Positions 1 through 64,000 of a stretch of DNA of 64,000 nt are shown here, in pieces. The position numbers and the translations under genes were made by a program. This DNA is from an uncultured Clostridiaceae bacterium (GTDB lineage Bacteria > Bacillota > Clostridia > TANB77 > CAG-465), in NCBI GenBank assembly GCA_947169155.1, contig CAMVON010000001.1, forward strand, positions 124,001-188,000, in the 5' to 3' direction. Within the stretch, counting starts at the first letter, position 1; each line of letters starts with the position of its first letter. The notes under the pieces are model-generated. The model was not told where the DNA came from, made no database searches, and saw only the letters and a list, made by a program, of their open reading frames with translations.

Positions 1-3000
1 ACAGTTAACCTAGATTATGGTACATATTTCTTTAAAGAAACAAAAGCACCTGCTGGATACGAAATGGATACAAACACATATAAATTTAGCGTTACAGATA
101 CAAACAGAACATACTATAAAACAGTAACAAATGAAAGATATAAAGGTTCACTTGTTATTGTTAAAACAGATGATTCTCAAAAAGCTTTAGCTGGTGTTAA
201 ATTTAATATCTTAAATTCAAATGAAGAAGTTGTAGCAACTATTACAACAAATGAAGATGGACTAGCAGGTGTTAAAAACTTACCACTAGGAACATATTAC
301 TATCAAGAAATATCTGCACCTGAAAATGTTGTAATGGATACAGCAAAACATGAATTTAAAATAGAAACTAAAAACCAAGTAGTTAGAAAAGATATTGTTA
401 ACGAAAAAGTTAAAGGACAATTAATCATTAACAAAGTAGATAACAATAACGAAGTAATTGAAGGAGCAAAATTTGAAATCTATGATGCAAATGGAGTAGT
501 TATAGATACAATTACTACAAATGCACAAGGTGTTGCAACTTCAAAATACTTAGGAAAAGGATCATATTCATATAAAGAAATTTATGTTCCAGATGGTTAT
601 ATTTTAGATTCAACAGTTAAAACATTTAATATTGAAACTAATAATCAAGTAGTGACAGAAAAAGTTGTAAACTTTGTTGCTTCTGGTTCATTAAAAATTA
701 ATAAAGTAGATGAATATTCTAAACCTCTAGCAAATGTTAAATTTGAAATCTATGATAAAAATAACAATGTTGTAGATACTTTAGTAACAGATGCTCAAGG
801 TAAAGCTCAATCTAAACAATTACCACTTGGAGAATATACATTCAAAGAAGTAGAAGTTCCAGAAAATATTGTTCTAGATTCTACAGTTAGACCTTTTGCT
901 TTAACTGTAAATAATCAAGTAATAACAAAAACAATTGTAAATGACTATATTAATGGTAAATTAAGAATCATTAAAGTAGATGAAAATAGTAAACCACTTG
1001 CTGGTGTTAAATTCAATCTATATGATTCAAACAAACAATTAATAGATACAATGGTTACAGATGAAAATGGTATTGCTGTATCTGGAGATCTTGTTAAAGG
1101 ATCATACTATTTCCAAGAAATCGAAGCTCCAGAAGGAATCGTAGTAGATAATACTATGTATGACTTTACAATTGAATATGATGGACAAAATGTTGTTAAA
1201 AACTTAGTTAACAGATATGCTAAAGGTACTCTTGTAATTACTAAATATGATAGTACTGGAGCATTACTTGCAAATGTTAAATTCAACATTTTAAATGAAG
1301 CTAAAGAAGTAGTAGATACTATTACTACAGATGAAAATGGTAGAGCAGAATCTAAAAAACTTGTAGTAGGAAAATATTTCTACCAAGAAATAGATGCGCC
1401 TGCTCATGTAGTAATGGATAACAAATTACATGAATTCTCTTTAACTAAAGACAACGAAGTTGTAACAAAAGAAGTTATAAACAAAGTTAAAGAAGGAAAA
1501 TTAAAAATCATTAAAGTAGATGAAAATAATAAACCACTAGCTGGTGTTAAATTTAATATCTACGATGAAAATAAAGTTCTAGTAGATTCTATGACTACAA
1601 ATGCACAAGGTGTTGCTGAATCTGGTGACCTTGTAAAAGGAAAATACTTCTATCAAGAAGTTGAAGCTCCAGAAGGAATCATTGTAGACAACACTATGTA
1701 TGATTTTGAAATCGTAGAAGATGGACAAAATGTTGTTAAAAACATGATTAACTACTATGCTAAAGGACAACTTCAAATAACTAAATATGATAGTAACAAC
1801 AAAGTTCTATCTGGAGTTAAATTTGAAATTGCTAATAGCCAAGGTACAGTAGTTGAAACTATTACAACAGATACTCAAGGAAAAGCTACAACTTCAAGAT
1901 TACCACTTGGAACTTATACATATAAAGAAGTAGAAGCTCCATCAGATGTTGTAATGGATACTGAAGCTCATGAATTTAAACTAGAATATAATAATCAAGT
2001 TGTATACAAAGAAGTAGTAAATAAAGTTAAAGAAGGTACTTTAAAAATTATTAAAGTAGATGAAAATAACAAACCTTTAGAAGGAGTTAAATTCAATATC
2101 TACAATGAACAAAAAGTACTTGTAGATACTATGACTACAAACAAATTTGGTATTGCAGAGTCTGGTGACCTTGTAAAAGGAAAATACTTCTATCAAGAAG
2201 TTGAAGCTCCAGAAGGAATTATAGTAGACAATACTATGTATCCATTTGAAATCGTAGAAGATGGACAAAATGTTGTAGAAAACATGGTTAACTACTATGC
2301 TAAAGGACAACTTGAAATTACTAAAATAGATAACAAAAATAAAACTTTATCTGGTGTTGTATTTGAAATTAAAGATGCTAAAGGAAATGTAGTAGACACT
2401 TTAACTACTGATGCTCAAGGTAAAGCTACATCTAAAAAACTTCCACTTGGAACTTATACATATAAAGAAATATCAGCTCCATCAAATGTTGTAATGGATA
2501 CTGATACTCATGAATTCAAACTAGAAACTAACAACCAAGTAGTAAGTCGTCAAGTAGTAAATAAAGTTATCGAAGGAAAATTAAAAATAATCAAAGTAGA
2601 TGAAAATGATGAACCACTTCAAGGTATCAAATTTAACATTTACGATGAAAATAAAAATGTTATAGATACAATTGTTACAGATGAAAATGGTGTAGCAGTA
2701 TCTAAAGACATTGAAAAAGGAAAATATTTCTATCAAGAAATTGAAGCTCCAGAAGGAATTATAGTAGACAATACTATGTATCCATTTGAAGTACAATATG
2801 ATGGTCAAAACGTAATAGCTAATATGATTAACTATTATGCAAAAGGACAATTAAAAATTGTTAAATATGATAGTAACAATAAAGTACTTTCAGGAGTTAA
2901 ATTTGAAATTGCAGACAAAGATGGTAATGTAGTAGATACAATAGTTACAGATGAAAATGGTAAAGCAATTTCTAAAAAATTAATGCTTGGAACATATACA

Positions 3001-4311
3001 TATAAAGAAGTAGAAGCTCCTTCAAATGTTGTAATGGACACTACAGCTCATGAATTTATATTAAATGAAAATAACCAAGTAATAACTAAAGAAGTAGTAA
3101 ATAAAGTTAAAGAAGGAAAACTAAAAATCATTAAAGTAGATGAAAATGATGAACCACTTCAAGGTGTTAAATTCAATATCTATGATGAAAATATGAAACT
3201 TGTAGATACAATTGTTACAGATGAAAATGGTGTAGCAGAATCTAAAGAACTTGAAAAAGGAAAATATTTCTATCAAGAAATTGAAGCTCCAGAAGGAATT
3301 GTAGTAGATAATACTAAATATCCATTTGAAATAGTAGAAGATGGACAAAACGTTATCGAAAACATGGTTAACTACTATGCTAAAGGACAACTTGAAATTA
3401 CTAAATATACAAATAAAGGATATGCTCTTGGCGGAGTAATGTTTAAAATATATGATGAAAATGGTAACGCAATTGAAGTAATTACAACAGACAATAAAGG
3501 TGTTGCAACTTCTTCAAAATTACCACTAGGAAAATATTACTACCAAGAAATCTCTACTGCAGAAAACTGTGTAATTGATACAAATAAATATGAATTTGTT
3601 TTAACTGAAAACAACCAAGTTGTTAAGAAAACAGTTGTAAATAAAGTTAAAGAGGCAACTTTAAAAATTATTAAAGTAGATGAAAATGAAGTACCACTTC
3701 AAGGTGTTACATTTAATATCTATGATGAAAATATGAAACTTGTAGATACAATTGTTACAGATGAAAATGGTGTAGCAGAATCTAAAGAACTTGAAAAAGG
3801 AAAATATTTCTATCAAGAAACAAAAGCACCTCAAGGAATAAAAGTAGATAATACAATTTATCCATTTGAAATTGTTGAAGATGGACAAAACGTTATCGAG
3901 AACATGGTTAACTACTATGTAAGAGGAAGCTTGAAAATATATAAAGTTGCTGAAGATACAAATAAACCTCTAGCAAATGCAGAATTTGCAATTTATGATG
4001 AGGATAGAAATGTTGTAGCAACTGTTATAACTAACCAAGATGGTGTAGCTTCAGTAGATAATTTAGTTTATGGAACATATTACTTTAAAGAGACTAAAGC
4101 TCCAAATGGATATAAACTAAATAATACAGAATATCAAATTGATATTAAAGATGAATCAGAAATTGCTTGTGTAGTTTATAATGAAAAAGATGAATTACCA
4201 AAAACTGGTTCTGGTATGAGCACAGATATTCAAATCATTTTACTTGTTGCATTTATATCTGTTATTGGATATGCTGCAATGAGCACTTTAAGAAAAAAGG
4301 AACAATTCTAA
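1..4311 (+). CDS. Giant CnaB-repeat LPXTG surface protein, 5' end outside window
   Basis: Sortase-anchored wall protein built from SpaA/CnaB-type immunoglobulin-like domains; probably an adhesin or stalk. The reading frame is open back to base 1 and those first codons already encode a CnaB strand (GTYFFKETKAPAGY), so the ATG at 64 is not the real start; the signal peptide and head lie upstream. The visible part has one partial and 15 full domains. Each full domain keeps the residues that form the intramolecular isopeptide bond in this family: Lys in the first strand (IKVD/TKYD type), Glu in the Y-x-(Q/K)-E strand and Asn in the last strand (VVN/MVN/VYN). The end is canonical: LPKTG (4195-4209), one membrane helix, then RKKEQF. 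The protein is acidic, Lys/Asn-rich and almost free of Cys. The ligand cannot be inferred from the repeats. A hairpin terminator follows directly. Confidence 0.93.
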   Translation, partial: TVNLDYGTYFFKETKAPAGYEMDTNTYKFSVTDTNRTYYKTVTNERYKGSLVIVKTDDSQKALAGVKFNILNSNEEVVATITTNEDGLAGVKNLPLGTYYYQEISAPENVVMDTAKHEFKIETKNQVVRKDIVNEKVKGQLIINKVDNNNEVIEGAKFEIYDANGVVIDTITTNAQGVATSKYLGKGSYSYKEIYVPDGYILDSTVKTFNIETNNQVVTEKVVNFVASGSLKINKVDEYSKPLANVKFEIYDKNNNVVDTLVTDAQGKAQSKQLPLGEYTFKEVEVPENIVLDSTVRPFALTVNNQVITKTIVNDYINGKLRIIKVDENSKPLAGVKFNLYDSNKQLIDTMVTDENGIAVSGDLVKGSYYFQEIEAPEGIVVDNTMYDFTIEYDGQNVVKNLVNRYAKGTLVITKYDSTGALLANVKFNILNEAKEVVDTITTDENGRAESKKLVVGKYFYQEIDAPAHVVMDNKLHEFSLTKDNEVVTKEVINKVKEGKLKIIKVDENNKPLAGVKFNIYDENKVLVDSMTTNAQGVAESGDLVKGKYFYQEVEAPEGIIVDNTMYDFEIVEDGQNVVKNMINYYAKGQLQITKYDSNNKVLSGVKFEIANSQGTVVETITTDTQGKATTSRLPLGTYTYKEVEAPSDVVMDTEAHEFKLEYNNQVVYKEVVNKVKEGTLKIIKVDENNKPLEGVKFNIYNEQKVLVDTMTTNKFGIAESGDLVKGKYFYQEVEAPEGIIVDNTMYPFEIVEDGQNVVENMVNYYAKGQLEITKIDNKNKTLSGVVFEIKDAKGNVVDTLTTDAQGKATSKKLPLGTYTYKEISAPSNVVMDTDTHEFKLETNNQVVSRQVVNKVIEGKLKIIKVDENDEPLQGIKFNIYDENKNVIDTIVTDENGVAVSKDIEKGKYFYQEIEAPEGIIVDNTMYPFEVQYDGQNVIANMINYYAKGQLKIVKYDSNNKVLSGVKFEIADKDGNVVDTIVTDENGKAISKKLMLGTYTYKEVEAPSNVVMDTTAHEFILNENNQVITKEVVNKVKEGKLKIIKVDENDEPLQGVKFNIYDENMKLVDTIVTDENGVAESKELEKGKYFYQEIEAPEGIVVDNTKYPFEIVEDGQNVIENMVNYYAKGQLEITKYTNKGYALGGVMFKIYDENGNAIEVITTDNKGVATSSKLPLGKYYYQEISTAENCVIDTNKYEFVLTENNQVVKKTVVNKVKEATLKIIKVDENEVPLQGVTFNIYDENMKLVDTIVTDENGVAESKELEKGKYFYQETKAPQGIKVDNTIYPFEIVEDGQNVIENMVNYYVRGSLKIYKVAEDTNKPLANAEFAIYDEDRNVVATVITNQDGVASVDNLVYGTYYFKETKAPNGYKLNNTEYQIDIKDESEIACVVYNEKDELPKTGSGMSTDIQIILLVAFISVIGYAAMSTLRKKEQF
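151..4194 (+). repeat. 15 tandem CnaB units with exact 270-bp period and 540-bp A/B alternation
   Basis: Equivalent first-strand codons start at 151, 421, 691, 961, 1231, 1501, 1771, 2041, 2311, 2581, 2851, 3121, 3391, 3661 and 3931, so unit starts are 270 bp (90 codons) apart without exception. From 961 on two unit types alternate. Type A has the KIIKVDEN...YFYQE.EAPEG form; type B has the TKYDS...YTYKE.EAPS form. This gives a 540-bp higher-order repeat. Bases 3175-3280 and 3715-3820 are identical over 106 bp, and 1621-1679 matches 2161-2219 exactly. That points to recent duplication or gene conversion between same-type units. Confidence 0.93.
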
Positions 4312-4335
4312 TAAAAACTTAAATAGATAAAAAAA

Positions 4336-4370
4336 GAGAATACACTTTTGTATAAGTGTATTCTTTTTTT
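4336..4370. terminator. Bidirectional intrinsic terminator
   Basis: Ten-bp perfect stem 4338-4347 / 4354-4363 with a 6-nt loop, A-run on the left and T-run on the right. It can therefore end both the surface-protein transcript (+) and the convergent small gene (-), whose stop codon overlaps the T-run. Confidence 0.88.
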
Positions 4371-4578
4371 AATTAGATCCATAGTTAGTAATATCAGATT
4401 TATTTATTGTTTTTGTATCTGTAAATATTCCAGTAAATGGATCTGTAACATGAACTGTAATTGTTGAACTGCTATCATTCATCATTGATTTAAGTGTGTC
4501 ATATGATTCTTCTAAATAAAGTCTTCCTTTATACTTAACATCAATATATGAATTACCAAAGATAAAATCAAAAAACAT
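4369..4578 (-). CDS. Small hypothetical protein (69 aa)
   Basis: Unrecognised small protein, convergent with the CnaB gene and divergent from spoVS. I start it at the ATG at 4578: the reverse-strand GGGAG (4589-4593) is about 10 nt upstream of that ATG, whereas the in-frame GTG at 4587 would sit almost on top of the SD. The sequence begins with aromatic/hydrophobic residues (MFFDFIFGNS), continues with KYKGRLYLEESYDTLKSMM, and ends in a Ser/Thr-rich stretch with TVHVTDPFTG. There is no clear membrane helix or known motif. A good promoter (4634-4662) and a shared terminator support it as a real gene. Function unknown. Confidence 0.68.
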   Translation of the reverse strand: MFFDFIFGNSYIDVKYKGRLYLEESYDTLKSMMNDSSSTITVHVTDPFTGIFTDTKTINKSDITNYGSN

Positions 4579-4633
4579 ATCAATCACTCTCCCTTTTAAT
4601 TATAAAAGTCTATATCTCACTACATGTACTTAT

Positions 4634-4662
4634 AGTATACTACATAATATATATTAATGCAA
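4634..4662 (-). promoter_or_regulatory. SigA-type promoter of the 69-aa gene
   Basis: Reading the minus strand: TTGCAT (4662-4657), a 17-bp spacer, then TATACT (4639-4634). This leaves a leader of about 50 nt before the SD and ATG. Confidence 0.75.
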
Positions 4663-4736
4663 CTATGGGTTATATTTCTTATGTTACAAAATGTTATAAA
4701 TCTACATTATTTTTAGGTTAAATAAGATTTTAATTA

Positions 4737-4765
4737 TTGCAAATTGTTTTAGTATTATATATAAT
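4737..4765 (+). promoter_or_regulatory. SigA-type promoter of spoVS
   Basis: TTGCAA (4737-4742), 17-bp spacer, exact TATAAT (4760-4765). The expected transcription start is near 4772. It is a vegetative-type promoter; I see no SigH-like sequence. Confidence 0.8.
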
Positions 4766-4769
4766 CAAA

Positions 4770-4795
4770 TTAAGGAAAGAGCAATTTTTCCTTAA
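4770..4795 (+). other. Stem-loop at the 5' end of the spoVS leader
   Basis: Perfect 9-bp inverted repeat TTAAGGAAA (4770-4778) / TTTCCTTAA (4787-4795) with an 8-nt loop. It lies at the predicted transcript start and has no T-run after it, so it is not a terminator. A 5'-terminal stem-loop of this kind can protect mRNA from 5' decay; that role is inferred. Confidence 0.5.
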
Positions 4796-4824
4796 GCAAA
4801 AGATAAAATCATAGGAGGTAGAAA

Positions 4825-5088
4825 ATGGATATATTAAAAATTTCAGCAAAATCTAGCCCTAATTCTGTAGCAGGAGCAATAGCTGGTCTTGTTAAAGAAA
4901 ATGGAAGAGCAGAAATGCAAGCAATTGGAGCAGGGGCTATAAATCAAGCAGTAAAGGCAGTAGCAATCGCAAGAGGATTTGTTGCACCAACAGGTGTAGA
5001 ACTTGTTTGTTCTCCAGCTTTCACAGAGGTGACAATTGATAACGAGGATAAAACAGGAATTAAATTCGTAGTTGAACCTAAAAATTAA
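4825..5088 (+). CDS. spoVS: Stage V sporulation protein S (SpoVS)
   Basis: Small Alba-like nucleic-acid-binding family protein of 87 aa, the usual length. Diagnostic text is the N-terminal ILKISAKSSPNSVAGAIAG and the central AIGAGAINQAVKAVAIARG block, both nearly invariant in SpoVS. In Bacillus, SpoVS affects septation and late spore development. The family also occurs in bacteria not known to sporulate, so it does not prove sporulation. AGGAGG at 4813-4818 is correctly spaced from the ATG. The gene is monocistronic between its own promoter and terminator. Confidence 0.96.
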   Translation: MDILKISAKSSPNSVAGAIAGLVKENGRAEMQAIGAGAINQAVKAVAIARGFVAPTGVELVCSPAFTEVTIDNEDKTGIKFVVEPKN

Positions 5089-5114
5089 TTAAAAATATAT
5101 TAAATTAAAAAAAT

Positions 5115-5154
5115 AGACTCAAGAAGATAAAACTATATCTTTTTGAGTCTTTTT
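5115..5154 (+). terminator. Terminator after spoVS
   Basis: Fifteen-bp stem (5115-5129 / 5136-5150, one G-U pair) with a 6-nt loop followed by TTTT. The T-run abuts the -10 box of the next operon. Confidence 0.88.
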
Positions 5155-5155
5155 A

Positions 5156-5164
5156 TGATATAAT
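5156..5164 (+). promoter_or_regulatory. Extended -10 promoter of the pta-ackA-rodA operon
   Basis: TGATATAAT: exact TATAAT at 5159-5164 with the TGn extension. No good -35 box at 17 bp, which is usual for extended -10 promoters. It starts right after the spoVS terminator. Confidence 0.6.
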
Positions 5165-5209
5165 TGGGCAAGATATAAGTAGAGTATTAAGAAAGTTAGG
5201 TGTCGTGTT

Positions 5210-6997
5210 TTGAGTGCTAAGATAATAGATTCTCGTAGATACAAGACAATTACGAAGAGTCAACTAGAAAAGAAGAGAAAAAATAACGAAAGTAGAATAA
5301 AAAAAGAAAAGAAAATTAGCTTAAAAAAGCAAGCTAAATCGTTTTCATCTATAAATACTCCAAAAGATAACTCTTCAATTATATCTAACATTAAACTTAA
5401 AATGCACACAAAAAAGAAAAAAGAACAAGAAATACTATTATATGCACGCCCTAAAAAAGAAAAAATTTTAAATGAAGAAAAGAAAAAGTTGTATATTCCA
5501 AGACAGGCAATAATTGCAATTTGTATAATAGCCGGAATAATTTTATCTATAGTTTCTGTTAAAATTACAAAAATAGATAAAAAAATATCTCAAACAGTAT
5601 TTAATAATACAAATGAAATAGCGGTAGATAATGTTCCACTTGAAACAAATTATACTTTAAAAGTTGCATTATCTAATTTAGATACAACAAATGCATATTT
5701 AACACATAACTTAATACTTAGTGACGCGTTTAGAAATATTAATCCAAGTTTGGTAAAAATTAGAAATAATTATGATATAAATTATATGTTGGCTAAAAAT
5801 ATAGAAAAGATTACAGATACGGAATATAAGGTAGTCTTAAGTGATACATATAAATTTACAGCAGATGATATTAGATTTTCTATTGATAGAATAAAAAATG
5901 AAGGAGAAAACTCCCTATATTATTCTAGAATTAGTAATATTCAATCTATTGAAGATATGGAAGAGAAAAATACATTTAAATTTATATTAGCAACTGCAGA
6001 TCCATATTTTGTGTATAAACTAGATTTTCCTGTATTTGATGATGAAGAAAAAATTAATAATGGCTATACATATGAGCCATATGAGACATCTGTTGCATTT
6101 AATAGAACAAAAAGTAATGGATATTTAAATCTTGAAAGCTTAACTATTATGTCATATAATTCTTTAGATGATATTATTAGAGATTTTGGCGAAGATAGAG
6201 TAGATTGTTTCTTTGCTACAAGTAATAATGACATGCAGTTAATTGGTAAAAAAGAGTATAATGTAAAAAAATATAAAGATGGTGAAACATTATTTATTTT
6301 TGGCAATAAAGATTCAAAGATTTTCTCACAAAAAGAAATAAGAACAGCTCTAATGTATTCTTTAAATAGAGAAGATTTATTAAAAAGGGCAGATAATAAT
6401 TTTATTGAAATAATAGATTTACCTTTTTTATATTCTAGTATAAAATACAAGTATGATATTGCAGGAGCAAAAAATGTTATGAATGCTTCTGGTTGGTGGC
6501 AAAATTCAAATGGTATCTATGAAACACAAAAAGATAGCTATATGAGTGCTTCTATGAGACTACTTGTAAATGCAGAAGATAATGAAAAAATGAGCTTTGC
6601 ACAAAATGTTAAAGATATGGCAAGAGAAGTAGGAATATATATAGAAATAGAAGCTTTAAGTAAAGATGAAGTGATTCAAAAAGTTCAAAATAGAGATTTT
6701 GATCTTGTGCTTGCAAGCATATATATTAATGATATTCCAGATGTAGAGTTTTTAAGAGATTATATAGATATAAATAATAATACTACACAAGCGTTTGAAC
6801 AAGTTAAAAATAGTTCTGTAGAAGATATTACTAAAAATATACAAAATCTTGAGTATGTTTTAAGTGATGAGGTTGCATGTATTGGACTATATGCAAGAAA
6901 TATTAATATGGTATATCAAAAGTATTTATACTTTACAGATATAAATTATATGAATATATTTAGCAATTTATCTCAAATAGGAAAAATTGCAAATTAG
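5210..6997 (+). CDS. Membrane-anchored SBP_bac_5-like (peptide-binding-type) protein
   Basis: 595 aa. The start is TTG at 5210 with AGGTG about 8 nt upstream; no in-frame ATG has a better site. Residues 1-98 are an unusual, very basic cytoplasmic tail (long Lys/Arg runs). Residues about 100-118 form one membrane helix, and the rest is predicted outside. The outer part carries the oligopeptide-binding (family 5) signature: YKVVLSDTYKFTADDIRFSI around residues 203-222, then an RTALMYSLNREDLL segment and a C-terminal DLVLAS strand. Typical family members are lipoproteins with a Cys lipobox and sit beside permease genes. Here there is a helix anchor, a charged tail and no transporter genes; pta follows 22 bp later. 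It may be a sensor or scaffold rather than a transport component. Fold assignment good, role unknown. Confidence 0.75.
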   Translation: MSAKIIDSRRYKTITKSQLEKKRKNNESRIKKEKKISLKKQAKSFSSINTPKDNSSIISNIKLKMHTKKKKEQEILLYARPKKEKILNEEKKKLYIPRQAIIAICIIAGIILSIVSVKITKIDKKISQTVFNNTNEIAVDNVPLETNYTLKVALSNLDTTNAYLTHNLILSDAFRNINPSLVKIRNNYDINYMLAKNIEKITDTEYKVVLSDTYKFTADDIRFSIDRIKNEGENSLYYSRISNIQSIEDMEEKNTFKFILATADPYFVYKLDFPVFDDEEKINNGYTYEPYETSVAFNRTKSNGYLNLESLTIMSYNSLDDIIRDFGEDRVDCFFATSNNDMQLIGKKEYNVKKYKDGETLFIFGNKDSKIFSQKEIRTALMYSLNREDLLKRADNNFIEIIDLPFLYSSIKYKYDIAGAKNVMNASGWWQNSNGIYETQKDSYMSASMRLLVNAEDNEKMSFAQNVKDMAREVGIYIEIEALSKDEVIQKVQNRDFDLVLASIYINDIPDVEFLRDYIDINNNTTQAFEQVKNSSVEDITKNIQNLEYVLSDEVACIGLYARNINMVYQKYLYFTDINYMNIFSNLSQIGKIAN

Positions 6998-7019
6998 ATA
7001 AAAGGGGGATTATTATAAG

Positions 7020-8027
7020 ATGGAACTAAAAGGAATAGTTGCAAAAATGGCAGAACAAGTTAAATTAGACAAGAAAAAAATCGTTCTACCAGAAACTGAA
7101 GACAAAAGAGTACTATCTGCTGCAGCAATTGTAGCAGAAGGTGGATATGCAGATATTGTTTTAATTGGAAATAAAGAAGAAATTGAAAATCTATGTAAGG
7201 AAGAGAATATTTCAATGCCATGGGATAAAGTTGAAATTGTAGATAATAACACTTCTGCTAAAAAAGATGAGTATGCAAATCTTTTTTATGAATTAAGAAA
7301 AGCTAAAGGCGTAACTTTAGAACAGGCTCACGAAACTATTAAAGATAAAGTGTATTTTGGTACATTAATGGTAAAAGCAGGAGATGCTGATGGTCTTGTT
7401 AGTGGTGCAATTCATTCAACTGCTAATACTTTAAGACCTGCACTTCAAATTATTAAAGCTCGTGAAGGTGTTGGAAGTGTTTCCTCATTTTTCTTGATGG
7501 AATCTCCAAAAACAGAACTTGGTGAAAATGGTGTATTAATTTTTTCAGACTGTGGACTTATTGAGTTTCCTACAAAAGAACAACTTGTAGATATAACTTG
7601 TGAGAGTGCAAATAGCTTTAGACAACTTGTAGGAGCAGAACCTAAAGTTGCAATGCTTTCATACTCTACTAAAGGAAGTGCTAAAAATGAAGCTATAGAT
7701 AAGCTTAATGAAGTTATAGCAATGTTACATGAAAAACAAGTAGATTTTGCAGTTGATGGAGAATTTCAACTTGATGCGGCTTTAGTTCCAGAAGTAGCAA
7801 AACTTAAAGCACCAGGAAGCAGTGTTGCAGGTCATGCAAACGTATTAATATTCCCTAACTTAGAGGCAGGTAATATAGGTTATAAAATGGCACAAAGATT
7901 TGGCGGATGCTTAGCTATAGGACCTGTAACTCAAGGATTAAAAAGACCAGTAAATGATCTTTCTCGTGGAAGTAGCGTAGAAGATATAGTAGGAACAATA
8001 ATTGTTACATGTATGCAAGCTAAATAA
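7020..8027 (+). CDS. pta: Phosphate acetyltransferase
   Basis: Converts acetyl-CoA and phosphate to acetyl-phosphate in the cytosol, the first step of acetate formation with substrate-level ATP gain. 335 aa, the length of the short (single-domain) Pta. Recognised by the N-terminal IVLPETEDKRVLSAAAIVAE, the GLVSGAIHSTANTLRPALQI block and the C-terminal NIGYKMAQRFGG...GPVTQGL segment that lines the CoA/phosphate site. AAAGGGGG upstream gives a strong SD. Directly followed by ackA, the classic pair. Confidence 0.97.
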   Translation: MELKGIVAKMAEQVKLDKKKIVLPETEDKRVLSAAAIVAEGGYADIVLIGNKEEIENLCKEENISMPWDKVEIVDNNTSAKKDEYANLFYELRKAKGVTLEQAHETIKDKVYFGTLMVKAGDADGLVSGAIHSTANTLRPALQIIKAREGVGSVSSFFLMESPKTELGENGVLIFSDCGLIEFPTKEQLVDITCESANSFRQLVGAEPKVAMLSYSTKGSAKNEAIDKLNEVIAMLHEKQVDFAVDGEFQLDAALVPEVAKLKAPGSSVAGHANVLIFPNLEAGNIGYKMAQRFGGCLAIGPVTQGLKRPVNDLSRGSSVEDIVGTIIVTCMQAK

Positions 8028-8061
8028 TTTAGTTAATATATATTAAGGGAGGAGTTTTTAA

Positions 8062-9267
8062 ATGAAGATATTAGTAATTAACTGTGGAAGTTCAACAATC
8101 AAATATCAACTAATTGATTTTGATAACAACAAAGAGGTAATCGCAAAAGGAAGATGCGATATGATAGGATATCCTGAATCTAATATGATTTATAACAATG
8201 TTAGAGATGGATACAAATCTAATTTTGATATTGCAATGCCAACTCACAAAGAAGGTATGCAAGTTTTATTTGATACTCTAATGGATAAAGAACACGGAGT
8301 AATTGAATCTCTAGATGAAATATATGCTGTAGGTCACAGAATTGTACAAGGTGGAGATAAATTTACTCATTCTGTACTAGTAGATGATAAAGTTATAGCA
8401 GACTTAGAAGAGTTATCTGAACTTGCACCATTACACAATCCTGGAGCTGTAATGGGAATTAAGGCAATGGTTGAGGTTGCACCATCAAAGAAGAATGTTG
8501 TTGTTTTTGATACTGCATTCCATCAAACAATGCCAAACTACAATTATCTATATGCAATAGACTATAAATATTATACAGAAAATAAAATTAGAAGATATGG
8601 ATTTCATGGTACTTCTTACCAATTTATTTTAGGAAGACTAGAAGAAATACTTGGAAAGAAAAAAGAAGATATAAATGCAATTGTATGTCACCTAGGTGGT
8701 GGGGCATCAGTATGTGCAATTAAAAATGGTAAATCATATGATACTTCAATGGGATTTACTCCACTTGAAGGATTAGTAATGGAGACAAGATGTGGAGACA
8801 TAGATGCTTCAATTGTACTTAAAATAATGAAAGATAATAATTATACTCCAGAACAAATGGATGAAATACTAAATAAAAAATCTGGAAGACTTGGACTTTG
8901 TGGAATCGGAGATCAAAGACAAATGATTCAAGCAGAACGTGAAGGAAATGAACAAGCAAAACTTGCAAGAAAAATTCAAACTCATAGAAACAAAAAATAC
9001 ATTGGTGCATATATGGCAGAATTAAACAGAGTAGATGCTATAGTATTTACTGGTGGTAATGGCGAAAATAATGCTTGTGAGAGAGAAGATATGGTATCAG
9101 ATATGGAATGTCTAGGAATTGAACTAGATAAAGATTTAAACAATGCTTCATCAGGAAAAGAAGCAAAAATATCTAAAGATTCATCTAAAATTGCATTATA
9201 TGTAATCCCAACTAATGAAGAAGTAGAAATAGCAAAACAAACAGTTGAGATTGTATCTGGATGTTAA
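8062..9267 (+). CDS. ackA: Acetate kinase
   Basis: Transfers phosphate from acetyl-phosphate to ADP, giving acetate and ATP. 401 aa, full length. ASKHA-fold landmarks are present: the N-terminal VINCGSSTIKYQL phosphate loop, GHRIVQGGDKF, VVFDTAFHQTMP, YGFHGTSY, the CHLGGGASVCAI nucleotide loop, and FTGGNGENN near the C-terminus. Strong GGGAGG SD. The final codons (GGATGTTAA) contain the ATG of the next gene, so translation of the two is coupled. Confidence 0.97.
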   Translation: MKILVINCGSSTIKYQLIDFDNNKEVIAKGRCDMIGYPESNMIYNNVRDGYKSNFDIAMPTHKEGMQVLFDTLMDKEHGVIESLDEIYAVGHRIVQGGDKFTHSVLVDDKVIADLEELSELAPLHNPGAVMGIKAMVEVAPSKKNVVVFDTAFHQTMPNYNYLYAIDYKYYTENKIRRYGFHGTSYQFILGRLEEILGKKKEDINAIVCHLGGGASVCAIKNGKSYDTSMGFTPLEGLVMETRCGDIDASIVLKIMKDNNYTPEQMDEILNKKSGRLGLCGIGDQRQMIQAEREGNEQAKLARKIQTHRNKKYIGAYMAELNRVDAIVFTGGNGENNACEREDMVSDMECLGIELDKDLNNASSGKEAKISKDSSKIALYVIPTNEEVEIAKQTVEIVSGC

Positions 9268-10469
9268 AAGATTTTATAGATACTATTAAAGATAAAAACA
9301 CAATATGGGTTATGGAAAATAGAGATAATGGAGATAGAATTTTTTCTAAATTTATTACTCCTAATCTATTTTCTTCAACCTATGTAATAGTATCGTGTGA
9401 GGTTGCATATATATTTGTTCATAAATTAGATGAAGGAAACATAGGGGATTTAGATAGAAAGTATTCTAAAGTATTTGTATATACTTCTGGTAGTGAACTA
9501 AAAGAAAAAATTGCTACAGTACTTAAAGAATTAAATTATCCTAAAAAAATGCTTGTATCATATTCTACAATGTCAGATGAAAATACAGATATTATAACTC
9601 ATAGTAGTTATTTAAGAATGACAAGAATTTTTAGAGGAATATATAGAGAAGCAGGAAAAAAAGTTAAAGTTAGAAGTGCTGAGATGAATATATATAATAT
9701 TTTATCTAAAAATAATAACGAGACACTTGAACGTTTAAGAAAACTTGCTACTCTTACAGATGAAATTTTAAAGTTATCTTTTGACAGTATTAAAGAAGGG
9801 CAAATGGAACTAGATATTGCTTATTCTACTAAAAAGATAATGAAGAAAGTAATGGAAGAAAATAAAGATAGACTTGGAATAGTTTCATATGATTTTGCTT
9901 GGGATATTTGTCCTATTGTTCTAGTTGGCAAAAATCTAGAAAAAGGTGGTCATGCAAGCCCAAGCAATACAAAAATTAAACGAGGAGATACTGTATATTA
10001 TGACTTTGGCGTAAAAGCTCAATTTGAAGATGGGGAAATTCTTTATACAGATATGCAAAGAATGGGATATATGCTAAAGAAAGGTGAAGAAAGTGCTCCT
10101 AAAAAAGTTCAACATGTTTTTGATACTTTAGTAGAGTCAATACAACTTGGAATGGAAGCAATGAGACCTGGAGTTAAAGGATATAAAGTAGATAATATTG
10201 TTCGTGGAATAATTAAAAAAGAATATGATAGAGATTATCCACATGCAACTGGTCATCCTGTAGGACACGAAGTACACGCAGCGGGTGTTTTAATTTCTAT
10301 GAAAGGTTCAAAGCGAGCTAATATGAAACTAGTTGAGACTGGTGTTTATACATTAGAACCAAGAGTAGATATACCTAATGGTGGATCTATAGAAGAAATG
10401 ATAGAGGTAACAAAAAATGGTGGCGTTCCTCTATGCAAAATGCAAAAACATATTTATTTAATTAAATAG
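9261..10469 (+). CDS. M24-family metallopeptidase (Xaa-Pro dipeptidase/aminopeptidase P type)
   Basis: 402 aa; overlaps ackA by 7 nt. The N-terminal half resembles a creatinase-N domain; the C-terminal half is a pita-bread fold. Metal ligands are visible in order: Asp in YYDFGV, Asp in YTDMQRM, His in GHPVGHEVHAAG, Glu in TLEPR, and Glu in IEEMIEV. It should be an active dinuclear-metal peptidase that removes or cleaves Xaa-Pro bonds in the cytosol. The N-terminal domain is diverged, so exact specificity is open. It sits with a second peptidase (M18), suggesting peptide recycling linked to fermentation. Confidence 0.87.
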   Translation: MLKDFIDTIKDKNTIWVMENRDNGDRIFSKFITPNLFSSTYVIVSCEVAYIFVHKLDEGNIGDLDRKYSKVFVYTSGSELKEKIATVLKELNYPKKMLVSYSTMSDENTDIITHSSYLRMTRIFRGIYREAGKKVKVRSAEMNIYNILSKNNNETLERLRKLATLTDEILKLSFDSIKEGQMELDIAYSTKKIMKKVMEENKDRLGIVSYDFAWDICPIVLVGKNLEKGGHASPSNTKIKRGDTVYYDFGVKAQFEDGEILYTDMQRMGYMLKKGEESAPKKVQHVFDTLVESIQLGMEAMRPGVKGYKVDNIVRGIIKKEYDRDYPHATGHPVGHEVHAAGVLISMKGSKRANMKLVETGVYTLEPRVDIPNGGSIEEMIEVTKNGGVPLCKMQKHIYLIK

Positions 10470-10479
10470 GAGGTAGAAA

Positions 10480-11871
10480 ATGAGTATAAAATATGAAAAA
10501 AAAGATGTTTATTCTACATTAGAAGAAAAAGATTTAGAAAATACTAATCTATATGCTAAAAGCTATATGGAATTCTTAGATAAAGCAAGAACAGAATATC
10601 TTGCAGTAGAAGAAGCAATAGAAATTTTAGAAAATAATGGCTTTATATCTATTGAAGAAAAAGAATATTTAGAGCCAGGAGATAGAATTTATTTTGTAAA
10701 TAAAAGTAAATCACTATATGTTGCTGTAATAGGTAATGATGAAATTGTAAAAGGTGTAAATATAGTTGGTGCACACATAGATAGTCCAAGACTAGATATT
10801 AAACCTATGCCATTAATAGAAAAGAGTGGTACAGCTCTTATGAAAACACAATACTATGGTGGAATAAAAAAATATCAATGGTTATCAATTCCACTTGCAA
10901 TGTATGGCGTAATGTACAATAAAGATGGAGAGAAGATAAAAATTGCAATAGGAGAAGATGAAAATGATCCAGTATTTACTATTGCAGATCTACTTCCACA
11001 CTTAGCTAAAGATCAAATGAATCATAAAGCAGATTCTTTTGTTGATCCAGAAAAAATGAGTGTAATTGTTGGTTCTCTAAAGGATAAAGACACAACTGAA
11101 TCTGAAAAGGTAAAACAAAATATTTTAAAATTATTAAATGAAAAATATGGAGTAGAAGAAATAGATTTTGCAAGAAGTGAAATATCTTTTGTACCAGCAC
11201 TTAAAACTAAGTTTATAGGGTTAGACAGAGGACTTATTGGTGGATATGGTCAAGATGATAGAGTTTGTGCGTATGCTACAATTAGAGCAATTATAGATAG
11301 TGCAGATGAACTTGGTGAAAGTATTTCAAAAACTAATATTGCAATGATTGTAGATAAAGAAGAAATAGGAAGTATAGGAACAACTTCTATGAATTCTCGT
11401 GCCTTTGATATGTTTGTAAATAAAATAATAGAAAAAACAAATAGCTTAGGAGTAGATAAATTAGAAGTATATTATAATTCAAGAGTTTTATCTGCAGATG
11501 TTACAGCTGGAATTAATCCAGAATATGAAGAAGTTCACGATATTCAAAATGGAAGTATGATAGGCTGTGGTATTTCTGTAGAAAAATATACTGGTTCTGG
11601 TGGTAAATATAGTGCAAGTGATGCAAATGCAAGCTATATGTCAGAAATAATGTCTCTATTTGATAGAAATAATGTTATTTATCAAGTAGGTACTTTAGGA
11701 AAAATAGAAAAAGGAGGTGGAGGCACTATTGCTTATATCCTTGCAGATAAAGGATGTGAAGTAGTAGATTGTGGTACTCCAGTACTTGCAATGCACTCAC
11801 CTTTTGAAGTTACATCTAAATATGATGTTTATATGACATATCTTGCATATAAAGCATTCTATAAGGATTAA
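10480..11871 (+). CDS. M18-family aminopeptidase
   Basis: Zinc aminopeptidase of the aminopeptidase-I/aspartyl aminopeptidase family, 463 aa, a normal length for the bacterial type. Visible signatures: GAHIDSPRLDIKP (first metal His/Asp), QYYGGIKKYQW, GGYGQDDRVCAYAT (bridging Asp), DKEEIGSIGTTSM (catalytic Glu pair), and the C-terminal AMHSPFEV His. Expected to form a large cytosolic oligomer that releases N-terminal residues from peptides. AGGAGG SD; 10 bp after the M24 gene and 2 bp before rodA, so part of the same operon. Confidence 0.94.
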   Translation: MSIKYEKKDVYSTLEEKDLENTNLYAKSYMEFLDKARTEYLAVEEAIEILENNGFISIEEKEYLEPGDRIYFVNKSKSLYVAVIGNDEIVKGVNIVGAHIDSPRLDIKPMPLIEKSGTALMKTQYYGGIKKYQWLSIPLAMYGVMYNKDGEKIKIAIGEDENDPVFTIADLLPHLAKDQMNHKADSFVDPEKMSVIVGSLKDKDTTESEKVKQNILKLLNEKYGVEEIDFARSEISFVPALKTKFIGLDRGLIGGYGQDDRVCAYATIRAIIDSADELGESISKTNIAMIVDKEEIGSIGTTSMNSRAFDMFVNKIIEKTNSLGVDKLEVYYNSRVLSADVTAGINPEYEEVHDIQNGSMIGCGISVEKYTGSGGKYSASDANASYMSEIMSLFDRNNVIYQVGTLGKIEKGGGGTIAYILADKGCEVVDCGTPVLAMHSPFEVTSKYDVYMTYLAYKAFYKD

Positions 11872-11873
11872 TA

Positions 11874-12998
11874 TTGTTTAAAAATTTATTAAGAAATACA
11901 GATTATATATTGCTAGTAGCAACTATTATTTTAGTTATAATTGGAGTAATTGGAATATATAGTGCAGGATATGGAGAAGTGGATGGCTCAAACACAGAGT
12001 ATCAAAAGCAACTAATTTGGTTTGGTATAGTACTTGTTATAGAAATCTTTTTATGGGCAATTGATACTCGTGCACTTGAGTTTATAGGTTATGCAATATA
12101 TGCAGTAAGTTTTGTACTGCTTATTGTAGTACTGGCAATGCCAAGTGTATTTGGTGCACATAGCTGGATATTGATACAAGGCTTTTCATATCAACCATCT
12201 GAACTTATGAAAATAGGTTATATTCTATGTTCTGCTAAAATAATGGCAATGTATTTAGAAAATAAAGAATCACCAAAACCAGATAAAAAGAAAAGCATAA
12301 TATTATTAGGAATAATTGTAGCATTATTTGTATTACCTGTATTTTTAATTATACTTCAACCAGACTTTGGAACAGCATTAGTTTATCTAATGATTACTGC
12401 TTTTATGATATATAAATTAGGATTAAAATATAGATATATTATTGGAGCTGTAGTAGTTGTATTAATACTTATACCAACGGTTTATAACTTTTTACCTGCT
12501 CATGCAAAAACAAGAATAGATGTTTTCTTAAATCCAGAACTAGATCCACTAGGAGATGGATATAATGCAATACAATCTAAAATTGCGGTGGGCTCTGGAC
12601 AACTGCTTGGAACTGGATTATTAAAGGGTTCTCAAACTCAGTATGATTATCTCCCAGTTCAGTCATCAGACTTTATATTCTCAGTAATTTCAGAAGAACT
12701 AGGATTTTTTGCTTCGTGTGGAGTAGTGATAGTATATTTGGTTATGTTACTAAGAGTTCTTAAAGCATCAAGAGATGCAAATAATTCTTATACAGCATTA
12801 GTAGCTATTGGTATAGCTGGAATGTTTGCATTCCATTTTATAGAAAATATTGGTATGACAATAGGGCTACTTCCAATTACTGGAGTTCCTTTACCATTTG
12901 TTAGTTATGGTGGAAGTAATTTACTTACATCTGGATTTGCAATTGGAATTATACTTAATATTACATCTAGAAAAAATGATGCTAGAATGTTTAGATAA
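11874..12998 (+). CDS. rodA: RodA, SEDS peptidoglycan glycosyltransferase
   Basis: SEDS-family polytopic membrane protein (about 10 helices) that polymerises lipid II for side-wall growth together with a class B PBP, here probably the PBP2 at 20770. 374 aa. The TTG start at 11874 has its SD (AAGGA) inside the end of the M18 gene. Key text: RIDVFLNPELDP, GSGQLLGTGLLKGSQ, LPVQSSDFIFSVISEELGF and the C-terminal LPFVSYGGSNLL motif. These and the context favour RodA over FtsW or SpoVE. It is separated from the mre operon and instead closes a catabolic operon, which is unusual. Confidence 0.91.
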   Translation: MFKNLLRNTDYILLVATIILVIIGVIGIYSAGYGEVDGSNTEYQKQLIWFGIVLVIEIFLWAIDTRALEFIGYAIYAVSFVLLIVVLAMPSVFGAHSWILIQGFSYQPSELMKIGYILCSAKIMAMYLENKESPKPDKKKSIILLGIIVALFVLPVFLIILQPDFGTALVYLMITAFMIYKLGLKYRYIIGAVVVVLILIPTVYNFLPAHAKTRIDVFLNPELDPLGDGYNAIQSKIAVGSGQLLGTGLLKGSQTQYDYLPVQSSDFIFSVISEELGFFASCGVVIVYLVMLLRVLKASRDANNSYTALVAIGIAGMFAFHFIENIGMTIGLLPITGVPLPFVSYGGSNLLTSGFAIGIILNITSRKNDARMFR

Positions 12999-13024
12999 TG
13001 ATAGTAATATCATTATCTTTTTTT
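12993..13024 (+). terminator. Terminator after rodA
   Basis: Ten-bp perfect stem AGATAATGAT (12993-13002) / ATCATTATCT (13009-13018), then a T-run. The rodA stop codon is inside the stem. Confidence 0.85.
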
Positions 13025-13025
13025 A

Positions 13026-13054
13026 TTGCAAAATGGCTAAAATAGTGATATAAT
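13026..13054 (+). promoter_or_regulatory. SigA-type promoter of the 79-aa gene
   Basis: TTGCAA (13026-13031), 17-bp spacer ending in TGA, exact TATAAT (13049-13054). Both a -35 box and an extended -10. Confidence 0.82.
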
Positions 13055-13110
13055 CTAACCCTACATTAATAATGTTGTACCTCAAATTTAATTAAAAAGG
13101 AGGGATCTGT

Positions 13111-13350
13111 ATGATTCTAAAAATAATTATTGGGATTGTCGTATACATCCTAATACTTGCATTAATTTGCATCTTTTTAAAAGGAGCAACTAAGAATGAA
13201 AGGGAGTTTGAAGAGCGTCAAGAGTATGAAAGAGTAATGAAGGAGTTGGAAAAAGAAGAGGAAGACAGAGAAATTGTAGATGCTGATATTGTTGAAGAAG
13301 AATACATCAGAGATGAAATCAGGGATGAAAGGAAAATTAAAAGACCTTAA
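13111..13350 (+). CDS. Small single-pass membrane protein with acidic helical tail (79 aa)
   Basis: Unrecognised. Residues 1-25 form one hydrophobic helix (MILKIIIGIVVYILILALIC). The rest is a highly charged, Glu/Arg/Lys-rich helix typical of a cytoplasmic coiled coil, ending KIKRP. AAGGAGGG SD. It has its own strong promoter and terminator, so it is a well-expressed stand-alone gene. It could be a membrane-tethered adaptor; there is no domain to name a function from. Confidence 0.8.
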   Translation: MILKIIIGIVVYILILALICIFLKGATKNEREFEERQEYERVMKELEKEEEDREIVDADIVEEEYIRDEIRDERKIKRP

Positions 13351-13365
13351 TCCATTACATATTTG

Positions 13366-13398
13366 AAAATATAGCCATTAATTTGGCTATATTTTTTG
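13366..13398 (+). terminator. Terminator after the 79-aa gene
   Basis: Stem around AATATAGCCA / TGGCTATATT (about 13367-13377 / 13384-13394) with a 6-nt loop, then a T-run. The T-run runs into the -35 box of the next promoter. Confidence 0.85.
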
Positions 13399-13424
13399 CG
13401 TTTTACATAAAAATAGTGTATAAT
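13396..13424 (+). promoter_or_regulatory. SigA-type promoter of the ASCH gene
   Basis: TTGCGT (13396-13401), 17-bp spacer, exact TATAAT (13419-13424). Confidence 0.75.
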
Positions 13425-13451
13425 ATACATGTTAAAATTGGAGGATAGGAA

Positions 13452-13790
13452 ATGAAGCATTATATGCATTTAAATGAGGAACCATTTGAAAAGATAAAAA
13501 ATGGTACTAAAACAATAGAAATGAGAATCTATGATGAAAAAAGAAGAAAAATGCATAAAGGCGATATCATAGAGATAGAAAATCGTTCTACAGGTGAGAT
13601 AATGACTGTTGAAATACTTAATATGTATGTATTATCTTCTTTTAGAGAAATATATGCAAAATGGAATAAAGTAGCTTTAGGATATAATGAAGAAGATATA
13701 GCTAAACCTGAAGATATGGAACAATATTATCCTAAAGAAGAAATAGAGGAAAATGGAGTTGTAGCAATAGAACTGAAAGTAGTTAAATAA
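13452..13790 (+). CDS. ASCH-domain protein
   Basis: 112 aa, a single ASCH (PUA-like beta-barrel) domain. The recognisable features are the N-terminal MHLNEEPFEKIKNGTKTIEM(R) helix and strand with the conserved Lys-Thr-Ile-Glu-x-Arg, and the KGDIIEIENRSTGE strand pair. ASCH domains bind RNA or modified nucleosides; relatives include amidohydrolases of acetylcytidine, but no specific activity can be assigned here. GGAGG SD. No terminator is evident before dusB, so read-through is possible. Confidence 0.87.
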   Translation: MKHYMHLNEEPFEKIKNGTKTIEMRIYDEKRRKMHKGDIIEIENRSTGEIMTVEILNMYVLSSFREIYAKWNKVALGYNEEDIAKPEDMEQYYPKEEIEENGVVAIELKVVK

Positions 13791-13899
13791 TGCTTTATAT
13801 GCTCAAATTTGCATTTTAATGAACTTTTATCTAGTTATTGAAATGTTAACTTATAATAGAATATATTTGTTTATAAGGCAAATTTGGAAAGGAAAAATA

Positions 13900-14874
13900 A
13901 TGTTAGAAAAATATATTAAACCAATTAAAATTGGAAATATTGAAGTAAAAAATAACATATTCTTAGCACCTATGGCTGGAGTTACAGATATACCTTTTAG
14001 AAAAGTATGTAGAAAGTTTGGCCCAGGTCTTACATTTACTGAAATGGCAAGTACAAAGGCACTTGAATTTAAAAGCGTTAAAACAGATAGAATTTTAAAT
14101 ATAATGGAAGATGAAAGACCATCTGTTGTACAAATATTTGGTAATGATAAAGATGTAATTAGACATACAATTGAAATGCTAAATGAAGATGACTCAATAG
14201 ATATTATAGATATTAATATGGGATGTCCTGCACCAAAACTTGTTAAAAATGGAGATGGAGCAGGCTTATTGCTACATTTAGATAAAGTAGAAGAGATTAT
14301 AAAAGAGGCTACAAGTGTATCTAAAAAACCAATTACAGTTAAAACAAGAAAAGGTTTTAATGATGATATTATTACTGCAGTAGAAGTTGCTAAACTATGT
14401 GAAAAATATGGTGTTGCAATGATTACTGTTCATGGTAGAACACGTGAACAATATTATAGTGGAGTTGCAGATTTAGATATTATTAAAGCTGTTAAAGAGG
14501 CAGTTAGTATTCCAGTAATTGGAAATGGAGATATAGTAGATGTTGAATCTGCTGAGCATATGTTTGAATATACAGGATGTGATGGTATAATGATTGCTCG
14601 TGGAGCACAAGGAAATCCTTGGATATTTAAGAGTATTTTAGAATGTAAAGACTATGTTCCAACAAAATCTGAAAGATTATCAATGATACTTGAACATATA
14701 GATAACGCACTTGAATATGAAACATATGAAAAAAATGCTGTGCTTAAGATGAGAAAACATATTGCCTGGTATTTAAAAGGAATTAAAAACAGTACTATTA
14801 TAAAAGATAGAATTAACAGAATGAATGATATTAATGAAGTTAAAAGGGCTTTAATTGAGTTTTTGGGAGAATAG
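13900..14874 (+). CDS. dusB: tRNA-dihydrouridine synthase (DusB/NifR3 type)
   Basis: FMN enzyme that reduces uridines in tRNA D-loops using NADPH. I use the ATG at 13900: it has AAAGGA 7 nt upstream, and the protein then starts like the family (MLEKYIKPIKIGNIEVKN). The frame is open from 13819, but those 27 codons include a TATAAT-like element (13852-13857) and resemble nothing. Landmarks: LAPMAGVTDIPFRKV, the INMGCPAPKLVKNGDGAGLL catalytic-Cys loop, KTRKGF, VHGRTREQYYSG and IGNGDI, then GCDGIMIARGAQGNPW near the FMN phosphate. 324 aa, full length. Confidence 0.94.
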   Translation: MLEKYIKPIKIGNIEVKNNIFLAPMAGVTDIPFRKVCRKFGPGLTFTEMASTKALEFKSVKTDRILNIMEDERPSVVQIFGNDKDVIRHTIEMLNEDDSIDIIDINMGCPAPKLVKNGDGAGLLLHLDKVEEIIKEATSVSKKPITVKTRKGFNDDIITAVEVAKLCEKYGVAMITVHGRTREQYYSGVADLDIIKAVKEAVSIPVIGNGDIVDVESAEHMFEYTGCDGIMIARGAQGNPWIFKSILECKDYVPTKSERLSMILEHIDNALEYETYEKNAVLKMRKHIAWYLKGIKNSTIIKDRINRMNDINEVKRALIEFLGE

Positions 14875-14892
14875 AAATATTCTCCTTTTTTG
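14866..14892 (+). terminator. Terminator after dusB
   Basis: Eight-bp stem GGAGAATA / TATTCTCC (14866-14873 / 14878-14885), GAAA loop, T-run. The dusB stop is inside the hairpin. Confidence 0.9.
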
Positions 14893-14921
14893 TTGAATTA
14901 TGGCACTTTTTTTGATATAAT
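14893..14921 (+). promoter_or_regulatory. SigA-type promoter of ylmH, directly abutting the start codon
   Basis: TTGAAT (14893-14898), 17-bp spacer ending TGA, exact TATAAT (14916-14921). Only 9 nt separate the -10 box from the ATG at 14931, so transcription should begin at or within about 3 nt of the start codon. Confidence 0.8.
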
Positions 14922-14930
14922 GTTTACATT

Positions 14931-15737
14931 ATGATAGATAAAGTTTCAAAGAGAAAATATTTAGAAAGAATACAAAACAAAGAAGAAAAGTTCTTTGTGG
15001 CAAACGTCTTAGATAAAGCATCAAAATATGAAAGAGAAAACTCTTTTGAGATGACTGGTTTTATGGATTTAAATGAGTTAAGACTTGCAAAAGAGGCATT
15101 AGGATATTTTGGCATAAATTATATTGTAAAAGGTATAAATGATGAGCTAGATAAGAAAAATATTTTATTTATTCCAGATTATATGGAAGGACTAGAAGAT
15201 AGTGTATATTCAGATAATGTTGTATGCATTAAGATTATACCTGAGTCTAAAGATAAACTATTACATAAAGATTTTATGGGGGCTATATATAATTTATCTG
15301 TAGAACGTGAATACTTAGGAGATATTATTGTTAAAGATAGTATAGCTTACTTTTTTACCATGAAATCTTTTGAAAAGTATTTTATAGATAATCTTATTTA
15401 TGTTGGAAAGTCTCCAGTTGAAACTAAAGTTATAGATATTTATTCTAAAGAAATTGAATCTTTATCTCAAAATTTTAAAGAAAAAGACTATATTGTTCCA
15501 TCAATGAGAGTAGATGCAATACTAAGTGAAGTATATACTCTTTCTCGTTCTCAAACAAAAGATAAGATAGAAAAGGGACATTTGTTTATAAATGATAAAG
15601 AACAATTCTTTCCAAGTACACCTCTAGAGAGTGGAGATATCGTCTCTTTTAGGCAATGTGGAAAGTTTAAGGTAGGAGAACAAGTTAGAACTACAAAAAG
15701 TGGAAATATAGTGTTACATATAAAGCAATATGCATAG
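14931..15737 (+). CDS. ylmH: YlmH-like S4-domain RNA-binding protein
   Basis: 268 aa. The N-terminal two thirds match the YlmH family (start MIDKVSKRKYLERI, then the MDLNELRLAKEAL segment). Residues about 188-265 form an S4 RNA-binding domain: MRVDAILSEVYTLSRSQTKD, then GHLFINDKEQ. YlmH binds stalled or free 50S subunits in ribosome rescue and was first noted in division-gene clusters; here it precedes mtaB instead. No SD precedes the ATG and the promoter lies 9 bp upstream, so the mRNA is probably leaderless. The next in-frame ATG would delete the conserved N-terminus. Confidence 0.9.
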   Translation: MIDKVSKRKYLERIQNKEEKFFVANVLDKASKYERENSFEMTGFMDLNELRLAKEALGYFGINYIVKGINDELDKKNILFIPDYMEGLEDSVYSDNVVCIKIIPESKDKLLHKDFMGAIYNLSVEREYLGDIIVKDSIAYFFTMKSFEKYFIDNLIYVGKSPVETKVIDIYSKEIESLSQNFKEKDYIVPSMRVDAILSEVYTLSRSQTKDKIEKGHLFINDKEQFFPSTPLESGDIVSFRQCGKFKVGEQVRTTKSGNIVLHIKQYA

Positions 15738-15747
15738 GGAGTGAAAA

Positions 15748-17070
15748 ATGAAAGTTGCATTTTATACATTGGGTTGTAAAGTAAACCAATATGAAACAGA
15801 TTTAATGATGAAAAGTTTTGCAGATCATGGATATGATGTTGTAGATTTTGAAGAAAAAGCAGATATATATGTTATTAATTCATGTTCTGTTACAAATTTG
15901 TCTACAAGAAAAACTAGACAATATTTGAGTAGAGCAAAAAAACAAGGTGGTATTGTTGTGCTTGCTGGATGTTATGCTCAAGAAATAGATAAAGATGAAG
16001 AGCTTTCAAATGTAGATGTAATAATTGGTAACCAAGAAAAGAACAACGTTGTAGAAACAGTAGAAAAATTTATTGAAAATAAAAAAGATAAAGAGAATAA
16101 TAACAATACTAAAGCTTTGTACAAAGTATCTAATATTGGAGAATTAAAAAGATATATTCAAGAGGATAAATTAGTAATTGGTAGAGAAGTTAGAGAAAGT
16201 ATTAAAATACAAGATGGATGTAATAATTTTTGTACATATTGTATTATTCCATATGTTAGAGGACGTATAAGGAGCAGAAGTATAGATAGTATTATTTCAG
16301 AAGTAAAATCTTTAGTAGCTTCTGGTGTTGGAGAAGTAGTACTTGTTGGTATTGAGATTGCCTCATATGGAAAAGAGCTTGAAGATAGTAATATTAGCTT
16401 AATAGATGTTATTGAAGAAGTTTCAAAAGTTGAAGGATTAAAAAGAATTAGACTTGGATCAATAGAGCCAAGGGTTTTAACAGATGAAAATATTGAAAGA
16501 CTTGCTAGTATTCCTAAACTTTGTCCACATTTTCATATTTCTGTTCAAAGTCTAGATAATAGTGTTTTAAAAAGAATGAATAGACATTACACTAGAGAAG
16601 ATATTTTTCATATTGTAGATAAAATTCGTGAAAATTTTGTAAACCCTGCGTTTACTTGTGATATTATAGTAGGATTTCCGGGTGAGACAGAAGAAGAATT
16701 TAAAAATACTTTAGATGGTGTAAATAGAGTAGATTTTTATGAGGTACATGCTTTTAAATATTCAAAGAGAAAATGGACTGTTGCTGCAAAAATGCCAAAC
16801 CAAGTAGATGGTAATGTTGCACATGATAGAAGCGAAAGATTAATAAGTCTTGCAAATGAACATAAACTAAAGTTCATAGCTAATATGCTTGGAAAAGAAG
16901 AGGATGTACTTGTAGAGTCACAAAAAGGAAATATAGCTCAAGGATATACATCTAATTATGTTATGGTTAAATTTGAAAGTGAAGAAAATGTATTTGGGAA
17001 ACTTGTAAAAGTTAAATTAGAAAAGATAGAAAATGATGTCATAATTGGACATGTAAATAACTTGAAATAA
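15748..17070 (+). CDS. mtaB: tRNA t6A37 methylthiotransferase MtaB
   Basis: Radical-SAM enzyme that converts t6A37 to ms2t6A37 in tRNAs reading ANN codons. 440 aa with the three-domain order of the family. The N-terminal UPF0004 domain carries TLGCKVNQYETD plus further Cys (NSCSV, LAGCYAQE) for the second iron-sulfur cluster. The radical-SAM core has the CxxxCxxC loop DGCNNFCTYCIIPYVRGRIR and later SVQSLDNSVLKRMNRHYT. A C-terminal TRAM-like barrel follows. The N-terminal CKVNQYE text separates MtaB from MiaB and RimO. AGGGAG SD; 10 bp after ylmH and presumably co-transcribed. Confidence 0.95.
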   Translation: MKVAFYTLGCKVNQYETDLMMKSFADHGYDVVDFEEKADIYVINSCSVTNLSTRKTRQYLSRAKKQGGIVVLAGCYAQEIDKDEELSNVDVIIGNQEKNNVVETVEKFIENKKDKENNNNTKALYKVSNIGELKRYIQEDKLVIGREVRESIKIQDGCNNFCTYCIIPYVRGRIRSRSIDSIISEVKSLVASGVGEVVLVGIEIASYGKELEDSNISLIDVIEEVSKVEGLKRIRLGSIEPRVLTDENIERLASIPKLCPHFHISVQSLDNSVLKRMNRHYTREDIFHIVDKIRENFVNPAFTCDIIVGFPGETEEEFKNTLDGVNRVDFYEVHAFKYSKRKWTVAAKMPNQVDGNVAHDRSERLISLANEHKLKFIANMLGKEEDVLVESQKGNIAQGYTSNYVMVKFESEENVFGKLVKVKLEKIENDVIIGHVNNLK

Positions 17071-17090
17071 ATAGTAAAAAGTTATATAAT
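17062..17090 (+). promoter_or_regulatory. SigA-type promoter of the mre operon
   Basis: TTGAAA (17062-17067) overlaps the last codons of mtaB; 17-bp spacer; exact TATAAT (17085-17090). No terminator separates mtaB from this operon, so some read-through is likely. Confidence 0.82.
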
Positions 17091-17120
17091 CATAAATGTT
17101 AAACGTGGAGGTTTGATTAT

Positions 17121-17378
17121 ATGAGAAAAACATTAATATTAATACTTTGTCTACTAGGACTAATAGTAGGTGTATTTGTAGGAGAAGCCTTTGTTGGAAC
17201 TACAATGAACTGGCTATCATTAGGTGGTTCAGTAGGGTTTGAAAATCCTTTAGTGTTAAACTTAGGAGTAATAACTCTTACACTTGGATTTTGGTGTAAA
17301 ATTAATATTGGTGGAGTAATTGGTCTTGTAATTTTTGCACTTCTTGCAAAATGGATTACAGGATGGTTAAAAATATAG
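17121..17378 (+). CDS. DUF4321 family membrane protein
   Basis: 85 aa with two to three hydrophobic helices. The central VLNLGVITLTLGFWCKINIGGVIG segment is the signature of DUF4321, a small membrane family common in clostridia. It commonly sits next to Maf/RadC/mreB genes. GGAGG SD. First gene of the mre operon, 26 bp before mreB. Its biochemical role is unknown; the conserved neighbourhood suggests a link to cell-shape machinery. Confidence 0.87.
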   Translation: MRKTLILILCLLGLIVGVFVGEAFVGTTMNWLSLGGSVGFENPLVLNLGVITLTLGFWCKINIGGVIGLVIFALLAKWITGWLKI

Positions 17379-17404
17379 CAAAATAATAAAAGAGGAGAAG
17401 TAGT

Positions 17405-18421
17405 ATGAAATCAATGTCAAAAGAAATAGGTATAGACTTAGGTACTTCTTATACTAGGATTAGTGTCAGAGGAAGAGGTACTGTATTGTCTGAACCTACA
17501 GTCGTAGCAATAAACAAAGTAACAGGAGAAATTTTAGCTGTTGGAAATCAAGCAAAAGAAATGCTTGGTAGAACTCCAGACAATATTGTAGCTGTAAGGC
17601 CATTAAAAGATGGCATTATAGCAGATTTTGAAGCAACAAGAATGCTTGTACAAAATTTAGTATACAGAGTTGTTCCAAAGTCTTTATTTTATAAACCAAG
17701 AGTAATAATAACAATACCTTCAAATATTACAGATGTAGAAGAAAGAGCAGTTGAAGGTGTTGGATATAGAGTAGGTGCAAAAGCTGTATATTTAATTGAA
17801 GAAGTAATGGCTGCAGCTATTGGTGCTGGACTTCAAATAGAACGCCCAGAAGGGTGCATGATAGTAGATATAGGTGGAGGTACTTCTGAGATGGCTGTGT
17901 TATCTCTTGGAGGTATAGTTGCAGAAAATTCTGTAAGAGTTGCAGGAGATAAATTAGATAGCGATATTGTAGAGTATATTAGAAATAGATTTAATGTTTT
18001 AATTGGCATTACTGAAGCAGAAGAAATAAAAAAACAGATTGGTTCTGCAAGTTCAGCAATGACTGAAGAAAAAATGAGCGTTAAAGGAAGAAATTTATCT
18101 ACTGGATTGCCAGAAACAGTTGCAATTACAACAAAAGATGTAAATGAAGCAATATCTGGTTCATTAGAAATTATACTTAAAGCAATTAAAACTACTTTAG
18201 AAAATACACCACCAGAACTTTCTTCAGATGTTATGAGTAAAGGTATAGTTTTATGTGGTAGTGGTTCTCTTCTTAAAAATTTAGATAGATATATTAGTGA
18301 GCAAACAGGAATTCCTGTATTTATAGCTGAAAATCCAAGTGAATGTGTTTCTAGAGGGGTTTCAATGAGTCTAGATAATATTGACTTGCTAAAAAAATCA
18401 GTAAAAAGTAAAAGATTATAA
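17405..18421 (+). CDS. mreB: Rod-shape actin homologue MreB
   Basis: Actin-like ATPase that forms membrane-bound filaments and guides the elongasome. 338 aa. Nucleotide-site motifs: phosphate-1 GIDLGTSYTRI, phosphate-2 MIVDIGGGTSEMAVL, adenosine GIVLCGSGSLLKNL. Also VRPLKDGIIADFEAT and LIEEVMAAAIGAGL typical of MreB/Mbl. Paralogue identity (MreB, Mbl or MreBH) cannot be settled from one copy, but position before mreC-mreD favours MreB. SD GAGGAG; a second ATG 9 nt downstream is a possible alternative start. Confidence 0.95.
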   Translation: MKSMSKEIGIDLGTSYTRISVRGRGTVLSEPTVVAINKVTGEILAVGNQAKEMLGRTPDNIVAVRPLKDGIIADFEATRMLVQNLVYRVVPKSLFYKPRVIITIPSNITDVEERAVEGVGYRVGAKAVYLIEEVMAAAIGAGLQIERPEGCMIVDIGGGTSEMAVLSLGGIVAENSVRVAGDKLDSDIVEYIRNRFNVLIGITEAEEIKKQIGSASSAMTEEKMSVKGRNLSTGLPETVAITTKDVNEAISGSLEIILKAIKTTLENTPPELSSDVMSKGIVLCGSGSLLKNLDRYISEQTGIPVFIAENPSECVSRGVSMSLDNIDLLKKSVKSKRL

Positions 18422-18436
18422 TTAATTGGAGGTTTT

Positions 18437-19390
18437 ATGGATAAGATTTCAATAGTTGTGCCATGCTATAACGAAGAAAAAGTATTACCTATTTTTTTTG
18501 AAGAAGTACAAAAAATAGTAAATAATGATTTTAAAGATATAGCAGAAATAGAATATGTCTTTGTTGATGATGGCTCTAAAGATAAAACAATAGAAATTAT
18601 AAAAGGTTTTTCAAAAGAAAATAGTAGAGTAAAATTTATTTCATTTTCTAAAAATTTTGGAAAAGAAGCTGCTATGTATGCTGGACTTCAACATTCTAGT
18701 GGCGATTATGTAACTATAATGGATGCAGATCTACAAGATCCTCCAGCTTTATTAAAGAAAATGTACGATATAATTAAAACAGAAGATTATGATATTGTTG
18801 GAACTAGAAGAAAGAATAGAAAAGGCGAAGGTATTATAAAATCTTTATTTTCTATAATCTTTTATAAACTTATGAATTTAATGTCAGATGTAGAAGTTGT
18901 AGATGGTGCAAGAGATTATAAACTTATGAAAAGAAAAGTTGTTGATAGTATCTTGTCTTTTGGTGAATATAATAGATATTCTAAAGGACTTATGGGCGCT
19001 GTAGGGTATAAGACAAAGTGGTTAGAGTATAATAATATTAAAAGAGCAGCGGGTAAGTCTAAATGGTCTTTTTGGAAATTATTTAAATATGCTATTGAAG
19101 CAATAACTTCATTTTCTACTGTACCACTTATGTTTGCATCATTTACAGGAATACTATTTTGTATTGTAGCTTTTATTGCAATTATAGTTATAATAGTTAA
19201 AACTTTAATATTTGGTGATCAAACTAGTGGATGGCCTTCTCTTGCTTGTATTATCACATTTATAGGTGGAGTTCAACTTTTTGCTATAGGAATTATTGGA
19301 CAATACTTAGCTAAAGTATATACTGAAACAAAAAGAAGACCTCTATATATAGTTAGAGAAACTGAAGAAGATTTTGAATATAAAGGATAG
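18437..19390 (+). CDS. GT2 polyprenyl-phosphate glycosyltransferase (DPM1/GtrB-like) inside the mre operon
   Basis: 317 aa. N-terminal GT-A domain: SIVVPCYNEEKVLP, FVDDGSKDKT, SKNFGKEAAMYAG, and the metal-binding MDADLQDPPALL. This is followed by two C-terminal helices (about 232-262 and 270-296) and QYLAKVYTETKRRPLY. That architecture matches enzymes that load a sugar onto undecaprenyl phosphate. It is placed between mreB and mreC with only 15 bp upstream, and its stop is followed at once by the mreC ATG, so it is translationally integrated in the operon. It may decorate wall or lipid carriers during elongation (inference). No GtrA-type flippase is beside it. Confidence 0.9.
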   Translation: MDKISIVVPCYNEEKVLPIFFEEVQKIVNNDFKDIAEIEYVFVDDGSKDKTIEIIKGFSKENSRVKFISFSKNFGKEAAMYAGLQHSSGDYVTIMDADLQDPPALLKKMYDIIKTEDYDIVGTRRKNRKGEGIIKSLFSIIFYKLMNLMSDVEVVDGARDYKLMKRKVVDSILSFGEYNRYSKGLMGAVGYKTKWLEYNNIKRAAGKSKWSFWKLFKYAIEAITSFSTVPLMFASFTGILFCIVAFIAIIVIIVKTLIFGDQTSGWPSLACIITFIGGVQLFAIGIIGQYLAKVYTETKRRPLYIVRETEEDFEYKG

Positions 19391-20230
19391 ATGCCAGTGG
19401 ATTACGGAATAGATTTTTCAGACAATGTACAAAAAAGAAAAAAGAAATTAATCTTTATTGCAGTTTTTGTTGTATTAGTTATTATGTTTGTTGCTTTTTT
19501 CTTTAGAAATAGTAATAGTAAAGTAGTATCAAAAGTAGCAACTGTAATATCTAAACCTATTATCGTTGTATATGATTTATTCAATAAAGATGAAATTGAT
19601 TCTATGGATTTAGAAACATTAAGAGCTGAATATGATGAATTAAAAAGACAAAAAGAGGAATTAGAAATTCAAGCATTAGAATCTCAAAAGATACTTGATG
19701 ATAATAAAATGCTAAAAGAGATGCTTGATATAAAGAAGGAGTATCAACATTATAAAACTGTTATGGGGAAAATTGTATATCGTGAACATGACAATTGGAC
19801 ACAGACATTTACTATTAATGTTGGCTCAAATGATGGAGTACAAGTAGATCAAACTGTTGTACACAAAGATGGACTAGTTGGATATATATCTAGTGTAACT
19901 GATACAACAGCTACTGTTACAACAATATTAGACGTTTCAACATCAGTTAGTGTTAATATAAGTACTATTAATGAACCTGCTGTTGTAAATGGAGATTTAA
20001 ATCTTAAATCACAAAATAAATTAAAATTAACATACATACCATTAGACACAGAAATAGCAGTATCAGACATGTTATATACTTCAGGAATTGGTGTAAAATA
20101 TCCTAGTTCAATTCCAGTTGGAAGAATAATTGAAGTTGTAAATAACAAAAATGATGTTAATAGATATGCTCTTGTTGAACCTTGTGTAGATATTTCAAAA
20201 ATATCTGAGGTTGCTGTAATTATTAACTAG
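19391..20230 (+). CDS. mreC: Rod-shape protein MreC
   Basis: Single-pass elongasome scaffold, 279 aa. A short cytoplasmic N-terminus with a KRKKK stop-transfer cluster, helix at about 20-41, coiled coil at about 72-110, then the beta-barrel domain (NDGVQVDQTVVHKDGLVGYI, YPSSIPVGRIIEV). It links MreB/MreD to PBP2 and RodA on the outer face. The ATG follows the GT2 stop directly; SD AAAGGA lies within the end of that gene. Confidence 0.94.
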   Translation: MPVDYGIDFSDNVQKRKKKLIFIAVFVVLVIMFVAFFFRNSNSKVVSKVATVISKPIIVVYDLFNKDEIDSMDLETLRAEYDELKRQKEELEIQALESQKILDDNKMLKEMLDIKKEYQHYKTVMGKIVYREHDNWTQTFTINVGSNDGVQVDQTVVHKDGLVGYISSVTDTTATVTTILDVSTSVSVNISTINEPAVVNGDLNLKSQNKLKLTYIPLDTEIAVSDMLYTSGIGVKYPSSIPVGRIIEVVNNKNDVNRYALVEPCVDISKISEVAVIIN

Positions 20231-20240
20231 GAGTGTGCTT

Positions 20241-20756
20241 ATGAGAAAAGTAGTTAAAACAATAATTACAATTCTTCTATTTATAATATCAATACTGTTG
20301 CAACTATTTGTTTTTAATAATATTACATTATTTGGTTTTAAACCAAATATGTTAATTATTTCTGTTATATTGGTTGGTATGTATACAAATATTTATTCTA
20401 CAGCATTTTATGCATTATTATTAGGCTTTACTACAGATTTACTATTTGGTACCTCTGGTTTTTATACTGTAATTTATAGTATACTTGGCATAGTAATAGG
20501 ATATGTTAGTGATAATTATATGAAAGAAAATATTTTTTCGGCAATTATTTTAACAGCTGGCGGAATAACTATATTAGAAATTATTGAATATATTAGAGCA
20601 ATGGCAGTATCTGCAAATTATATTGGCTTTATGCATTTTGTTGGAGATTTACTTGTTAGTATATTACTAAATGTAGCTATTGCTAGTGTGTTTGCATTTG
20701 TTTTAGGGAAAATAAATGCTCTCTTAGAAAAAAAACAAGATAATATATACTGGTAG
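20241..20756 (+). CDS. mreD: Rod-shape protein MreD
   Basis: Small polytopic membrane protein (about five helices, 171 aa) of the elongasome. I start at the ATG at 20241, which sits 7 nt after AGGAG; the in-frame GTG at 20235 is only 1 nt from that SD. Recognised by MreD-like spacing: a first helix followed by LFGFKPNMLII, then GFTTDLLFGTSGFYT, the most conserved family segment. Overall sequence conservation of MreD is low, so context is part of the evidence. Confidence 0.9.
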   Translation: MRKVVKTIITILLFIISILLQLFVFNNITLFGFKPNMLIISVILVGMYTNIYSTAFYALLLGFTTDLLFGTSGFYTVIYSILGIVIGYVSDNYMKENIFSAIILTAGGITILEIIEYIRAMAVSANYIGFMHFVGDLLVSILLNVAIASVFAFVLGKINALLEKKQDNIYW

Positions 20757-20769
20757 AGGAGGTGCAAGT

Positions 20770-22884
20770 TTGGAATTTTTAAAATCGAAATTAGAAAAAA
20801 TAATGGAGATATTGGAAAATAGAGAACTTGTGCTTTCTTTTATTTTGTGTATTGTAGCTTTAGTTTTTCTAATTCAATTATTTAATTTACAAATAATAAA
20901 TGGTGTTTCATATAGAGAGCAAGCAGAAAATAAAATTGTAAGAACTGAAAGTATTGCTGCTTCTCGTGGTGAAATATATGATAGAAATGGTGTTTTACTT
21001 GCTACCAATAGACTAACTTATGATGTTGAAATTTATAGAACAAAAGTTGGAATAGAAAAAACAAATGAGGCAATAAAAAAGCTTGTTGAAATTATCGAAA
21101 GAAATGGTGATACTATATATTCTACATTTCCATGTAATGATACAGGAGATAATTTTAGTGAAGAGTTTTTAAATAATACTCAACTTAGAAATACTTTTTT
21201 AACTAGTATTAAGCTAGATGAAAACGCAACTTATCAAGATGTCTTAAGTTATTATGCAAAAAAATATGCTGTTGAAGAATATGATTTTAAAGATAAGCTT
21301 GATGTAATTAAAGTAAAATATGAGGCAAATTTAAATGGTTATTCTTTGTTTAATGGAGTTGTTATTTCTAAAGATATTTCAAAAAATTCTGTTGCTCAAA
21401 TTGAAGAATTAAAAAGTGAACTATATGGTGTAAATATTATATCTGTTCCTCAAAGATATTATGTATCAGATGAATTTGCTTGTCATATTTTAGGATATGT
21501 GAGTAAGATTAATACAGAAGAATATAACAATTCTAAAGATGATGGTTATACAATTAATAGTATGATTGGAAAATCTGGCGTTGAAGAATCTATGGAAAAA
21601 TACTTAAGAGGTGTGGATGGAACTAAGAAAGTTGTTACTGACTCTTTAGGTAATGTTTCTAGTGAACAGATTATAACTGAAGCATCTTCTGGAAAAGATG
21701 TAACATTGACAATAGATTATAGAATACAAAATGTGGTAGAAAATGCACTAAAAAATACATTATGGAATTTACAAACTGGTGGCTATGGTAAAGAGCCTAT
21801 ATATGAAGCTCAATCTGGAAGCTGTGTTGTTTTAGATGTTGAAACTGGTGAGGTTTTAGCAATTGCTTCATATCCTGTATATAACATTAATAGCTTTGTA
21901 GACGGAATTTCTTCTTCTGAATGGAATTCTTTAATAAATGATGGACAAAAGCCAATGTTTAATAGGGCAATATCTGGTACATATTCACCTGGTTCTACAT
22001 ATAAAATGCTTATGGGTATTGCAGGACTTGAATCTGGTGGAATATATGTAGATGAGTATTATACTGATCCAGGAGAATATCCATATGCTTATAAACCTAA
22101 GTGTTGGATTTATACTGCACATCAAATAACCCATGGCTCAATTAATCTTGCAGGAGCTTTAAAAGGTTCATGTAACTGTTATTTTTACGAAGTGGGAAGA
22201 AGAATTGGCATAGCTAACATTGTCCAATGGGCAAAAAACTTTGGTCTTGGGTCTAAAACAGGAATTGAACTATCTGGTGAGGCAAAAGGAAATATAGCAG
22301 GAGATGGTGCAACAGAGTGGTCACTTGGAGATACTCTTTCTGCATCAATTGGACAAAATACAAATCTATTTACTCCAATACAGCTTGCAAATTATATTTC
22401 AACAATTGCTAATGGTGGTACATTAAATAAAGTATCTTTAATTAAAAATGTTGGAGATGATATTAATTCAGTATCTCTTAGCGAACTTGCAAGTTATACA
22501 AAAGAATTTACTGGCGTAGATTTTCAAACTAGAAATTTAGAAATAGACCCTTCATACATTAATGCTGTAAAAGAAGGAATGTATGCTGTTACTACAGAAA
22601 ATGGTGGTACAGCTGCAGATATATTTGCAGATAGTAGAGTTGAAGTTGCAGGAAAAACAGGTACTGCTCAAGTTGCAAGTGGAGCAAATAATGCGATATT
22701 TGTAGGCTTTGCACCATATAATAATCCTAAAATTGCAGTAGTTGCAATTGTTGAACATGGTGGAGAAGGATATTATCTTGCAAACATGGTAAAAGATATA
22801 ACAAATGAGTATTTTGATATATATAATTTTGATGGACAAAAGCAAAAAATGCAAGAAATTGTAAGTAATGAAATAGATTTTTAA
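20770..22884 (+). CDS. mrdA: Penicillin-binding protein 2 (elongasome transpeptidase)
   Basis: Class B PBP, 704 aa, TTG start after GAGGAGG. Order: cytoplasmic tail, one membrane helix (about 22-42), pedestal/dimerisation domain with SRGEIYDRNG and GKSGVEESMEKYLRG, then the transpeptidase. Catalytic motifs are intact: SxxK as SPGSTYK (active Ser near residue 408), SxN as SCN in the GSCNCYF segment, and KTG as AGKTGTAQ (near 629). It cross-links the side wall with RodA as partner polymerase. Last gene of the mre operon, closed by a strong terminator. Confidence 0.94.
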   Translation: MEFLKSKLEKIMEILENRELVLSFILCIVALVFLIQLFNLQIINGVSYREQAENKIVRTESIAASRGEIYDRNGVLLATNRLTYDVEIYRTKVGIEKTNEAIKKLVEIIERNGDTIYSTFPCNDTGDNFSEEFLNNTQLRNTFLTSIKLDENATYQDVLSYYAKKYAVEEYDFKDKLDVIKVKYEANLNGYSLFNGVVISKDISKNSVAQIEELKSELYGVNIISVPQRYYVSDEFACHILGYVSKINTEEYNNSKDDGYTINSMIGKSGVEESMEKYLRGVDGTKKVVTDSLGNVSSEQIITEASSGKDVTLTIDYRIQNVVENALKNTLWNLQTGGYGKEPIYEAQSGSCVVLDVETGEVLAIASYPVYNINSFVDGISSSEWNSLINDGQKPMFNRAISGTYSPGSTYKMLMGIAGLESGGIYVDEYYTDPGEYPYAYKPKCWIYTAHQITHGSINLAGALKGSCNCYFYEVGRRIGIANIVQWAKNFGLGSKTGIELSGEAKGNIAGDGATEWSLGDTLSASIGQNTNLFTPIQLANYISTIANGGTLNKVSLIKNVGDDINSVSLSELASYTKEFTGVDFQTRNLEIDPSYINAVKEGMYAVTTENGGTAADIFADSRVEVAGKTGTAQVASGANNAIFVGFAPYNNPKIAVVAIVEHGGEGYYLANMVKDITNEYFDIYNFDGQKQKMQEIVSNEIDF

Positions 22885-22911
22885 AGTGGTATTTTTATAC
22901 CACTTTTTTTA
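22884..22911 (+). terminator. Terminator of the mre operon
   Basis: Nine-bp perfect stem AAGTGGTAT / ATACCACTT (22884-22892 / 22897-22905), TTTT loop, T-run. Confidence 0.92.
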
Positions 22912-22936
22912 TCACAAAAGATTCACAATAGGTATC

Positions 22937-22966
22937 TTTACTTAATGGTTTATTATATGATATAAT
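22937..22966 (+). promoter_or_regulatory. Promoter of the phosphomutase gene
   Basis: TTTACT (22937-22942), 18-bp spacer ending TGA, exact TATAAT (22961-22966); an extended -10 promoter. Confidence 0.7.
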
Positions 22967-22985
22967 TCAGTCGAGGTGAAATTTT

Positions 22986-24356
22986 ATGAGCAAATATAAT
23001 ATTTACAAAAATATCAGTCCTAATATTTTTAGAGGATATGATATTAGAGCAGTTTATGGACAAGACTTAAATGAAGATATAGCTTACACAATAGGCCTTG
23101 GTTTTGGTTCATATATTCAAGAGAAAGGATATAAAAAATGTTTAGTTGGACATGACAATAGAACATCTAGTGAGCCACTATCTGATGCACTTATTGAAGG
23201 TATTACTTCAACAGGTGTAGATGTAGTATTCTTAGGTCTTTGTACAACACCTATGTATTACTATGGACAAAAATTCTTAGGAATAGATCCTGGTGTTATG
23301 ATTACTGCATCTCATAATCCAAAAGAATATAATGGCTTTAAAATTGCTTTTGATGATTTTGGAAATGCATGTGGACAAATGATTCAAGATTTTAGAGTAT
23401 TTATTGAGGAAGGAAACTTTAAAACTGGTGAGGGTTCAGTTTCAACTTATGATATTAAGGATGAATATCTTAAAGCAATTAAAGAGTCAATAAGTTTAGG
23501 AGACAGAAAAATAAAAGTTGTAGTAGATACTGCAAATGGTACAGCTTCAATTATTGCTAAAGAAGTTTATGAAATGTTTGATAATGTTGAACTTGTACCA
23601 TTATATATAGATTCAAACCCAGAATTCCCAAATCATCATCCGGATCCATCTGTTGAAGCAAACAATGCTGATCTTAAAGCAAAAGTTGTAGAAACTGGTG
23701 CCGATTTAGGAATTGGTATTGATGGAGATGGTGATAGAGTAGGAGTAATTGATGAAAATGGTAATATGATTTTCATAGATTTTTATGCTATCATTATTTG
23801 GAGAGATATAATGTCTAAAGTATCAAATAAACATGCTTTATTTGATGTTAAATGCTCTAAATCTTTAGCAGATGAAGTAGAAAAACTTGGTGGTATTCCA
23901 GTTTGTTATAGAACAGGTAACTCATATATGAAAGCAAAAATGAGAGAAGGAGATTTTGCTTTTGGTAGTGAGCTTTCAGGACACGTATTCTTTAGAGATA
24001 AATGGGATAATATAGATGATGGCCTATATGCAGGTTTAAGACTTGTTGAAATTTTATCTAAAACAGATAAATCATTATCTCATTTACTTGATGGTGTTAA
24101 ACGTTATTATGCATCTCCAGAATTAATTATAAAATCTACAGATGATGAAAAATTTAAAGTAATTGAAAAAGTTAAAGAGTATTGTAGACAAAAAGGATAT
24201 CAAGTAAATGATATTGATGGAGTTAGAGCAGAATTTGATAACGGATGGGCTTTAGTTAGAGCATCTAATACAGGACCAAATATTACAGCAAGATTTGAGG
24301 GCGTAACTGAAGAAGATAGAGATAAAATTCAAGAAGAATTTATGGCGTTAATATAA
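22986..24356 (+). CDS. Phosphoglucomutase/phosphomannomutase
   Basis: Alpha-D-phosphohexomutase of the PMM/PGM (AlgC/ManB) subgroup, 456 aa. It interconverts hexose-6-P and hexose-1-P, feeding NDP-sugar synthesis for the glycopolymer operon that follows. All four loops are visible: phosphoserine MITASHNPKEYNGFKIA, metal loop GIDGDGDRVGV, sugar-specificity GSELSGHVFF, and phosphate-binding RASNTGPNITARFEG. The GSELSGH form fits PMM/PGM better than GlmM. Monocistronic, with its own promoter and terminator. Confidence 0.94.
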   Translation: MSKYNIYKNISPNIFRGYDIRAVYGQDLNEDIAYTIGLGFGSYIQEKGYKKCLVGHDNRTSSEPLSDALIEGITSTGVDVVFLGLCTTPMYYYGQKFLGIDPGVMITASHNPKEYNGFKIAFDDFGNACGQMIQDFRVFIEEGNFKTGEGSVSTYDIKDEYLKAIKESISLGDRKIKVVVDTANGTASIIAKEVYEMFDNVELVPLYIDSNPEFPNHHPDPSVEANNADLKAKVVETGADLGIGIDGDGDRVGVIDENGNMIFIDFYAIIIWRDIMSKVSNKHALFDVKCSKSLADEVEKLGGIPVCYRTGNSYMKAKMREGDFAFGSELSGHVFFRDKWDNIDDGLYAGLRLVEILSKTDKSLSHLLDGVKRYYASPELIIKSTDDEKFKVIEKVKEYCRQKGYQVNDIDGVRAEFDNGWALVRASNTGPNITARFEGVTEEDRDKIQEEFMALI

Positions 24357-24363
24357 ATAGTGT

Positions 24364-24394
24364 AAAAGGATGTGTATATGCACATCCTTTTTTA
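24364..24394 (+). terminator. Terminator after the phosphomutase
   Basis: Eleven-bp perfect stem AAAAGGATGTG / CACATCCTTTT (24364-24374 / 24381-24391), 6-nt loop, T-run. Confidence 0.92.
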
Positions 24395-24453
24395 TGTAAA
24401 TAAAATACTTTTATGTAATGTATAATAAACATATTGCTTAATAACTTCGAATT

Positions 24454-24508
24454 GATTTGTGAACGATTTGTGATAGCTTTTTGATAGCTTTCAAAAACTT
24501 TCAATTTT
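24454..24508 (+). repeat. 11-bp-spaced direct repeats upstream of the glycopolymer operon
   Basis: GATTTGTGA occurs at 24454 and 24465, and TGATAGCTTT at 24471 and 24482: two overlapping direct repeats that share an 11-bp step. GCTTT and CTTTC elements continue at the same step to about 24508. One helical turn between copies is the spacing expected of a regulator-binding array. It lies about 60 bp before the operon's -10 box in an otherwise gene-free stretch (24395-24647). Confidence 0.5.
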
Positions 24509-24563
24509 GCCCTTGTTTTAAAGGTATTTTTTGTCTAAAATGCTTTTAAATTTATATTTGATA

Positions 24564-24572
24564 TGATATAAT
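24564..24572 (+). promoter_or_regulatory. Extended -10 promoter of the glycopolymer operon
   Basis: TGATATAAT: exact TATAAT at 24567-24572 with TGn. The -35 position (about 24544) reads TTTTAA, a poor match, so activation by an upstream-bound protein is plausible. It leaves a leader of about 70 nt. Confidence 0.6.
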
Positions 24573-24647
24573 TTGGTTGTAATGTCTAAGCAAGAAATAA
24601 TAATTTTATAATTCTGACAAAAGAAGATTTAAGAAAGGGAGTATAAT

Positions 24648-25430
24648 ATGAAAATTATTGAAAAATTTAAAGAGATTTTTAAATATAGACACATGTTAAC
24701 AACTCTAGTTAAGCAAGACATAAATGGTAGATATAAAGGCTCAATTTTTGGATTTTTATGGACATTACTAAATCCATTATTTATGCTAGTTATCTACTCA
24801 GTTGTTTTCAAATTTGTATTTAAAAATAATATTGAGCATTATCCTATTTATCTATTTATCATGTTAATGCCTTGGAATGCATTTAATAGTATGCTGATGG
24901 TAGGAACAACTTGCGTATCTAATAATGCAAGTATCATTAAAAAGGTTTATTTCCCTAGGGAAGTATTACCATTGTCTGTAATAATAAGTTATACAATTCA
25001 ATATTGTTTTTCACTTATTGTTACTATAGTAGCTATTCTTGTTTCAGGAGTAGGACTATCTTGGTTTGCACTAATGTTACCATTAGTAATGCTTGTACAG
25101 GTAGCTTTTGCATTTGCACTAATACTTGTTTTAAGTGCGATAAATGTATATGTAAGAGATGTTCAATATATGATGACACCAATACTTATGATATGGATGT
25201 ATGCTTCTCCAATATTATATGATATTTCAATGGTGCCAGAAAAGTGGCAAAGCTTATATAAAATGAATCCAATGGTTACAATTCTTACAGGATATAAAGA
25301 TTTGTTATACAATAAACAATTACCAGATTTTCATAGTTTAGGTATTGTATTTGGAATTTCATTAGTTCTTTGTGTAATAGGTTGGTTAATTTTCAACAAA
25401 TTACAAAGACGTTTTGCAGAGGAGGTATAG
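24648..25430 (+). CDS. ABC-2 polysaccharide/teichoic-acid exporter permease (Wzm/TagG type)
   Basis: Membrane half of an ABC exporter that moves lipid-linked glycopolymer across the membrane. 260 aa, six helices. Family text: LVKQDINGRYKGSIFGFLWTLLNPLFMLVIYSVVF, then NVYVRDVQYMMTPILMIWMYASPILYD and LYKMNPMVTILTGYKDLLY, all typical of TagG/Wzm. GGGAG SD. First gene of the operon, followed after 1 bp by its ATPase partner. Confidence 0.95.
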   Translation: MKIIEKFKEIFKYRHMLTTLVKQDINGRYKGSIFGFLWTLLNPLFMLVIYSVVFKFVFKNNIEHYPIYLFIMLMPWNAFNSMLMVGTTCVSNNASIIKKVYFPREVLPLSVIISYTIQYCFSLIVTIVAILVSGVGLSWFALMLPLVMLVQVAFAFALILVLSAINVYVRDVQYMMTPILMIWMYASPILYDISMVPEKWQSLYKMNPMVTILTGYKDLLYNKQLPDFHSLGIVFGISLVLCVIGWLIFNKLQRRFAEEV

Positions 25431-25431
25431 T

Positions 25432-26181
25432 ATGGCAAAGAAAAGCAACGACATAGCAATATCTGTAAAAAACGTTACAAAAGAATTTACAGTATATGAA
25501 GATAAATCATATTTCCTAAAAGAAAAAATAGGACATTTAGGAAGAAATAAGAAAAGAAAACACGTGGTTTTACGTGATATAAATTTGGATATTAAAAGAG
25601 GACAATCTGTTGCTCTTATTGGTGTTAATGGTTGTGGTAAATCTACATTATTAAAACTATTAAACCAAATAATATATCCTGAAAAAGGTAAGATAGAAAT
25701 AAATGGTAAAGTATCTTCTATGATTGAACTTGGAGCTGGATTTAATACAGACTTTACAGGAAGAGAAAACATTTATTTTAATGCGTCAATGTATGGACTA
25801 GGAAAAAAAGATGTTGATCCTATCATTGATCAAATAATAGAATTTAGTGAACTTGGAGATTTTATAGAAACTCCTGTTAGAACATATTCATCTGGTATGT
25901 ATATGAGACTTGCATTTTCAATTGCTGTAAATGTTCAAGCAGATATACTTCTTATTGATGAAATCCTTGCTGTTGGTGATGCACATTTCCAACAAAAATG
26001 TTTGGAAAAAATGAAAGAATTAAAAGCACAAGGAAAAACTATGGTATTTGTATCACATAATATTTCACAAGTTAAAAGCTTTTGTGATAGAGCTGTTTGG
26101 ATTAAAGAAGGTAACATGGTAATGGATGGTACTGTTGATGATGTTACAGACAAATACCTTAAAGAACAAGGGGTAATATAA
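25432..26181 (+). CDS. ABC exporter ATPase (Wzt/TagH type, no C-terminal extension)
   Basis: 249 aa, starting at the ATG at 25432, 6 nt after AGGAGG. A frame extension back to 25414 would overlap the permease and ignore the SD. ATPase motifs: Walker A GVNGCGKSTLLKLL, signature YSSGMYMRLAFS, Walker B ILLIDEILAVGD, H-loop VSHN. The N-terminal insert (SYFLKEKIGHLGRNKKRKHVVLRDI) is characteristic of the polysaccharide-export subclass. It stops after the nucleotide-binding domain, lacking the C-terminal cap-sensing domain of many Wzt proteins and the SH3-like extension of TagH. The substrate is therefore not chosen by a terminal-modification sensor. Confidence 0.95.
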   Translation: MAKKSNDIAISVKNVTKEFTVYEDKSYFLKEKIGHLGRNKKRKHVVLRDINLDIKRGQSVALIGVNGCGKSTLLKLLNQIIYPEKGKIEINGKVSSMIELGAGFNTDFTGRENIYFNASMYGLGKKDVDPIIDQIIEFSELGDFIETPVRTYSSGMYMRLAFSIAVNVQADILLIDEILAVGDAHFQQKCLEKMKELKAQGKTMVFVSHNISQVKSFCDRAVWIKEGNMVMDGTVDDVTDKYLKEQGVI

Positions 26182-26202
26182 ATTTTAAGTTAGGTGTTAT
26201 AT

Positions 26203-27549
26203 ATGAAAAATGAAAAAGTTTTAATATGTTTAGAAAAGATGGGAATAGGTGGTGTTGAAACTGCTGTTTTAAACCAAGTCGCAGCTTTATCTAAACGTGG
26301 TGTAGATTGCGTAGTACTAGCTGAAAACGGAATATACTCATCTAAGGTCGTTGAAGTGGGAGCTAAATTTATAGATTTTAAATTTCCGCTTAGAAACTGT
26401 ATTGATGGGGATGTTGTTAAAGCATTAGTAAAAATTATTAAAGATGAAAATATTACGCAAGTGCATATAAATCAATTTCCATGTATGCAATATATGCTAT
26501 ATGCTTGTGCATTTACAAATGTTCCTTATGTTGCATATTTACATACTGGATATGATTTAATTGCTAGAGAAGATGATTTAAATATTTTTAACTGGTATTG
26601 TAAACAATATCCAATATTTAATGAACTATTTCCAATGTATTTTAGACATGCATCTAAAATTATATCAATTACACAATTTGCTAAAGATTATTGTGCAAAA
26701 AGATATGATATAGATTTAGATAATATTTTGGTATGTCCTAATAGTATAGATTTCTCTTTATTTGCTGAGGATAAGCATGTAAATACAAATGAAAAGATAT
26801 TTTTATCTATTGGTAGATTATCTAAAGATAAAGAAGAATCATTATTTAATACATTGCAATTATATAAAAGGCTTAAAGAAAGAGATAGTAGTTTTAAACT
26901 TCAAATAGCAGGTGATGGTGAAAGCAGAGAAGTTATAGAAAAGTATGTAGAGGATAATAATATTGAAGACTGTACTTTTTTAGGACAAATTAGTAATGTG
27001 CCTGAGGTTATGCATAAAGCTTTTATAGTAGCTGGAGTAGGTAGATGCATTATTGATGCTATTGCTTCAAAGACTCTTCCTTTGATAGTATCAAAAGAAT
27101 CAGTTAGAGATTTTGTTACTAAAAATAATCTTAATAAGTGCATTGAAGGAAATTTTTCAACAAGTGCTATAGATGCTAGAAATGTTGATGATATTATAGA
27201 AGATTTGTTACAAATTACTTGTGAAAGAGAACTAGAAATAGTTAACGAAAACTATAATCTTGCTAAAGAAAAGTTAGATATAAACAAGAACTTATTTATA
27301 CTTGATTCTAAAGAAGTTAAATATGATATAGAGGAGCTCTTAAATAGCTTTTTAAATATAAACCATTATATTGTAAAAAAAATGGATGAACAAACAGAAA
27401 GACTAGAGCACCTAGAAAAAGATAATAGTAAAATACCAGAGTATTTAAAACAAATTGATGATTTAAATGAAAAACTTCAAGCAATTTATGGAAGTAGAAC
27501 ATATAAAGTTTCTAAAAAGATTTCAAATCTTATAAATAGAAAAAAGTAA
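26203..27549 (+). CDS. GT4-type glycosyltransferase with C-terminal coiled coil
   Basis: 448 aa; the ATG at 26203 is 6 nt after AGGTG, preferred over the GTG at 26194 that forms part of that SD. GT-B fold: N-terminal domain with GIGGVETAVLNQV; C-terminal domain with LSIGRLSKDKEESLF and IAGDGESREVIEKYV. The usual E-x7-E acceptor loop is altered to GVGRCIIDAIAS. The last 60 residues form a coiled coil ending YGSRTYKVSKKIS, a tail seen on glycosyltransferases of large surface-polymer clusters. Sugar specificity unknown. Confidence 0.87.
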   Translation: MKNEKVLICLEKMGIGGVETAVLNQVAALSKRGVDCVVLAENGIYSSKVVEVGAKFIDFKFPLRNCIDGDVVKALVKIIKDENITQVHINQFPCMQYMLYACAFTNVPYVAYLHTGYDLIAREDDLNIFNWYCKQYPIFNELFPMYFRHASKIISITQFAKDYCAKRYDIDLDNILVCPNSIDFSLFAEDKHVNTNEKIFLSIGRLSKDKEESLFNTLQLYKRLKERDSSFKLQIAGDGESREVIEKYVEDNNIEDCTFLGQISNVPEVMHKAFIVAGVGRCIIDAIASKTLPLIVSKESVRDFVTKNNLNKCIEGNFSTSAIDARNVDDIIEDLLQITCERELEIVNENYNLAKEKLDINKNLFILDSKEVKYDIEELLNSFLNINHYIVKKMDEQTERLEHLEKDNSKIPEYLKQIDDLNEKLQAIYGSRTYKVSKKISNLINRKK

Positions 27550-27567
27550 GTAAAGGAGTATGATAAT

Positions 27568-29796
27568 ATGAGCGAAATTGATTTTTTTGATTTTACAAAA
27601 GAACCAGGAAAAGAACTAAAGGGACCTTTAAATGTAAAAATAGATAAACCAAGAGTAAGTATTATAACAGGTTTTTATAATGTAGAAGAAAAATTAATTA
27701 TGCAAACTGCTAATTCTATTTTTAATCAAACATTTCCTTATTGGGAATGGATTATAGTAGATGATTGCTCAAAAGATGAATATAAGAAAATATTAGAAAA
27801 ACTTGAAGCAATGGATGGTAGAATAAAAGTAGTTCATAATGAAAAAAATATGAAACTTCCAAAAACTAGAGACATAGGAATAAGCCATGCCTCATCAGAT
27901 TTCATATATATACTTGATGGTGATGATTTAATAGAAAATACAGCAATAGAAACTGCATATTTTGCTGCAATGACTCATCCTGAGGTTACTTGGGTTTATT
28001 CAGATTCTGTTGGCTTTGAAGGTGAGGAATACTTATGGAAACACCCATTTGATACTAACCAAGAGAAAAAAGAAAATATGCTTTGCTGTAATTCTTTAAT
28101 AAGAAAACAAGCTATATTAGATGTTGGTGGATATTCTAATGTGCCAAAGGATGTATATGAAGATTGGCATTTATGGTTAAGACTTATTGCAAATGGTGCT
28201 AAACCATTAAGAATGTCACACTATGCTTTCTGGTATAGAAGACATAAAAATGGTGTGCTAAGTGGAATTAATTCGGATAAAGCTAAAAAGAAAAAAGCTT
28301 TAAAAGAAATAGAAAGAATAGGAAAAAGCATTACTAAAAAAGCTAATGCAATTCAATATCCTAATTCAGACTATTATCCAGATTATTCTTCACATCCAAA
28401 AGATTTCGAGTTTGATGCACCATATATTCAAAAAGAGAAAAATAACAAGAGAATACTTTGTATTTTCCCTTGGCTAACTTTAGGTGGAGCAGATAAATAC
28501 AATTTAAACTTGTTAGAAAAATTATATGAAGAAGGATATGAGACAACTATTGTTACTACAGTTCCATCAGAATATGTATGGAGACCTAGATTTGAAAAAT
28601 ATGCTACAGAAATATTTGATCTTACTACATTTCTAGACAAACCAGATTGGGCAGGATTTATTAGTTATTTAATTAAATCTAGAAATATAGATTTAACATT
28701 TGTTAGTAATTCAACTTATGGATACTATTTAGTACCTTGGTTAAAATTACAATATCCTCAAATTCCAATTATAGATTATATTCATATGGAAGAATGGCAT
28801 TGGAGAGATGGTGGTTTCCCTAGAGATTCAATTGCTGTAGATAAATATATAGATTATACTTATACATGTTCTAGATATCTAATAGATATTATGAAAGAGA
28901 AGATGAATAAGAAAAATGATAAGATGGATGTTGTATACATTGGAACTGATGAAGAACAATTTAATCCTGATGTAGTAGGTAGTCCTGATGATGAAGAATT
29001 AAAGAAACTTGAAGGAAAGAAAAAAGTATTATTTGCATGTAGAATAGCTGAACAAAAAAGACCTATTCTTATGATTAAGATACTTAAAAAGATATGCGAT
29101 AAAAGAAAAGATATTGGCTTTGTAGTTGTTGGTGATGGAAATATGTTACCTACAGTAAAAGAGCTTGCATATCAATATAATATTGAAGAAAATGTTGCTT
29201 TCCTTGGAGTTAAGAAAGATGTTAGACCATATTATAAAATATGTGATGCAACATTAATTTGTTCAATGATAGAGGGGCTTGCATTAACTACTTATGAGTC
29301 TTTAGCTATGAATACACCTGTTATTACTGCAGATGTTGGGGGACAAAAAGAGTTAGTAAATGAAGAAGTAGGTAGAATAGTAAAACTATATCAAGATCCA
29401 AATACAGATATTAACAATTATGATTATTCAGATGAAGAAATAGATGCTTATGTTGAAGCAATCGAAGATGTGATTGATAATAATGATAAGTATAAAAAGA
29501 ATTGTAGAGAAAGAATTCTTCGTGGATTTACTATTAAAAATATGCAAGAGAATATGTTATCAATTATAAAAAATAAAATTGAAGAAGGTACTAATATATC
29601 ATATGATGATATCAAAGCAGATTATAATATGGCTGAAAGAATGCTTGTATTATATAACGAGGCTACTAGAGAAGAATATGATAATCCAGATGATGATGAT
29701 ATACCTTTAAAACAAAAAATTGGTAATGTTATGTGGAAATATAAATTTTACAGAGATATGATATATTTTGTAAAAAGAACTAAAGGTGACGTATGA
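27568..29796 (+). CDS. Two-domain glycosyltransferase (GT2 + GT4)
   Basis: 742 aa with two catalytic modules. Residues about 25-250 are GT2: VSIITGFYNVEEKL, IVDDCSKDEYKK, and the metal-binding YILDGDDLIE. Residues about 290-690 are GT4: FPWLTLGGADKYNLNLLEKL, ACRIAEQKRPILMIK, VVGDGNMLPTVKEL and an intact E-x7-E loop in EGLALTTYESLA. One chain could add two successive sugars to a lipid-linked chain. GGAG SD. The stop overlaps the next ATG by 4 nt (ATGA). Confidence 0.92.
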   Translation: MSEIDFFDFTKEPGKELKGPLNVKIDKPRVSIITGFYNVEEKLIMQTANSIFNQTFPYWEWIIVDDCSKDEYKKILEKLEAMDGRIKVVHNEKNMKLPKTRDIGISHASSDFIYILDGDDLIENTAIETAYFAAMTHPEVTWVYSDSVGFEGEEYLWKHPFDTNQEKKENMLCCNSLIRKQAILDVGGYSNVPKDVYEDWHLWLRLIANGAKPLRMSHYAFWYRRHKNGVLSGINSDKAKKKKALKEIERIGKSITKKANAIQYPNSDYYPDYSSHPKDFEFDAPYIQKEKNNKRILCIFPWLTLGGADKYNLNLLEKLYEEGYETTIVTTVPSEYVWRPRFEKYATEIFDLTTFLDKPDWAGFISYLIKSRNIDLTFVSNSTYGYYLVPWLKLQYPQIPIIDYIHMEEWHWRDGGFPRDSIAVDKYIDYTYTCSRYLIDIMKEKMNKKNDKMDVVYIGTDEEQFNPDVVGSPDDEELKKLEGKKKVLFACRIAEQKRPILMIKILKKICDKRKDIGFVVVGDGNMLPTVKELAYQYNIEENVAFLGVKKDVRPYYKICDATLICSMIEGLALTTYESLAMNTPVITADVGGQKELVNEEVGRIVKLYQDPNTDINNYDYSDEEIDAYVEAIEDVIDNNDKYKKNCRERILRGFTIKNMQENMLSIIKNKIEEGTNISYDDIKADYNMAERMLVLYNEATREEYDNPDDDDIPLKQKIGNVMWKYKFYRDMIYFVKRTKGDV

Positions 29797-31526
29797 TTAA
29801 AATAACTTTTTTTAACAATGAAGATAAATATGTAAATCAATTTAAAAAAATGGAAAACGTAGATGTCTTATATGCAGATATACGTGAAATGGAATCAAAA
29901 GCAAAAATAGAAAAAGATAATTCTCTTTATGAGGATTATCTTAGACTATTATATGCCAAAGATAATGAAGGTTTATTAGTATTTAATAAATGTGAACTAG
30001 TTGGAGATTTAAGACAAGTATTAAAAAATGATTTCTTTATGGGATTTGATACGGAAAACTCAGTATCTACTGAATTAATATATGTAAAAGAAAAAAATAA
30101 TGAAATTATTTCTAAAGCAATTGATATTATTGAAAAAAATAACAATATAGATAATATTACAGAAGTATTTTCTAAAGCTGTAGGAGTTAACTTGTCTAAA
30201 ATATTCAATAGTTTAGTAAAAGTAGATAATAATTCATTTATTTATCCATATGATTATTTCTTCCCATTAGACTATGAAAAACATGGTAAGAGATTTTCAG
30301 AGAATACAAAACTTGTTGTATATAAAAATATACCTATGGATAAAAAAGTTAAAAGAAAGCTAGATTCTTTCAAGAAATTTGGCGGAGCTGCTACTGTATA
30401 TTTTAACTCTATGATTGATACATTAAGAGTAAATGTTGGTAGAAAAAAATATAATTTTATGCTAAAAGTTGGAATTGCTGCAGATAAAAAAGCTGCTAAA
30501 GAGCAACTTGAAGAAACTATAAATATATTGAGCAAATATGAAAAAAATATAGATTATATTATTATCCATAATCCAAATTGGATGGGGGTAACATCTGCAA
30601 CTAAAGAATTATTTACAAACCTAGTTCCTCTTCAAGAATTAAATTCAAACAAAGAGGTAGAAATAGTTGCAAAAAAAATACTTGAACTAAATCCAAAGCA
30701 AATTGTATTTAGTGCTTTTGTAGATGGTTGGGACAAGCTTGCAAGATATATAAGAAAAAGCAATCCAAATATTAAACTAAAAAGTTTCTGGCATGGTTCT
30801 CATTCACAAGTTGTTGATGAAATAAATTGGAGAACAAATACATATGTTATTAATCTTCATAAAGAAGGCATAATTGATGTTATGGGAACATGTAAAGAAA
30901 GCTTATTAAATTTTTATTTATCTCAAGGATATAAAGCTGCATTTTTAAAGAATACAGTTAGATTAGATGAAGATTTGTTAGAAGAAGTTAAAAAATCAAA
31001 TGATGAAAATAAAGATAATAAAGAGAATAAAATAAAAATTGGTCTTTATGCGGCAGGACTTGATTGGAGAAAAAATATGTATACTCAAATGGCTGCTGCG
31101 TCTTTATATAAAGATGCAATTATAGATTCACTACCTTTAAGTTATGAATCAGAAATATTTATGTCTAAATTTAAAATTGGACTTGAAGGTCAAAGAAAAG
31201 GTGTACCAAGAGCAGAACTTTTAAAGAGAATGGCTAAAAATGATATTAATTTATATGTAACATTTTCTGAATGTGCTCCAATGCTTCCAATTGAATCAAT
31301 GGAAGTAGGTACTTTATGTGTTAGTGGTAATAATCATCACTATTTTAAAAATACACCGCTTGAGGAATATTTAATTGTAAATAGAGAAGATGATGTTATA
31401 GCTATTAAAGAAAAAGTAGACTATGCACTTGAAAATAAAGAAAAAATCTTTGAATTATATAAAGCTTGGAAAGAAGAATATGATAAATCTTCTCTTCAAA
31501 GTGTAAAAGATTTTTTAGATATGTAA
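29793..31526 (+). CDS. Degenerate GT32-like domain fused to a GT-B glycosyltransferase domain
   Basis: 577 aa. Residues 1-180 line up with the intact GT32 protein at 35234: DYLRLL (48-53) with DYARL, FFMGFDTE (81-88) with VFLGVEDS, YPYDYFFPL (151-159) with YPRDYFYPL, and FSEN (168-171) with FSEN. The catalytic FDTD of GT32 is replaced by FNKC (64-67), so the sugar-nucleotide/metal site is lost. Residues about 220-577 are GT-B-like and paralogous to the next gene: FWHGSHS (about 332), GLYAAGLDWRKN, ECAPMLPIE (E-x7-E), and NHHYF. It is probably a one-active-site transferase with a binding or scaffolding GT32 remnant. ATGA overlap with the upstream gene. Confidence 0.78.
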   Translation: MIKITFFNNEDKYVNQFKKMENVDVLYADIREMESKAKIEKDNSLYEDYLRLLYAKDNEGLLVFNKCELVGDLRQVLKNDFFMGFDTENSVSTELIYVKEKNNEIISKAIDIIEKNNNIDNITEVFSKAVGVNLSKIFNSLVKVDNNSFIYPYDYFFPLDYEKHGKRFSENTKLVVYKNIPMDKKVKRKLDSFKKFGGAATVYFNSMIDTLRVNVGRKKYNFMLKVGIAADKKAAKEQLEETINILSKYEKNIDYIIIHNPNWMGVTSATKELFTNLVPLQELNSNKEVEIVAKKILELNPKQIVFSAFVDGWDKLARYIRKSNPNIKLKSFWHGSHSQVVDEINWRTNTYVINLHKEGIIDVMGTCKESLLNFYLSQGYKAAFLKNTVRLDEDLLEEVKKSNDENKDNKENKIKIGLYAAGLDWRKNMYTQMAAASLYKDAIIDSLPLSYESEIFMSKFKIGLEGQRKGVPRAELLKRMAKNDINLYVTFSECAPMLPIESMEVGTLCVSGNNHHYFKNTPLEEYLIVNREDDVIAIKEKVDYALENKEKIFELYKAWKEEYDKSSLQSVKDFLDM

Positions 31527-31541
31527 AGCGAGGAAGATTCT

Positions 31542-32597
31542 ATGTCTAGACATGTGGAAAAAATTAAAAAAATAGTATTTAAAGGTGGAGAAGACAAAAA
31601 TGACAAAATACGTATTTTAGATACTATTTTTTCATATAAAGATAAAGATATATTGGCTATATATAATCCTGAAAGTATAGGAATTATGAATTCAACAAAA
31701 GATATGTTTGAAAATACTTTAGGGATTAAAGAGATATATAATGTTCAATTAGCTCAACAGATAGCTCAAGCTATAGTAGATTCAAACATTAAACAAGTAG
31801 TATTTAGCTCAATAGCTTTTGGTTGGAAAGCAATAGCAGAAGAATTAAATATTTTAAATCCAGATATAAAAATAAAGTTCTTTTGGCATGGATCACATTC
31901 TATGTTAGTTCAAAGAGATGAACCTTATTTCTTTTATTCAATTATTGAATTATTAGATAGAGGAATTGCTCATTCTATTGGATTTGCTAAAGAGAGTATG
32001 GCTCAGTTTTATAAGATTAAAGGATATAATTCATTTTTTGTACCAAATACATTAAAGGGTTTAAAATCTGATACAAAATATGAAAAAATTGATGGAGTTA
32101 ATAAAATAGGATTATATTCTGCTGGAAGTAGATGGGAAAAGAATACATATAATCAACTTAGTGCTACTTCTTTGATTGAAAATGCTTTAGTAGATTTGAG
32201 CCCATCTAGTGAACTTTCAAATAGCTTTTGTGATATGATGAACATAAATTTAGTTGATAGAAATCTAAAATATATGAAACGTCAAGATTTGCTTGATAGA
32301 ATGGCAAATAATGATGTTAATTTATATGTTACATTTACAGAATGCTCACCTGTTTTACCTTTAGAGAGCTTAGAATTAGGTGTACCATGTATTACTGGAG
32401 ATAACCATCATTATTTTAGAGGCTCAAAACTTTATGATTATCTTGTAGTTCATAGTGAAGATGATATCAATGAAATTGCAGATAAAGCAAAAAAAGCAAT
32501 TGAAAATAGAGAAGAAATTATTTCACTATATAAAAAATGGAAAGTCGAATACGATGAGTTTGTAAAACAAAAACTTGAAGAATTTATCGTAAGTTAG
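31542..32597 (+). CDS. GT-B glycosyltransferase, paralogue of the preceding C-terminal domain
   Basis: 351 aa, matching the C-terminal part of the preceding protein along its length: FWHGSHS (about residue 114), GLYSAGSRWEKNTY, ECSPVLPLE (E-x7-E), DNHHYFRG. The N-terminal GT32-like part is absent. It is either a duplicate that lost it or the ancestral form. GAGGA SD, 15 bp after the fusion gene. The two may act as a heteromeric or sequential pair. Donor and acceptor unknown. Confidence 0.82.
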   Translation: MSRHVEKIKKIVFKGGEDKNDKIRILDTIFSYKDKDILAIYNPESIGIMNSTKDMFENTLGIKEIYNVQLAQQIAQAIVDSNIKQVVFSSIAFGWKAIAEELNILNPDIKIKFFWHGSHSMLVQRDEPYFFYSIIELLDRGIAHSIGFAKESMAQFYKIKGYNSFFVPNTLKGLKSDTKYEKIDGVNKIGLYSAGSRWEKNTYNQLSATSLIENALVDLSPSSELSNSFCDMMNINLVDRNLKYMKRQDLLDRMANNDVNLYVTFTECSPVLPLESLELGVPCITGDNHHYFRGSKLYDYLVVHSEDDINEIADKAKKAIENREEIISLYKKWKVEYDEFVKQKLEEFIVS

Positions 32598-32605
32598 GAG
32601 TAAAT

Positions 32606-33640
32606 ATGGATAATATATATTTATCTGTCATAATTCCTGTATATAATACAGAAAAGTATTTAAAAAAATGTATAGATTCTGTGATTGCTGCTGCAAATAT
32701 TGCAGATAAAGAAGTTGAAATTATAGTAATAAATGATGGCTCAAAAGGAAATTGTGATGAAATTATACAAAACTATTTAAACAAAGATAATATCATTTAT
32801 ATAAAACAAGAAAACAAGGGTAGAGGAGCTACAAGAAATGTTGGAATAGAAAAAGTTAGAGGAGAATATATTACCTTTGTTGATTCAGATGACTATATTG
32901 ATCCTAATATGTATAAAGATATGCTATTAAGACAGGCAGATATAGTTGTTTGTGATCTTGAATCTGTAAATGAGAATGGTGAAAAATTACTTTTAATACC
33001 AGGTAAAAATGAAAAAGTTGAAGATAGTTTTTGGAGTGTATATGATGTCATGATGATGCCTTCATGTGTAAATAAGATATTTAAAAAATCTCTATTTGTA
33101 GATGTTTCATTTCCAGAAAATATCAATTATGAAGATTTAGCTACTATTCCAGAAATAATGCTTAAAGCAAATAAAGTAGATTATATAGATACTGTATATT
33201 ACTATTATGTTCAAAATAATGATTCAATAATGAATCAAGAATATAATATAGAAAAATTAAATATTTTAGAAGCGTTAAAAATTGTCTTTTCTAGAATAGA
33301 TAAATTAGATGTGTCTAATAAGATAAAGGATAAGGCTAAATATACTTTATTTACTAGAAGATACTATGAGGAAGTACTAGAAAAAATAGCTTTATCTTCA
33401 AACAAAGAAGAACTAATTAAAGAATTTATTAATAAAGCTAAAACACTTATTGAACAAATGGAGGATAATGAATTCTTTAAGAAAGATATTTCTTCTAATG
33501 GAATTATAAAGAAATATTTTAATTATAAATTATTTAATTATATTAAAACAAACAATGTAGATAAGATTTTGAGTCTTTTAAAGATTAAAAATTATTATAG
33601 ATTAATTTCAATAATTTATAGTTCTAAAGGGTTAAGATAA
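32606..33640 (+). CDS. GT2 family glycosyltransferase
   Basis: 344 aa. GT-A domain with SVIIPVYNTEKYLKKCIDSV, VINDGSKGNCDE, KGRGATRNVGIE, and the DxD region VDSDDYIDPNMY, then the conserved PSCVNKIFKKSLF and PENINYEDLATI acceptor segments. The helical C-terminus (after about 215) is poorly conserved. SD TAGGAG overlaps the end of the upstream gene. It belongs to the WcaA/EpsJ-like group of polymer chain-extending enzymes. Confidence 0.9.
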   Translation: MDNIYLSVIIPVYNTEKYLKKCIDSVIAAANIADKEVEIIVINDGSKGNCDEIIQNYLNKDNIIYIKQENKGRGATRNVGIEKVRGEYITFVDSDDYIDPNMYKDMLLRQADIVVCDLESVNENGEKLLLIPGKNEKVEDSFWSVYDVMMMPSCVNKIFKKSLFVDVSFPENINYEDLATIPEIMLKANKVDYIDTVYYYYVQNNDSIMNQEYNIEKLNILEALKIVFSRIDKLDVSNKIKDKAKYTLFTRRYYEEVLEKIALSSNKEELIKEFINKAKTLIEQMEDNEFFKKDISSNGIIKKYFNYKLFNYIKTNNVDKILSLLKIKNYYRLISIIYSSKGLR

Positions 33641-33760
33641 ATATAGAAATATATAAGGAATAAAAGTTACTAAAATTCAAATTAATAATATTTGCAACAT
33701 TTGTAGCATTAATCGAATGTTTAAATATATCAAAAAACAAAGAAATATTAGGAGGAAAAA

Positions 33761-34825
33761 ATGGAAAAAATAGCAGTACTAATACCATGTTATAATGAAG
33801 AATTAACTATAGAAAAAGTTATAAAAGATTTTAAAAAAGAATTACCACAAGCAGATATATATGTTTATGATAATAATTCAAAAGATAAAACATATGAAAT
33901 AGCAAAAGCTGCTGGCGCAATTGTAAGAAGAGAAAATAGACAAGGTAAAGGAAATGTAGTAAGATCAATGTTTAGAGACATTGAAGCAGATTTATACGTA
34001 ATGGTTGATGGAGATGATACATATCCTGCAGAATTTGTTCATGAGCTTATTAAGCCTGTAAGAGAAGGAAAAGCAGATATGGCTATTGGAGATAGATTAT
34101 CTAATGGAACATATCATCAAGAAATTAAAAAGAATTTCCATGAGTTTGGAAATAATCTTGTAAGAAAAGCAATCAATGTTTTATTCAAAAATAATCTTAA
34201 AGATATCATGACAGGATATAGAGTATTTAACAGAATGTTTGTTAAAAATATGCCAGTTATGAGTCCTAAGTTTGAACTTGAGACTGAGATGACTCTATTT
34301 GCTCTAGATAAGAAATTTAGAATTTTAGAAATTCCAATTGTATTTAGAGAAAGACCAGAAGGAAGTGAATCAAAAATTGATACAGTTTCTGATGGAATTA
34401 AAGTTATTAAAACTATTATTAAAATGTTTAAAGATCATAAACCTTTCGCATTTTTTGGTATTATATTTGCAGTTTTATTTATTATTGGATTACTAGTTGG
34501 AATACCTGTTATAGTTGAATTTTGTAAGACTAAAACTATAACTAAAATTCCATCTGCAATACTTGCAACAGGTATTATGACTTTAGCAGTAATATTTGGA
34601 CAATGTGGTGTTATATTACAAACTATTGTTAAACAACATAGAGAGAACTATGAACTTAATCTATTAAGATATTCACAAATAGAAAAGTATCTTAATAGTA
34701 AAGTTGAAGATAAAGAAGAAGTAAAAGTTGTTAAAGAAGAAAACAATAAATCAAAAGAAAAAGGAAAACAAAAAAATGAAAAAAAATCAAAAAATAATGG
34801 AAAAGGTAAAAAAAGTTCTAAATAG
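33761..34825 (+). CDS. GT2 polyprenyl-phosphate sugar synthase (GtrB/DPM1-like) with Lys-rich tail
   Basis: 354 aa. Catalytic domain: AVLIPCYNEELTIEKVI, VYDNNSKDKT, RRENRQGKGNVVRSMF, MVDGDDTYPAEFV, and DIMTGYRVFNRMFV. Two C-terminal helices follow (about 227-250, 266-288), then a cytoplasmic tail that becomes almost pure Lys/Asn/Glu/Ser after residue 310. The upstream 120 bp have no terminator or clear promoter. The downstream gtrA gene begins inside its 3' end. It likely makes undecaprenyl-phosphate-sugar for use outside the membrane. Confidence 0.91.
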   Translation: MEKIAVLIPCYNEELTIEKVIKDFKKELPQADIYVYDNNSKDKTYEIAKAAGAIVRRENRQGKGNVVRSMFRDIEADLYVMVDGDDTYPAEFVHELIKPVREGKADMAIGDRLSNGTYHQEIKKNFHEFGNNLVRKAINVLFKNNLKDIMTGYRVFNRMFVKNMPVMSPKFELETEMTLFALDKKFRILEIPIVFRERPEGSESKIDTVSDGIKVIKTIIKMFKDHKPFAFFGIIFAVLFIIGLLVGIPVIVEFCKTKTITKIPSAILATGIMTLAVIFGQCGVILQTIVKQHRENYELNLLRYSQIEKYLNSKVEDKEEVKVVKEENNKSKEKGKQKNEKKSKNNGKGKKSSK

Positions 34826-35213
34826 GGAAGTAATATTCTATTTAATATTTGGAGTATTATCTACTATTATAAATTTAGGCTCATTTTACATTTTAAATAC
34901 ACTTTTATCTGTAAATGAAAATTTAGCCAATTTTATTGCAATAATACTAGCTGTATTATTTGCATATTTTACTAATAAAGATTTAGTATTTCATTCAGAA
35001 GTTAAGACATTTAAAGATAAGATTATACAATTTTTAAAATTTATGTCAGGACGAGCATTCACTCTTGCAGTAGAGTTTTTTGGAGGGCTATTATTGTTTA
35101 AAATTCCTATTCCAAATATGATTACTAAGACATTTTTGACAGTTATTGTAGTTATTTTAAATTATTTTATTAGTAAATATTTTGCTTTTAATTCAAAATC
35201 TAAAGATAAATAG
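34776..35213 (+). CDS. GtrA-like flippase
   Basis: 145 aa, four helices, GtrA family, recognised by EVIFYLIFGVLSTIINLGSF and NFIAIILAVLFAYFTNKDLVFHS, plus the C-terminal NYFISKYFAF. These proteins are thought to flip polyprenyl-P-sugar to the outer face. I start at the ATG at 34776 (AAGGA 10 nt upstream), 50 nt inside the upstream GT2. Another ATG at 34797 is possible but lacks an SD, and the earlier in-frame TTG at 34728 is unlikely. Coupling to the GT2 fits a donor-maker/flippase pair. Confidence 0.88.
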   Translation: MKKNQKIMEKVKKVLNREVIFYLIFGVLSTIINLGSFYILNTLLSVNENLANFIAIILAVLFAYFTNKDLVFHSEVKTFKDKIIQFLKFMSGRAFTLAVEFFGGLLLFKIPIPNMITKTFLTVIVVILNYFISKYFAFNSKSKDK

Positions 35214-35233
35214 TTATATTAGGGGGTAATAAT

Positions 35234-36004
35234 ATGAATGATGAACCAGTAAAAATTATTCATTACTGTTGGTTTGGACCAAGAAAACTATCTAAAGTTG
35301 CAAAGAAATGTATTAAAACATGGTCAAAGTTTTTACCTGACTATGAAGTAAAGTTATGGACAGAATCAAATTTTGATTTTAACCAAAATGCATTTGTTAA
35401 ACAAGCTTATGAAAATAAGAAATGGGCTTTTGTAGCAGATTATGCAAGGCTTAAGGCTTTATCTGAGTATGGTGGAATATATTTTGATACAGATATAGAA
35501 GTAATTAAAGATATATCACATATTACTAAAAATGAAGTATTCTTAGGCGTTGAAGATTCTGGAAAAGTAAATGCGGCAGTTCTTGGTGCAAAAAGACCTC
35601 ACGAAAAATTTATAGATGATATGATTGCTGTTTATGATTCTTTAGAAAAATTTGATAAAGATAATATTTATGACATAACTATTCCAGCACTTATTACTAA
35701 GGAATTAGAAAAACATGGCTTTGACGAAAATTGTAAAGATATACAATACTTTTTTGATGGAGATGTAGTAGTTTATCCAAGAGACTATTTTTATCCATTA
35801 AGTTATGATTATCAAGATAATTTATTCTCAGAAAATACTTGTATGAAACACTTATATGATGCTACTTGGGCTTCAAAACCAGAAAAAATTACACTGTTTT
35901 TTAGAAGACACAATATGAAATTTATGGTTGGAATTGTATTTTCATGTGTAAATATTAAGAATAGAATAAAGAGATTTTTCAAAGGTGAAAAAGAAGATAA
36001 ATAG
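35234..36004 (+). CDS. GT32-family glycosyltransferase (OCH1/capsule type)
   Basis: 256 aa. Canonical GT32: KIIHYCWFGPRKLSKVAKKCIKTW at the start, WAFVADYARLKALSEYGGIYFDTDIEV with the metal-binding DTD at 85-87, VFLGVED, and the C-terminal VVYPRDYFYPL and HLYDATW. Transfers a hexose to a growing surface glycan. A basic amphipathic C-terminus may hold it at the membrane. AGGGGG SD. It serves as the intact comparator for the degenerate domain at 29793. Confidence 0.93.
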   Translation: MNDEPVKIIHYCWFGPRKLSKVAKKCIKTWSKFLPDYEVKLWTESNFDFNQNAFVKQAYENKKWAFVADYARLKALSEYGGIYFDTDIEVIKDISHITKNEVFLGVEDSGKVNAAVLGAKRPHEKFIDDMIAVYDSLEKFDKDNIYDITIPALITKELEKHGFDENCKDIQYFFDGDVVVYPRDYFYPLSYDYQDNLFSENTCMKHLYDATWASKPEKITLFFRRHNMKFMVGIVFSCVNIKNRIKRFFKGEKEDK

Positions 36005-36015
36005 GAGAGATATAT

Positions 36016-37938
36016 ATGAAGAAAAAAATTATTATTTGTCTTCTTGCAATAATAATTGCTATTTTTGCTACAATTGAGTTAAGCATATCTAACTTTGCAA
36101 AAGATACACTTGTATATAATATTTCTTTAGACAATGATACTTCAATTAAAGAAATAAATATAAATGAAGATGTTGTTCCTTTTGATTCTAGTAAAGATAT
36201 TGTTTCACTAGAATTATCTAGAATTGATGATTTAAAAATAGATTATGAAGGAGAACTTGTAGTTTTAGATAATAATTCGAATTTATTAGATGATGAAACT
36301 GGTGAAGGTGATGGCCTATTTCTTCATACTATTAGCAAAAAAGATGTAATTATTGGAAGTATAAATATAAATAGTATAATATATTTTGTTATTTGTTTTG
36401 TTTTAAGTGTTATTTCAATTAGCTATATAAGTTATTTTATAAACAGATATAAAAATAAAAATGAAAGTTTTAAAATAGGTGATATTGTACTACTAAGTAT
36501 AGCTATATTTATAATATTTATGATGTTATTTTATATATTACTATATATATTGGATGTTGCAGTTGTTGTTTTGCCTCTTGCAATAATTTCATATATTGTA
36601 TTTAATTTAAAGAATAATATTAAAGATAAAAAAGAAAATTTATATGCTGTACTTGCAATAGTTTTTGGAATTACTATGATTTTTGTTTTACCACCATTTA
36701 ACGCTCCAGATGAGTATGCTCATTTTGTAAAAAGCTATACAACAAGTACAATAAATTCTGATGAAGGAAAGACATATCTTCCAATAAGTCTAGAAAGTTT
36801 TTATGCAAAATATGGACATGATTTATTAGATGAAAAAATGGATTTTGATTCTAAGTCATACTTTGATGATATTATGCAGGAGGGAAATTATAATTCTTTA
36901 AGTGAAAAAGAATTTGTATATACTAATACAAAATACTTAAAAGTAGTACCATATATTCCTTCAATTGTAGTTATATTTGTATTAAAACTAATTGGGGCAT
37001 CTCCACTTGTTATGAGTGTTTTGGGAAGATTTATTTCTCTTATTGTTATGATAATTATGTATTATTTAGCAATAAAAAATGTCCCTATATTAAAAAGAGT
37101 ATTCTTTGTTATTTGTATGTTGCCTATTGTTTTGCATCAAGCAGTCATTAACCAAGATTATTTAACAAATGCAACAGTTATATTACTAATTGCAATGATA
37201 CTTAAGTATAGATATGAAAATATTGAAATACGAACAAAAGAGATAGCTTATTTATCTATTTTAGGATTAATTTTATCATGTTGTAAGTTTGGCTATTTTG
37301 TGTTTTTATTTACAATATTTCTTATACCATGTAGATTATTTAAAAATAAAAAAACAGCTGTTATTTTTAAATTATTATTTGTTATTATACCAATAATTAT
37401 TTCATTTACTGGAAATGTTACAATTACACAGTCAGAAGATAATATTCATTATACTATAGGATATTCTTTATCTCATCCAATTGAGGCTATTAAAGTATTT
37501 GCTAAAACTTTCTGGCAACGTGCTGAACTAGATTTGTTTAGAGGTCAATTTGATGGGTTTGGAGTGTCTACTAAGTGGAATAATGGATTTATATCTTCAG
37601 TGTTATATTTTATATATATATTATTCTTCTTAAGTAGTGAAAGAGAAGATGTTAAAAAACTTGAAAATAAAACAAGAATTATGCTTTTTGTGGTAGCTAT
37701 ATTACTAATTGGAGTAGTATATATGGCTATGTATTTAAACTGGACAAATATGGGAGCAGATGTAATAGATGGCCTACAACCTAGATATTTTACACCGGCA
37801 ATATTATGTTTGAGCTTAGCTTTTGCAAATAGTTTAATTAAAATTGATATAAAAAATAGAGAAAAATTAGATACCATACTTATGTGCGTTATATATGTAT
37901 GTGTATTTTCAACTATTATTTTAGGATTTTATGCTTAA
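36016..37938 (+). CDS. DUF2142 membrane protein (GT-C-like), copy 1
   Basis: 640 aa, about 11-13 helices. The first helix is followed by a roughly 80-residue extracytoplasmic domain. The DUF2142 hallmark is PPFNAPDEYAHFVKSY, an acidic loop after a helix like the DxD/ExD loops of GT-C enzymes. The C-terminal GLQPRYFTPAIL is the second conserved block. GT-C transferases use polyprenyl-P-sugar outside the cell, which fits the GtrB-like and GtrA genes just upstream. GGAGAG SD. Enzyme role inferred. Confidence 0.88.
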   Translation: MKKKIIICLLAIIIAIFATIELSISNFAKDTLVYNISLDNDTSIKEININEDVVPFDSSKDIVSLELSRIDDLKIDYEGELVVLDNNSNLLDDETGEGDGLFLHTISKKDVIIGSININSIIYFVICFVLSVISISYISYFINRYKNKNESFKIGDIVLLSIAIFIIFMMLFYILLYILDVAVVVLPLAIISYIVFNLKNNIKDKKENLYAVLAIVFGITMIFVLPPFNAPDEYAHFVKSYTTSTINSDEGKTYLPISLESFYAKYGHDLLDEKMDFDSKSYFDDIMQEGNYNSLSEKEFVYTNTKYLKVVPYIPSIVVIFVLKLIGASPLVMSVLGRFISLIVMIIMYYLAIKNVPILKRVFFVICMLPIVLHQAVINQDYLTNATVILLIAMILKYRYENIEIRTKEIAYLSILGLILSCCKFGYFVFLFTIFLIPCRLFKNKKTAVIFKLLFVIIPIIISFTGNVTITQSEDNIHYTIGYSLSHPIEAIKVFAKTFWQRAELDLFRGQFDGFGVSTKWNNGFISSVLYFIYILFFLSSEREDVKKLENKTRIMLFVVAILLIGVVYMAMYLNWTNMGADVIDGLQPRYFTPAILCLSLAFANSLIKIDIKNREKLDTILMCVIYVCVFSTIILGFYA

Positions 37939-37949
37939 GGGGATAGTGT

Positions 37950-39995
37950 ATGAAGGTAAATTTTAAAAAAATATTATTATTTTTAGCTTTGTTAATATTT
38001 ATAAGCTCATTTAGTACAATGGGCTATATGATATATGATTATAGTGCAAATAATTATAATGAATATATTATTAATCTTAAAGCAGGAAATATAATAGAAG
38101 AGATTAGAATAGATGATATTAACTATAGACTTGCAATGTATGAGAGTGAAAATTTAAAAGCAATTGAACAAGATCCGCAAAACTATAATTTTCAGTTGGA
38201 AGTCTTAAATGATACTTCACTTTATTACAAATTATCATGCAGCGAAACTTTAAAAGTTACATTTGTAAATAGTGAAGAGGCATCTTTTATTATTAATGGA
38301 CAAGATCATAGTGATTTAATAACAGATAATGTAATAGATTATAATCCAATACCTTATGAATATATTTTAAAAGCAGATAGATCTAAAATGAATTCAGCAT
38401 GTTTTGTATTTTTTATTGTTGATGCTATCTTTTTATATATTATATTTAAGTTTTATAATTATATGAGAACAGATAATAAGGAAACATTTCTAGTTATCAT
38501 TCATAGTGTTGCATATGCTATCTGTCTATTTGGTATTATGCTATTTTCATATTATGTGTTATATGATGCTTTTAAATTGTTTGTAATATTACCAATAGCT
38601 GCATTAATTATATATAATATTAAATTCTTTAAAGGAAAGGATTATGAAAAACTATATATTATTTGCGCAATTACTTTTGGTGTTTTAATGATATTCTTAA
38701 TGCCACCATGTAATGTACCAGATGAGGCATCTCATTATACTAAAGGTTATGAGCTTGCTCGTGTTTATGGAGAAGAAGGACAAGGGTTTATACAAACTCC
38801 TGTAGCTACAAATGAATTTTTAAATGTTGCCGCAAATGTTCAGTCTCATGATAATGATATTAATGCAAGATTTTATTTTAAAGAAGTATTAAGAAACTCA
38901 GATTATACTCAATTTATAGATGGAAAAGTAAATTATGCAAATGTTAAAAAAGCTTTCTTTATACCATATATTATTTGTGGTTTAGTAGTAAAGATAGGTA
39001 CAATGCTTAGTTTATCTCCACTAGTTATATTCTTAATTACTAGACTTGCAAATTTAATATTTGCAACAATTATTACATATTTTGCAATAAAAATTACACC
39101 TAGATTTAAAAGAGTGTTATTTATAATAGGTTTACTTCCTATAGTAATACAACAAAGTGCTGCAATTAATGTAGATACTTATACAGATGCAGTTGCTTTT
39201 TTACTAATAGCATATATACTTAAATTAATATATGAAATAAAAGAGATTGGTTTAAAGCAAGTTTTATTGCTATTTGGTGCAGGGCTATTATTATGTTTTG
39301 GAAAGTTTGGATATTTTCCAGTTGCATTAATGCTAATACTTGTCCCAAATGCTAAATTTAAATCTAAGTCTAAAGGAATAGTTCTAAAAGTAGCATTTTT
39401 TGCTTTTATGCTAATTATTTCGTATTTCTTTAATACTATAAATAACTACATAATTACTGATGTGGTAAATGATGAAACAAATGTATATGGACTAAAATAT
39501 ATTTTAACAAATCCATTTTCTGCAATAGCAGTATACTTCAGATCATTTTTAATTAGACTTGATCAAGATATATTTAGAGGATATTTTAACTGTTTTGGTT
39601 ATTCTACAGTAGTACTAAAAACAATACCATATCTTGTAACATTTGCTATGTATATTATTATTTTATGTACTAAAGAGGCAGATGATGAAGAACAAAAACT
39701 TACTTTATTTGAGAAAATTGTTTATGTATTAATATTTGTAATGTTAATTGGAATTATTTATACAGTTGCATTTTCTGCATGGACAAAGATGGGAGCAAGA
39801 AGTATTTTAGGCGTTCAATCTAGATACTTTATTCCACTTTTGCCACTTATATATTTTGTAATACAAGATATAGGGTTAAAGATTAATGTTCCTGAAAAAA
39901 TAAAAAATAAACTAGGTAATAGGGATTTAAGTTTTGTTTTAATTTCTATTACATATATCATTGCTTTTGCTACAATTATTTCATTTTTTGCTTAA
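37950..39995 (+). CDS. DUF2142 membrane protein (GT-C-like), copy 2
   Basis: 681 aa; tandem paralogue of the preceding gene with the same plan: N-terminal helix, extracytoplasmic beta-rich region, then multiple helices. The hallmark loop is LMPPCNVPDEASHYTKGYEL and the C-terminal block GVQSRYFIPLLPL. Divergence is high, so the duplication is old and the two copies likely use different acceptors. Start ATG 37950; GGGG-type SD upstream. Confidence 0.88.
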   Translation: MKVNFKKILLFLALLIFISSFSTMGYMIYDYSANNYNEYIINLKAGNIIEEIRIDDINYRLAMYESENLKAIEQDPQNYNFQLEVLNDTSLYYKLSCSETLKVTFVNSEEASFIINGQDHSDLITDNVIDYNPIPYEYILKADRSKMNSACFVFFIVDAIFLYIIFKFYNYMRTDNKETFLVIIHSVAYAICLFGIMLFSYYVLYDAFKLFVILPIAALIIYNIKFFKGKDYEKLYIICAITFGVLMIFLMPPCNVPDEASHYTKGYELARVYGEEGQGFIQTPVATNEFLNVAANVQSHDNDINARFYFKEVLRNSDYTQFIDGKVNYANVKKAFFIPYIICGLVVKIGTMLSLSPLVIFLITRLANLIFATIITYFAIKITPRFKRVLFIIGLLPIVIQQSAAINVDTYTDAVAFLLIAYILKLIYEIKEIGLKQVLLLFGAGLLLCFGKFGYFPVALMLILVPNAKFKSKSKGIVLKVAFFAFMLIISYFFNTINNYIITDVVNDETNVYGLKYILTNPFSAIAVYFRSFLIRLDQDIFRGYFNCFGYSTVVLKTIPYLVTFAMYIIILCTKEADDEEQKLTLFEKIVYVLIFVMLIGIIYTVAFSAWTKMGARSILGVQSRYFIPLLPLIYFVIQDIGLKINVPEKIKNKLGNRDLSFVLISITYIIAFATIISFFA

Positions 39996-40051
39996 AAAAT
40001 ATAATATAATTGCAAAATGTAGTATAATTAAATAGAAAATTGGAGGTAATT

Positions 40052-40741
40052 ATGAAAACATTAATAATAGTACCAGCATATAATGAAGCTTTAAATATTG
40101 AAAAAACAATAAATGACATAACAACAAATACAGATTATGATTATGTTGTAATAAATGATTGCTCAAAGGATAATACTAAAGAAGTCTGTGAAAAAAATGG
40201 CTATAATTTAGTATCTTTACCAGTTAATTATGGACTTACTAGTGCAATTCAAGTTGGAATGAAATATGCTAAGCAAAATGGCTATGATATTGCAATTCAA
40301 TTTGATGGAGATGGACAACATGACGCAAGATATTTGCAAAAACTCGTAGAAAAAATTGAAAACGAAAATGTAGATGTAGCAATTGGTTCAAGATTTGTAG
40401 AAAAGAAGAAACCATTTACAGCAAGAATGCTTGGAAGTAGACTAATCTCATGTGCAATTAAACTTACAACATTTAAAAAAATTACAGATCCTACATCTGG
40501 TATGAGAGCGTACGGTAAGAAAGCAATAGATTTATTTAATTGTAATGCAAGTCTTACACCAGAACCAGATACAGTAGTATTTATGATTAAAAAAGGACTT
40601 AAAGTTAAAGAAGTTCAAGTAGAAATGAGAGATAGAGAATTTGGAGAAAGCTATCTTAATGCTTTTAAATCTATCAAATATATGATGAATATGATGTTAT
40701 CTATTATATTTATTAGAAGCTTTACTAGAAAGGACAAGTAG
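40052..40741 (+). CDS. Short GT2 glycosyltransferase (DPM1-like, no membrane helices)
   Basis: 229 aa from the ATG at 40052, 6 nt after GGAGG; the in-frame TTG at 40040 forms part of the SD. Motifs: LIIVPAYNEALNIEKTI, VINDCSKDNTKE, the metal-binding IQFDGDGQHDARYL, IGSRFVEKKKPF, DPTSGMRAYGKKAI. It lacks the C-terminal helices of the two longer GT2 enzymes in the window. A DUF2304 membrane protein follows, a pairing often seen in surface-glycan clusters, and may provide the missing membrane part. Confidence 0.91.
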   Translation: MKTLIIVPAYNEALNIEKTINDITTNTDYDYVVINDCSKDNTKEVCEKNGYNLVSLPVNYGLTSAIQVGMKYAKQNGYDIAIQFDGDGQHDARYLQKLVEKIENENVDVAIGSRFVEKKKPFTARMLGSRLISCAIKLTTFKKITDPTSGMRAYGKKAIDLFNCNASLTPEPDTVVFMIKKGLKVKEVQVEMRDREFGESYLNAFKSIKYMMNMMLSIIFIRSFTRKDK

Positions 40742-40750
40742 GTGAGTAAT

Positions 40751-41101
40751 ATGTCATTAACACTTAGAATAATTTTAATTATTTCATCAATTATTTCTTT
40801 TTTACTATGTATTAAAAGAATAAAGCAAGCAAAACTTAAAGTTGAAAATTCAATTCTATGGATGATTGGAAGCTTTGTTTTAATTTTAATGGCTATTTTT
40901 GATAAAGCTATTGCTTGGGTTGCAACTAAACTTGGATTTATGGCTACAGTTAATTTTGTATATTTAATAGTTATAGCTTTTTTATTAGCACAAGTGTTTA
41001 TAGATAATTTGAGAATTGCTGAACTTAATGAAAAAGTAAAAAATCTAGATCATTATGTAGCACTAGAGAATAATAGAAAAGAGAGAGAAAAAAACAAATA
41101 A
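40751..41101 (+). CDS. DUF2304 membrane protein
   Basis: 116 aa from the ATG at 40751 (GGTGA just upstream); the GTG at 40742, right after the previous stop, is an alternative. Three helices: LTLRIILIISSIISFLLCIK, SILWMIGSFVLILMAIF and FVYLIVIAFLLAQVF, then a charged helical tail. The KQAKLKVENSILWMIGSF segment is the DUF2304 signature. Probably the membrane partner of the upstream GT2; biochemical function not established for the family. Confidence 0.87.
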   Translation: MSLTLRIILIISSIISFLLCIKRIKQAKLKVENSILWMIGSFVLILMAIFDKAIAWVATKLGFMATVNFVYLIVIAFLLAQVFIDNLRIAELNEKVKNLDHYVALENNRKEREKNK

Positions 41102-41116
41102 ATTTGAGGTGAAAAA

Positions 41117-42157
41117 ATGGAAAATAAGTACAAGCTATCTATAGTGGCTCTTGTATATAATTTAGAAAAATATTTACCTAGATGTTTAGATTCGCTTGTT
41201 AATCAAACACTAGATGGTATTGAAATACTTTGTGTAGATGATGGCTCAAAAGATAGTGCTCCGCAAATTATAGATGACTATGCAAATAGATATCCAGATT
41301 TAGTTAAGGCATTTCATAAAGAAAATGGTGGAGAGTTTACTACTAGAAATTATGGCTTAGAAAGAGCTCAGGGCGAATATGTAACTTTTGTAGATACAGA
41401 CGATTATGTTGAACCAAATTGGGCAGAAAAATTATATAATGCAGCAAAAGAAAACGATGCAGATATGGCTGTATGTGGCTTTGAAAGAATTGACCTAGCT
41501 ACTGGAAAAGTAGTAAGTCGTGACATGACAGGCTTTGGAAATGCTATAAAAGAAGTAAATGCTTTAGATGATTTTTGTGTATTTATTAATCCTGCACCTT
41601 GGAATAAAATATATAAAAGAGAAAAAGTTAAAGACTTAAGATTTAAAAACTTTAGAGGTTTTAATGATATGATTTTTCTTGCAAGTTCATACTCTAAAGT
41701 TGAAAAAATTGCATTTGTTCCAGATGTTTTATATCATTACTTTTTAAGATATGATTCACAAATACATAGTGTAAATGAGCAAGATGTTAATAATTTTAAA
41801 AAGTATTTACTTGAACTTAAAGATTTATATGTTCAAGAAGGAAAATATGAAAATATGCAAGATATAATATCTTTTCTAGTATTTTTACATCTTGGTATGA
41901 GTGTAATGTATAGAGCATCATATGATAAATCTATTAAAATGGGCTCTATGTTAAAAGATACAGTAAGGTATATGGATGAAAACTTTAAATCTTGGCGTAA
42001 AAACAAATTTTTACGCTTTGGATATAGTTTTAGACATGGAGTAAAAAGAATTGCTTTATGGGGCATATGGTGGCTATACAAGCATAACATGGGTATGGTA
42101 TATATTAATATTTATAGATTTGTTATAGATAAATTAAAAATAGACATAAAATGGTAG
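41117..42157 (+). CDS. GT2 family glycosyltransferase, paralogue of 43091
   Basis: 346 aa. SIVALVYNLEKYLPRCLDSL, CVDDGSKDSAPQ, ENGGEFTTRNYGLERA, and the DxD region VDTDDYVEPNWAEK. These are followed by the acceptor-side ADMAVCGFERID and PAPWNKIYKREK. The C-terminus ends KLKIDIKW, nearly identical to the KTLKIDIKW end of the protein at 43091, which is the same length; they are duplicates split by one unrelated GT2. GAGGTG SD. The stop region overlaps the SD of the next gene. Confidence 0.92.
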   Translation: MENKYKLSIVALVYNLEKYLPRCLDSLVNQTLDGIEILCVDDGSKDSAPQIIDDYANRYPDLVKAFHKENGGEFTTRNYGLERAQGEYVTFVDTDDYVEPNWAEKLYNAAKENDADMAVCGFERIDLATGKVVSRDMTGFGNAIKEVNALDDFCVFINPAPWNKIYKREKVKDLRFKNFRGFNDMIFLASSYSKVEKIAFVPDVLYHYFLRYDSQIHSVNEQDVNNFKKYLLELKDLYVQEGKYENMQDIISFLVFLHLGMSVMYRASYDKSIKMGSMLKDTVRYMDENFKSWRKNKFLRFGYSFRHGVKRIALWGIWWLYKHNMGMVYINIYRFVIDKLKIDIKW

Positions 42158-42165
42158 GAGATATT

Positions 42166-43077
42166 ATGGGAGATAAAAAAGTTGCTATTATAATGTCTAC
42201 TTATAATGGTGAAAAATATATCAAAGAACAATTAGACTCTTTATTTAACCAAACATACAAAAACATAGAAATATATGTAAGAGATGATGGTTCAAAAGAT
42301 AAAACTGTTGAAATATTAAGAGAATATGAGAAAAATGGAAAAATTCATCTTTTTGTAAAAGAGAATAAAGGCTTTATTAAGAGCTTTTTTGAATGTTTAT
42401 CCTTTTGTGATGATGCAGACTATTATTCTTTTTGTGATCAAGATGATGTATGGTATGAAGATAAGGTTGAACGTGCGGTTAATGCTTTAAATTCTATGAA
42501 TCAAGAAAAGCCACTATTATATTTTTCAAATTATGATTATGTTAGTGAAAACTTAGAATTTATGTCTCATAGTCCAACACATAAAAAAGGTCCTTCATTT
42601 ACAAATGCAATTGTAGATTGTATTAATATGGGGACAAATACAGTTATAAATAAAATAGCAAGAGATATGATGGTTAACTCACATATTGAAAAAAGCTGTG
42701 GGCATGACTGGACTGCATATATGATAGTTAGTGCATTTGGAGACATTTTTTATGATAAAACGCCAACACTTAAGTATAGAAGAACTGGAAATAATGTTAG
42801 TGCTGGTGGAAAAGGTTTTATTGCTTTTCAAATATGGAGAATAAAAAAATTCTTAATAAATGATTATTTTAAAAATGTTAAAGAAGAAATAATAGAATTT
42901 AATAATATATTTGGAGACAAGCTATCACCAGACAAGAAGAAAGTTATAGATATGTTTTCAAGTCCTAGATATAGCTTCTCAAAAGCTATGAAAAGAATAT
43001 TTTATCCTCATATGTTTAGACAAAAATTAATAGATGAAGTATTCTTAAGATTTATTATTTTTATTGGTAAATTATAG
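42166..43077 (+). CDS. GT2 family glycosyltransferase (rhamnosyl/WbbL-like group)
   Basis: 303 aa from the ATG at 42166 (TAGGAG 5 nt upstream); the earlier ATG at 42151 lies before that SD. Motifs: AIIMSTYNGEKYIKEQLDSL, VRDDGSKDKTVE, and the double-acid YYSFCDQDDVWYEDK. The FCDQDDVW form is typical of rhamnosyl- and galactosyltransferase-like GT2 enzymes acting on O-antigen or wall polysaccharides. Inserted between two near-duplicate GT2 genes, suggesting a conserved three-gene order or a later insertion. Confidence 0.91.
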   Translation: MGDKKVAIIMSTYNGEKYIKEQLDSLFNQTYKNIEIYVRDDGSKDKTVEILREYEKNGKIHLFVKENKGFIKSFFECLSFCDDADYYSFCDQDDVWYEDKVERAVNALNSMNQEKPLLYFSNYDYVSENLEFMSHSPTHKKGPSFTNAIVDCINMGTNTVINKIARDMMVNSHIEKSCGHDWTAYMIVSAFGDIFYDKTPTLKYRRTGNNVSAGGKGFIAFQIWRIKKFLINDYFKNVKEEIIEFNNIFGDKLSPDKKKVIDMFSSPRYSFSKAMKRIFYPHMFRQKLIDEVFLRFIIFIGKL

Positions 43078-43090
43078 TAAAGGAGAATTT

Positions 43091-44131
43091 ATGCAAAAAC
43101 CAAAAATTAGTTTTGTAGTTCCTGTGTATAAATCTGAAAAATATATAAGAAGATGCTTAGATTCACTTGTTAGACAATCTTTAGAAGATATACAAATAGT
43201 ATGTGTAAATGATGGTTCACCAGATAATTCGCTAAGTATTTTAAAAGAATATGAAGCTAAATACTCAAATATTAAAGTAATTAGCAAAGAAAATGGTGGA
43301 GTATGGTATGCAAGACTTGATGGTGTAAGAGCAGCTGATGGAGAATATATAGGCTTTCTTGATGCAGATGATTATGTAGAAAAAGATTTTGCAAAACTTA
43401 TGTATGAAAGTGTATCTAAAAATCAATCGGATATTGCAGTATGTGGATTTAAAAGAATAGATGAAAATACAAGGAAAGTTTTATCTCAGGAGATGAAGTA
43501 TGCTTCTTCAAGAATTATATATATGGATAAAAATCCAGAAGAGATAATATCTATTAATACTGCACTTTGGAATAAAATATATAAAGCTGATGTACTTAAA
43601 GCAACTTTTAATGTAAAAAGTCCACCAAGAATTTTAGAGGACGCAATGTTTATATCACTTGTTTATATAAATACGCATAAAATATCATTTGTAGATGAGT
43701 ACTTGCACAATTATATGGTAATTGATGGATCTGCAATGCATTCATTAAAAAGCAATGATATAGATAAAATTAAAGCTTCGATGTTAGAGGTAAAAGAAGA
43801 ATATTTAAAAGCTAATCTTGGTAAAGAAATGATGGAGATACTATCTAGTTTTGTATTTTTACATTTAGGTATTTCTATGATGCTTAATGTTTATACTTTT
43901 GATAAAGCAAACTTTAAAGCGGAATATAAACAAATACTAAGTTATTTAAATGCTAATTTTATTCAATGGAGAAGTACTAAATATACAACTATTTGGTATA
44001 ACTTAACTCACAAGAAATATAATTTGAAAGTTGCAATAGTAAGAAAAGTATATAAAATGCATATGTTTAGATTATTTTTAGATATTTATAGTTTTGTAAC
44101 AAAAACTTTAAAAATAGATATTAAATGGTAG
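43091..44131 (+). CDS. GT2 family glycosyltransferase, paralogue of 41117
   Basis: 346 aa from the ATG at 43091, 6 nt after AAAGGAG; an in-frame extension to 43064 would overlap the previous gene and ignores the SD. Motifs: SFVVPVYKSEKYIRRCLDSL, CVNDGSPDNSLS, ENGGVWYARLDGVRAA, and LDADDYVEKDFAK. Length, layout and C-terminus match the 41117 protein. Divergent acceptor segments (NGGVWYARL against NGGEFTTRN) suggest a different donor or linkage. Confidence 0.92.
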   Translation: MQKPKISFVVPVYKSEKYIRRCLDSLVRQSLEDIQIVCVNDGSPDNSLSILKEYEAKYSNIKVISKENGGVWYARLDGVRAADGEYIGFLDADDYVEKDFAKLMYESVSKNQSDIAVCGFKRIDENTRKVLSQEMKYASSRIIYMDKNPEEIISINTALWNKIYKADVLKATFNVKSPPRILEDAMFISLVYINTHKISFVDEYLHNYMVIDGSAMHSLKSNDIDKIKASMLEVKEEYLKANLGKEMMEILSSFVFLHLGISMMLNVYTFDKANFKAEYKQILSYLNANFIQWRSTKYTTIWYNLTHKKYNLKVAIVRKVYKMHMFRLFLDIYSFVTKTLKIDIKW

Positions 44132-44138
44132 GAGTATT

Positions 44139-45371
44139 ATGATTAAAAAGAGAGAATTTATATGGAATACAATTGGTAGTTTCATTTCTGCATTGCTTAA
44201 TGCAATTATTCTTGCTTTTTGTACAAGAATAAACGGAATAGAAATTGCAGGTATATTTGCCATTAGTTATGCATCTATGTGTATATTAAATTCTATAGGA
44301 GACTTTGGTCTTAGAATTTATCAATCAACAGATGTAGAAAGAAAAAGTAATTTTTCAGAATATTTGGTTGCAAGAATTGTAGCTCAAGTAATAATGTATA
44401 TAATAGGAATAATATTTGTATGTATAAAAGGATATACACATGAAAAATTATTTATTTTGTTAATTTTGCTTGCTTTTCGTGTGATAGAGAATTTAAGTGA
44501 TAGTTATCAAGCAGAATTTCAATTAAATGGAAGACTTGAGCTTGGTGGAAAATCTATTGTATATAGAAATATAGCTGGTCTTTTAGTGTTTTTAGTGTTA
44601 GATATATTAACAAAAAATATTTTAATATCACTAATTGGGCTAGTTATTGCACAATTAATTATTTTTGTATTATATGATTTAAGATTAATTAAACAATTTA
44701 CTAAAACTACATTAAAAGTGGATAAAAAACATGTCTTAAAAATACTTAAAGATTGTCTTCCACTTGCTATTTCTACAGTTATTAGTATGTATGTCATTAA
44801 CGCTGTTAAATATGCTATAGATGATTTTGGGGACTATGAAATGCAGACATATTTTAACATTATTTATATGCCTACATTTGTTATTAATCTTGTTAGTGTA
44901 TTTTTAATTAAGCCATTCTTAAAACCATTTGGAGATACTTGGACAAATAAAGAATATATGAAATTTGTTAAAATGATTGGAATAATAATTCTAGTACTTG
45001 CACTTGCAACTTTATGTGTTGAAGCAGGATGCTATATACTTGGAATCCCATTTTTAAATCTATTATATGGTGTAGAACTTAGTGCATATAAAGCAGACTT
45101 GTTATTACTTGTATTATCTGGATTTTTATATGCATGTGCAAATGTATTATTTAATGCACTTGGAACTATGAGACATCAAAAGCTTACAACTGTTACATAT
45201 ATTTTTACAGCTATATTTGCATTTTTTGTACCTGCACTTTGGGTTAAAAACTATGGAATGAGAGGTGCAACATATTCTTGTATGGCTGTTATGGGACTAT
45301 TATTTGTATTTATGCTAATATTCTTTGCATATGTTTTAGTAGTAACTAAAAAGAAAAGAAAAAATGCATAA
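44139..45371 (+). CDS. Wzx/MATE-like oligosaccharide flippase
   Basis: 410 aa, about 12 helices, MOP superfamily (polysaccharide biosynthesis/RfbX). N-terminal FIWNTIGSFISALLNAIILAF with a charged first loop, GDFGLRIYQSTDVERKSNF, and a YMRHQK-like late segment (LGTMRHQKLTTVTYI) are typical. It flips lipid-linked oligosaccharide units. No recognisable Wzy polymerase is in the window, and the operon already codes for an ABC exporter, so two separate glycans may be exported, or it may flip a short decoration unit. Last gene before the operon terminator. Confidence 0.88.
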   Translation: MIKKREFIWNTIGSFISALLNAIILAFCTRINGIEIAGIFAISYASMCILNSIGDFGLRIYQSTDVERKSNFSEYLVARIVAQVIMYIIGIIFVCIKGYTHEKLFILLILLAFRVIENLSDSYQAEFQLNGRLELGGKSIVYRNIAGLLVFLVLDILTKNILISLIGLVIAQLIIFVLYDLRLIKQFTKTTLKVDKKHVLKILKDCLPLAISTVISMYVINAVKYAIDDFGDYEMQTYFNIIYMPTFVINLVSVFLIKPFLKPFGDTWTNKEYMKFVKMIGIIILVLALATLCVEAGCYILGIPFLNLLYGVELSAYKADLLLLVLSGFLYACANVLFNALGTMRHQKLTTVTYIFTAIFAFFVPALWVKNYGMRGATYSCMAVMGLLFVFMLIFFAYVLVVTKKKRKNA

Positions 45372-45391
45372 TTATAAAAAGTTTGTGATAG

Positions 45392-45424
45392 AGTCAAATG
45401 TTGACAAACATTTGGCTTTTATTA
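45392..45424 (+). terminator. Terminator of the glycopolymer operon, loop containing a -35 box
   Basis: Ten-bp stem AGTCAAATGT / ACATTTGGCT (45392-45401 / 45408-45417, one G-U pair), 6-nt loop TGACAA, short T-run. The TTGACA of the next promoter overlaps the loop. Confidence 0.75.
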
Positions 45425-45430
45425 TATAAT
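45401..45430 (+). promoter_or_regulatory. Consensus promoter overlapping the terminator hairpin
   Basis: Perfect TTGACA (45401-45406), 18-bp spacer, perfect TATAAT (45425-45430). The -35 hexamer lies in the loop of the upstream terminator. It drives the GT4 and deacetylase genes. Confidence 0.78.
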
Positions 45431-45455
45431 TTTAGAGAATTTATGGAGGCATAAT

Positions 45456-46592
45456 TTGAAAAAAATAACGTTTTTAATGCTACATTTAAATTATGGCGGA
45501 CTTGAAAAACAAACAATTACACTTGTAAATGAACTAGCAAAAACAGGAAATTATGACATCACAATTATTTCTGTTTATGATATGCTTCATGGTAAATCTT
45601 TTTATGATATAGATAGTAGTGTAAAAGTTGAATTTTTAAGTAATTTTGGACCACATCATAAAGAGTTTTATTCTTCAATAAAACATTTTAATATACCAAA
45701 GTTTATTAAAGAAGCTATAGTTATGATTAAATGTGGTATATATAAATCTAAAGTATTAAAGAAGAAAATTAAAGAATTAGATACAGATGTTATTATTTCA
45801 TCTCGTATTGAATTTTCTAAATTAATTGATAGAAGAGATACTTTAAATATATCTCAAGAACACTCATATATAACTACTTCAAAATATATTAGTAAAGTAA
45901 AAAAATGCTTTAAAAATATTGATTCTATAGTAGTTATGACTAAAAAAGCAAAAGAAGATTATGAAAAATGGTTAAAAGACTCTAATTCTCAAGCTAAAGT
46001 ATATAACATTTCTAATATGATTGAAAAAGTAATTGATGGTGTTAATGCAAATTATGATAATAATACTATTATTAGTGTAGGAAGACTAGAAAAAGTTAAA
46101 GACTTTCCAACACTTCTTGAGGTTTTTAAAAGAGTTCATGATGCCCATGAAGAATTAGAACTAAAAATTGTTGGAGAAGGTTCTCAAAGAGAGGTATTAG
46201 AAAATAAAATTAAGGAGCTAGATCTTGAGGGATCTGTTACTATTACTGGAAGAATACCTACAGATATGGTAAAAAGAGAACTTGAAAAAGCTAAAATATT
46301 TGTTTTGACTTCAATTTGTGAGAGCTTTTCGTTAGTTTTATGCGAAGCTATGGAACAAGGACTTCCATCACTTTCTTTTGATATAGATGTTGGACCAAAA
46401 GAAATAATCAAAGATGGATATAATGGATTTTTGATAGAAAATAGAAATAAAGATAAAATGGCTCAAAAGATTATTGAACTTGTTGAAAATAGAGAGCTAT
46501 GGAATGAAATTTCAGCTAATGCGCTTGAGGATGTTTCTAAGTATTATAGTGAAAATGTTGCTCATGGCTGGATAGATATTATAGAAAAATAA
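45456..46592 (+). CDS. GT4 family glycosyltransferase
   Basis: 378 aa, TTG start at 45456 with GGAGG 6 nt upstream. GT-B fold: LMLHLNYGGLEKQTITLVNEL at the N-terminus, SVGRLEKVKDFPTLLEVF, IVGEGSQREVLENKI, ITGRIPTDMV, and the intact E-x7-E loop CESFSLVLCEAMEQG. Close in style to GT4 enzymes of capsular and teichuronic-type clusters. Separated from the main operon by a terminator and its own consensus promoter, so it may be expressed at a different level; the deacetylase follows after 14 bp. Confidence 0.92.
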   Translation: MKKITFLMLHLNYGGLEKQTITLVNELAKTGNYDITIISVYDMLHGKSFYDIDSSVKVEFLSNFGPHHKEFYSSIKHFNIPKFIKEAIVMIKCGIYKSKVLKKKIKELDTDVIISSRIEFSKLIDRRDTLNISQEHSYITTSKYISKVKKCFKNIDSIVVMTKKAKEDYEKWLKDSNSQAKVYNISNMIEKVIDGVNANYDNNTIISVGRLEKVKDFPTLLEVFKRVHDAHEELELKIVGEGSQREVLENKIKELDLEGSVTITGRIPTDMVKRELEKAKIFVLTSICESFSLVLCEAMEQGLPSLSFDIDVGPKEIIKDGYNGFLIENRNKDKMAQKIIELVENRELWNEISANALEDVSKYYSENVAHGWIDIIEK

Positions 46593-46606
46593 AGTTGGAG
46601 GATTTT

Positions 46607-47482
46607 ATGAAAAAGAATAAAGGAAATATATTAACTATTGTTATAGGTTTAATTGTAGTAATTGCATTATGTGTTGGTGGCTTTTTTGTAATAAAGCACT
46701 TTACTGGAATTCATGTAACACTTAATTCAGATATGAAGTTTGAAATAACTTTTGATACAAAATCTAATGTTAAAGCAGATGAAACACCAGTTCCTGAAAA
46801 CTGGAGTGCATCTGTCCCTATATTTATGTATCACTTTATACTAGATGATTATGGTCCATATCCAGATACAGAGAACTTTTTAAAACCAGAAACATTAGAT
46901 GAACAATTAAAGTATATTAGTGAAAATGGATATCAAACAGTATTTATGAATGAGTTTGATAAATTATATAAATATGAAAAACCAGTTTGTCTTACTTTTG
47001 ATGATTGTTTTGTTTATTTTTATAACAACGCATTCCCATTACTAAAAAAATATAATCAAAAGGCAACTATATATGTAATAACAGATTATATTAATGGAGA
47101 AAATTATCTAACTGAAGAGCAAATAAAAGAAATGGATGAAAGTGGACTTGTAGAAATTGCTTCTCATACTTGTTCACATCAATATTTAAATGAAATGACT
47201 AGAGAAGAACAACTTCATGAATTAAAAGATTCTAAAGAAAGACTAGAACAAATAGTAGGTCATGAAATAACTAATGTTGCATATCCTACAGGTTATAATA
47301 ACGATACAACTGTTGAAATTTGTAATGAGTATTATGAATTTGGTGTTGAGATGCTTGGTGGAACATATAATTCACTTATTCATACAGATAAGTATAGAAT
47401 TCCAAGAATATATGCAAATAGAACAATGCCACTTGGAACATATATTTCTTATCTAGAGCAAGCAAGAGTTAGAATAAATTAG
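46607..47482 (+). CDS. Membrane-anchored polysaccharide deacetylase
   Basis: 291 aa from the ATG at 46607 (GGAGG upstream; the in-frame TTG at 46595 is part of the SD). One N-terminal helix (about 8-29) anchors it facing outward. NodB-type catalytic domain: VPIFMYHFI, catalytic-base motif CLTFDD, metal His pair in SHTCSHQYL, and AYPTGYNND in place of the usual YPYG. It removes N- or O-acetyl groups from an extracellular glycan, plausibly the polymer made by the neighbouring operon or peptidoglycan. Confidence 0.92.
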   Translation: MKKNKGNILTIVIGLIVVIALCVGGFFVIKHFTGIHVTLNSDMKFEITFDTKSNVKADETPVPENWSASVPIFMYHFILDDYGPYPDTENFLKPETLDEQLKYISENGYQTVFMNEFDKLYKYEKPVCLTFDDCFVYFYNNAFPLLKKYNQKATIYVITDYINGENYLTEEQIKEMDESGLVEIASHTCSHQYLNEMTREEQLHELKDSKERLEQIVGHEITNVAYPTGYNNDTTVEICNEYYEFGVEMLGGTYNSLIHTDKYRIPRIYANRTMPLGTYISYLEQARVRIN

Positions 47483-47490
47483 TTTATTTC

Positions 47491-47519
47491 TTGAATTTAT
47501 CACAAAATTATTATATAAT
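47491..47519 (+). promoter_or_regulatory. SigA-type promoter of galE
   Basis: TTGAAT (47491-47496), 17-bp spacer, exact TATAAT (47514-47519). Confidence 0.78.
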
Positions 47520-47577
47520 GTTCACGCTATAGAAATATTATTTATGTGTAAAACAAATACAAAAGGGAGGAATATTT

Positions 47578-48588
47578 ATGTCTAAAATATTAGTAACAGG
47601 AGGAGCAGGCTATATTGGAACACATACATGTGTTGAATTATTAAATAAAGGAGAAGAAATTGTTGTATTAGATAACTTTTCTAACAGCAATCCATCAGCA
47701 ATTGAAGCTGTTGAAAAAATTACAGGTAAAACTGTAAAAGTTTATGAAGGTAATATGATTGATAGAGAAATTCTTGAAAAAATATTTACAGAAAACGATA
47801 TTGATGCTGTAATAGATTTTGCTGCATATAAAGCTGTAGGAGAATCTGTTCAAAAACCAGTTGAATATTATACTAATAATGTTTCAACAGTTTTAGTGCT
47901 ACTTGATGAAATGAAAAAACATAATGTTAAAACATTAGTATTTTCTTCATCTGCAACAGTTTATGGAGATCCAGAAAGAATTCCAATTACTGAAGATTGT
48001 AGAGTAGGTGGAACTACAAATCCATATGGTACTTCAAAACTAATGGTTGAGCAAATATTACAAGATTTATATAAATCAGATAATGAATGGAATATTGCAA
48101 TTTTAAGATACTTTAATCCTGTAGGAGCACATGAAAGTGGTTTAATTGGAGAAGATCCAAAAGGAATTCCTGCAAATTTAATGCCATTTATATCTAAAGT
48201 TGCTGCTGGCAAATTACCACAACTTTCTGTATTTGGTAACGATTATGATACAAAAGATGGAACAGGTGTAAGAGACTATATTCATGTAGTAGATCTTGCA
48301 TGTGGACATATTAATGCATTAGATAAACTAAAAAAAGATGGAAAAGGTATGCATATTTATAACCTTGGAACAGGTGTAGGATATAGTGTACTTGATATGA
48401 TAAAAGCGTTTGAAAAAGCAAATAATATCAAAGTTCCATATAAAATAGTAGAAAGACGTCCAGGAGATATAGCAACTTGCTATTCAGACCCTACAAAAGC
48501 AAGAGAGGAAATAGGATTTGTTGCAAAAAAATCTCTTGAAGACATGTGTAGAGATGCTTGGAACTATGAACACAATAAAATAGGATAA
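47578..48588 (+). CDS. galE: UDP-glucose 4-epimerase
   Basis: Interconverts UDP-Glc and UDP-Gal (some homologues also the N-acetyl forms), supplying donor sugar to the glycosyltransferases upstream. 336 aa, extended SDR fold. NAD loop [28 protein letters not shown] with catalytic Ser, YGTSK catalytic Tyr/Lys, RYFNPVGAH, and [10 protein letters not shown], all standard for GalE. GGGAGG SD; own promoter and terminator. Confidence 0.96.
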
Positions 48589-48614
48589 TTATAAATATTA
48601 TAATAGACATAAAA

Positions 48615-48661
48615 ATGCTTGAAGTGTTAATTATTTAGTTAACATTTCGAGCATATTTTTT
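48615..48661 (+). terminator. Terminator after galE
   Basis: Sixteen-bp stem with two G-U pairs (48615-48630 / 48639-48654), 8-nt loop, T-run. Confidence 0.88.
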
Positions 48662-48722
48662 TGAGAAAATTACAAAAATATTAAAAATATTATGTAAATT
48701 AAAAGAAATGAATATATATTTA

Positions 48723-48751
48723 TTGACTTTGTTTTTTTTATATATTATAAT
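48723..48751 (+). promoter_or_regulatory. SigA-type promoter of the 43-aa/576-aa operon
   Basis: TTGACT (48723-48728), 17-bp T-rich spacer, exact TATAAT (48746-48751). One of the strongest promoters in the window by consensus. Confidence 0.85.
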
Positions 48752-48785
48752 TTAAGTATAAGAGGTTTTAGAGGGGGTTTTTCAT

Positions 48786-48917
48786 ATGACAATGGAAGAA
48801 ATTAGAGAAAAATTTGATTCTCTTGAAACAAGTGTTAATGAAATTAAAGAAGAAATAGAAAAAGATGCTCATTTAGATTTTATAAATTCACTAAAACAAT
48901 ATGTGAATAAGTATTAA
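48786..48917 (+). CDS. Small helical protein (43 aa)
   Basis: Short ORF with good signals: GAGGGGG about 9 nt before the ATG and the consensus promoter upstream. The sequence MTMEEIREKFDSLETSVNEI continues with KEEIEKDAHLDFINSLKQYV. It is strongly amphipathic and should form a helical hairpin or coiled coil. There is no membrane segment and no known family. It ends 16 bp before the 576-aa gene, whose SD (AAGGAGG) follows its stop at once, so the two are one transcript and may interact. Confidence 0.72.
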   Translation: MTMEEIREKFDSLETSVNEIKEEIEKDAHLDFINSLKQYVNKY

Positions 48918-48933
48918 TAAGGAGGTATAGGAA

Positions 48934-50664
48934 ATGGAAGAAAACGAAGTTCAAACAAACGAAACAGTTGAAACAACTTCAACAACTAGTGAAAGATCAC
49001 AAGTAGGTCAACAATTTGACCAAATACAAGATGATATTAATACAATAAAAGATGAAAAAGAAAAATCTATGGATAATGTACTAGATACTGCAAAAGACAA
49101 AGTTAAAGAGGCAGAAGATAAAGTACTTGAAGATTTTTTAGCTACACTAGATCCTAAAGTGGATAGTTATGACGATTTAACTGAAGAGCAAAAAGAAGAA
49201 TACGAAAAATATAAAGAAGCTCATCTTCCAGCAATGATTGATGAAGTATATGCTAATGCAAAAAATAAAGTGTTTGAAGTAAGTAAGGAAAGATTGGAAG
49301 CTTTAAATGGAAAAGAGAAAGAAGCAAAAGAATTTGAAGGAACGCTTGCTGGAGAACTTGAATCAAGAAGAAATGAACTAGCTGGTCTAGATCCAGAAAA
49401 AGATAAAGAAAGAATTGCTGAGCTTGAATCTGAAATTGCAGAAATCGAAGAAATTCAAGGAAGTTTTGATGAAAAAATTTATGGAACAATCAATAAAGCT
49501 AAAGATTACCAAAAAGTAATAAATAATAATGCTATTGAAAGTCTTTCTGAAACATTTAAGCCATATCCACAAATAAATGTAAAAGAAGATCCGGATTTAC
49601 AAAAAATAAATAAAGAGATTGGTCAAAAAGACGGACAAGAGAAAACTGGTGATGAAGAAGAGCCATCTAAAGATGGAAAAGATGAAGAAAATAAAGATGA
49701 GCAAGAAAAAACTGAAGAAGAAAAGGCTAAAGATGAAAAACAAGGACAAGCAAAAGGTGGACAAATAGATCCTGCAGTTCTTGCAAATGCTGTTAAAGCT
49801 GCTCAAGCTGCTGGAACTCAAGCTGCTGCACCTGCTGCTGAAGAAGTTGAAGAAGTAGAACAAGAAGCTCCTTCTCTTTCAAGTATGCTTGGAATAGATT
49901 CTAATAATGCATTAAATTTTGATTCTTCTTGGGCATTACTTGCAAACTTTACATCTAAAGATATAAATGATTTTCAAAGACTTCAAATGTTAAATGATCC
50001 AGAATGTAAAAAATATATTATGAATGCAATGAAAATTGCCGGTGCGGAAAAGAATCCTTTTAAAACAAGCAAATATAGAGGAATAAGAGATCAAGTTCTT
50101 GAACTTGCTAAAGGTCCTATGATGGAAATGGCTTTAAGACAATATGGAATAGATAATCCAGATGATATTTCAAAAAGTTTTGATAAACTAAAAGCTAAAT
50201 ATGTTAAAGAAAGAAGAGCAATTGCTGATGATGATGAGAAAGCTATTGCAGAATTAGACGAAAAATATTATACAATGTATAATGTTATAGATTTCCAATT
50301 AGATTCTAATCAATTAAAAACTATTAGAACAAGATTTAAAGATTTTGTTGGAAAGTTCTCAAATACAGAAAAACGTAAAATGTTATCTGAAAAAATAGAT
50401 GCTAAGATGTTTAAACCAGCTGAGCCTGAAGCTCCATCTCAAGAAACTGAAGAACCAGAAGTTGAGCAAAGAGAAACTCGTTCATGGGAAGGAAAAAATA
50501 GAACAGAAGAAGAAATAACTCAAATGGATGTTACTGAAGCAGAAAAAGAAAATGCTCAAAAGGATAATAAAGAAGTAGAAATTACAAAAGCTCAATTAAA
50601 TGAACTTGGAGATGAAGATTTAAAAGGAGATAAAAAGAAAGACGAAGATGATTTAATTCTTTAA
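48934..50664 (+). CDS. Large acidic coiled-coil protein of unknown function (576 aa)
   Basis: Not recognised. No signal peptide or membrane helix, so cytoplasmic. Residues about 20-215 are helical and Glu/Lys-rich with heptad-like stretches. Residues about 218-305 form a low-complexity linker (EDEQEKTEEEKAKDE type, then an Ala/Gln block AVKAAQAAGTQAAAPAAEE). Residues about 310-475 look like a folded helical domain, starting SLSSMLGIDSNNALNFDSSW and including DINDFQRLQMLNDPECKKYI and MEMALRQYGIDNPDDISKSF. The tail is acidic and disordered, ending DDLIL. AAGGAGG SD; strong terminator behind. Could be a scaffold or nucleoid/cytoskeletal linker; there is no evidence to decide. Confidence 0.85.
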   Translation: MEENEVQTNETVETTSTTSERSQVGQQFDQIQDDINTIKDEKEKSMDNVLDTAKDKVKEAEDKVLEDFLATLDPKVDSYDDLTEEQKEEYEKYKEAHLPAMIDEVYANAKNKVFEVSKERLEALNGKEKEAKEFEGTLAGELESRRNELAGLDPEKDKERIAELESEIAEIEEIQGSFDEKIYGTINKAKDYQKVINNNAIESLSETFKPYPQINVKEDPDLQKINKEIGQKDGQEKTGDEEEPSKDGKDEENKDEQEKTEEEKAKDEKQGQAKGGQIDPAVLANAVKAAQAAGTQAAAPAAEEVEEVEQEAPSLSSMLGIDSNNALNFDSSWALLANFTSKDINDFQRLQMLNDPECKKYIMNAMKIAGAEKNPFKTSKYRGIRDQVLELAKGPMMEMALRQYGIDNPDDISKSFDKLKAKYVKERRAIADDDEKAIAELDEKYYTMYNVIDFQLDSNQLKTIRTRFKDFVGKFSNTEKRKMLSEKIDAKMFKPAEPEAPSQETEEPEVEQRETRSWEGKNRTEEEITQMDVTEAEKENAQKDNKEVEITKAQLNELGDEDLKGDKKKDEDDLIL

Positions 50665-50674
50665 TAAAAATATG

Positions 50675-50708
50675 GTACATACCTCTAAAAAGGTATGTAC
50701 TTTTTTTA
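50675..50708 (+). terminator. Terminator after the 576-aa gene
   Basis: Ten-bp perfect stem GTACATACCT / AGGTATGTAC (50675-50684 / 50691-50700), 6-nt loop, seven Ts. Confidence 0.93.
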
Positions 50709-50724
50709 TTCTTTTGTGATACAA

Positions 50725-50730
50725 TATAAT
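50725..50730 (+). promoter_or_regulatory. Probable -10 box of the SDR gene
   Basis: Exact TATAAT 25 nt before the ATG at 50755. The -35 position falls in the preceding T-run, so the promoter is weakly supported. Confidence 0.45.
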
Positions 50731-50754
50731 TGTTAAGAAAATGAGGGATGAAAA

Positions 50755-51492
50755 ATGAGTAAAACAGTTGTTATTACAGGAGCTGCAAAAGGAATAGGAA
50801 AAGCAATAGCTAAAACTTTTGCATATTCAGGATATAATGTATGTATAAATTATAATACTTCTGAAGAAGAAGCTAAGTCTTTATGCGAGGAGTTAGCTAA
50901 AGATGGATGTAATGTTATTATTTGTAAAGCAGATGTTACAGACAGAAAACAAGTAGATAAAATGATAGATACAGTTATTGCTTCATTTGGTAATATTGAT
51001 GTACTTGTAAATAATGCTGGAATAAGTGAATATAAGTTGTTTATAGATATAGACGAAAAAGATTTAAAAAGAATGCTAGATGTAAATATTTTGGGTACTT
51101 TTAATATGACACAATCTGTTCTAAAAAAATCTATGCTTCCTAGAAAAGATGGAACTATAATTAATATATCTTCTATATGGGGAATGGTAGGTGCATCTCT
51201 AGAAGTTGCATATTCTACATCTAAAGCAGCAATTATTGGTATGAGTAAGGCTTTAGCAAAAGAACTTGCTCCATCAAATATTACAGTAAATGTTGTTGCT
51301 CCTGGGGCTATTTCTACAGATATGCTAAAGGAACTCTCTGATGAAGATATGAAAGTACTTCAAGATGAAATACCTCTTGGAAAAATTGGTAGAGTAGAAG
51401 ATGTGGCAGCAACTGTTAAATTCTTAGCTTCATATGAAGCAAGATATATTACAGGACAAGTAATAAGCCCAAATGGTGGACTTGTGATATAA
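50755..51492 (+). CDS. Short-chain dehydrogenase/reductase (FabG-like)
   Basis: 245 aa, classical SDR. Rossmann loop VITGAAKGIGKAIAKTF, NNAGIS, catalytic Ser in NISSIWGMVGAS, and YSTSKAA (Tyr-x3-Lys), followed by NVVAPGAISTDM. The pattern matches FabG/YmfI-type NADPH reductases. Because it stands alone, outside a fatty-acid cluster, 3-oxoacyl-ACP reductase activity is possible but not proven. Start after GAGGGAT. Monocistronic. Confidence 0.9.
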   Translation: MSKTVVITGAAKGIGKAIAKTFAYSGYNVCINYNTSEEEAKSLCEELAKDGCNVIICKADVTDRKQVDKMIDTVIASFGNIDVLVNNAGISEYKLFIDIDEKDLKRMLDVNILGTFNMTQSVLKKSMLPRKDGTIINISSIWGMVGASLEVAYSTSKAAIIGMSKALAKELAPSNITVNVVAPGAISTDMLKELSDEDMKVLQDEIPLGKIGRVEDVAATVKFLASYEARYITGQVISPNGGLVI

Positions 51493-51502
51493 AATGAAAA
51501 GT

Positions 51503-51532
51503 AATGATAGGGAAACCTATCATTATTTTTTT
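51503..51532. terminator. Terminator between convergent genes
   Basis: Nine-bp perfect stem AATGATAGG / CCTATCATT (51503-51511 / 51516-51524), GAAA loop, T-rich on the plus side. T-rich sequence also follows on the minus strand, so it may serve the convergent small gene too. Confidence 0.88.
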
Positions 51533-51732
51533 GTATTCATAATTTGTTCATATTCTTTCATTTTTATTCTATATTCTAATACTTGTGTCAAATATCTATA
51601 ATATATATATTGTTGCTCATAATACATCATAGGATTATTCATTTGATCAATTGGCTGTATTTGTGTTGGATCTTGAAAATTAGTATTAGTATTAAAATTA
51701 TATGGATCAAAGAAAGGTTGAGTTTTATCCAT
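51523..51732 (-). CDS. Small Asn/Gln/Tyr-rich protein (69 aa)
   Basis: Start at the ATG at 51732: on the minus strand AGGAGG (51747-51742) lies 9 nt upstream. The in-frame GTG at 51741 touches that SD and is rejected. The N-terminal half is low-complexity, rich in Asn, Gln, Pro and Phe (FFDPYNFNTNTNFQDPTQI). The C-terminal half is an aromatic amphipathic helix (YYEQQYIYYRYLTQVLEYRI). The composition recalls small spore-coat proteins, and the gene upstream on the same strand is ylbJ-like. This is a resemblance only; no family recognised. Confidence 0.68.
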   Translation of the reverse strand: MDKTQPFFDPYNFNTNTNFQDPTQIQPIDQMNNPMMYYEQQYIYYRYLTQVLEYRIKMKEYEQIMNTKK

Positions 51733-51772
51733 TTTTTTCACCTCCTTTATGAATAATTAAAAAAATCTTGTA

Positions 51773-51858
51773 TATAATAATAGTGTAGACTTAAAGTTTA
51801 CCCCCTTCTTTAATTTATATATTGTAACTAGAATTATTTTATTCTAGTTACTTTTTTT
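51773..51858 (+). ncRNA. Candidate C-rich small RNA antisense to the ylbJ 3' end
   Basis: A TATAAT (51773-51778) is followed by about 45 nt and then a perfect 11-bp hairpin (51824-51834 / 51841-51851) with seven Ts (51852-51858). The T-run is on the plus strand, where no protein gene ends, so the terminator would serve an RNA of about 75 nt starting near 51785. Its body has an unpaired TACCCCCTTCTTT (51800-51812) able to pair with GGGGG-type SD sites. The -35 region is weak. Confidence 0.35.
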
Positions 51859-52901
51859 ATTGTTGCACTAAATAGAAAGACTAATGATACAATGATTAAA
51901 AAGATTGTTGTATCATTAATACTATTTATTATTCTAATATTTTTAATTTTTTCAGTTATATTAATGCTTGAAATATTTAAAAATGTATAAGTAAGTATGA
52001 AGGATAATGTCCCTTGTATTAGTTTGTATTTTATTATATGTGTAATTGGTATTTTTACGGTATATATGAATGAGTATATTTGAAATATTATAGATGTACC
52101 ACTAAAACCTAGTATAAAGGATATTATTGATAAAGTAATATTTTTACTTGCATTAAAATTTAGTGCGATTTTTGCTATGCCACTTGTTGCTTCAAACATT
52201 GACTCGATAATATATATTGCATTACTTGGTATATTTATTTTATTTAGTATAACTCTAATATCTTGGCTTAATACATTAAAAATAATGAGATATGCAAGTA
52301 TTTGAGATAATGTAAAATATGTAGCTTTTATTGATTGAGTTAAAATATCAAAAATATTTTTATGTAATTTTTTATCACTAATATTATCTTTACTCTTTAA
52401 ATTTGTTTTTGTTTCGTGTATAATGTCTTTGTGAAAATAATAATAAGTACAAATAAGTAGCGAAGATAAGTAATGACTTAGTGCTAAAACAAAACCTAAA
52501 TAGATATTTTCAAGTGTTGCGATACCTATTGTGCTAATAATATAAATAGGGTTAGCATTATTTGCAAAAGACATTAAAAACGTAGCATCTGAATGCGTTA
52601 TTTCTTTTTTATCATAATATTTAGAAACTGCTTTTGCTCCCATTGGATATCCGCAAAACATTCCAATTGCTGCAATATATACGATAGTATAATTCTTTTT
52701 GAAAATTCGTTTTAAGCCATTTTTTATATCTAACTCTAAAATTATATTAGTAAATAGTATAAAAAGGAATAAAGATGGCATAATGCTTTTTAGAAACATT
52801 ATTACCGTGCTTTGTATTGTTAAAAAGTTTTGCTTTTGAAATGTAAATAATATAAATAGAAAAATTATTGCAAATATGTATTTAGTTTTTGTTTTGGTCA
52901 T
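51834..52901 (-). CDS. ylbJ: YlbJ-like sporulation membrane protein (Gate domains)
   Basis: 355 aa, eight or more helices. Matches the YlbJ family (nucleoside-recognition/Gate domains) in layout. Key segments are KSIMPSLFLFILFTNIIL, GMFCGYPMGAKAVSKYYDKKEI, and FLMSFANNANPIYIISTIG, plus the second-half LGFSGTSIIFQIYSF. In Bacillus ylbJ is expressed in the mother cell under SigE and is needed for heat-resistant spores. The ATG at 52901 has no SD. The nearest purine block on that side belongs to the divergent gene on the other strand, so the mRNA may be leaderless or the start wrong. Confidence 0.82.
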   Translation of the reverse strand: MTKTKTKYIFAIIFLFILFTFQKQNFLTIQSTVIMFLKSIMPSLFLFILFTNIILELDIKNGLKRIFKKNYTIVYIAAIGMFCGYPMGAKAVSKYYDKKEITHSDATFLMSFANNANPIYIISTIGIATLENIYLGFVLALSHYLSSLLICTYYYFHKDIIHETKTNLKSKDNISDKKLHKNIFDILTQSIKATYFTLSQILAYLIIFNVLSQDIRVILNKINIPSNAIYIIESMFEATSGIAKIALNFNASKNITLSIISFILGFSGTSIIFQIYSFIYTVKIPITHIIKYKLIQGTLSFILTYTFLNISSINITEKIKNIRIINSINDTTIFLIIVSLVFLFSATIKKVTRIK

Positions 52902-52930
52902 AATAAAACATATGTTAAAGGAGAGAATTT

Positions 52931-53797
52931 ATGCGTTATTCAAAAGAATGGATAGACTATGAATTATTAGATATGGCAGATGGAGAAAAATTAGAAAAAT
53001 GGGGAAATTACATTCTAATTCGTCCAGATCCACAAATTGTATGGAAAGATAAAACTAATCCAAAGTTATGGAGACAAGCTCATGCAAGATATGTAAGAAG
53101 CAATACAGGTGGAGGACACTGGGAAAAACTTCGAGCTATGGATGATTCGTGGGCAATTAAATATAAAGATTTAACTTTTAATCTTAAACCTATGGGATTT
53201 AAACATACTGGACTATTTCCTGAACAAAGTGTTAACTGGGACTATATGATAGGAAAAATATCTAAAGAGGCAAAAAGAAGAGAAATTAAAGTTTTAAATC
53301 TATTTGCATATACAGGTGGTGCTACAGTTGCGTGCGCTTATGCAGGTGCTACAGTTGTTCATGTAGATTCTTCTCAAGGAATGGTAAATTGGGCTAAAGA
53401 AAATATTAATTCTTCTAATTTACAAGATAGGACTGTTAGATTCTTAGTAGATGATGTAATTAAATTTGTAAAAAGAGAGATTAGACGTGGTAATAAATAT
53501 GATGCAATAATAATGGATCCACCATCTTATGGTAGAGGAAAAAATGGAGAAGTATGGACTTTAGAAAAAAATATATATGAGTTGATTGAACTTTGTTCTG
53601 AGCTTTTATCTGATAATCCATTATTTATGATTATAAATACATATACAGGCGGATTTAGTGGTACTGTTATTAAAAATGCCTTAAATCACGCAATAGATAA
53701 AGAAAAGATTATTACTTTTGATGAAATCGGTCTAAGACAAAAAAATAGCGATGAGTTTTTACCTTGTGGTATGACAACTATTTGTGAATTTAACTAG
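52931..53797 (+). CDS. Class I SAM-dependent methyltransferase (RlmI/RlmK-like catalytic domain)
   Basis: 288 aa. SAM-binding motif I VLNLFAYTGGATVACAYAGA with VHVDSSQGMVNWAKEN, and catalytic motif IIMDPPSYGRG typical of 23S rRNA cytosine/guanine methyltransferases. It lacks the N-terminal PUA domain of RlmI; instead a short beta-rich segment (GNYILIRPDPQIVWKD) precedes the catalytic domain. This form is common in Bacillota and its exact target is not established. GGAGAG SD; divergent from ylbJ with only 29 bp between starts. Confidence 0.88.
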   Translation: MRYSKEWIDYELLDMADGEKLEKWGNYILIRPDPQIVWKDKTNPKLWRQAHARYVRSNTGGGHWEKLRAMDDSWAIKYKDLTFNLKPMGFKHTGLFPEQSVNWDYMIGKISKEAKRREIKVLNLFAYTGGATVACAYAGATVVHVDSSQGMVNWAKENINSSNLQDRTVRFLVDDVIKFVKREIRRGNKYDAIIMDPPSYGRGKNGEVWTLEKNIYELIELCSELLSDNPLFMIINTYTGGFSGTVIKNALNHAIDKEKIITFDEIGLRQKNSDEFLPCGMTTICEFN

Positions 53798-53827
53798 AAA
53801 AAACAAGAAATTATGTAGATTTATATA

Positions 53828-53856
53828 TTTACAAAACTTAAAAAATATTATATAAT
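53828..53856 (+). promoter_or_regulatory. SigA-type promoter of rpoZ
   Basis: TTTACA (53828-53833), 17-bp spacer, exact TATAAT (53851-53856). Confidence 0.82.
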
Positions 53857-53885
53857 ATATGTTATAGTTTGAAGGGGGAAATAAA

Positions 53886-54194
53886 ATGTTATCTAAACCA
53901 AACGTTAAAGAAATTATGCCAAGAGTAGGAAACAGATATCAATCTGTTCTTGCAATTTCTAAAAGAGCTAGAGCACTTGAAGCTCAAAGATTAAAAAAAT
54001 ATTCAGAAAATAAAGATAAAATAAAAGAAGGAAAAGAAGATTATTCAGAATATGTATTTGATGCAGTAGATAGAGCTGCAAAAGAAATTGTTGATGGAAA
54101 AGTATATATTAAAATCAATGGTCAATATTCTGTAACACCAGAATCTGAACTAGAAAAAGAAATAAGAGAAGTACAAGAAGCAAACAAGGAGTAA
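53886..54194 (+). CDS. rpoZ: RNA polymerase omega subunit
   Basis: 102 aa. Recognised by the conserved helix PRVGNRYQSVLAISKRARAL, which binds the beta-prime C-terminus. Longer than minimal omega because of a Lys/Glu-rich segment (about 42-55) and an acidic C-terminal tail. GAAGGGGG SD. In most Bacillota rpoZ follows gmk and precedes coaBC-priA; here gmk and coaBC are absent and a different nucleotide kinase separates rpoZ from priA. Confidence 0.9.
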   Translation: MLSKPNVKEIMPRVGNRYQSVLAISKRARALEAQRLKKYSENKDKIKEGKEDYSEYVFDAVDRAAKEIVDGKVYIKINGQYSVTPESELEKEIREVQEANKE

Positions 54195-54198
54195 GCCT

Positions 54199-54762
54199 AT
54201 GAATATACACATTATATCAATAACAGGAGATATTGCTAGTGGAAAAGGAACTATTACTAATCTACTACAAAAAGAACTTGGATACAATGTATATAAAAAT
54301 GGTGAGTATGTAAGAAAACTTGCTACTCAAATGGGTATGTCTATTGTAGAATTCCAAGAATATCTAAATCAACATGAAGAAATTGACAGACAAGTTGAAA
54401 AGTCTGCCTCAGAATATGCTGCTGAGCATGATAACTTAATTATAGATGCTCGTCTTGGATTTTATGCTGTTCCATATTCTTTTAAAGTATACTTAAAAGT
54501 AGATTTAATGGAATCTGCTAGACGTGCATACAATGATGCTTTAAGAGAAGCTACAGAAAAGTATACTTCTGTAGAACAAGCAGCACAAGCTATTAAATAT
54601 AGATTTGAACAAGAAAACTATAGATATATTAAGACATATAATGTAGATAGAACAGATATGTCAAATTATGATTTAGTAGTAGATACTACAGATAAGACTC
54701 CAGAAGAAGTTTTCAAAATTATACTTGATGCATATAAACAATGGTTAAAAGATAAAGAGTAA
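54199..54762 (+). CDS. Cytidylate-kinase-like NMP kinase
   Basis: 187 aa P-loop kinase. N-terminal ISITGDIASGKGTITNLLQK (Walker A), then YVRKLATQMGMSIVEFQEY (NMP-binding helix region), IIDARLGFYAVPYSFKVYLKV (Walker B/lid hinge), and a C-terminal YDLVVDTTDKTPEEV. This resembles the archaeal-type/class-2 cytidylate kinases rather than Gmk or bacterial Cmk. It starts 4 bp after rpoZ (AAGGAG SD within the rpoZ end), so translation is coupled. It occupies the place where gmk would be expected near rpoZ, but the motifs do not support guanylate kinase. Confidence 0.83.
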   Translation: MNIHIISITGDIASGKGTITNLLQKELGYNVYKNGEYVRKLATQMGMSIVEFQEYLNQHEEIDRQVEKSASEYAAEHDNLIIDARLGFYAVPYSFKVYLKVDLMESARRAYNDALREATEKYTSVEQAAQAIKYRFEQENYRYIKTYNVDRTDMSNYDLVVDTTDKTPEEVFKIILDAYKQWLKDKE

Positions 54763-54769
54763 TATATTA

Positions 54770-54802
54770 AGTAACATCTGTTTTAGATGTTACTTTTTTT
54801 GT
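54770..54802 (+). terminator. Terminator after the NMP kinase
   Basis: Ten-bp perfect stem AGTAACATCT / AGATGTTACT (54770-54779 / 54785-54794), 5-nt loop, T-run. Confidence 0.93.
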
Positions 54803-54831
54803 TTTATATTTATTAAACATTTGTTTTATTC

Positions 54832-54860
54832 TTGACTACTTTTTTGCTCTAATATATAAT
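54832..54860 (+). promoter_or_regulatory. SigA-type promoter of priA
   Basis: TTGACT (54832-54837), 17-bp spacer, exact TATAAT (54855-54860). It implies a very short leader, about 10 nt, with the SD at its 5' end. Confidence 0.82.
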
Positions 54861-54876
54861 AGTGTAGAGGTGTGAA

Positions 54877-57120
54877 ATGCTAGCTAAAATATTAATAAAT
54901 ACATCAGTAAATTCACTAAATAAAGTATATGATTACTTGATACCGGAAGAACTTGAACAAGATGCTCAAATTGGAAAGAGAGTTGAAGTAAGTTTTGGTA
55001 GAGGTAAAGAATTAACTGAGGGAATAATAGTAAAACTTGAAGAAGAATATGAAGAACCTAAGTATAAATTAAAACCAATAGAATCATTTTTAGATGATAT
55101 TTCATATATAGATGAAAAACGTTTAAAGCTTGCAAAATATATTGCATATGTATATTTTTGCAATGTATATGATGCATTAAAACTAATGCTTCCTCCTGGA
55201 ACAAAATCTAAAAATAGTTCTAAAAGTTTAGATACAAGAAAAGATAAACGTGTTATACTTATTAAGTCTCATGATGATATTATGCAAGATATTGAGGCAA
55301 ATGTTGTTAAAAGTGCTAAGCAAATACAATTATTATCATTTTTAATGTATAACGACAATGTTTTAATAAGTGATATTATTGAGGGGCTTGGTATTTCTCG
55401 TAGTGTTATTTCAACTGCTCAAAAGAATGGTTATATAAATATAGTTGAATGTGAAAAACAAGTAGATTTTCTAAAAGATTTAAATGTTGAAAGAACTCAT
55501 GCTCTTACTCCTACAGATGAGCAAAAGAAAGTAATAGGGGGAATATGCGAATATATTTACGATGAGCAGTATAAACAATGCTTAATTCATGGGGTTACAG
55601 GTTCTGGTAAAACTGAGGTATATTTGCAATTAATAGAAAATGTATTAAATCAAGGAAGAAGGGCAATTGTTCTTGTTCCAGAAATATCTTTAACTTACCA
55701 AACAGTTGAAAGATTTGTATCTAGATTTGGTAATAATATTGCTATACTTCATTCTAAAATGACAGTTTCTCAAAGAAAAGATGAATATAAAAGAATAAAA
55801 AGAGGAGAAGTAGATATAGTAATTGGAGCTCGTTCTGCTATATTTGCTCCTGTTGAAGATTTAGGACTTGTAATAATAGATGAAGAACATGATACAAGCT
55901 ATTATTCACAAACAAAGCCAAAATATTCAACAAAAGATATTGCTGCATATATTTGTAAAGAGGCAGGAGCAGTTCTAGTGCTTGGAAGTGCAACTCCTGA
56001 AATTAATACATATAACAAAGCTATAAATGGTCAAATAGAATTATTTGAAATGAAAAATAGAGCAGCAGATGCTAAACTTCCATCTATTGAGCTTGTTAAT
56101 TTAAGAGATGATAGAATAATGGGAAATACTTCTAGTATTTCATTAAAATTAAAAGCAGCAATTGAAGAAAATTTGAAAAATCATGAACAAACAATGCTAT
56201 TTTTAAATAAACGTGGATATAATTCATATCTTACTTGTAAGCAATGCGGTTATGTATTTAATTGTCCAAATTGTGATGTTGCTATGACTTATCATAAAAC
56301 TAACAATTTATTACTTTGCCATTATTGTTCACATGTTGAAAAAAATGTATCAATTTGCCCTAAGTGTGGCTCAGAGGAAATATCTAGTTATAATCTTGGA
56401 ACAGAAAAATTAGAAGAAGAATTAAAAGAAATGTTTCCAAATATTAGCGTATTAAGAATGGATGCAGATACAACTGTTGCTCGTGACTCACAAGCAAAAA
56501 TTCTTGATGAATTTAAAAATGAAAATGTAGATGTTTTAATAGGTACGCAGATGATAAGTAAAGGACATGATATGCCTAATGTTACACTTGTAGGAATAAT
56601 TGGAACAGACTCACTTCTTGCAATGAATGATTTTTGTGCAAGTGAGAGAGCGTTTTCAAATATTTATCAAGTATCAGGAAGAGCAGGACGTAGTTCAAAA
56701 GAAGGACGTGTCTTAATACAAACAAGTGATACAGATAACTATATATTACAAGCAGTAGAACATAATGATTATAATGAGTTTTTTGATAAAGAAATTGAAT
56801 ATAGAAAAACTTTTGGATATCCACCATTTATAGATATTTTATTATTTGAAATAAGTGGTCAAAACTTATATGATGTAAAACAAAATGCACAAATACTATA
56901 TAATTTATTAAATTCAGATAATTATAATGAATATAGGGTATATAGTCCAAAATCTCCATTTATCCAAAGAATCAATAATAGATATAGGGTAAATGTAATG
57001 CTTAAGGCAAAATTGAATACAAAAATATATTCAAATATTTATGAAAAAATTAAAATATATAGTTCAAAAGCAAAAAATAATACTAATTTAATAGTGACTA
57101 AAAACCCTACTTTTATTTAA
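54877..57120 (+). CDS. priA: Primosomal helicase PriA (replication restart)
   Basis: 747 aa superfamily-2 DNA helicase that reloads the replisome at collapsed forks. N-terminal 3'-end-binding domain (LNKVYDYLIPEEL, VEVSFGRGKELTEGIIV). Helicase motifs: Walker A HGVTGSGKTEVYLQLI, LVPEISLTYQ, HSKMTVSQR, IVIGARSAIFAP, DEEH box VIIDEEHDTSYYS, and VSGRAGRSSKEGRV. The zinc-binding insertion has eight Cys (CKQCGYVFNCPNC, CHYC, CPKC). Complete and canonical. GAGGTG SD. Confidence 0.97.
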   Translation: MLAKILINTSVNSLNKVYDYLIPEELEQDAQIGKRVEVSFGRGKELTEGIIVKLEEEYEEPKYKLKPIESFLDDISYIDEKRLKLAKYIAYVYFCNVYDALKLMLPPGTKSKNSSKSLDTRKDKRVILIKSHDDIMQDIEANVVKSAKQIQLLSFLMYNDNVLISDIIEGLGISRSVISTAQKNGYINIVECEKQVDFLKDLNVERTHALTPTDEQKKVIGGICEYIYDEQYKQCLIHGVTGSGKTEVYLQLIENVLNQGRRAIVLVPEISLTYQTVERFVSRFGNNIAILHSKMTVSQRKDEYKRIKRGEVDIVIGARSAIFAPVEDLGLVIIDEEHDTSYYSQTKPKYSTKDIAAYICKEAGAVLVLGSATPEINTYNKAINGQIELFEMKNRAADAKLPSIELVNLRDDRIMGNTSSISLKLKAAIEENLKNHEQTMLFLNKRGYNSYLTCKQCGYVFNCPNCDVAMTYHKTNNLLLCHYCSHVEKNVSICPKCGSEEISSYNLGTEKLEEELKEMFPNISVLRMDADTTVARDSQAKILDEFKNENVDVLIGTQMISKGHDMPNVTLVGIIGTDSLLAMNDFCASERAFSNIYQVSGRAGRSSKEGRVLIQTSDTDNYILQAVEHNDYNEFFDKEIEYRKTFGYPPFIDILLFEISGQNLYDVKQNAQILYNLLNSDNYNEYRVYSPKSPFIQRINNRYRVNVMLKAKLNTKIYSNIYEKIKIYSSKAKNNTNLIVTKNPTFI

Positions 57121-57123
57121 CAT

Positions 57124-57153
57124 TTGTTGAAAAAAGTTTTGTTTTAGTATAAT
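57124..57153 (+). promoter_or_regulatory. Promoter of the beta-CASP gene
   Basis: TTGTTG (57124-57129), 18-bp spacer, exact TATAAT (57148-57153). No terminator was seen after priA, so priA read-through may contribute. Confidence 0.65.
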
Positions 57154-57190
57154 ATAGAATTGTAAATAATAATTTTGAGAGGATGATTAT

Positions 57191-58807
57191 ATGAATATAA
57201 CATTTTATGGTGCTGCTCAAAATGTAACTGGATCATGTCATATGGTTGAAGTTGCTGGGCATAAGTTTTTAATAGATTGTGGTCTGTTTCAAGGAAGTCT
57301 TACAAATCAAATGATGAACTATGAGGATTTTCCTTTTAATATTCAAGATGTTGAATTTGTAATTTTAACACATGCACATATTGATCATAGTGGTAGAATA
57401 CCTAAACTATATAAAGCTGGATATAAGAATCCAATTTATTGTACAACTGCTACTTATGAACTTTGTAAAATAATGCTTCCAGATAGTGGACACATTCAAG
57501 AAACAGAAATTGAATGGGTAAATAGAAAAAGAATGCGTGCTGGTAAAGCTCCAAATGAGCCAATATATACTGAGCAAGATGCAATTGATTGTTTAGAAAT
57601 ATTTGCAGGAATAGAATATGGAACAAGAGTTACAATTAATGAAAATATTTCATTTGAGTTAACTGATGCGGGTCACATGCTTGGATCTTCTGTTGTTCAT
57701 TTATATTTAACAGAAGATGGAGTAGAGAAAAAGGTGGTATTTACAGGAGATCTTGGAAATACTAATCTTCCAATAATAAATGATCCTGAACCAATAGATA
57801 GTGCAGATGTACTTGTAATGGAATCTACTTATGGTGATAGACTACATAGTTCTATTTCAGATCAATCAGATAAATTTATTCATATTATTCTTGATACTAT
57901 AAGACGTGGAGGAAATGTTATAATACCTTCGTTTGCTGTGGGTAGAACACAAGAATTATTATATGAGATAAATAAATATTTAACAGATGATACTCTAAGA
58001 GAAGAATTAGAAAAAATTCCAGTTTATGTTGATAGTCCTCTAGCTGTTAATGCGACTAAAATTTTTGAGGCACAACATAGCTATTATGATGAAGAAGCAT
58101 TAAGATATCTTTTAAAGGGAGATAATCCATTAATTTTTGATAATCTTCATTTTGTAGAGACTAGTGAAGGTTCTATGGCACTAAACGAAGATCCTGTACC
58201 TAAGATTATAATTAGTGCAAGTGGTATGTGTGAGGTTGGTAGAATTAAACACCATTTAAAACATAACCTATATAGACCAGAATCAACAATACTTTTTGTT
58301 GGTTATCAAGCAGAAGGAACTTTAGGTAGAAAGATAATTGATGGAGAAAAACTTGTAAAAATATTTGGTGAGGAAATTGCTGTTAATGCAGAAATAAAAT
58401 ATCTTGATGCATTTTCAGGACATGCAGATAGAGATGGCTTAATTAACTGGATTGGTGCTATGAATAAAAAACCTGAACATATTTTCATTGTTCATGGTGA
58501 AATTGAAGCACAAACAGTTTTAAAAGAATATATTGAACAAGGATTTAAAATAGATAGTACAATACCTGCATATCAAGAACAATATGATATGGATGGAAAA
58601 CTTCTACATGATGGCAAAAATTCATATAAAGCTACAAGATATAATATTTTAGAATTAATGGCTTCATTAAAAGAAGAAGTAGATAGTATGACAAATAATG
58701 TTAAGAGAAATCTTAAGAGCGATGTTGATCAAGAATACTTACAACTTATTGTAGATAAATTAAAAGATGTTCAAGATTCAATAAATGTTGTTAATGATAA
58801 TACTTAA
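57191..58807 (+). CDS. Metallo-beta-lactamase/beta-CASP RNase-like protein
   Basis: 538 aa, the Ysh1/CPSF73-like bacterial group. MBL core: NVTGSCHMVEV, zinc motif THAHIDHSGRIPKL, TDAGHMLGSSVVHL, FTGDLGN. Beta-CASP insert: VIIPSFAVGRTQELLYEI and PVYVDSPLAVNATKIF, then ISASGMCEVGRIKHHL and the RMMBL segment DAFSGHADRDGLINW with VHGE. It is expected to be a Zn-dependent RNA endo/exonuclease; no KH domain. GAGAGGAT SD; monocistronic. Confidence 0.92.
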   Translation: MNITFYGAAQNVTGSCHMVEVAGHKFLIDCGLFQGSLTNQMMNYEDFPFNIQDVEFVILTHAHIDHSGRIPKLYKAGYKNPIYCTTATYELCKIMLPDSGHIQETEIEWVNRKRMRAGKAPNEPIYTEQDAIDCLEIFAGIEYGTRVTINENISFELTDAGHMLGSSVVHLYLTEDGVEKKVVFTGDLGNTNLPIINDPEPIDSADVLVMESTYGDRLHSSISDQSDKFIHIILDTIRRGGNVIIPSFAVGRTQELLYEINKYLTDDTLREELEKIPVYVDSPLAVNATKIFEAQHSYYDEEALRYLLKGDNPLIFDNLHFVETSEGSMALNEDPVPKIIISASGMCEVGRIKHHLKHNLYRPESTILFVGYQAEGTLGRKIIDGEKLVKIFGEEIAVNAEIKYLDAFSGHADRDGLINWIGAMNKKPEHIFIVHGEIEAQTVLKEYIEQGFKIDSTIPAYQEQYDMDGKLLHDGKNSYKATRYNILELMASLKEEVDSMTNNVKRNLKSDVDQEYLQLIVDKLKDVQDSINVVNDNT

Positions 58808-58824
58808 TAATTAGCATATTAAAG

Positions 58825-58851
58825 AGGCAAGTAGAAATACTTGTCTTTTTT
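58825..58851 (+). terminator. Terminator after the beta-CASP gene
   Basis: Nine-bp stem (58825-58833 / 58838-58846, one G-U pair), GAAA loop, T-run. Confidence 0.9.
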
Positions 58852-58895
58852 CATTTTTTTTTGTTCTTTTCATATAATATATTGGTGTATTATAT

Positions 58896-59033
58896 TTGAA
58901 AAATAATTTTTTTGTTATAAATATTAAGTTTGAAGACTTGGTAAAATATGTAATAATTTTTGCAGTTATAATTGCAATTATTGTTATAGTATATTCATTT
59001 ATCTATATTTTCTCAACTAGCAAAATTTGTTGA
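58896..59033 (+). CDS. Possible small membrane protein (45 aa)
   Basis: TTG-initiated frame between the beta-CASP gene and mazF, in an otherwise gene-free stretch of about 300 bp. The product would be a short charged N-terminus (MKNNFFVINIKFEDLVKY), one long hydrophobic helix (VIIFAVIIAIIVIVYSFIYI) and a polar end. A TATAAT lies upstream (58873-58878), but no SD precedes the TTG and the -35 match is poor. In DNA this AT-rich a hydrophobic frame can arise by chance. Reported because it takes the position where an antitoxin would be expected. Confidence 0.3.
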   Translation: MKNNFFVINIKFEDLVKYVIIFAVIIAIIVIVYSFIYIFSTSKIC

Positions 59034-59085
59034 TTATTATTATATTTCATTAAAATTATACTTTGAAAAAATAAAGTATAAAGTA

Positions 59086-59114
59086 TTTACTAAAGAAAAG
59101 TAATAGTGTATAAT
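59086..59114 (+). promoter_or_regulatory. SigA-type promoter of mazF
   Basis: TTTACT (59086-59091), 17-bp spacer, exact TATAAT (59109-59114). The expected start (about 59121) falls inside the SD AAAGGAGG (59115-59122). Confidence 0.65.
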
Positions 59115-59132
59115 AAAGGAGGTAGAATATAT

Positions 59133-59489
59133 TTGGTTGTAAGACTAGGGGATATTTTTTATGCTATGCTACCTATTGGGGTAGGTAGTGAACAGTACGG
59201 ATTAAGGCCTGTTTTAGTTGTACAAAATGATGTTGGAAACAGATTTAGCCCTACTACAATAGTTATCCCTATAACCTCAAAGCTAGTAAAAAAAGATTTG
59301 CCAACTCACGTTGTACTTCAATATACAAGTGAATTAAAAAAGAAATCTGTGGTTCTAGTAGAACAAATTAGAACGATAGATAAATCTAGATTGCTAAAAA
59401 AAATTACAACTATTGATCCTAGAGATTTAGATAAGGTTAAAATAGCTGTTAAGAAAAATTTAAATATAAGAGGTTCAAATATATTTTAG
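59133..59489 (+). CDS. mazF: MazF/EndoA-type mRNA interferase, no adjacent antitoxin
   Basis: 118 aa. I start at the TTG at 59133, about 10 nt after AAAGGAGG, giving the family start VVRLGDIFYAML; the upstream in-frame GTG (59106) overlaps the -10 box and is rejected. Full PemK/MazF motif set: GSEQYGLRPVLVVQNDVGNRFSPTTIVIPITSKL, THVVL, VLVEQIRTIDKSRL. Closest in style to Bacillus EndoA (NdoA), a sequence-specific ssRNA cutter. No MazE/EndoAI-like gene lies on either side and alr is absent, unlike the usual locus. A small hairpin (59489-59505) and the PBP1A SD follow, so co-transcription with PBP1A is likely. Confidence 0.92.
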   Translation: MVVRLGDIFYAMLPIGVGSEQYGLRPVLVVQNDVGNRFSPTTIVIPITSKLVKKDLPTHVVLQYTSELKKKSVVLVEQIRTIDKSRLLKKITTIDPRDLDKVKIAVKKNLNIRGSNIF

Positions 59490-59516
59490 AATAGAATAAC
59501 TATTCAGGAGGAAGAA

Positions 59517-61928
59517 ATGAGTAATAACAAACCTTTAAATGTAAGACTTAGAGGGAATAACAACAAAAACACTGATAGAAAATCTACTAGTGTAGTAAAA
59601 AAAGTTAAAAAGAAAGATGATAAAGTAGTTAATTCTAATAATGGCGGACAAAAGAAACAAAAGAAAAGCAAGAAAATTGGCTGGAAAGTATTTAGAATTT
59701 TCTTACTTTTAGGACTTGCTATGTGTATAGTAGGAGTAGGTATTGTTTTAGGCGTTATTTCTGGAATAATAGATGGTACTGATAGTATTAGTCTTGATGA
59801 ACTAGAATTATTACCACAAACATCTTTTGTATATGATATGAATGGAAATCAAATAGCGGCATTATATGATAGTGAAAACAGAATTGTCGTATCATATGAC
59901 GATATTCCAAAACATACAGTAGATGCTGTAGTGGCAATTGAGGATGAGAGATTCTATAAACACCATGGTATAGATTTAAAAAGAACTCTTGGTGCTATAG
60001 GAAATTACGTTCTTAAGGGTGGAGATTCAGACTATGGTGCAAGTACAATAACTCAACAATTAGTTAAGAATATAACTTCAGATAATGAAAGAGCTTGGCA
60101 AAGAAAGATAAGAGAATGGTATAGAGCAATTTCTCTAGAAACTAAACTTTCAAAAGAAAAGATATTTGAATCATATGTAAATACAATTTACTATGGTGAT
60201 AGTAGCTGGGGAATTGAAGTCGCTGCAAACCATTTCTTTGGAAAATCTGTAAGTGAATTAAATATAGCTGAATCTGCTGCTATTGCTGCAATGATTCAAT
60301 CACCTGAAATTACAAATGCTTATAGAAGTGATGAAGCTAGAGCTGCATTGCTTGCAAGAAAAGACTTAGTACTTGGAAAAATGTTATCTTTAGGATTTAT
60401 TAATCAACAAGAATATGATGAAGCGAAAGCATATAATTTAGAGTTTAAGTCTAAACAAGTTAATTATGGTGGAACACAAACATATTTTGTTGATGCTGTA
60501 GTTGAAGCAGTTATTGCAGATTTAATGGAGCAAAGAAATGTATCTAGAGGTATAGCATTAAAAATGATTTATACTGATGGATATAAAATAAATTCAACTC
60601 AAGATCCAGATGTTCAAGCTAAAGTAGATTATGCATTTACAAATGGTGAAATTTTCTATGATGACATTCAAGGTGCAATGGTTGTACTTGATCACTCAAC
60701 TGGTCAAGTTAGAGGACTTATTGGTGGAGCTGGACAAAAAGTTGGTGCTTTAACATTAAATAGAGCAACTCAATCATACAGACAACCAGGTTCTTGTATG
60801 AAACCATTTGGTGCATATGGACCTGCTATGGAAAAAGGACTATTAAATTGCGGTTCAGGTATAGATGATAACCAATTTACAATGGGTAACTGGACACCAC
60901 ATAACTGGTATGGATCTTTCTATGGATTTGTTACTGTAAGAGATGCAATTAGTGACTCAATGAACATTCCTGCTGCAAAAGCTAATCTTCTTGTAGGTGA
61001 TGAAGATTACTGCTGGAATTTTGCATATAATTGCGGATTAACTTCACTTAGTGAAAATGATAAATCTGCTGCATCATTGGGACTTGGTGGTGTAACTAAT
61101 GGTTTTACACCAATGATGATGGCAAATGCTTATGGAACTATAGCAAATGGTGGTTACTGGATTAAACCAAAACTTTATACAACTGTTGTAGATAGAAATG
61201 GAAATATTGTTCTAGATAATAGTGCTGTAGATGGAAAACAAGTAATGAAAGATTCAACATCTTACATGCTTGCAAGTTGTCTACAAAGTGTTGTAACTAC
61301 TCCTGTTTGGGGTACTGCATATGGAGCTGTATCTATTCAAGGTGGAGCAATGCCTTGTGCTGGTAAAACTGGTAACACAAATGATGATAAAGATAGATGG
61401 TTCTGTGGATTTACTAAATACTATACAATAGCATGTTGGACTGGATATGACCAACCGGTTCCAATTAATAGAGGATATCCATATGACTCAACTAAATTAT
61501 TCAATAATGTAATGAATATGATATGTGAAGGAAAAGAACCTGCAGAAATAATGGCACAACCTTCTTCTGTAAGAAGTGTAGCTTTATGTAGAGATTCTGG
61601 TAAAGTACCTACAGATGCATGTAATGCAGATCCAAGAGGATCAAGAGTACTAACAGATTTATGTGCAATTGATGCAATACCTACAGAAACATGTACAGTA
61701 CATGAATTTGTTAATATTTGTAACGTTACTAATAAACTTGCATCATCATCATGTAGTAGTACTTCTAGAAAATCTTGCTTAGTAAGAAGTGCACCTTCAC
61801 AAGGACAATATCCAAGCGATTGGGCATATACAAAACCTACAGAAACATGTAGTGGAAACCATTCTGGATCTAGTGCAACTCCTGGAAATCCAAGAGTAAC
61901 TATTTATAGAAATGGTGTAGCTCAATAA
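59517..61928 (+). CDS. ponA: Bifunctional penicillin-binding protein 1A
   Basis: Class A PBP, 803 aa. Basic cytoplasmic tail (1-57), membrane helix (about 58-84), GT51 glycosyltransferase with AIEDERFYKHHGIDLKRTLG (catalytic Glu near 141) and GASTITQQLVKN, then the transpeptidase. Its motifs are PGSCMKP (SxxK, Ser near 426), SDSMN (SxN) and GKTGNT (KTG, near 617). The tail after about 690 is unusual: Cys-rich (about ten Cys within roughly 90 residues, including SSSCSSTSRKSC), then Ser/Gly/Pro-rich, suggesting a disulfide-stabilised outer extension. AGGAGG SD. Confidence 0.95.
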   Translation: MSNNKPLNVRLRGNNNKNTDRKSTSVVKKVKKKDDKVVNSNNGGQKKQKKSKKIGWKVFRIFLLLGLAMCIVGVGIVLGVISGIIDGTDSISLDELELLPQTSFVYDMNGNQIAALYDSENRIVVSYDDIPKHTVDAVVAIEDERFYKHHGIDLKRTLGAIGNYVLKGGDSDYGASTITQQLVKNITSDNERAWQRKIREWYRAISLETKLSKEKIFESYVNTIYYGDSSWGIEVAANHFFGKSVSELNIAESAAIAAMIQSPEITNAYRSDEARAALLARKDLVLGKMLSLGFINQQEYDEAKAYNLEFKSKQVNYGGTQTYFVDAVVEAVIADLMEQRNVSRGIALKMIYTDGYKINSTQDPDVQAKVDYAFTNGEIFYDDIQGAMVVLDHSTGQVRGLIGGAGQKVGALTLNRATQSYRQPGSCMKPFGAYGPAMEKGLLNCGSGIDDNQFTMGNWTPHNWYGSFYGFVTVRDAISDSMNIPAAKANLLVGDEDYCWNFAYNCGLTSLSENDKSAASLGLGGVTNGFTPMMMANAYGTIANGGYWIKPKLYTTVVDRNGNIVLDNSAVDGKQVMKDSTSYMLASCLQSVVTTPVWGTAYGAVSIQGGAMPCAGKTGNTNDDKDRWFCGFTKYYTIACWTGYDQPVPINRGYPYDSTKLFNNVMNMICEGKEPAEIMAQPSSVRSVALCRDSGKVPTDACNADPRGSRVLTDLCAIDAIPTETCTVHEFVNICNVTNKLASSSCSSTSRKSCLVRSAPSQGQYPSDWAYTKPTETCSGNHSGSSATPGNPRVTIYRNGVAQ

Positions 61929-61937
61929 TGAATAATA

Positions 61938-61975
61938 AAGTGGCAGTATTTGACAAAAGTACTGCTACTTTTTTA
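61938..61975 (+). terminator. Terminator after PBP1A
   Basis: Stem around AAGTGGCAGTA / TACTGCTACTT with a G-U pair (about 61938-61948 / 61959-61970), then a T-run. Confidence 0.85.
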
Positions 61976-62007
61976 TGTGAATATTATGTGAAATAAACAG
62001 ATATTTG

Positions 62008-62036
62008 TTGAAATTAGTTATATTATTTTGTATAAT
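62008..62036 (+). promoter_or_regulatory. SigA-type promoter of the glycosidase gene
   Basis: TTGAAA (62008-62013), 17-bp spacer, exact TATAAT (62031-62036). Confidence 0.82.
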
Positions 62037-62041
62037 AAAAT

Positions 62042-62071
62042 AGTAACATACTAAAGATGTTATTATTTTTT
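62042..62071 (+). promoter_or_regulatory. Attenuator-like hairpin in the glycosidase leader
   Basis: Stem 62042-62049 / 62057-62064 (7 Watson-Crick pairs, 1 G-U; 7-nt loop) followed by ATTTTTT. It is located between the promoter and the SD, where a terminator would cut the leader short. AT-rich and only moderately stable. Confidence 0.4.
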
Positions 62072-62090
62072 GTGAAAAGAGAGGGAAAAA

Positions 62091-63068
62091 ATGAAAAAAT
62101 TCTTTAAAGGACTTTTAAAAGTAATAGGAGTTTTATTATTTGAAATTATTTATATTGTAGGGCTTGGAATATATTTGATATATTATACAAATCTATTTTC
62201 TACAACAAAAGAGATGATAGTTACTACATCTATGACAACAATGACACATCAATATTTTGCAACATGGTTCTTATCTGATGAAGAAATTAATGATATTTTA
62301 TCTAGAGCAAGAGGATCTGTTGAAGCTGTAGAACAAAATCTAGAAGATATTGAAATTAAACAAACAGAAAAACAAACTAATACTGAAGGTATTAAGATAG
62401 AAGACGTAAGTACAGATACTTTCAAAGGATATCTTATGATTATTGATGATCCATCTCGTGTAGATTTGGTTGTTGGACCTAAAGTTCCTACAGTTGGTTC
62501 TACTACATCTCAAATAGTTGAGGCTTATGGTGCAGTAGCAGGAATTAATGCTGGCGGACTTGCAGATGATGCTGCAGGTACTGGAGCTGTTCCTACTGGA
62601 CTTTTAATTGTAGATAGTAAATATTATGATAGTATATTTAACTATTGGGAAGATTGTAGTATGTGTGGATTTACTCAAGATAATATTTTATATGTATCAG
62701 ATAGTATTTATCCAAGTTCAGTTGAAAGTTTAAATTTAAGATGTGCTATTTCATTTGGACCTGCTTTAATTATAAATGGTCAACCAAGAATATATGGTGC
62801 ATATGGATGGGGTGTTCAACCTAGAACTTGTATTGCACAAAGACAAGATGGCGCTGTTTTATTCTTAGTTATTGATGGAAGACAAGCGGATAGTTATGGA
62901 GCAACTTTAAAACAAGCTCAAGATATACTACTTAACTATGGTGCATATAACGCATTTAATCTAGATGGTGGTGCTTCATCTACTATGGTATTTGATGGTA
63001 ATGTAGTAAATAAACCAAGTGATATTGCTGGTGAACGTTATGTTCCTACAGCATTTATCGTTAAATAG
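62091..63068 (+). CDS. Membrane-anchored phosphodiester glycosidase (NAGPA domain)
   Basis: 325 aa. One N-terminal helix (about 8-31), an extracytoplasmic linker, then a NAGPA/DUF2233 domain from about residue 115. Conserved blocks: AVAGINAGGLADDAAGTGAVPTG (the usual IN(G/A)-x-F turn region), CAISFGPALIINGQPR, PRTCIAQRQDGAVLFLVIDGR, and the catalytic-site NLDGGASSTMVFDG. Family members hydrolyse sugar-1-phosphodiesters such as GlcNAc-1-P linked to wall polymers. This fits a trimming or remodelling role for an exported glycan or teichoic-type polymer. GAGGG SD. 26 bp before the next gene. Confidence 0.92.
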   Translation: MKKFFKGLLKVIGVLLFEIIYIVGLGIYLIYYTNLFSTTKEMIVTTSMTTMTHQYFATWFLSDEEINDILSRARGSVEAVEQNLEDIEIKQTEKQTNTEGIKIEDVSTDTFKGYLMIIDDPSRVDLVVGPKVPTVGSTTSQIVEAYGAVAGINAGGLADDAAGTGAVPTGLLIVDSKYYDSIFNYWEDCSMCGFTQDNILYVSDSIYPSSVESLNLRCAISFGPALIINGQPRIYGAYGWGVQPRTCIAQRQDGAVLFLVIDGRQADSYGATLKQAQDILLNYGAYNAFNLDGGASSTMVFDGNVVNKPSDIAGERYVPTAFIVK

Positions 63069-63094
63069 TTATATGAGAGGAAGAGGTAGAATTA

Positions 63095-64000
63095 ATGAAA
63101 AAATTTAGAAAAATTCTAATTAAATTTTTTATAATGATTGCTGTTGGTACAGGAATTACTTTTGGAATTTTAAAAGCGGTAGATCACTGGTTATATAAAA
63201 TATCTCAATCTAGTTATCTAGAAGTTGAAACTTATAGAACTGGTGGAGAAGTTACTTTAAAAGATGAAGACATAATTGAAATACCAGATGGTGCTGAACA
63301 ATTACAATTTTCATATAATAATAAATATTATGCATATATTGAAAATGGAAGCATTCACATTCATACAATAGCAGATAAAAAAGAGTATTGTGTGGTAACA
63401 GATACTAATCCAATTTGTTATTTCTATATGTTATATGATAAAAACTTGTTAATGTACTTTACACAAGAAGGAGATGGATCTTATTCAACAATTACTTTAA
63501 AAACTTTTGAGATTGCTACTCAAAGATCTACTTTATATAATGACTTTGATGTTAGAAACTTCTCAAGAATTAAAGATATTACAATGTCTCCACTTGTTAA
63601 TATTATTTATATCAATGTTGAAACTAAGAGTGGTGTATCTACTAATAATACAATCTATAAAATCGACTTATTTAACTCAATGTCTCAAGTAAGATCTGGA
63701 AGTATAATTTCTAGAATTAGAATGTTACAACACGTTGATAGATTATATTATGGTGATACTAATGGTGGTGTTTATACTGCTGGAGCTACAGTTAACTACT
63801 TGTTTGGTTATGCAGATGTTGAACTTATTGGTATTAACTCAAATTTAGCTAATGCTGACGATAGTGAAAAACAATACTATTTAGACACTCAAACTCATGA
63901 TAAAGTATATATTGTTAGTGCTGGAAGCTTAATTGATACATTATATTTAAGTGATTCAGACATTGTTACAACATACAATGAGTATGGTGATGTTTATTTA
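63095..64000 (+). CDS. Membrane-anchored extracytoplasmic protein, possible beta-propeller, 3' end outside window
   Basis: Open from the ATG at 63095 (AAGAGG SD) to the window end, 302 codons without a stop. N-terminal helix (about 8-28: KFFIMIAVGTGITFGILKAV), then a beta-rich outer region. That region has repeated short strands and turns (QLQFSYNNKYYAYIENGSIHIHTIADKKEY, then SMSPLVNIIYINVETKSG-like segments) that recall WD40/TolB-type propellers reading self-repeats. No enzymatic motif is visible. Together with the phosphodiester glycosidase it forms a two-gene envelope operon. Family not identified. Confidence 0.8.
   Translation, partial: MKKFRKILIKFFIMIAVGTGITFGILKAVDHWLYKISQSSYLEVETYRTGGEVTLKDEDIIEIPDGAEQLQFSYNNKYYAYIENGSIHIHTIADKKEYCVVTDTNPICYFYMLYDKNLLMYFTQEGDGSYSTITLKTFEIATQRSTLYNDFDVRNFSRIKDITMSPLVNIIYINVETKSGVSTNNTIYKIDLFNSMSQVRSGSIISRIRMLQHVDRLYYGDTNGGVYTAGATVNYLFGYADVELIGINSNLANADDSEKQYYLDTQTHDKVYIVSAGSLIDTLYLSDSDIVTTYNEYGDVYL

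Follow-up and report, generated by a model that had tools for sequence, protein, structure and literature searches.

A GT32-like domain with a degenerate catalytic site, retained in a fused glycosyltransferase of a clostridial surface-polysaccharide cluster

Most of what is known of pseudo-enzyme domains in glycan polymerases comes from animals, and their role is still argued. A non-catalytic partner also occurs in GtfA-GtfB, the O-GlcNAc transferase of serine-rich-repeat adhesins, in which a non-catalytic GT-B protein aids acceptor binding by the active GT-B protein. The human heparan sulfate polymerase EXT1-EXT2 is composed of two related proteins with two transferase domains each (PMC9675754), and in the CHSY-CHPF chondroitin polymerases a partner that lacks the donor-binding residues is retained and is reported to be essential for complex formation (PMC12748766). 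A literature search on GT32 pseudo-enzymes and GT32-GT4 fusions found nothing relevant. Here we describe a clostridial protein in which a degenerate GT32-type domain is joined to a GT-B domain, compare it with its relatives across the order and weigh the possible reasons for the retention of the degenerate domain.

The gene lies in a 64,000-nucleotide stretch of DNA (the window) from a low-GC assembly of 1.57 Mb whose close relatives are metagenome-assembled genomes (MAGs) labelled Clostridia. Both open reading frames of the original prediction, a fused gene of 577 aa (29793-31526) and an adjacent stand-alone gene of 351 aa (31542-32597), are present where it had placed them, and all features of the fused, solo, exporter and GT32 genes described below are on the + strand. 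The 577-aa gene is housed in a surface-polysaccharide cluster that encodes a Wzm/Wzt-type polysaccharide ABC exporter (24648-26181, with genes at 24648 and 25414, kept close to the fused gene wherever a locus was read at length), a GT4 enzyme, a GT2-GT4 fusion, the fused protein, the solo GT-B protein, GT2 enzymes, an intact GT32 enzyme, DUF2142 membrane proteins and a DUF2304 protein. The GT2-GT4 fusion (742 aa, 27568-29796) is upstream of the fused gene; the BLAST match to its homologues in loci L060, L067 and L034 is limited to the GT4 segment, and the first half of the homologue may differ in these loci. The two DUF2142 genes stand in tandem (36016-39995) and are followed by a GT2 gene (40040) and the DUF2304 gene (40742) in the region 40040-41101, an arrangement that recalls side-chain glycosylation modules of the GacI-GacJ kind. 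The TTG start listed for a GtrA-like ORF (34728-35213) falls within the preceding gene (33761-34825), so that translation probably begins at a later codon. None of the fused, solo and GT32 proteins matched an NCBIfam model.

Residues 1-215 of the fused protein (29793-30437) form a degenerate, putatively non-catalytic domain that is predicted to adopt a GT-A fold of the GT32 type. The original prediction had aligned the first 180 residues block by block with the stand-alone GT32 enzyme of the cluster (256 aa, 35234-36004), which holds for residues 41-174 (28% identity, E 2e-11 by BLASTP; E 6.7e-9 when the whole genome is searched) and not for the first ~40 residues, which are left unaligned by BLAST and are matched by the predicted fold only. 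The DTD metal motif of the intact enzyme (residues 85-87, 35486-35494) pairs with F64-N65-K66 (residues 64-66, 29982-29990), so the replacement by FNKC proposed earlier is correct to within one residue. The Pfam GT32 model PF04488 matches the 35234 protein at 9e-16, and L036 and L030 at about 1e-15, but gives no match at E<=1 to residues 1-216, as fits the degeneracy of the domain; a profile search of the sequences of solved structures found nothing. Its fold was modelled from six degenerate sequences only, with no intact GT32 sequence included (pLDDT 77, pTM 0.72). In a Foldseek search of the PDB the best matches to this model were LtpM, Och1 (a GT32 enzyme) and SetA (E 1.7e-3 upward, probability near 1), and VIA-align gave Z scores of about 10 to GT-A enzymes (Och1: Z 10.1, 166 residues, rmsd 3.5). 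A GT32-like fold, as had been supposed, is thus indicated by the model and by both structural comparisons, and an unrelated N-terminal fold is rejected, since a model built without intact GT32 sequences still matches GT32.

A linker that is helical in the predicted structure (residues 216-248, 30438-30536) leads into a GT4-like GT-B domain with intact catalytic motifs (residues 249-577, 30537-31526). The E-x7-E motif that the original prediction had noted here is confirmed as E493-x7-E501 (31269-31295); E493, E501 and the basic residue K427 are invariant in the GT-B alignment. Foldseek matches the full-length model to BshA, MshA and PglA at E ~1e-6, in support of a GT-B fold, and the pTM of this model, 0.60, leaves the arrangement of the domains uncertain. 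The Pfam model Glycos_transf_1 scores 17.6 and 16.9 bits for the C-terminal domain and the solo gene, against a cut-off of 26.4. The GT-B half of the fused protein is probably active. The solo gene (31542-32597), assigned the GT-B fold through its 40% identity to the fused domain, keeps the WHGS, K-N and E-x7-E motifs (E267 and E275, 32340-32366). That identity bears out the earlier description of the two as paralogues, but the solo gene is no recent copy: a midpoint-rooted tree groups the solo genes in a single clade, to which no fused GT-B domain belongs and which lies outside them all, and this leaves a recent duplication of the domain unsupported.

Fusions with the degenerate N-terminal domain (clade A) are confined to one family, in which they occur in 23 of 36 genomes and in genera g1, g2, g3 and g5; a clade-A profile run over 385 genomes of the order scored at least 200 bits in those 23 and at most 117 in all others. 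The domain is degenerate in all 22 aligned members. In the alignment, clade A has lost the HYCWFG segment, W28, the DTD motif, H176 and W181, whereas the sister rows still have the segment and the late His and Trp. The former metal site varies between clade-A species (FNK here, and DGN, DGE, DKK, KGD and NGD), with both aspartates found in one of the 22 members, L011, where the site is still DGD. Clade B consists of fusions that are built in the same way but have an intact GT32 domain; they occur in another family of the order and also in MAGs labelled Bacilli, Erysipelotrichaceae and Tenericutes; the GT32 motifs are intact in 12/12 aligned sister sequences and in further genomes, and the additional fusions checked within the order have HYxWFG and DTD. 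In the midpoint-rooted GT-B tree clade A is monophyletic (100/98) and nested in an otherwise intact fused family, with the main clade B group as its sister and a second intact group outside both. The most economical history is a single loss of the GT32 catalytic site, from a live ancestor. Related proteins in L051 and L032 have no N-terminal domain at all, so the GT-B domain can work alone in other lineages. In genome G032 a dead clade-A fusion occurs together with an intact one from the second intact group (L009 and L064), each on or near a contig end, and this points to transfer of the module or to a mixed bin.

The loss of the fused GT32 site coincides with an intact GT32 gene elsewhere. 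Counting relatives at E<=1e-20, the 35234 protein is the only one found in the source genome, and an intact GT32 outside the dead fusion is present in 22/23 clade-A genomes of the family versus 1/12 genomes without a fusion (Fisher 3e-7, with genomes that are not independent because clade A has a single origin). In the sole exception, G025, the copy lies at a contig end. Among the clade-A loci read at length, the intact GT32 is in the same cluster in 12/12, in some of them within a longer protein: it forms the N-terminal part of proteins of 600-730 aa at L059:9281-11092, L061:17316-19400, L062:6443-8629 and L035:12035-14134, and the remainder of the L062 protein matches PF14264 (GtrII), a membrane transferase family. 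G017, the one genome of the same genus that has the intact fusion only, has no other GT32 at the same threshold. From these gene contents, another gene of the genome appears to make up for the lost GT32 activity; the base of a tree of intact GT32 domains is poorly resolved as to descent of the stand-alone from the fused GT32.

A second loss, which the original prediction does not mention, is seen in the gene next to the intact fusions. The solo GT-B, which occupies the position after the fusion in clade A, has retained WHGS, K-N and E-x7-E (E-x7-E in 20/20). In clade B this position is usually taken by a homologue of the solo GT-B (306 columns aligned in a profile comparison, E 1.2e-42), which stands alone (~311 aa) or is joined to a GT2 domain and in which the His and Lys/Arg motifs and E-x7-E are lost (E-x7-E in 0/20, counting two loci where the fused partner lacks a GT32 domain). 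This degenerate GT-B neighbour is kept under selection, with a dN/dS of 0.20-0.25 between close species. It lies directly 3' of the intact fusion at L036:9529-10461, L037:9611-11626, L065:4238-6262 and other sister loci, and the stand-alone version that was scanned, the one in L036, matched no Pfam model. The second intact group (G017 and contig C87 of G032) has no such neighbour, its next gene encoding a GT2-GT4 protein. Since the motif losses differ by clade, both main lineages hold one dead domain in the two-gene module, and not the same one. We tentatively raise the possibility of reciprocal loss, in which one of the two, the fused GT32 half or the neighbouring GT-B, is dead and stays in place to hold the acceptor, as an independently evolved bacterial counterpart of EXT1-EXT2.

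Selection on the clade-A domain is uneven along its length. Pooled over five close clade-A pairs (NG86), dN/dS is 0.445 (0.31-0.62) for residues 1-70, the donor-binding third, and 0.129 (95% interval 0.09-0.17) for residues 71-215, near the 0.099 (0.08-0.12) of the fused GT-B domain. In clade A conservation is lowest in residues 1-42 (24% mean identity, below the linker), and in clade B it is highest in residues 1-70 (73-76%), while residues 148-180 have 60% identity in clade A versus 68% in clade B. Residues that are invariant in clade A and different or variable in clade B include K99, N103, I122, S127, Y153 (Arg in clade B), D160 (Ser in clade B), G165 and K166, and K173, Cys in clade B, is found in 21/22 clade-A members; Y153, D160, G165, K166 and K173 fall in the conserved segment IYPYDYFFPLDYEKHGKRFSENTK (residues 150-173, 30240-30311). 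Catalytic residues are gone and purifying selection persists. A lost donor side in an otherwise constrained domain would be the trace expected of a retained acceptor-binding or contact surface, and acceptor binding, as suggested earlier, or support of a complex is a plausible role for the dead domain.

We consider it reasonably probable that the fused protein is a transferase for an ABC-exporter-dependent surface polysaccharide, with an active GT-B half and a GT32 half that is a retained non-catalytic module in a two-gene complex. The GT32 half has lost its nucleotide-sugar- and metal-binding residues and would have been kept as such a module, and the fused protein would act in one complex with its GT-B neighbour; their pairing is seen at the level of genes, and a shared cluster is not proof of contact. 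The relatives in L051 and L032 that lack the N-terminal domain, the DGD site of L011 and the uncertain arrangement of the domains count against this reading. The domain that loses catalysis would stay for its part in keeping the complex assembled, in gripping the growing glycan on behalf of the active GT-B site, or in both, and in the clade-A lineage the GT32 reaction would have moved to the separate GT32 protein.

The domain might instead have lost its function and merely await deletion, as its species-specific metal-site residues and the low identity of residues 1-42 would allow. The presence of the domain in frame in every clade-A member, across four genera, a dN/dS well below 1 in residues 71-215 and the clade-specific invariant residues speak against such simple decay, which we reject on dN/dS and retention and regard as very unlikely; the original prediction thus survives on this point although orthologues with an intact DxD exist. 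Metal-independent GT-A enzymes such as C2GnT-L, in which basic residues replace the metal, exist, and several of the new invariant residues are basic, so the domain could be a live transferase that uses another donor without a metal. That the nucleotide-holding region is the least conserved, with the highest dN/dS and almost no invariant residues, makes this very improbable.

A role in folding or as a linker only, in which the domain keeps the GT-B half soluble or positioned and contacts neither glycan nor partner, would be in keeping with the preserved GT-A core fold and the long helical connection predicted by the models, and CHPF has been described as chiefly stabilising (PMC12748766). The polar residues K99, N103, D160, K166 and K173, invariant or nearly so, seem to go beyond the needs of a fold, however, and the adjacent solo GT-B needs no such aid; we hold this role to be rather unlikely. 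Chain-length sensing, with the dead domain as a molecular ruler that measures the polymer and controls either the GT-B domain or the ABC exporter, draws on the position of the fused gene beside or near the Wzm/Wzt genes in the loci read at length, but such a position is expected of any glycosyltransferase of the pathway, and of the readings considered here we give this one hardly any weight.

These clusters amount to a natural experiment in bacteria: across dozens of species the GT32 half occurs either intact or dead and the neighbouring GT-B either dead or intact, and these natural versions of the module allow a comparative test of the role of a dead transferase domain. They also carry a warning for annotation, in that a homology-based GT32 or GT4 label may name a protein that probably transfers nothing. 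The N-terminal domain shares its predicted fold and clear homology with the GT32 family (Och1 and the 35234 protein) and differs from it in the loss of the donor- and metal-binding residues and in being unmatched by the Pfam model; it should be annotated as a GT32-like pseudo-enzyme domain rather than as a GT32 transferase.

Among the described systems, GtfA-GtfB consists of two GT-B proteins that act on a protein acceptor and has no GT-A domain, unlike the fused GT32-GT-B protein. In CHSY-CHPF a whole subunit is degenerate, whereas here it is one domain of a fusion or, in the sister lineages, the neighbouring protein. The likeness to EXT1-EXT2 is one of anatomy, the clostridial complex being proposed from genes; because the families differ and the complex is of this putative kind, we claim membership in neither EXT1-EXT2 nor CHSY-CHPF. 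EXT1-EXT2 is built from eukaryotic GT47 and GT64 domains, whereas the clostridial module belongs to a bacterial ABC-exporter cluster and joins a GT32 to a GT4-like domain; unlike in EXT1-EXT2, the degenerate domain differs between lineages.
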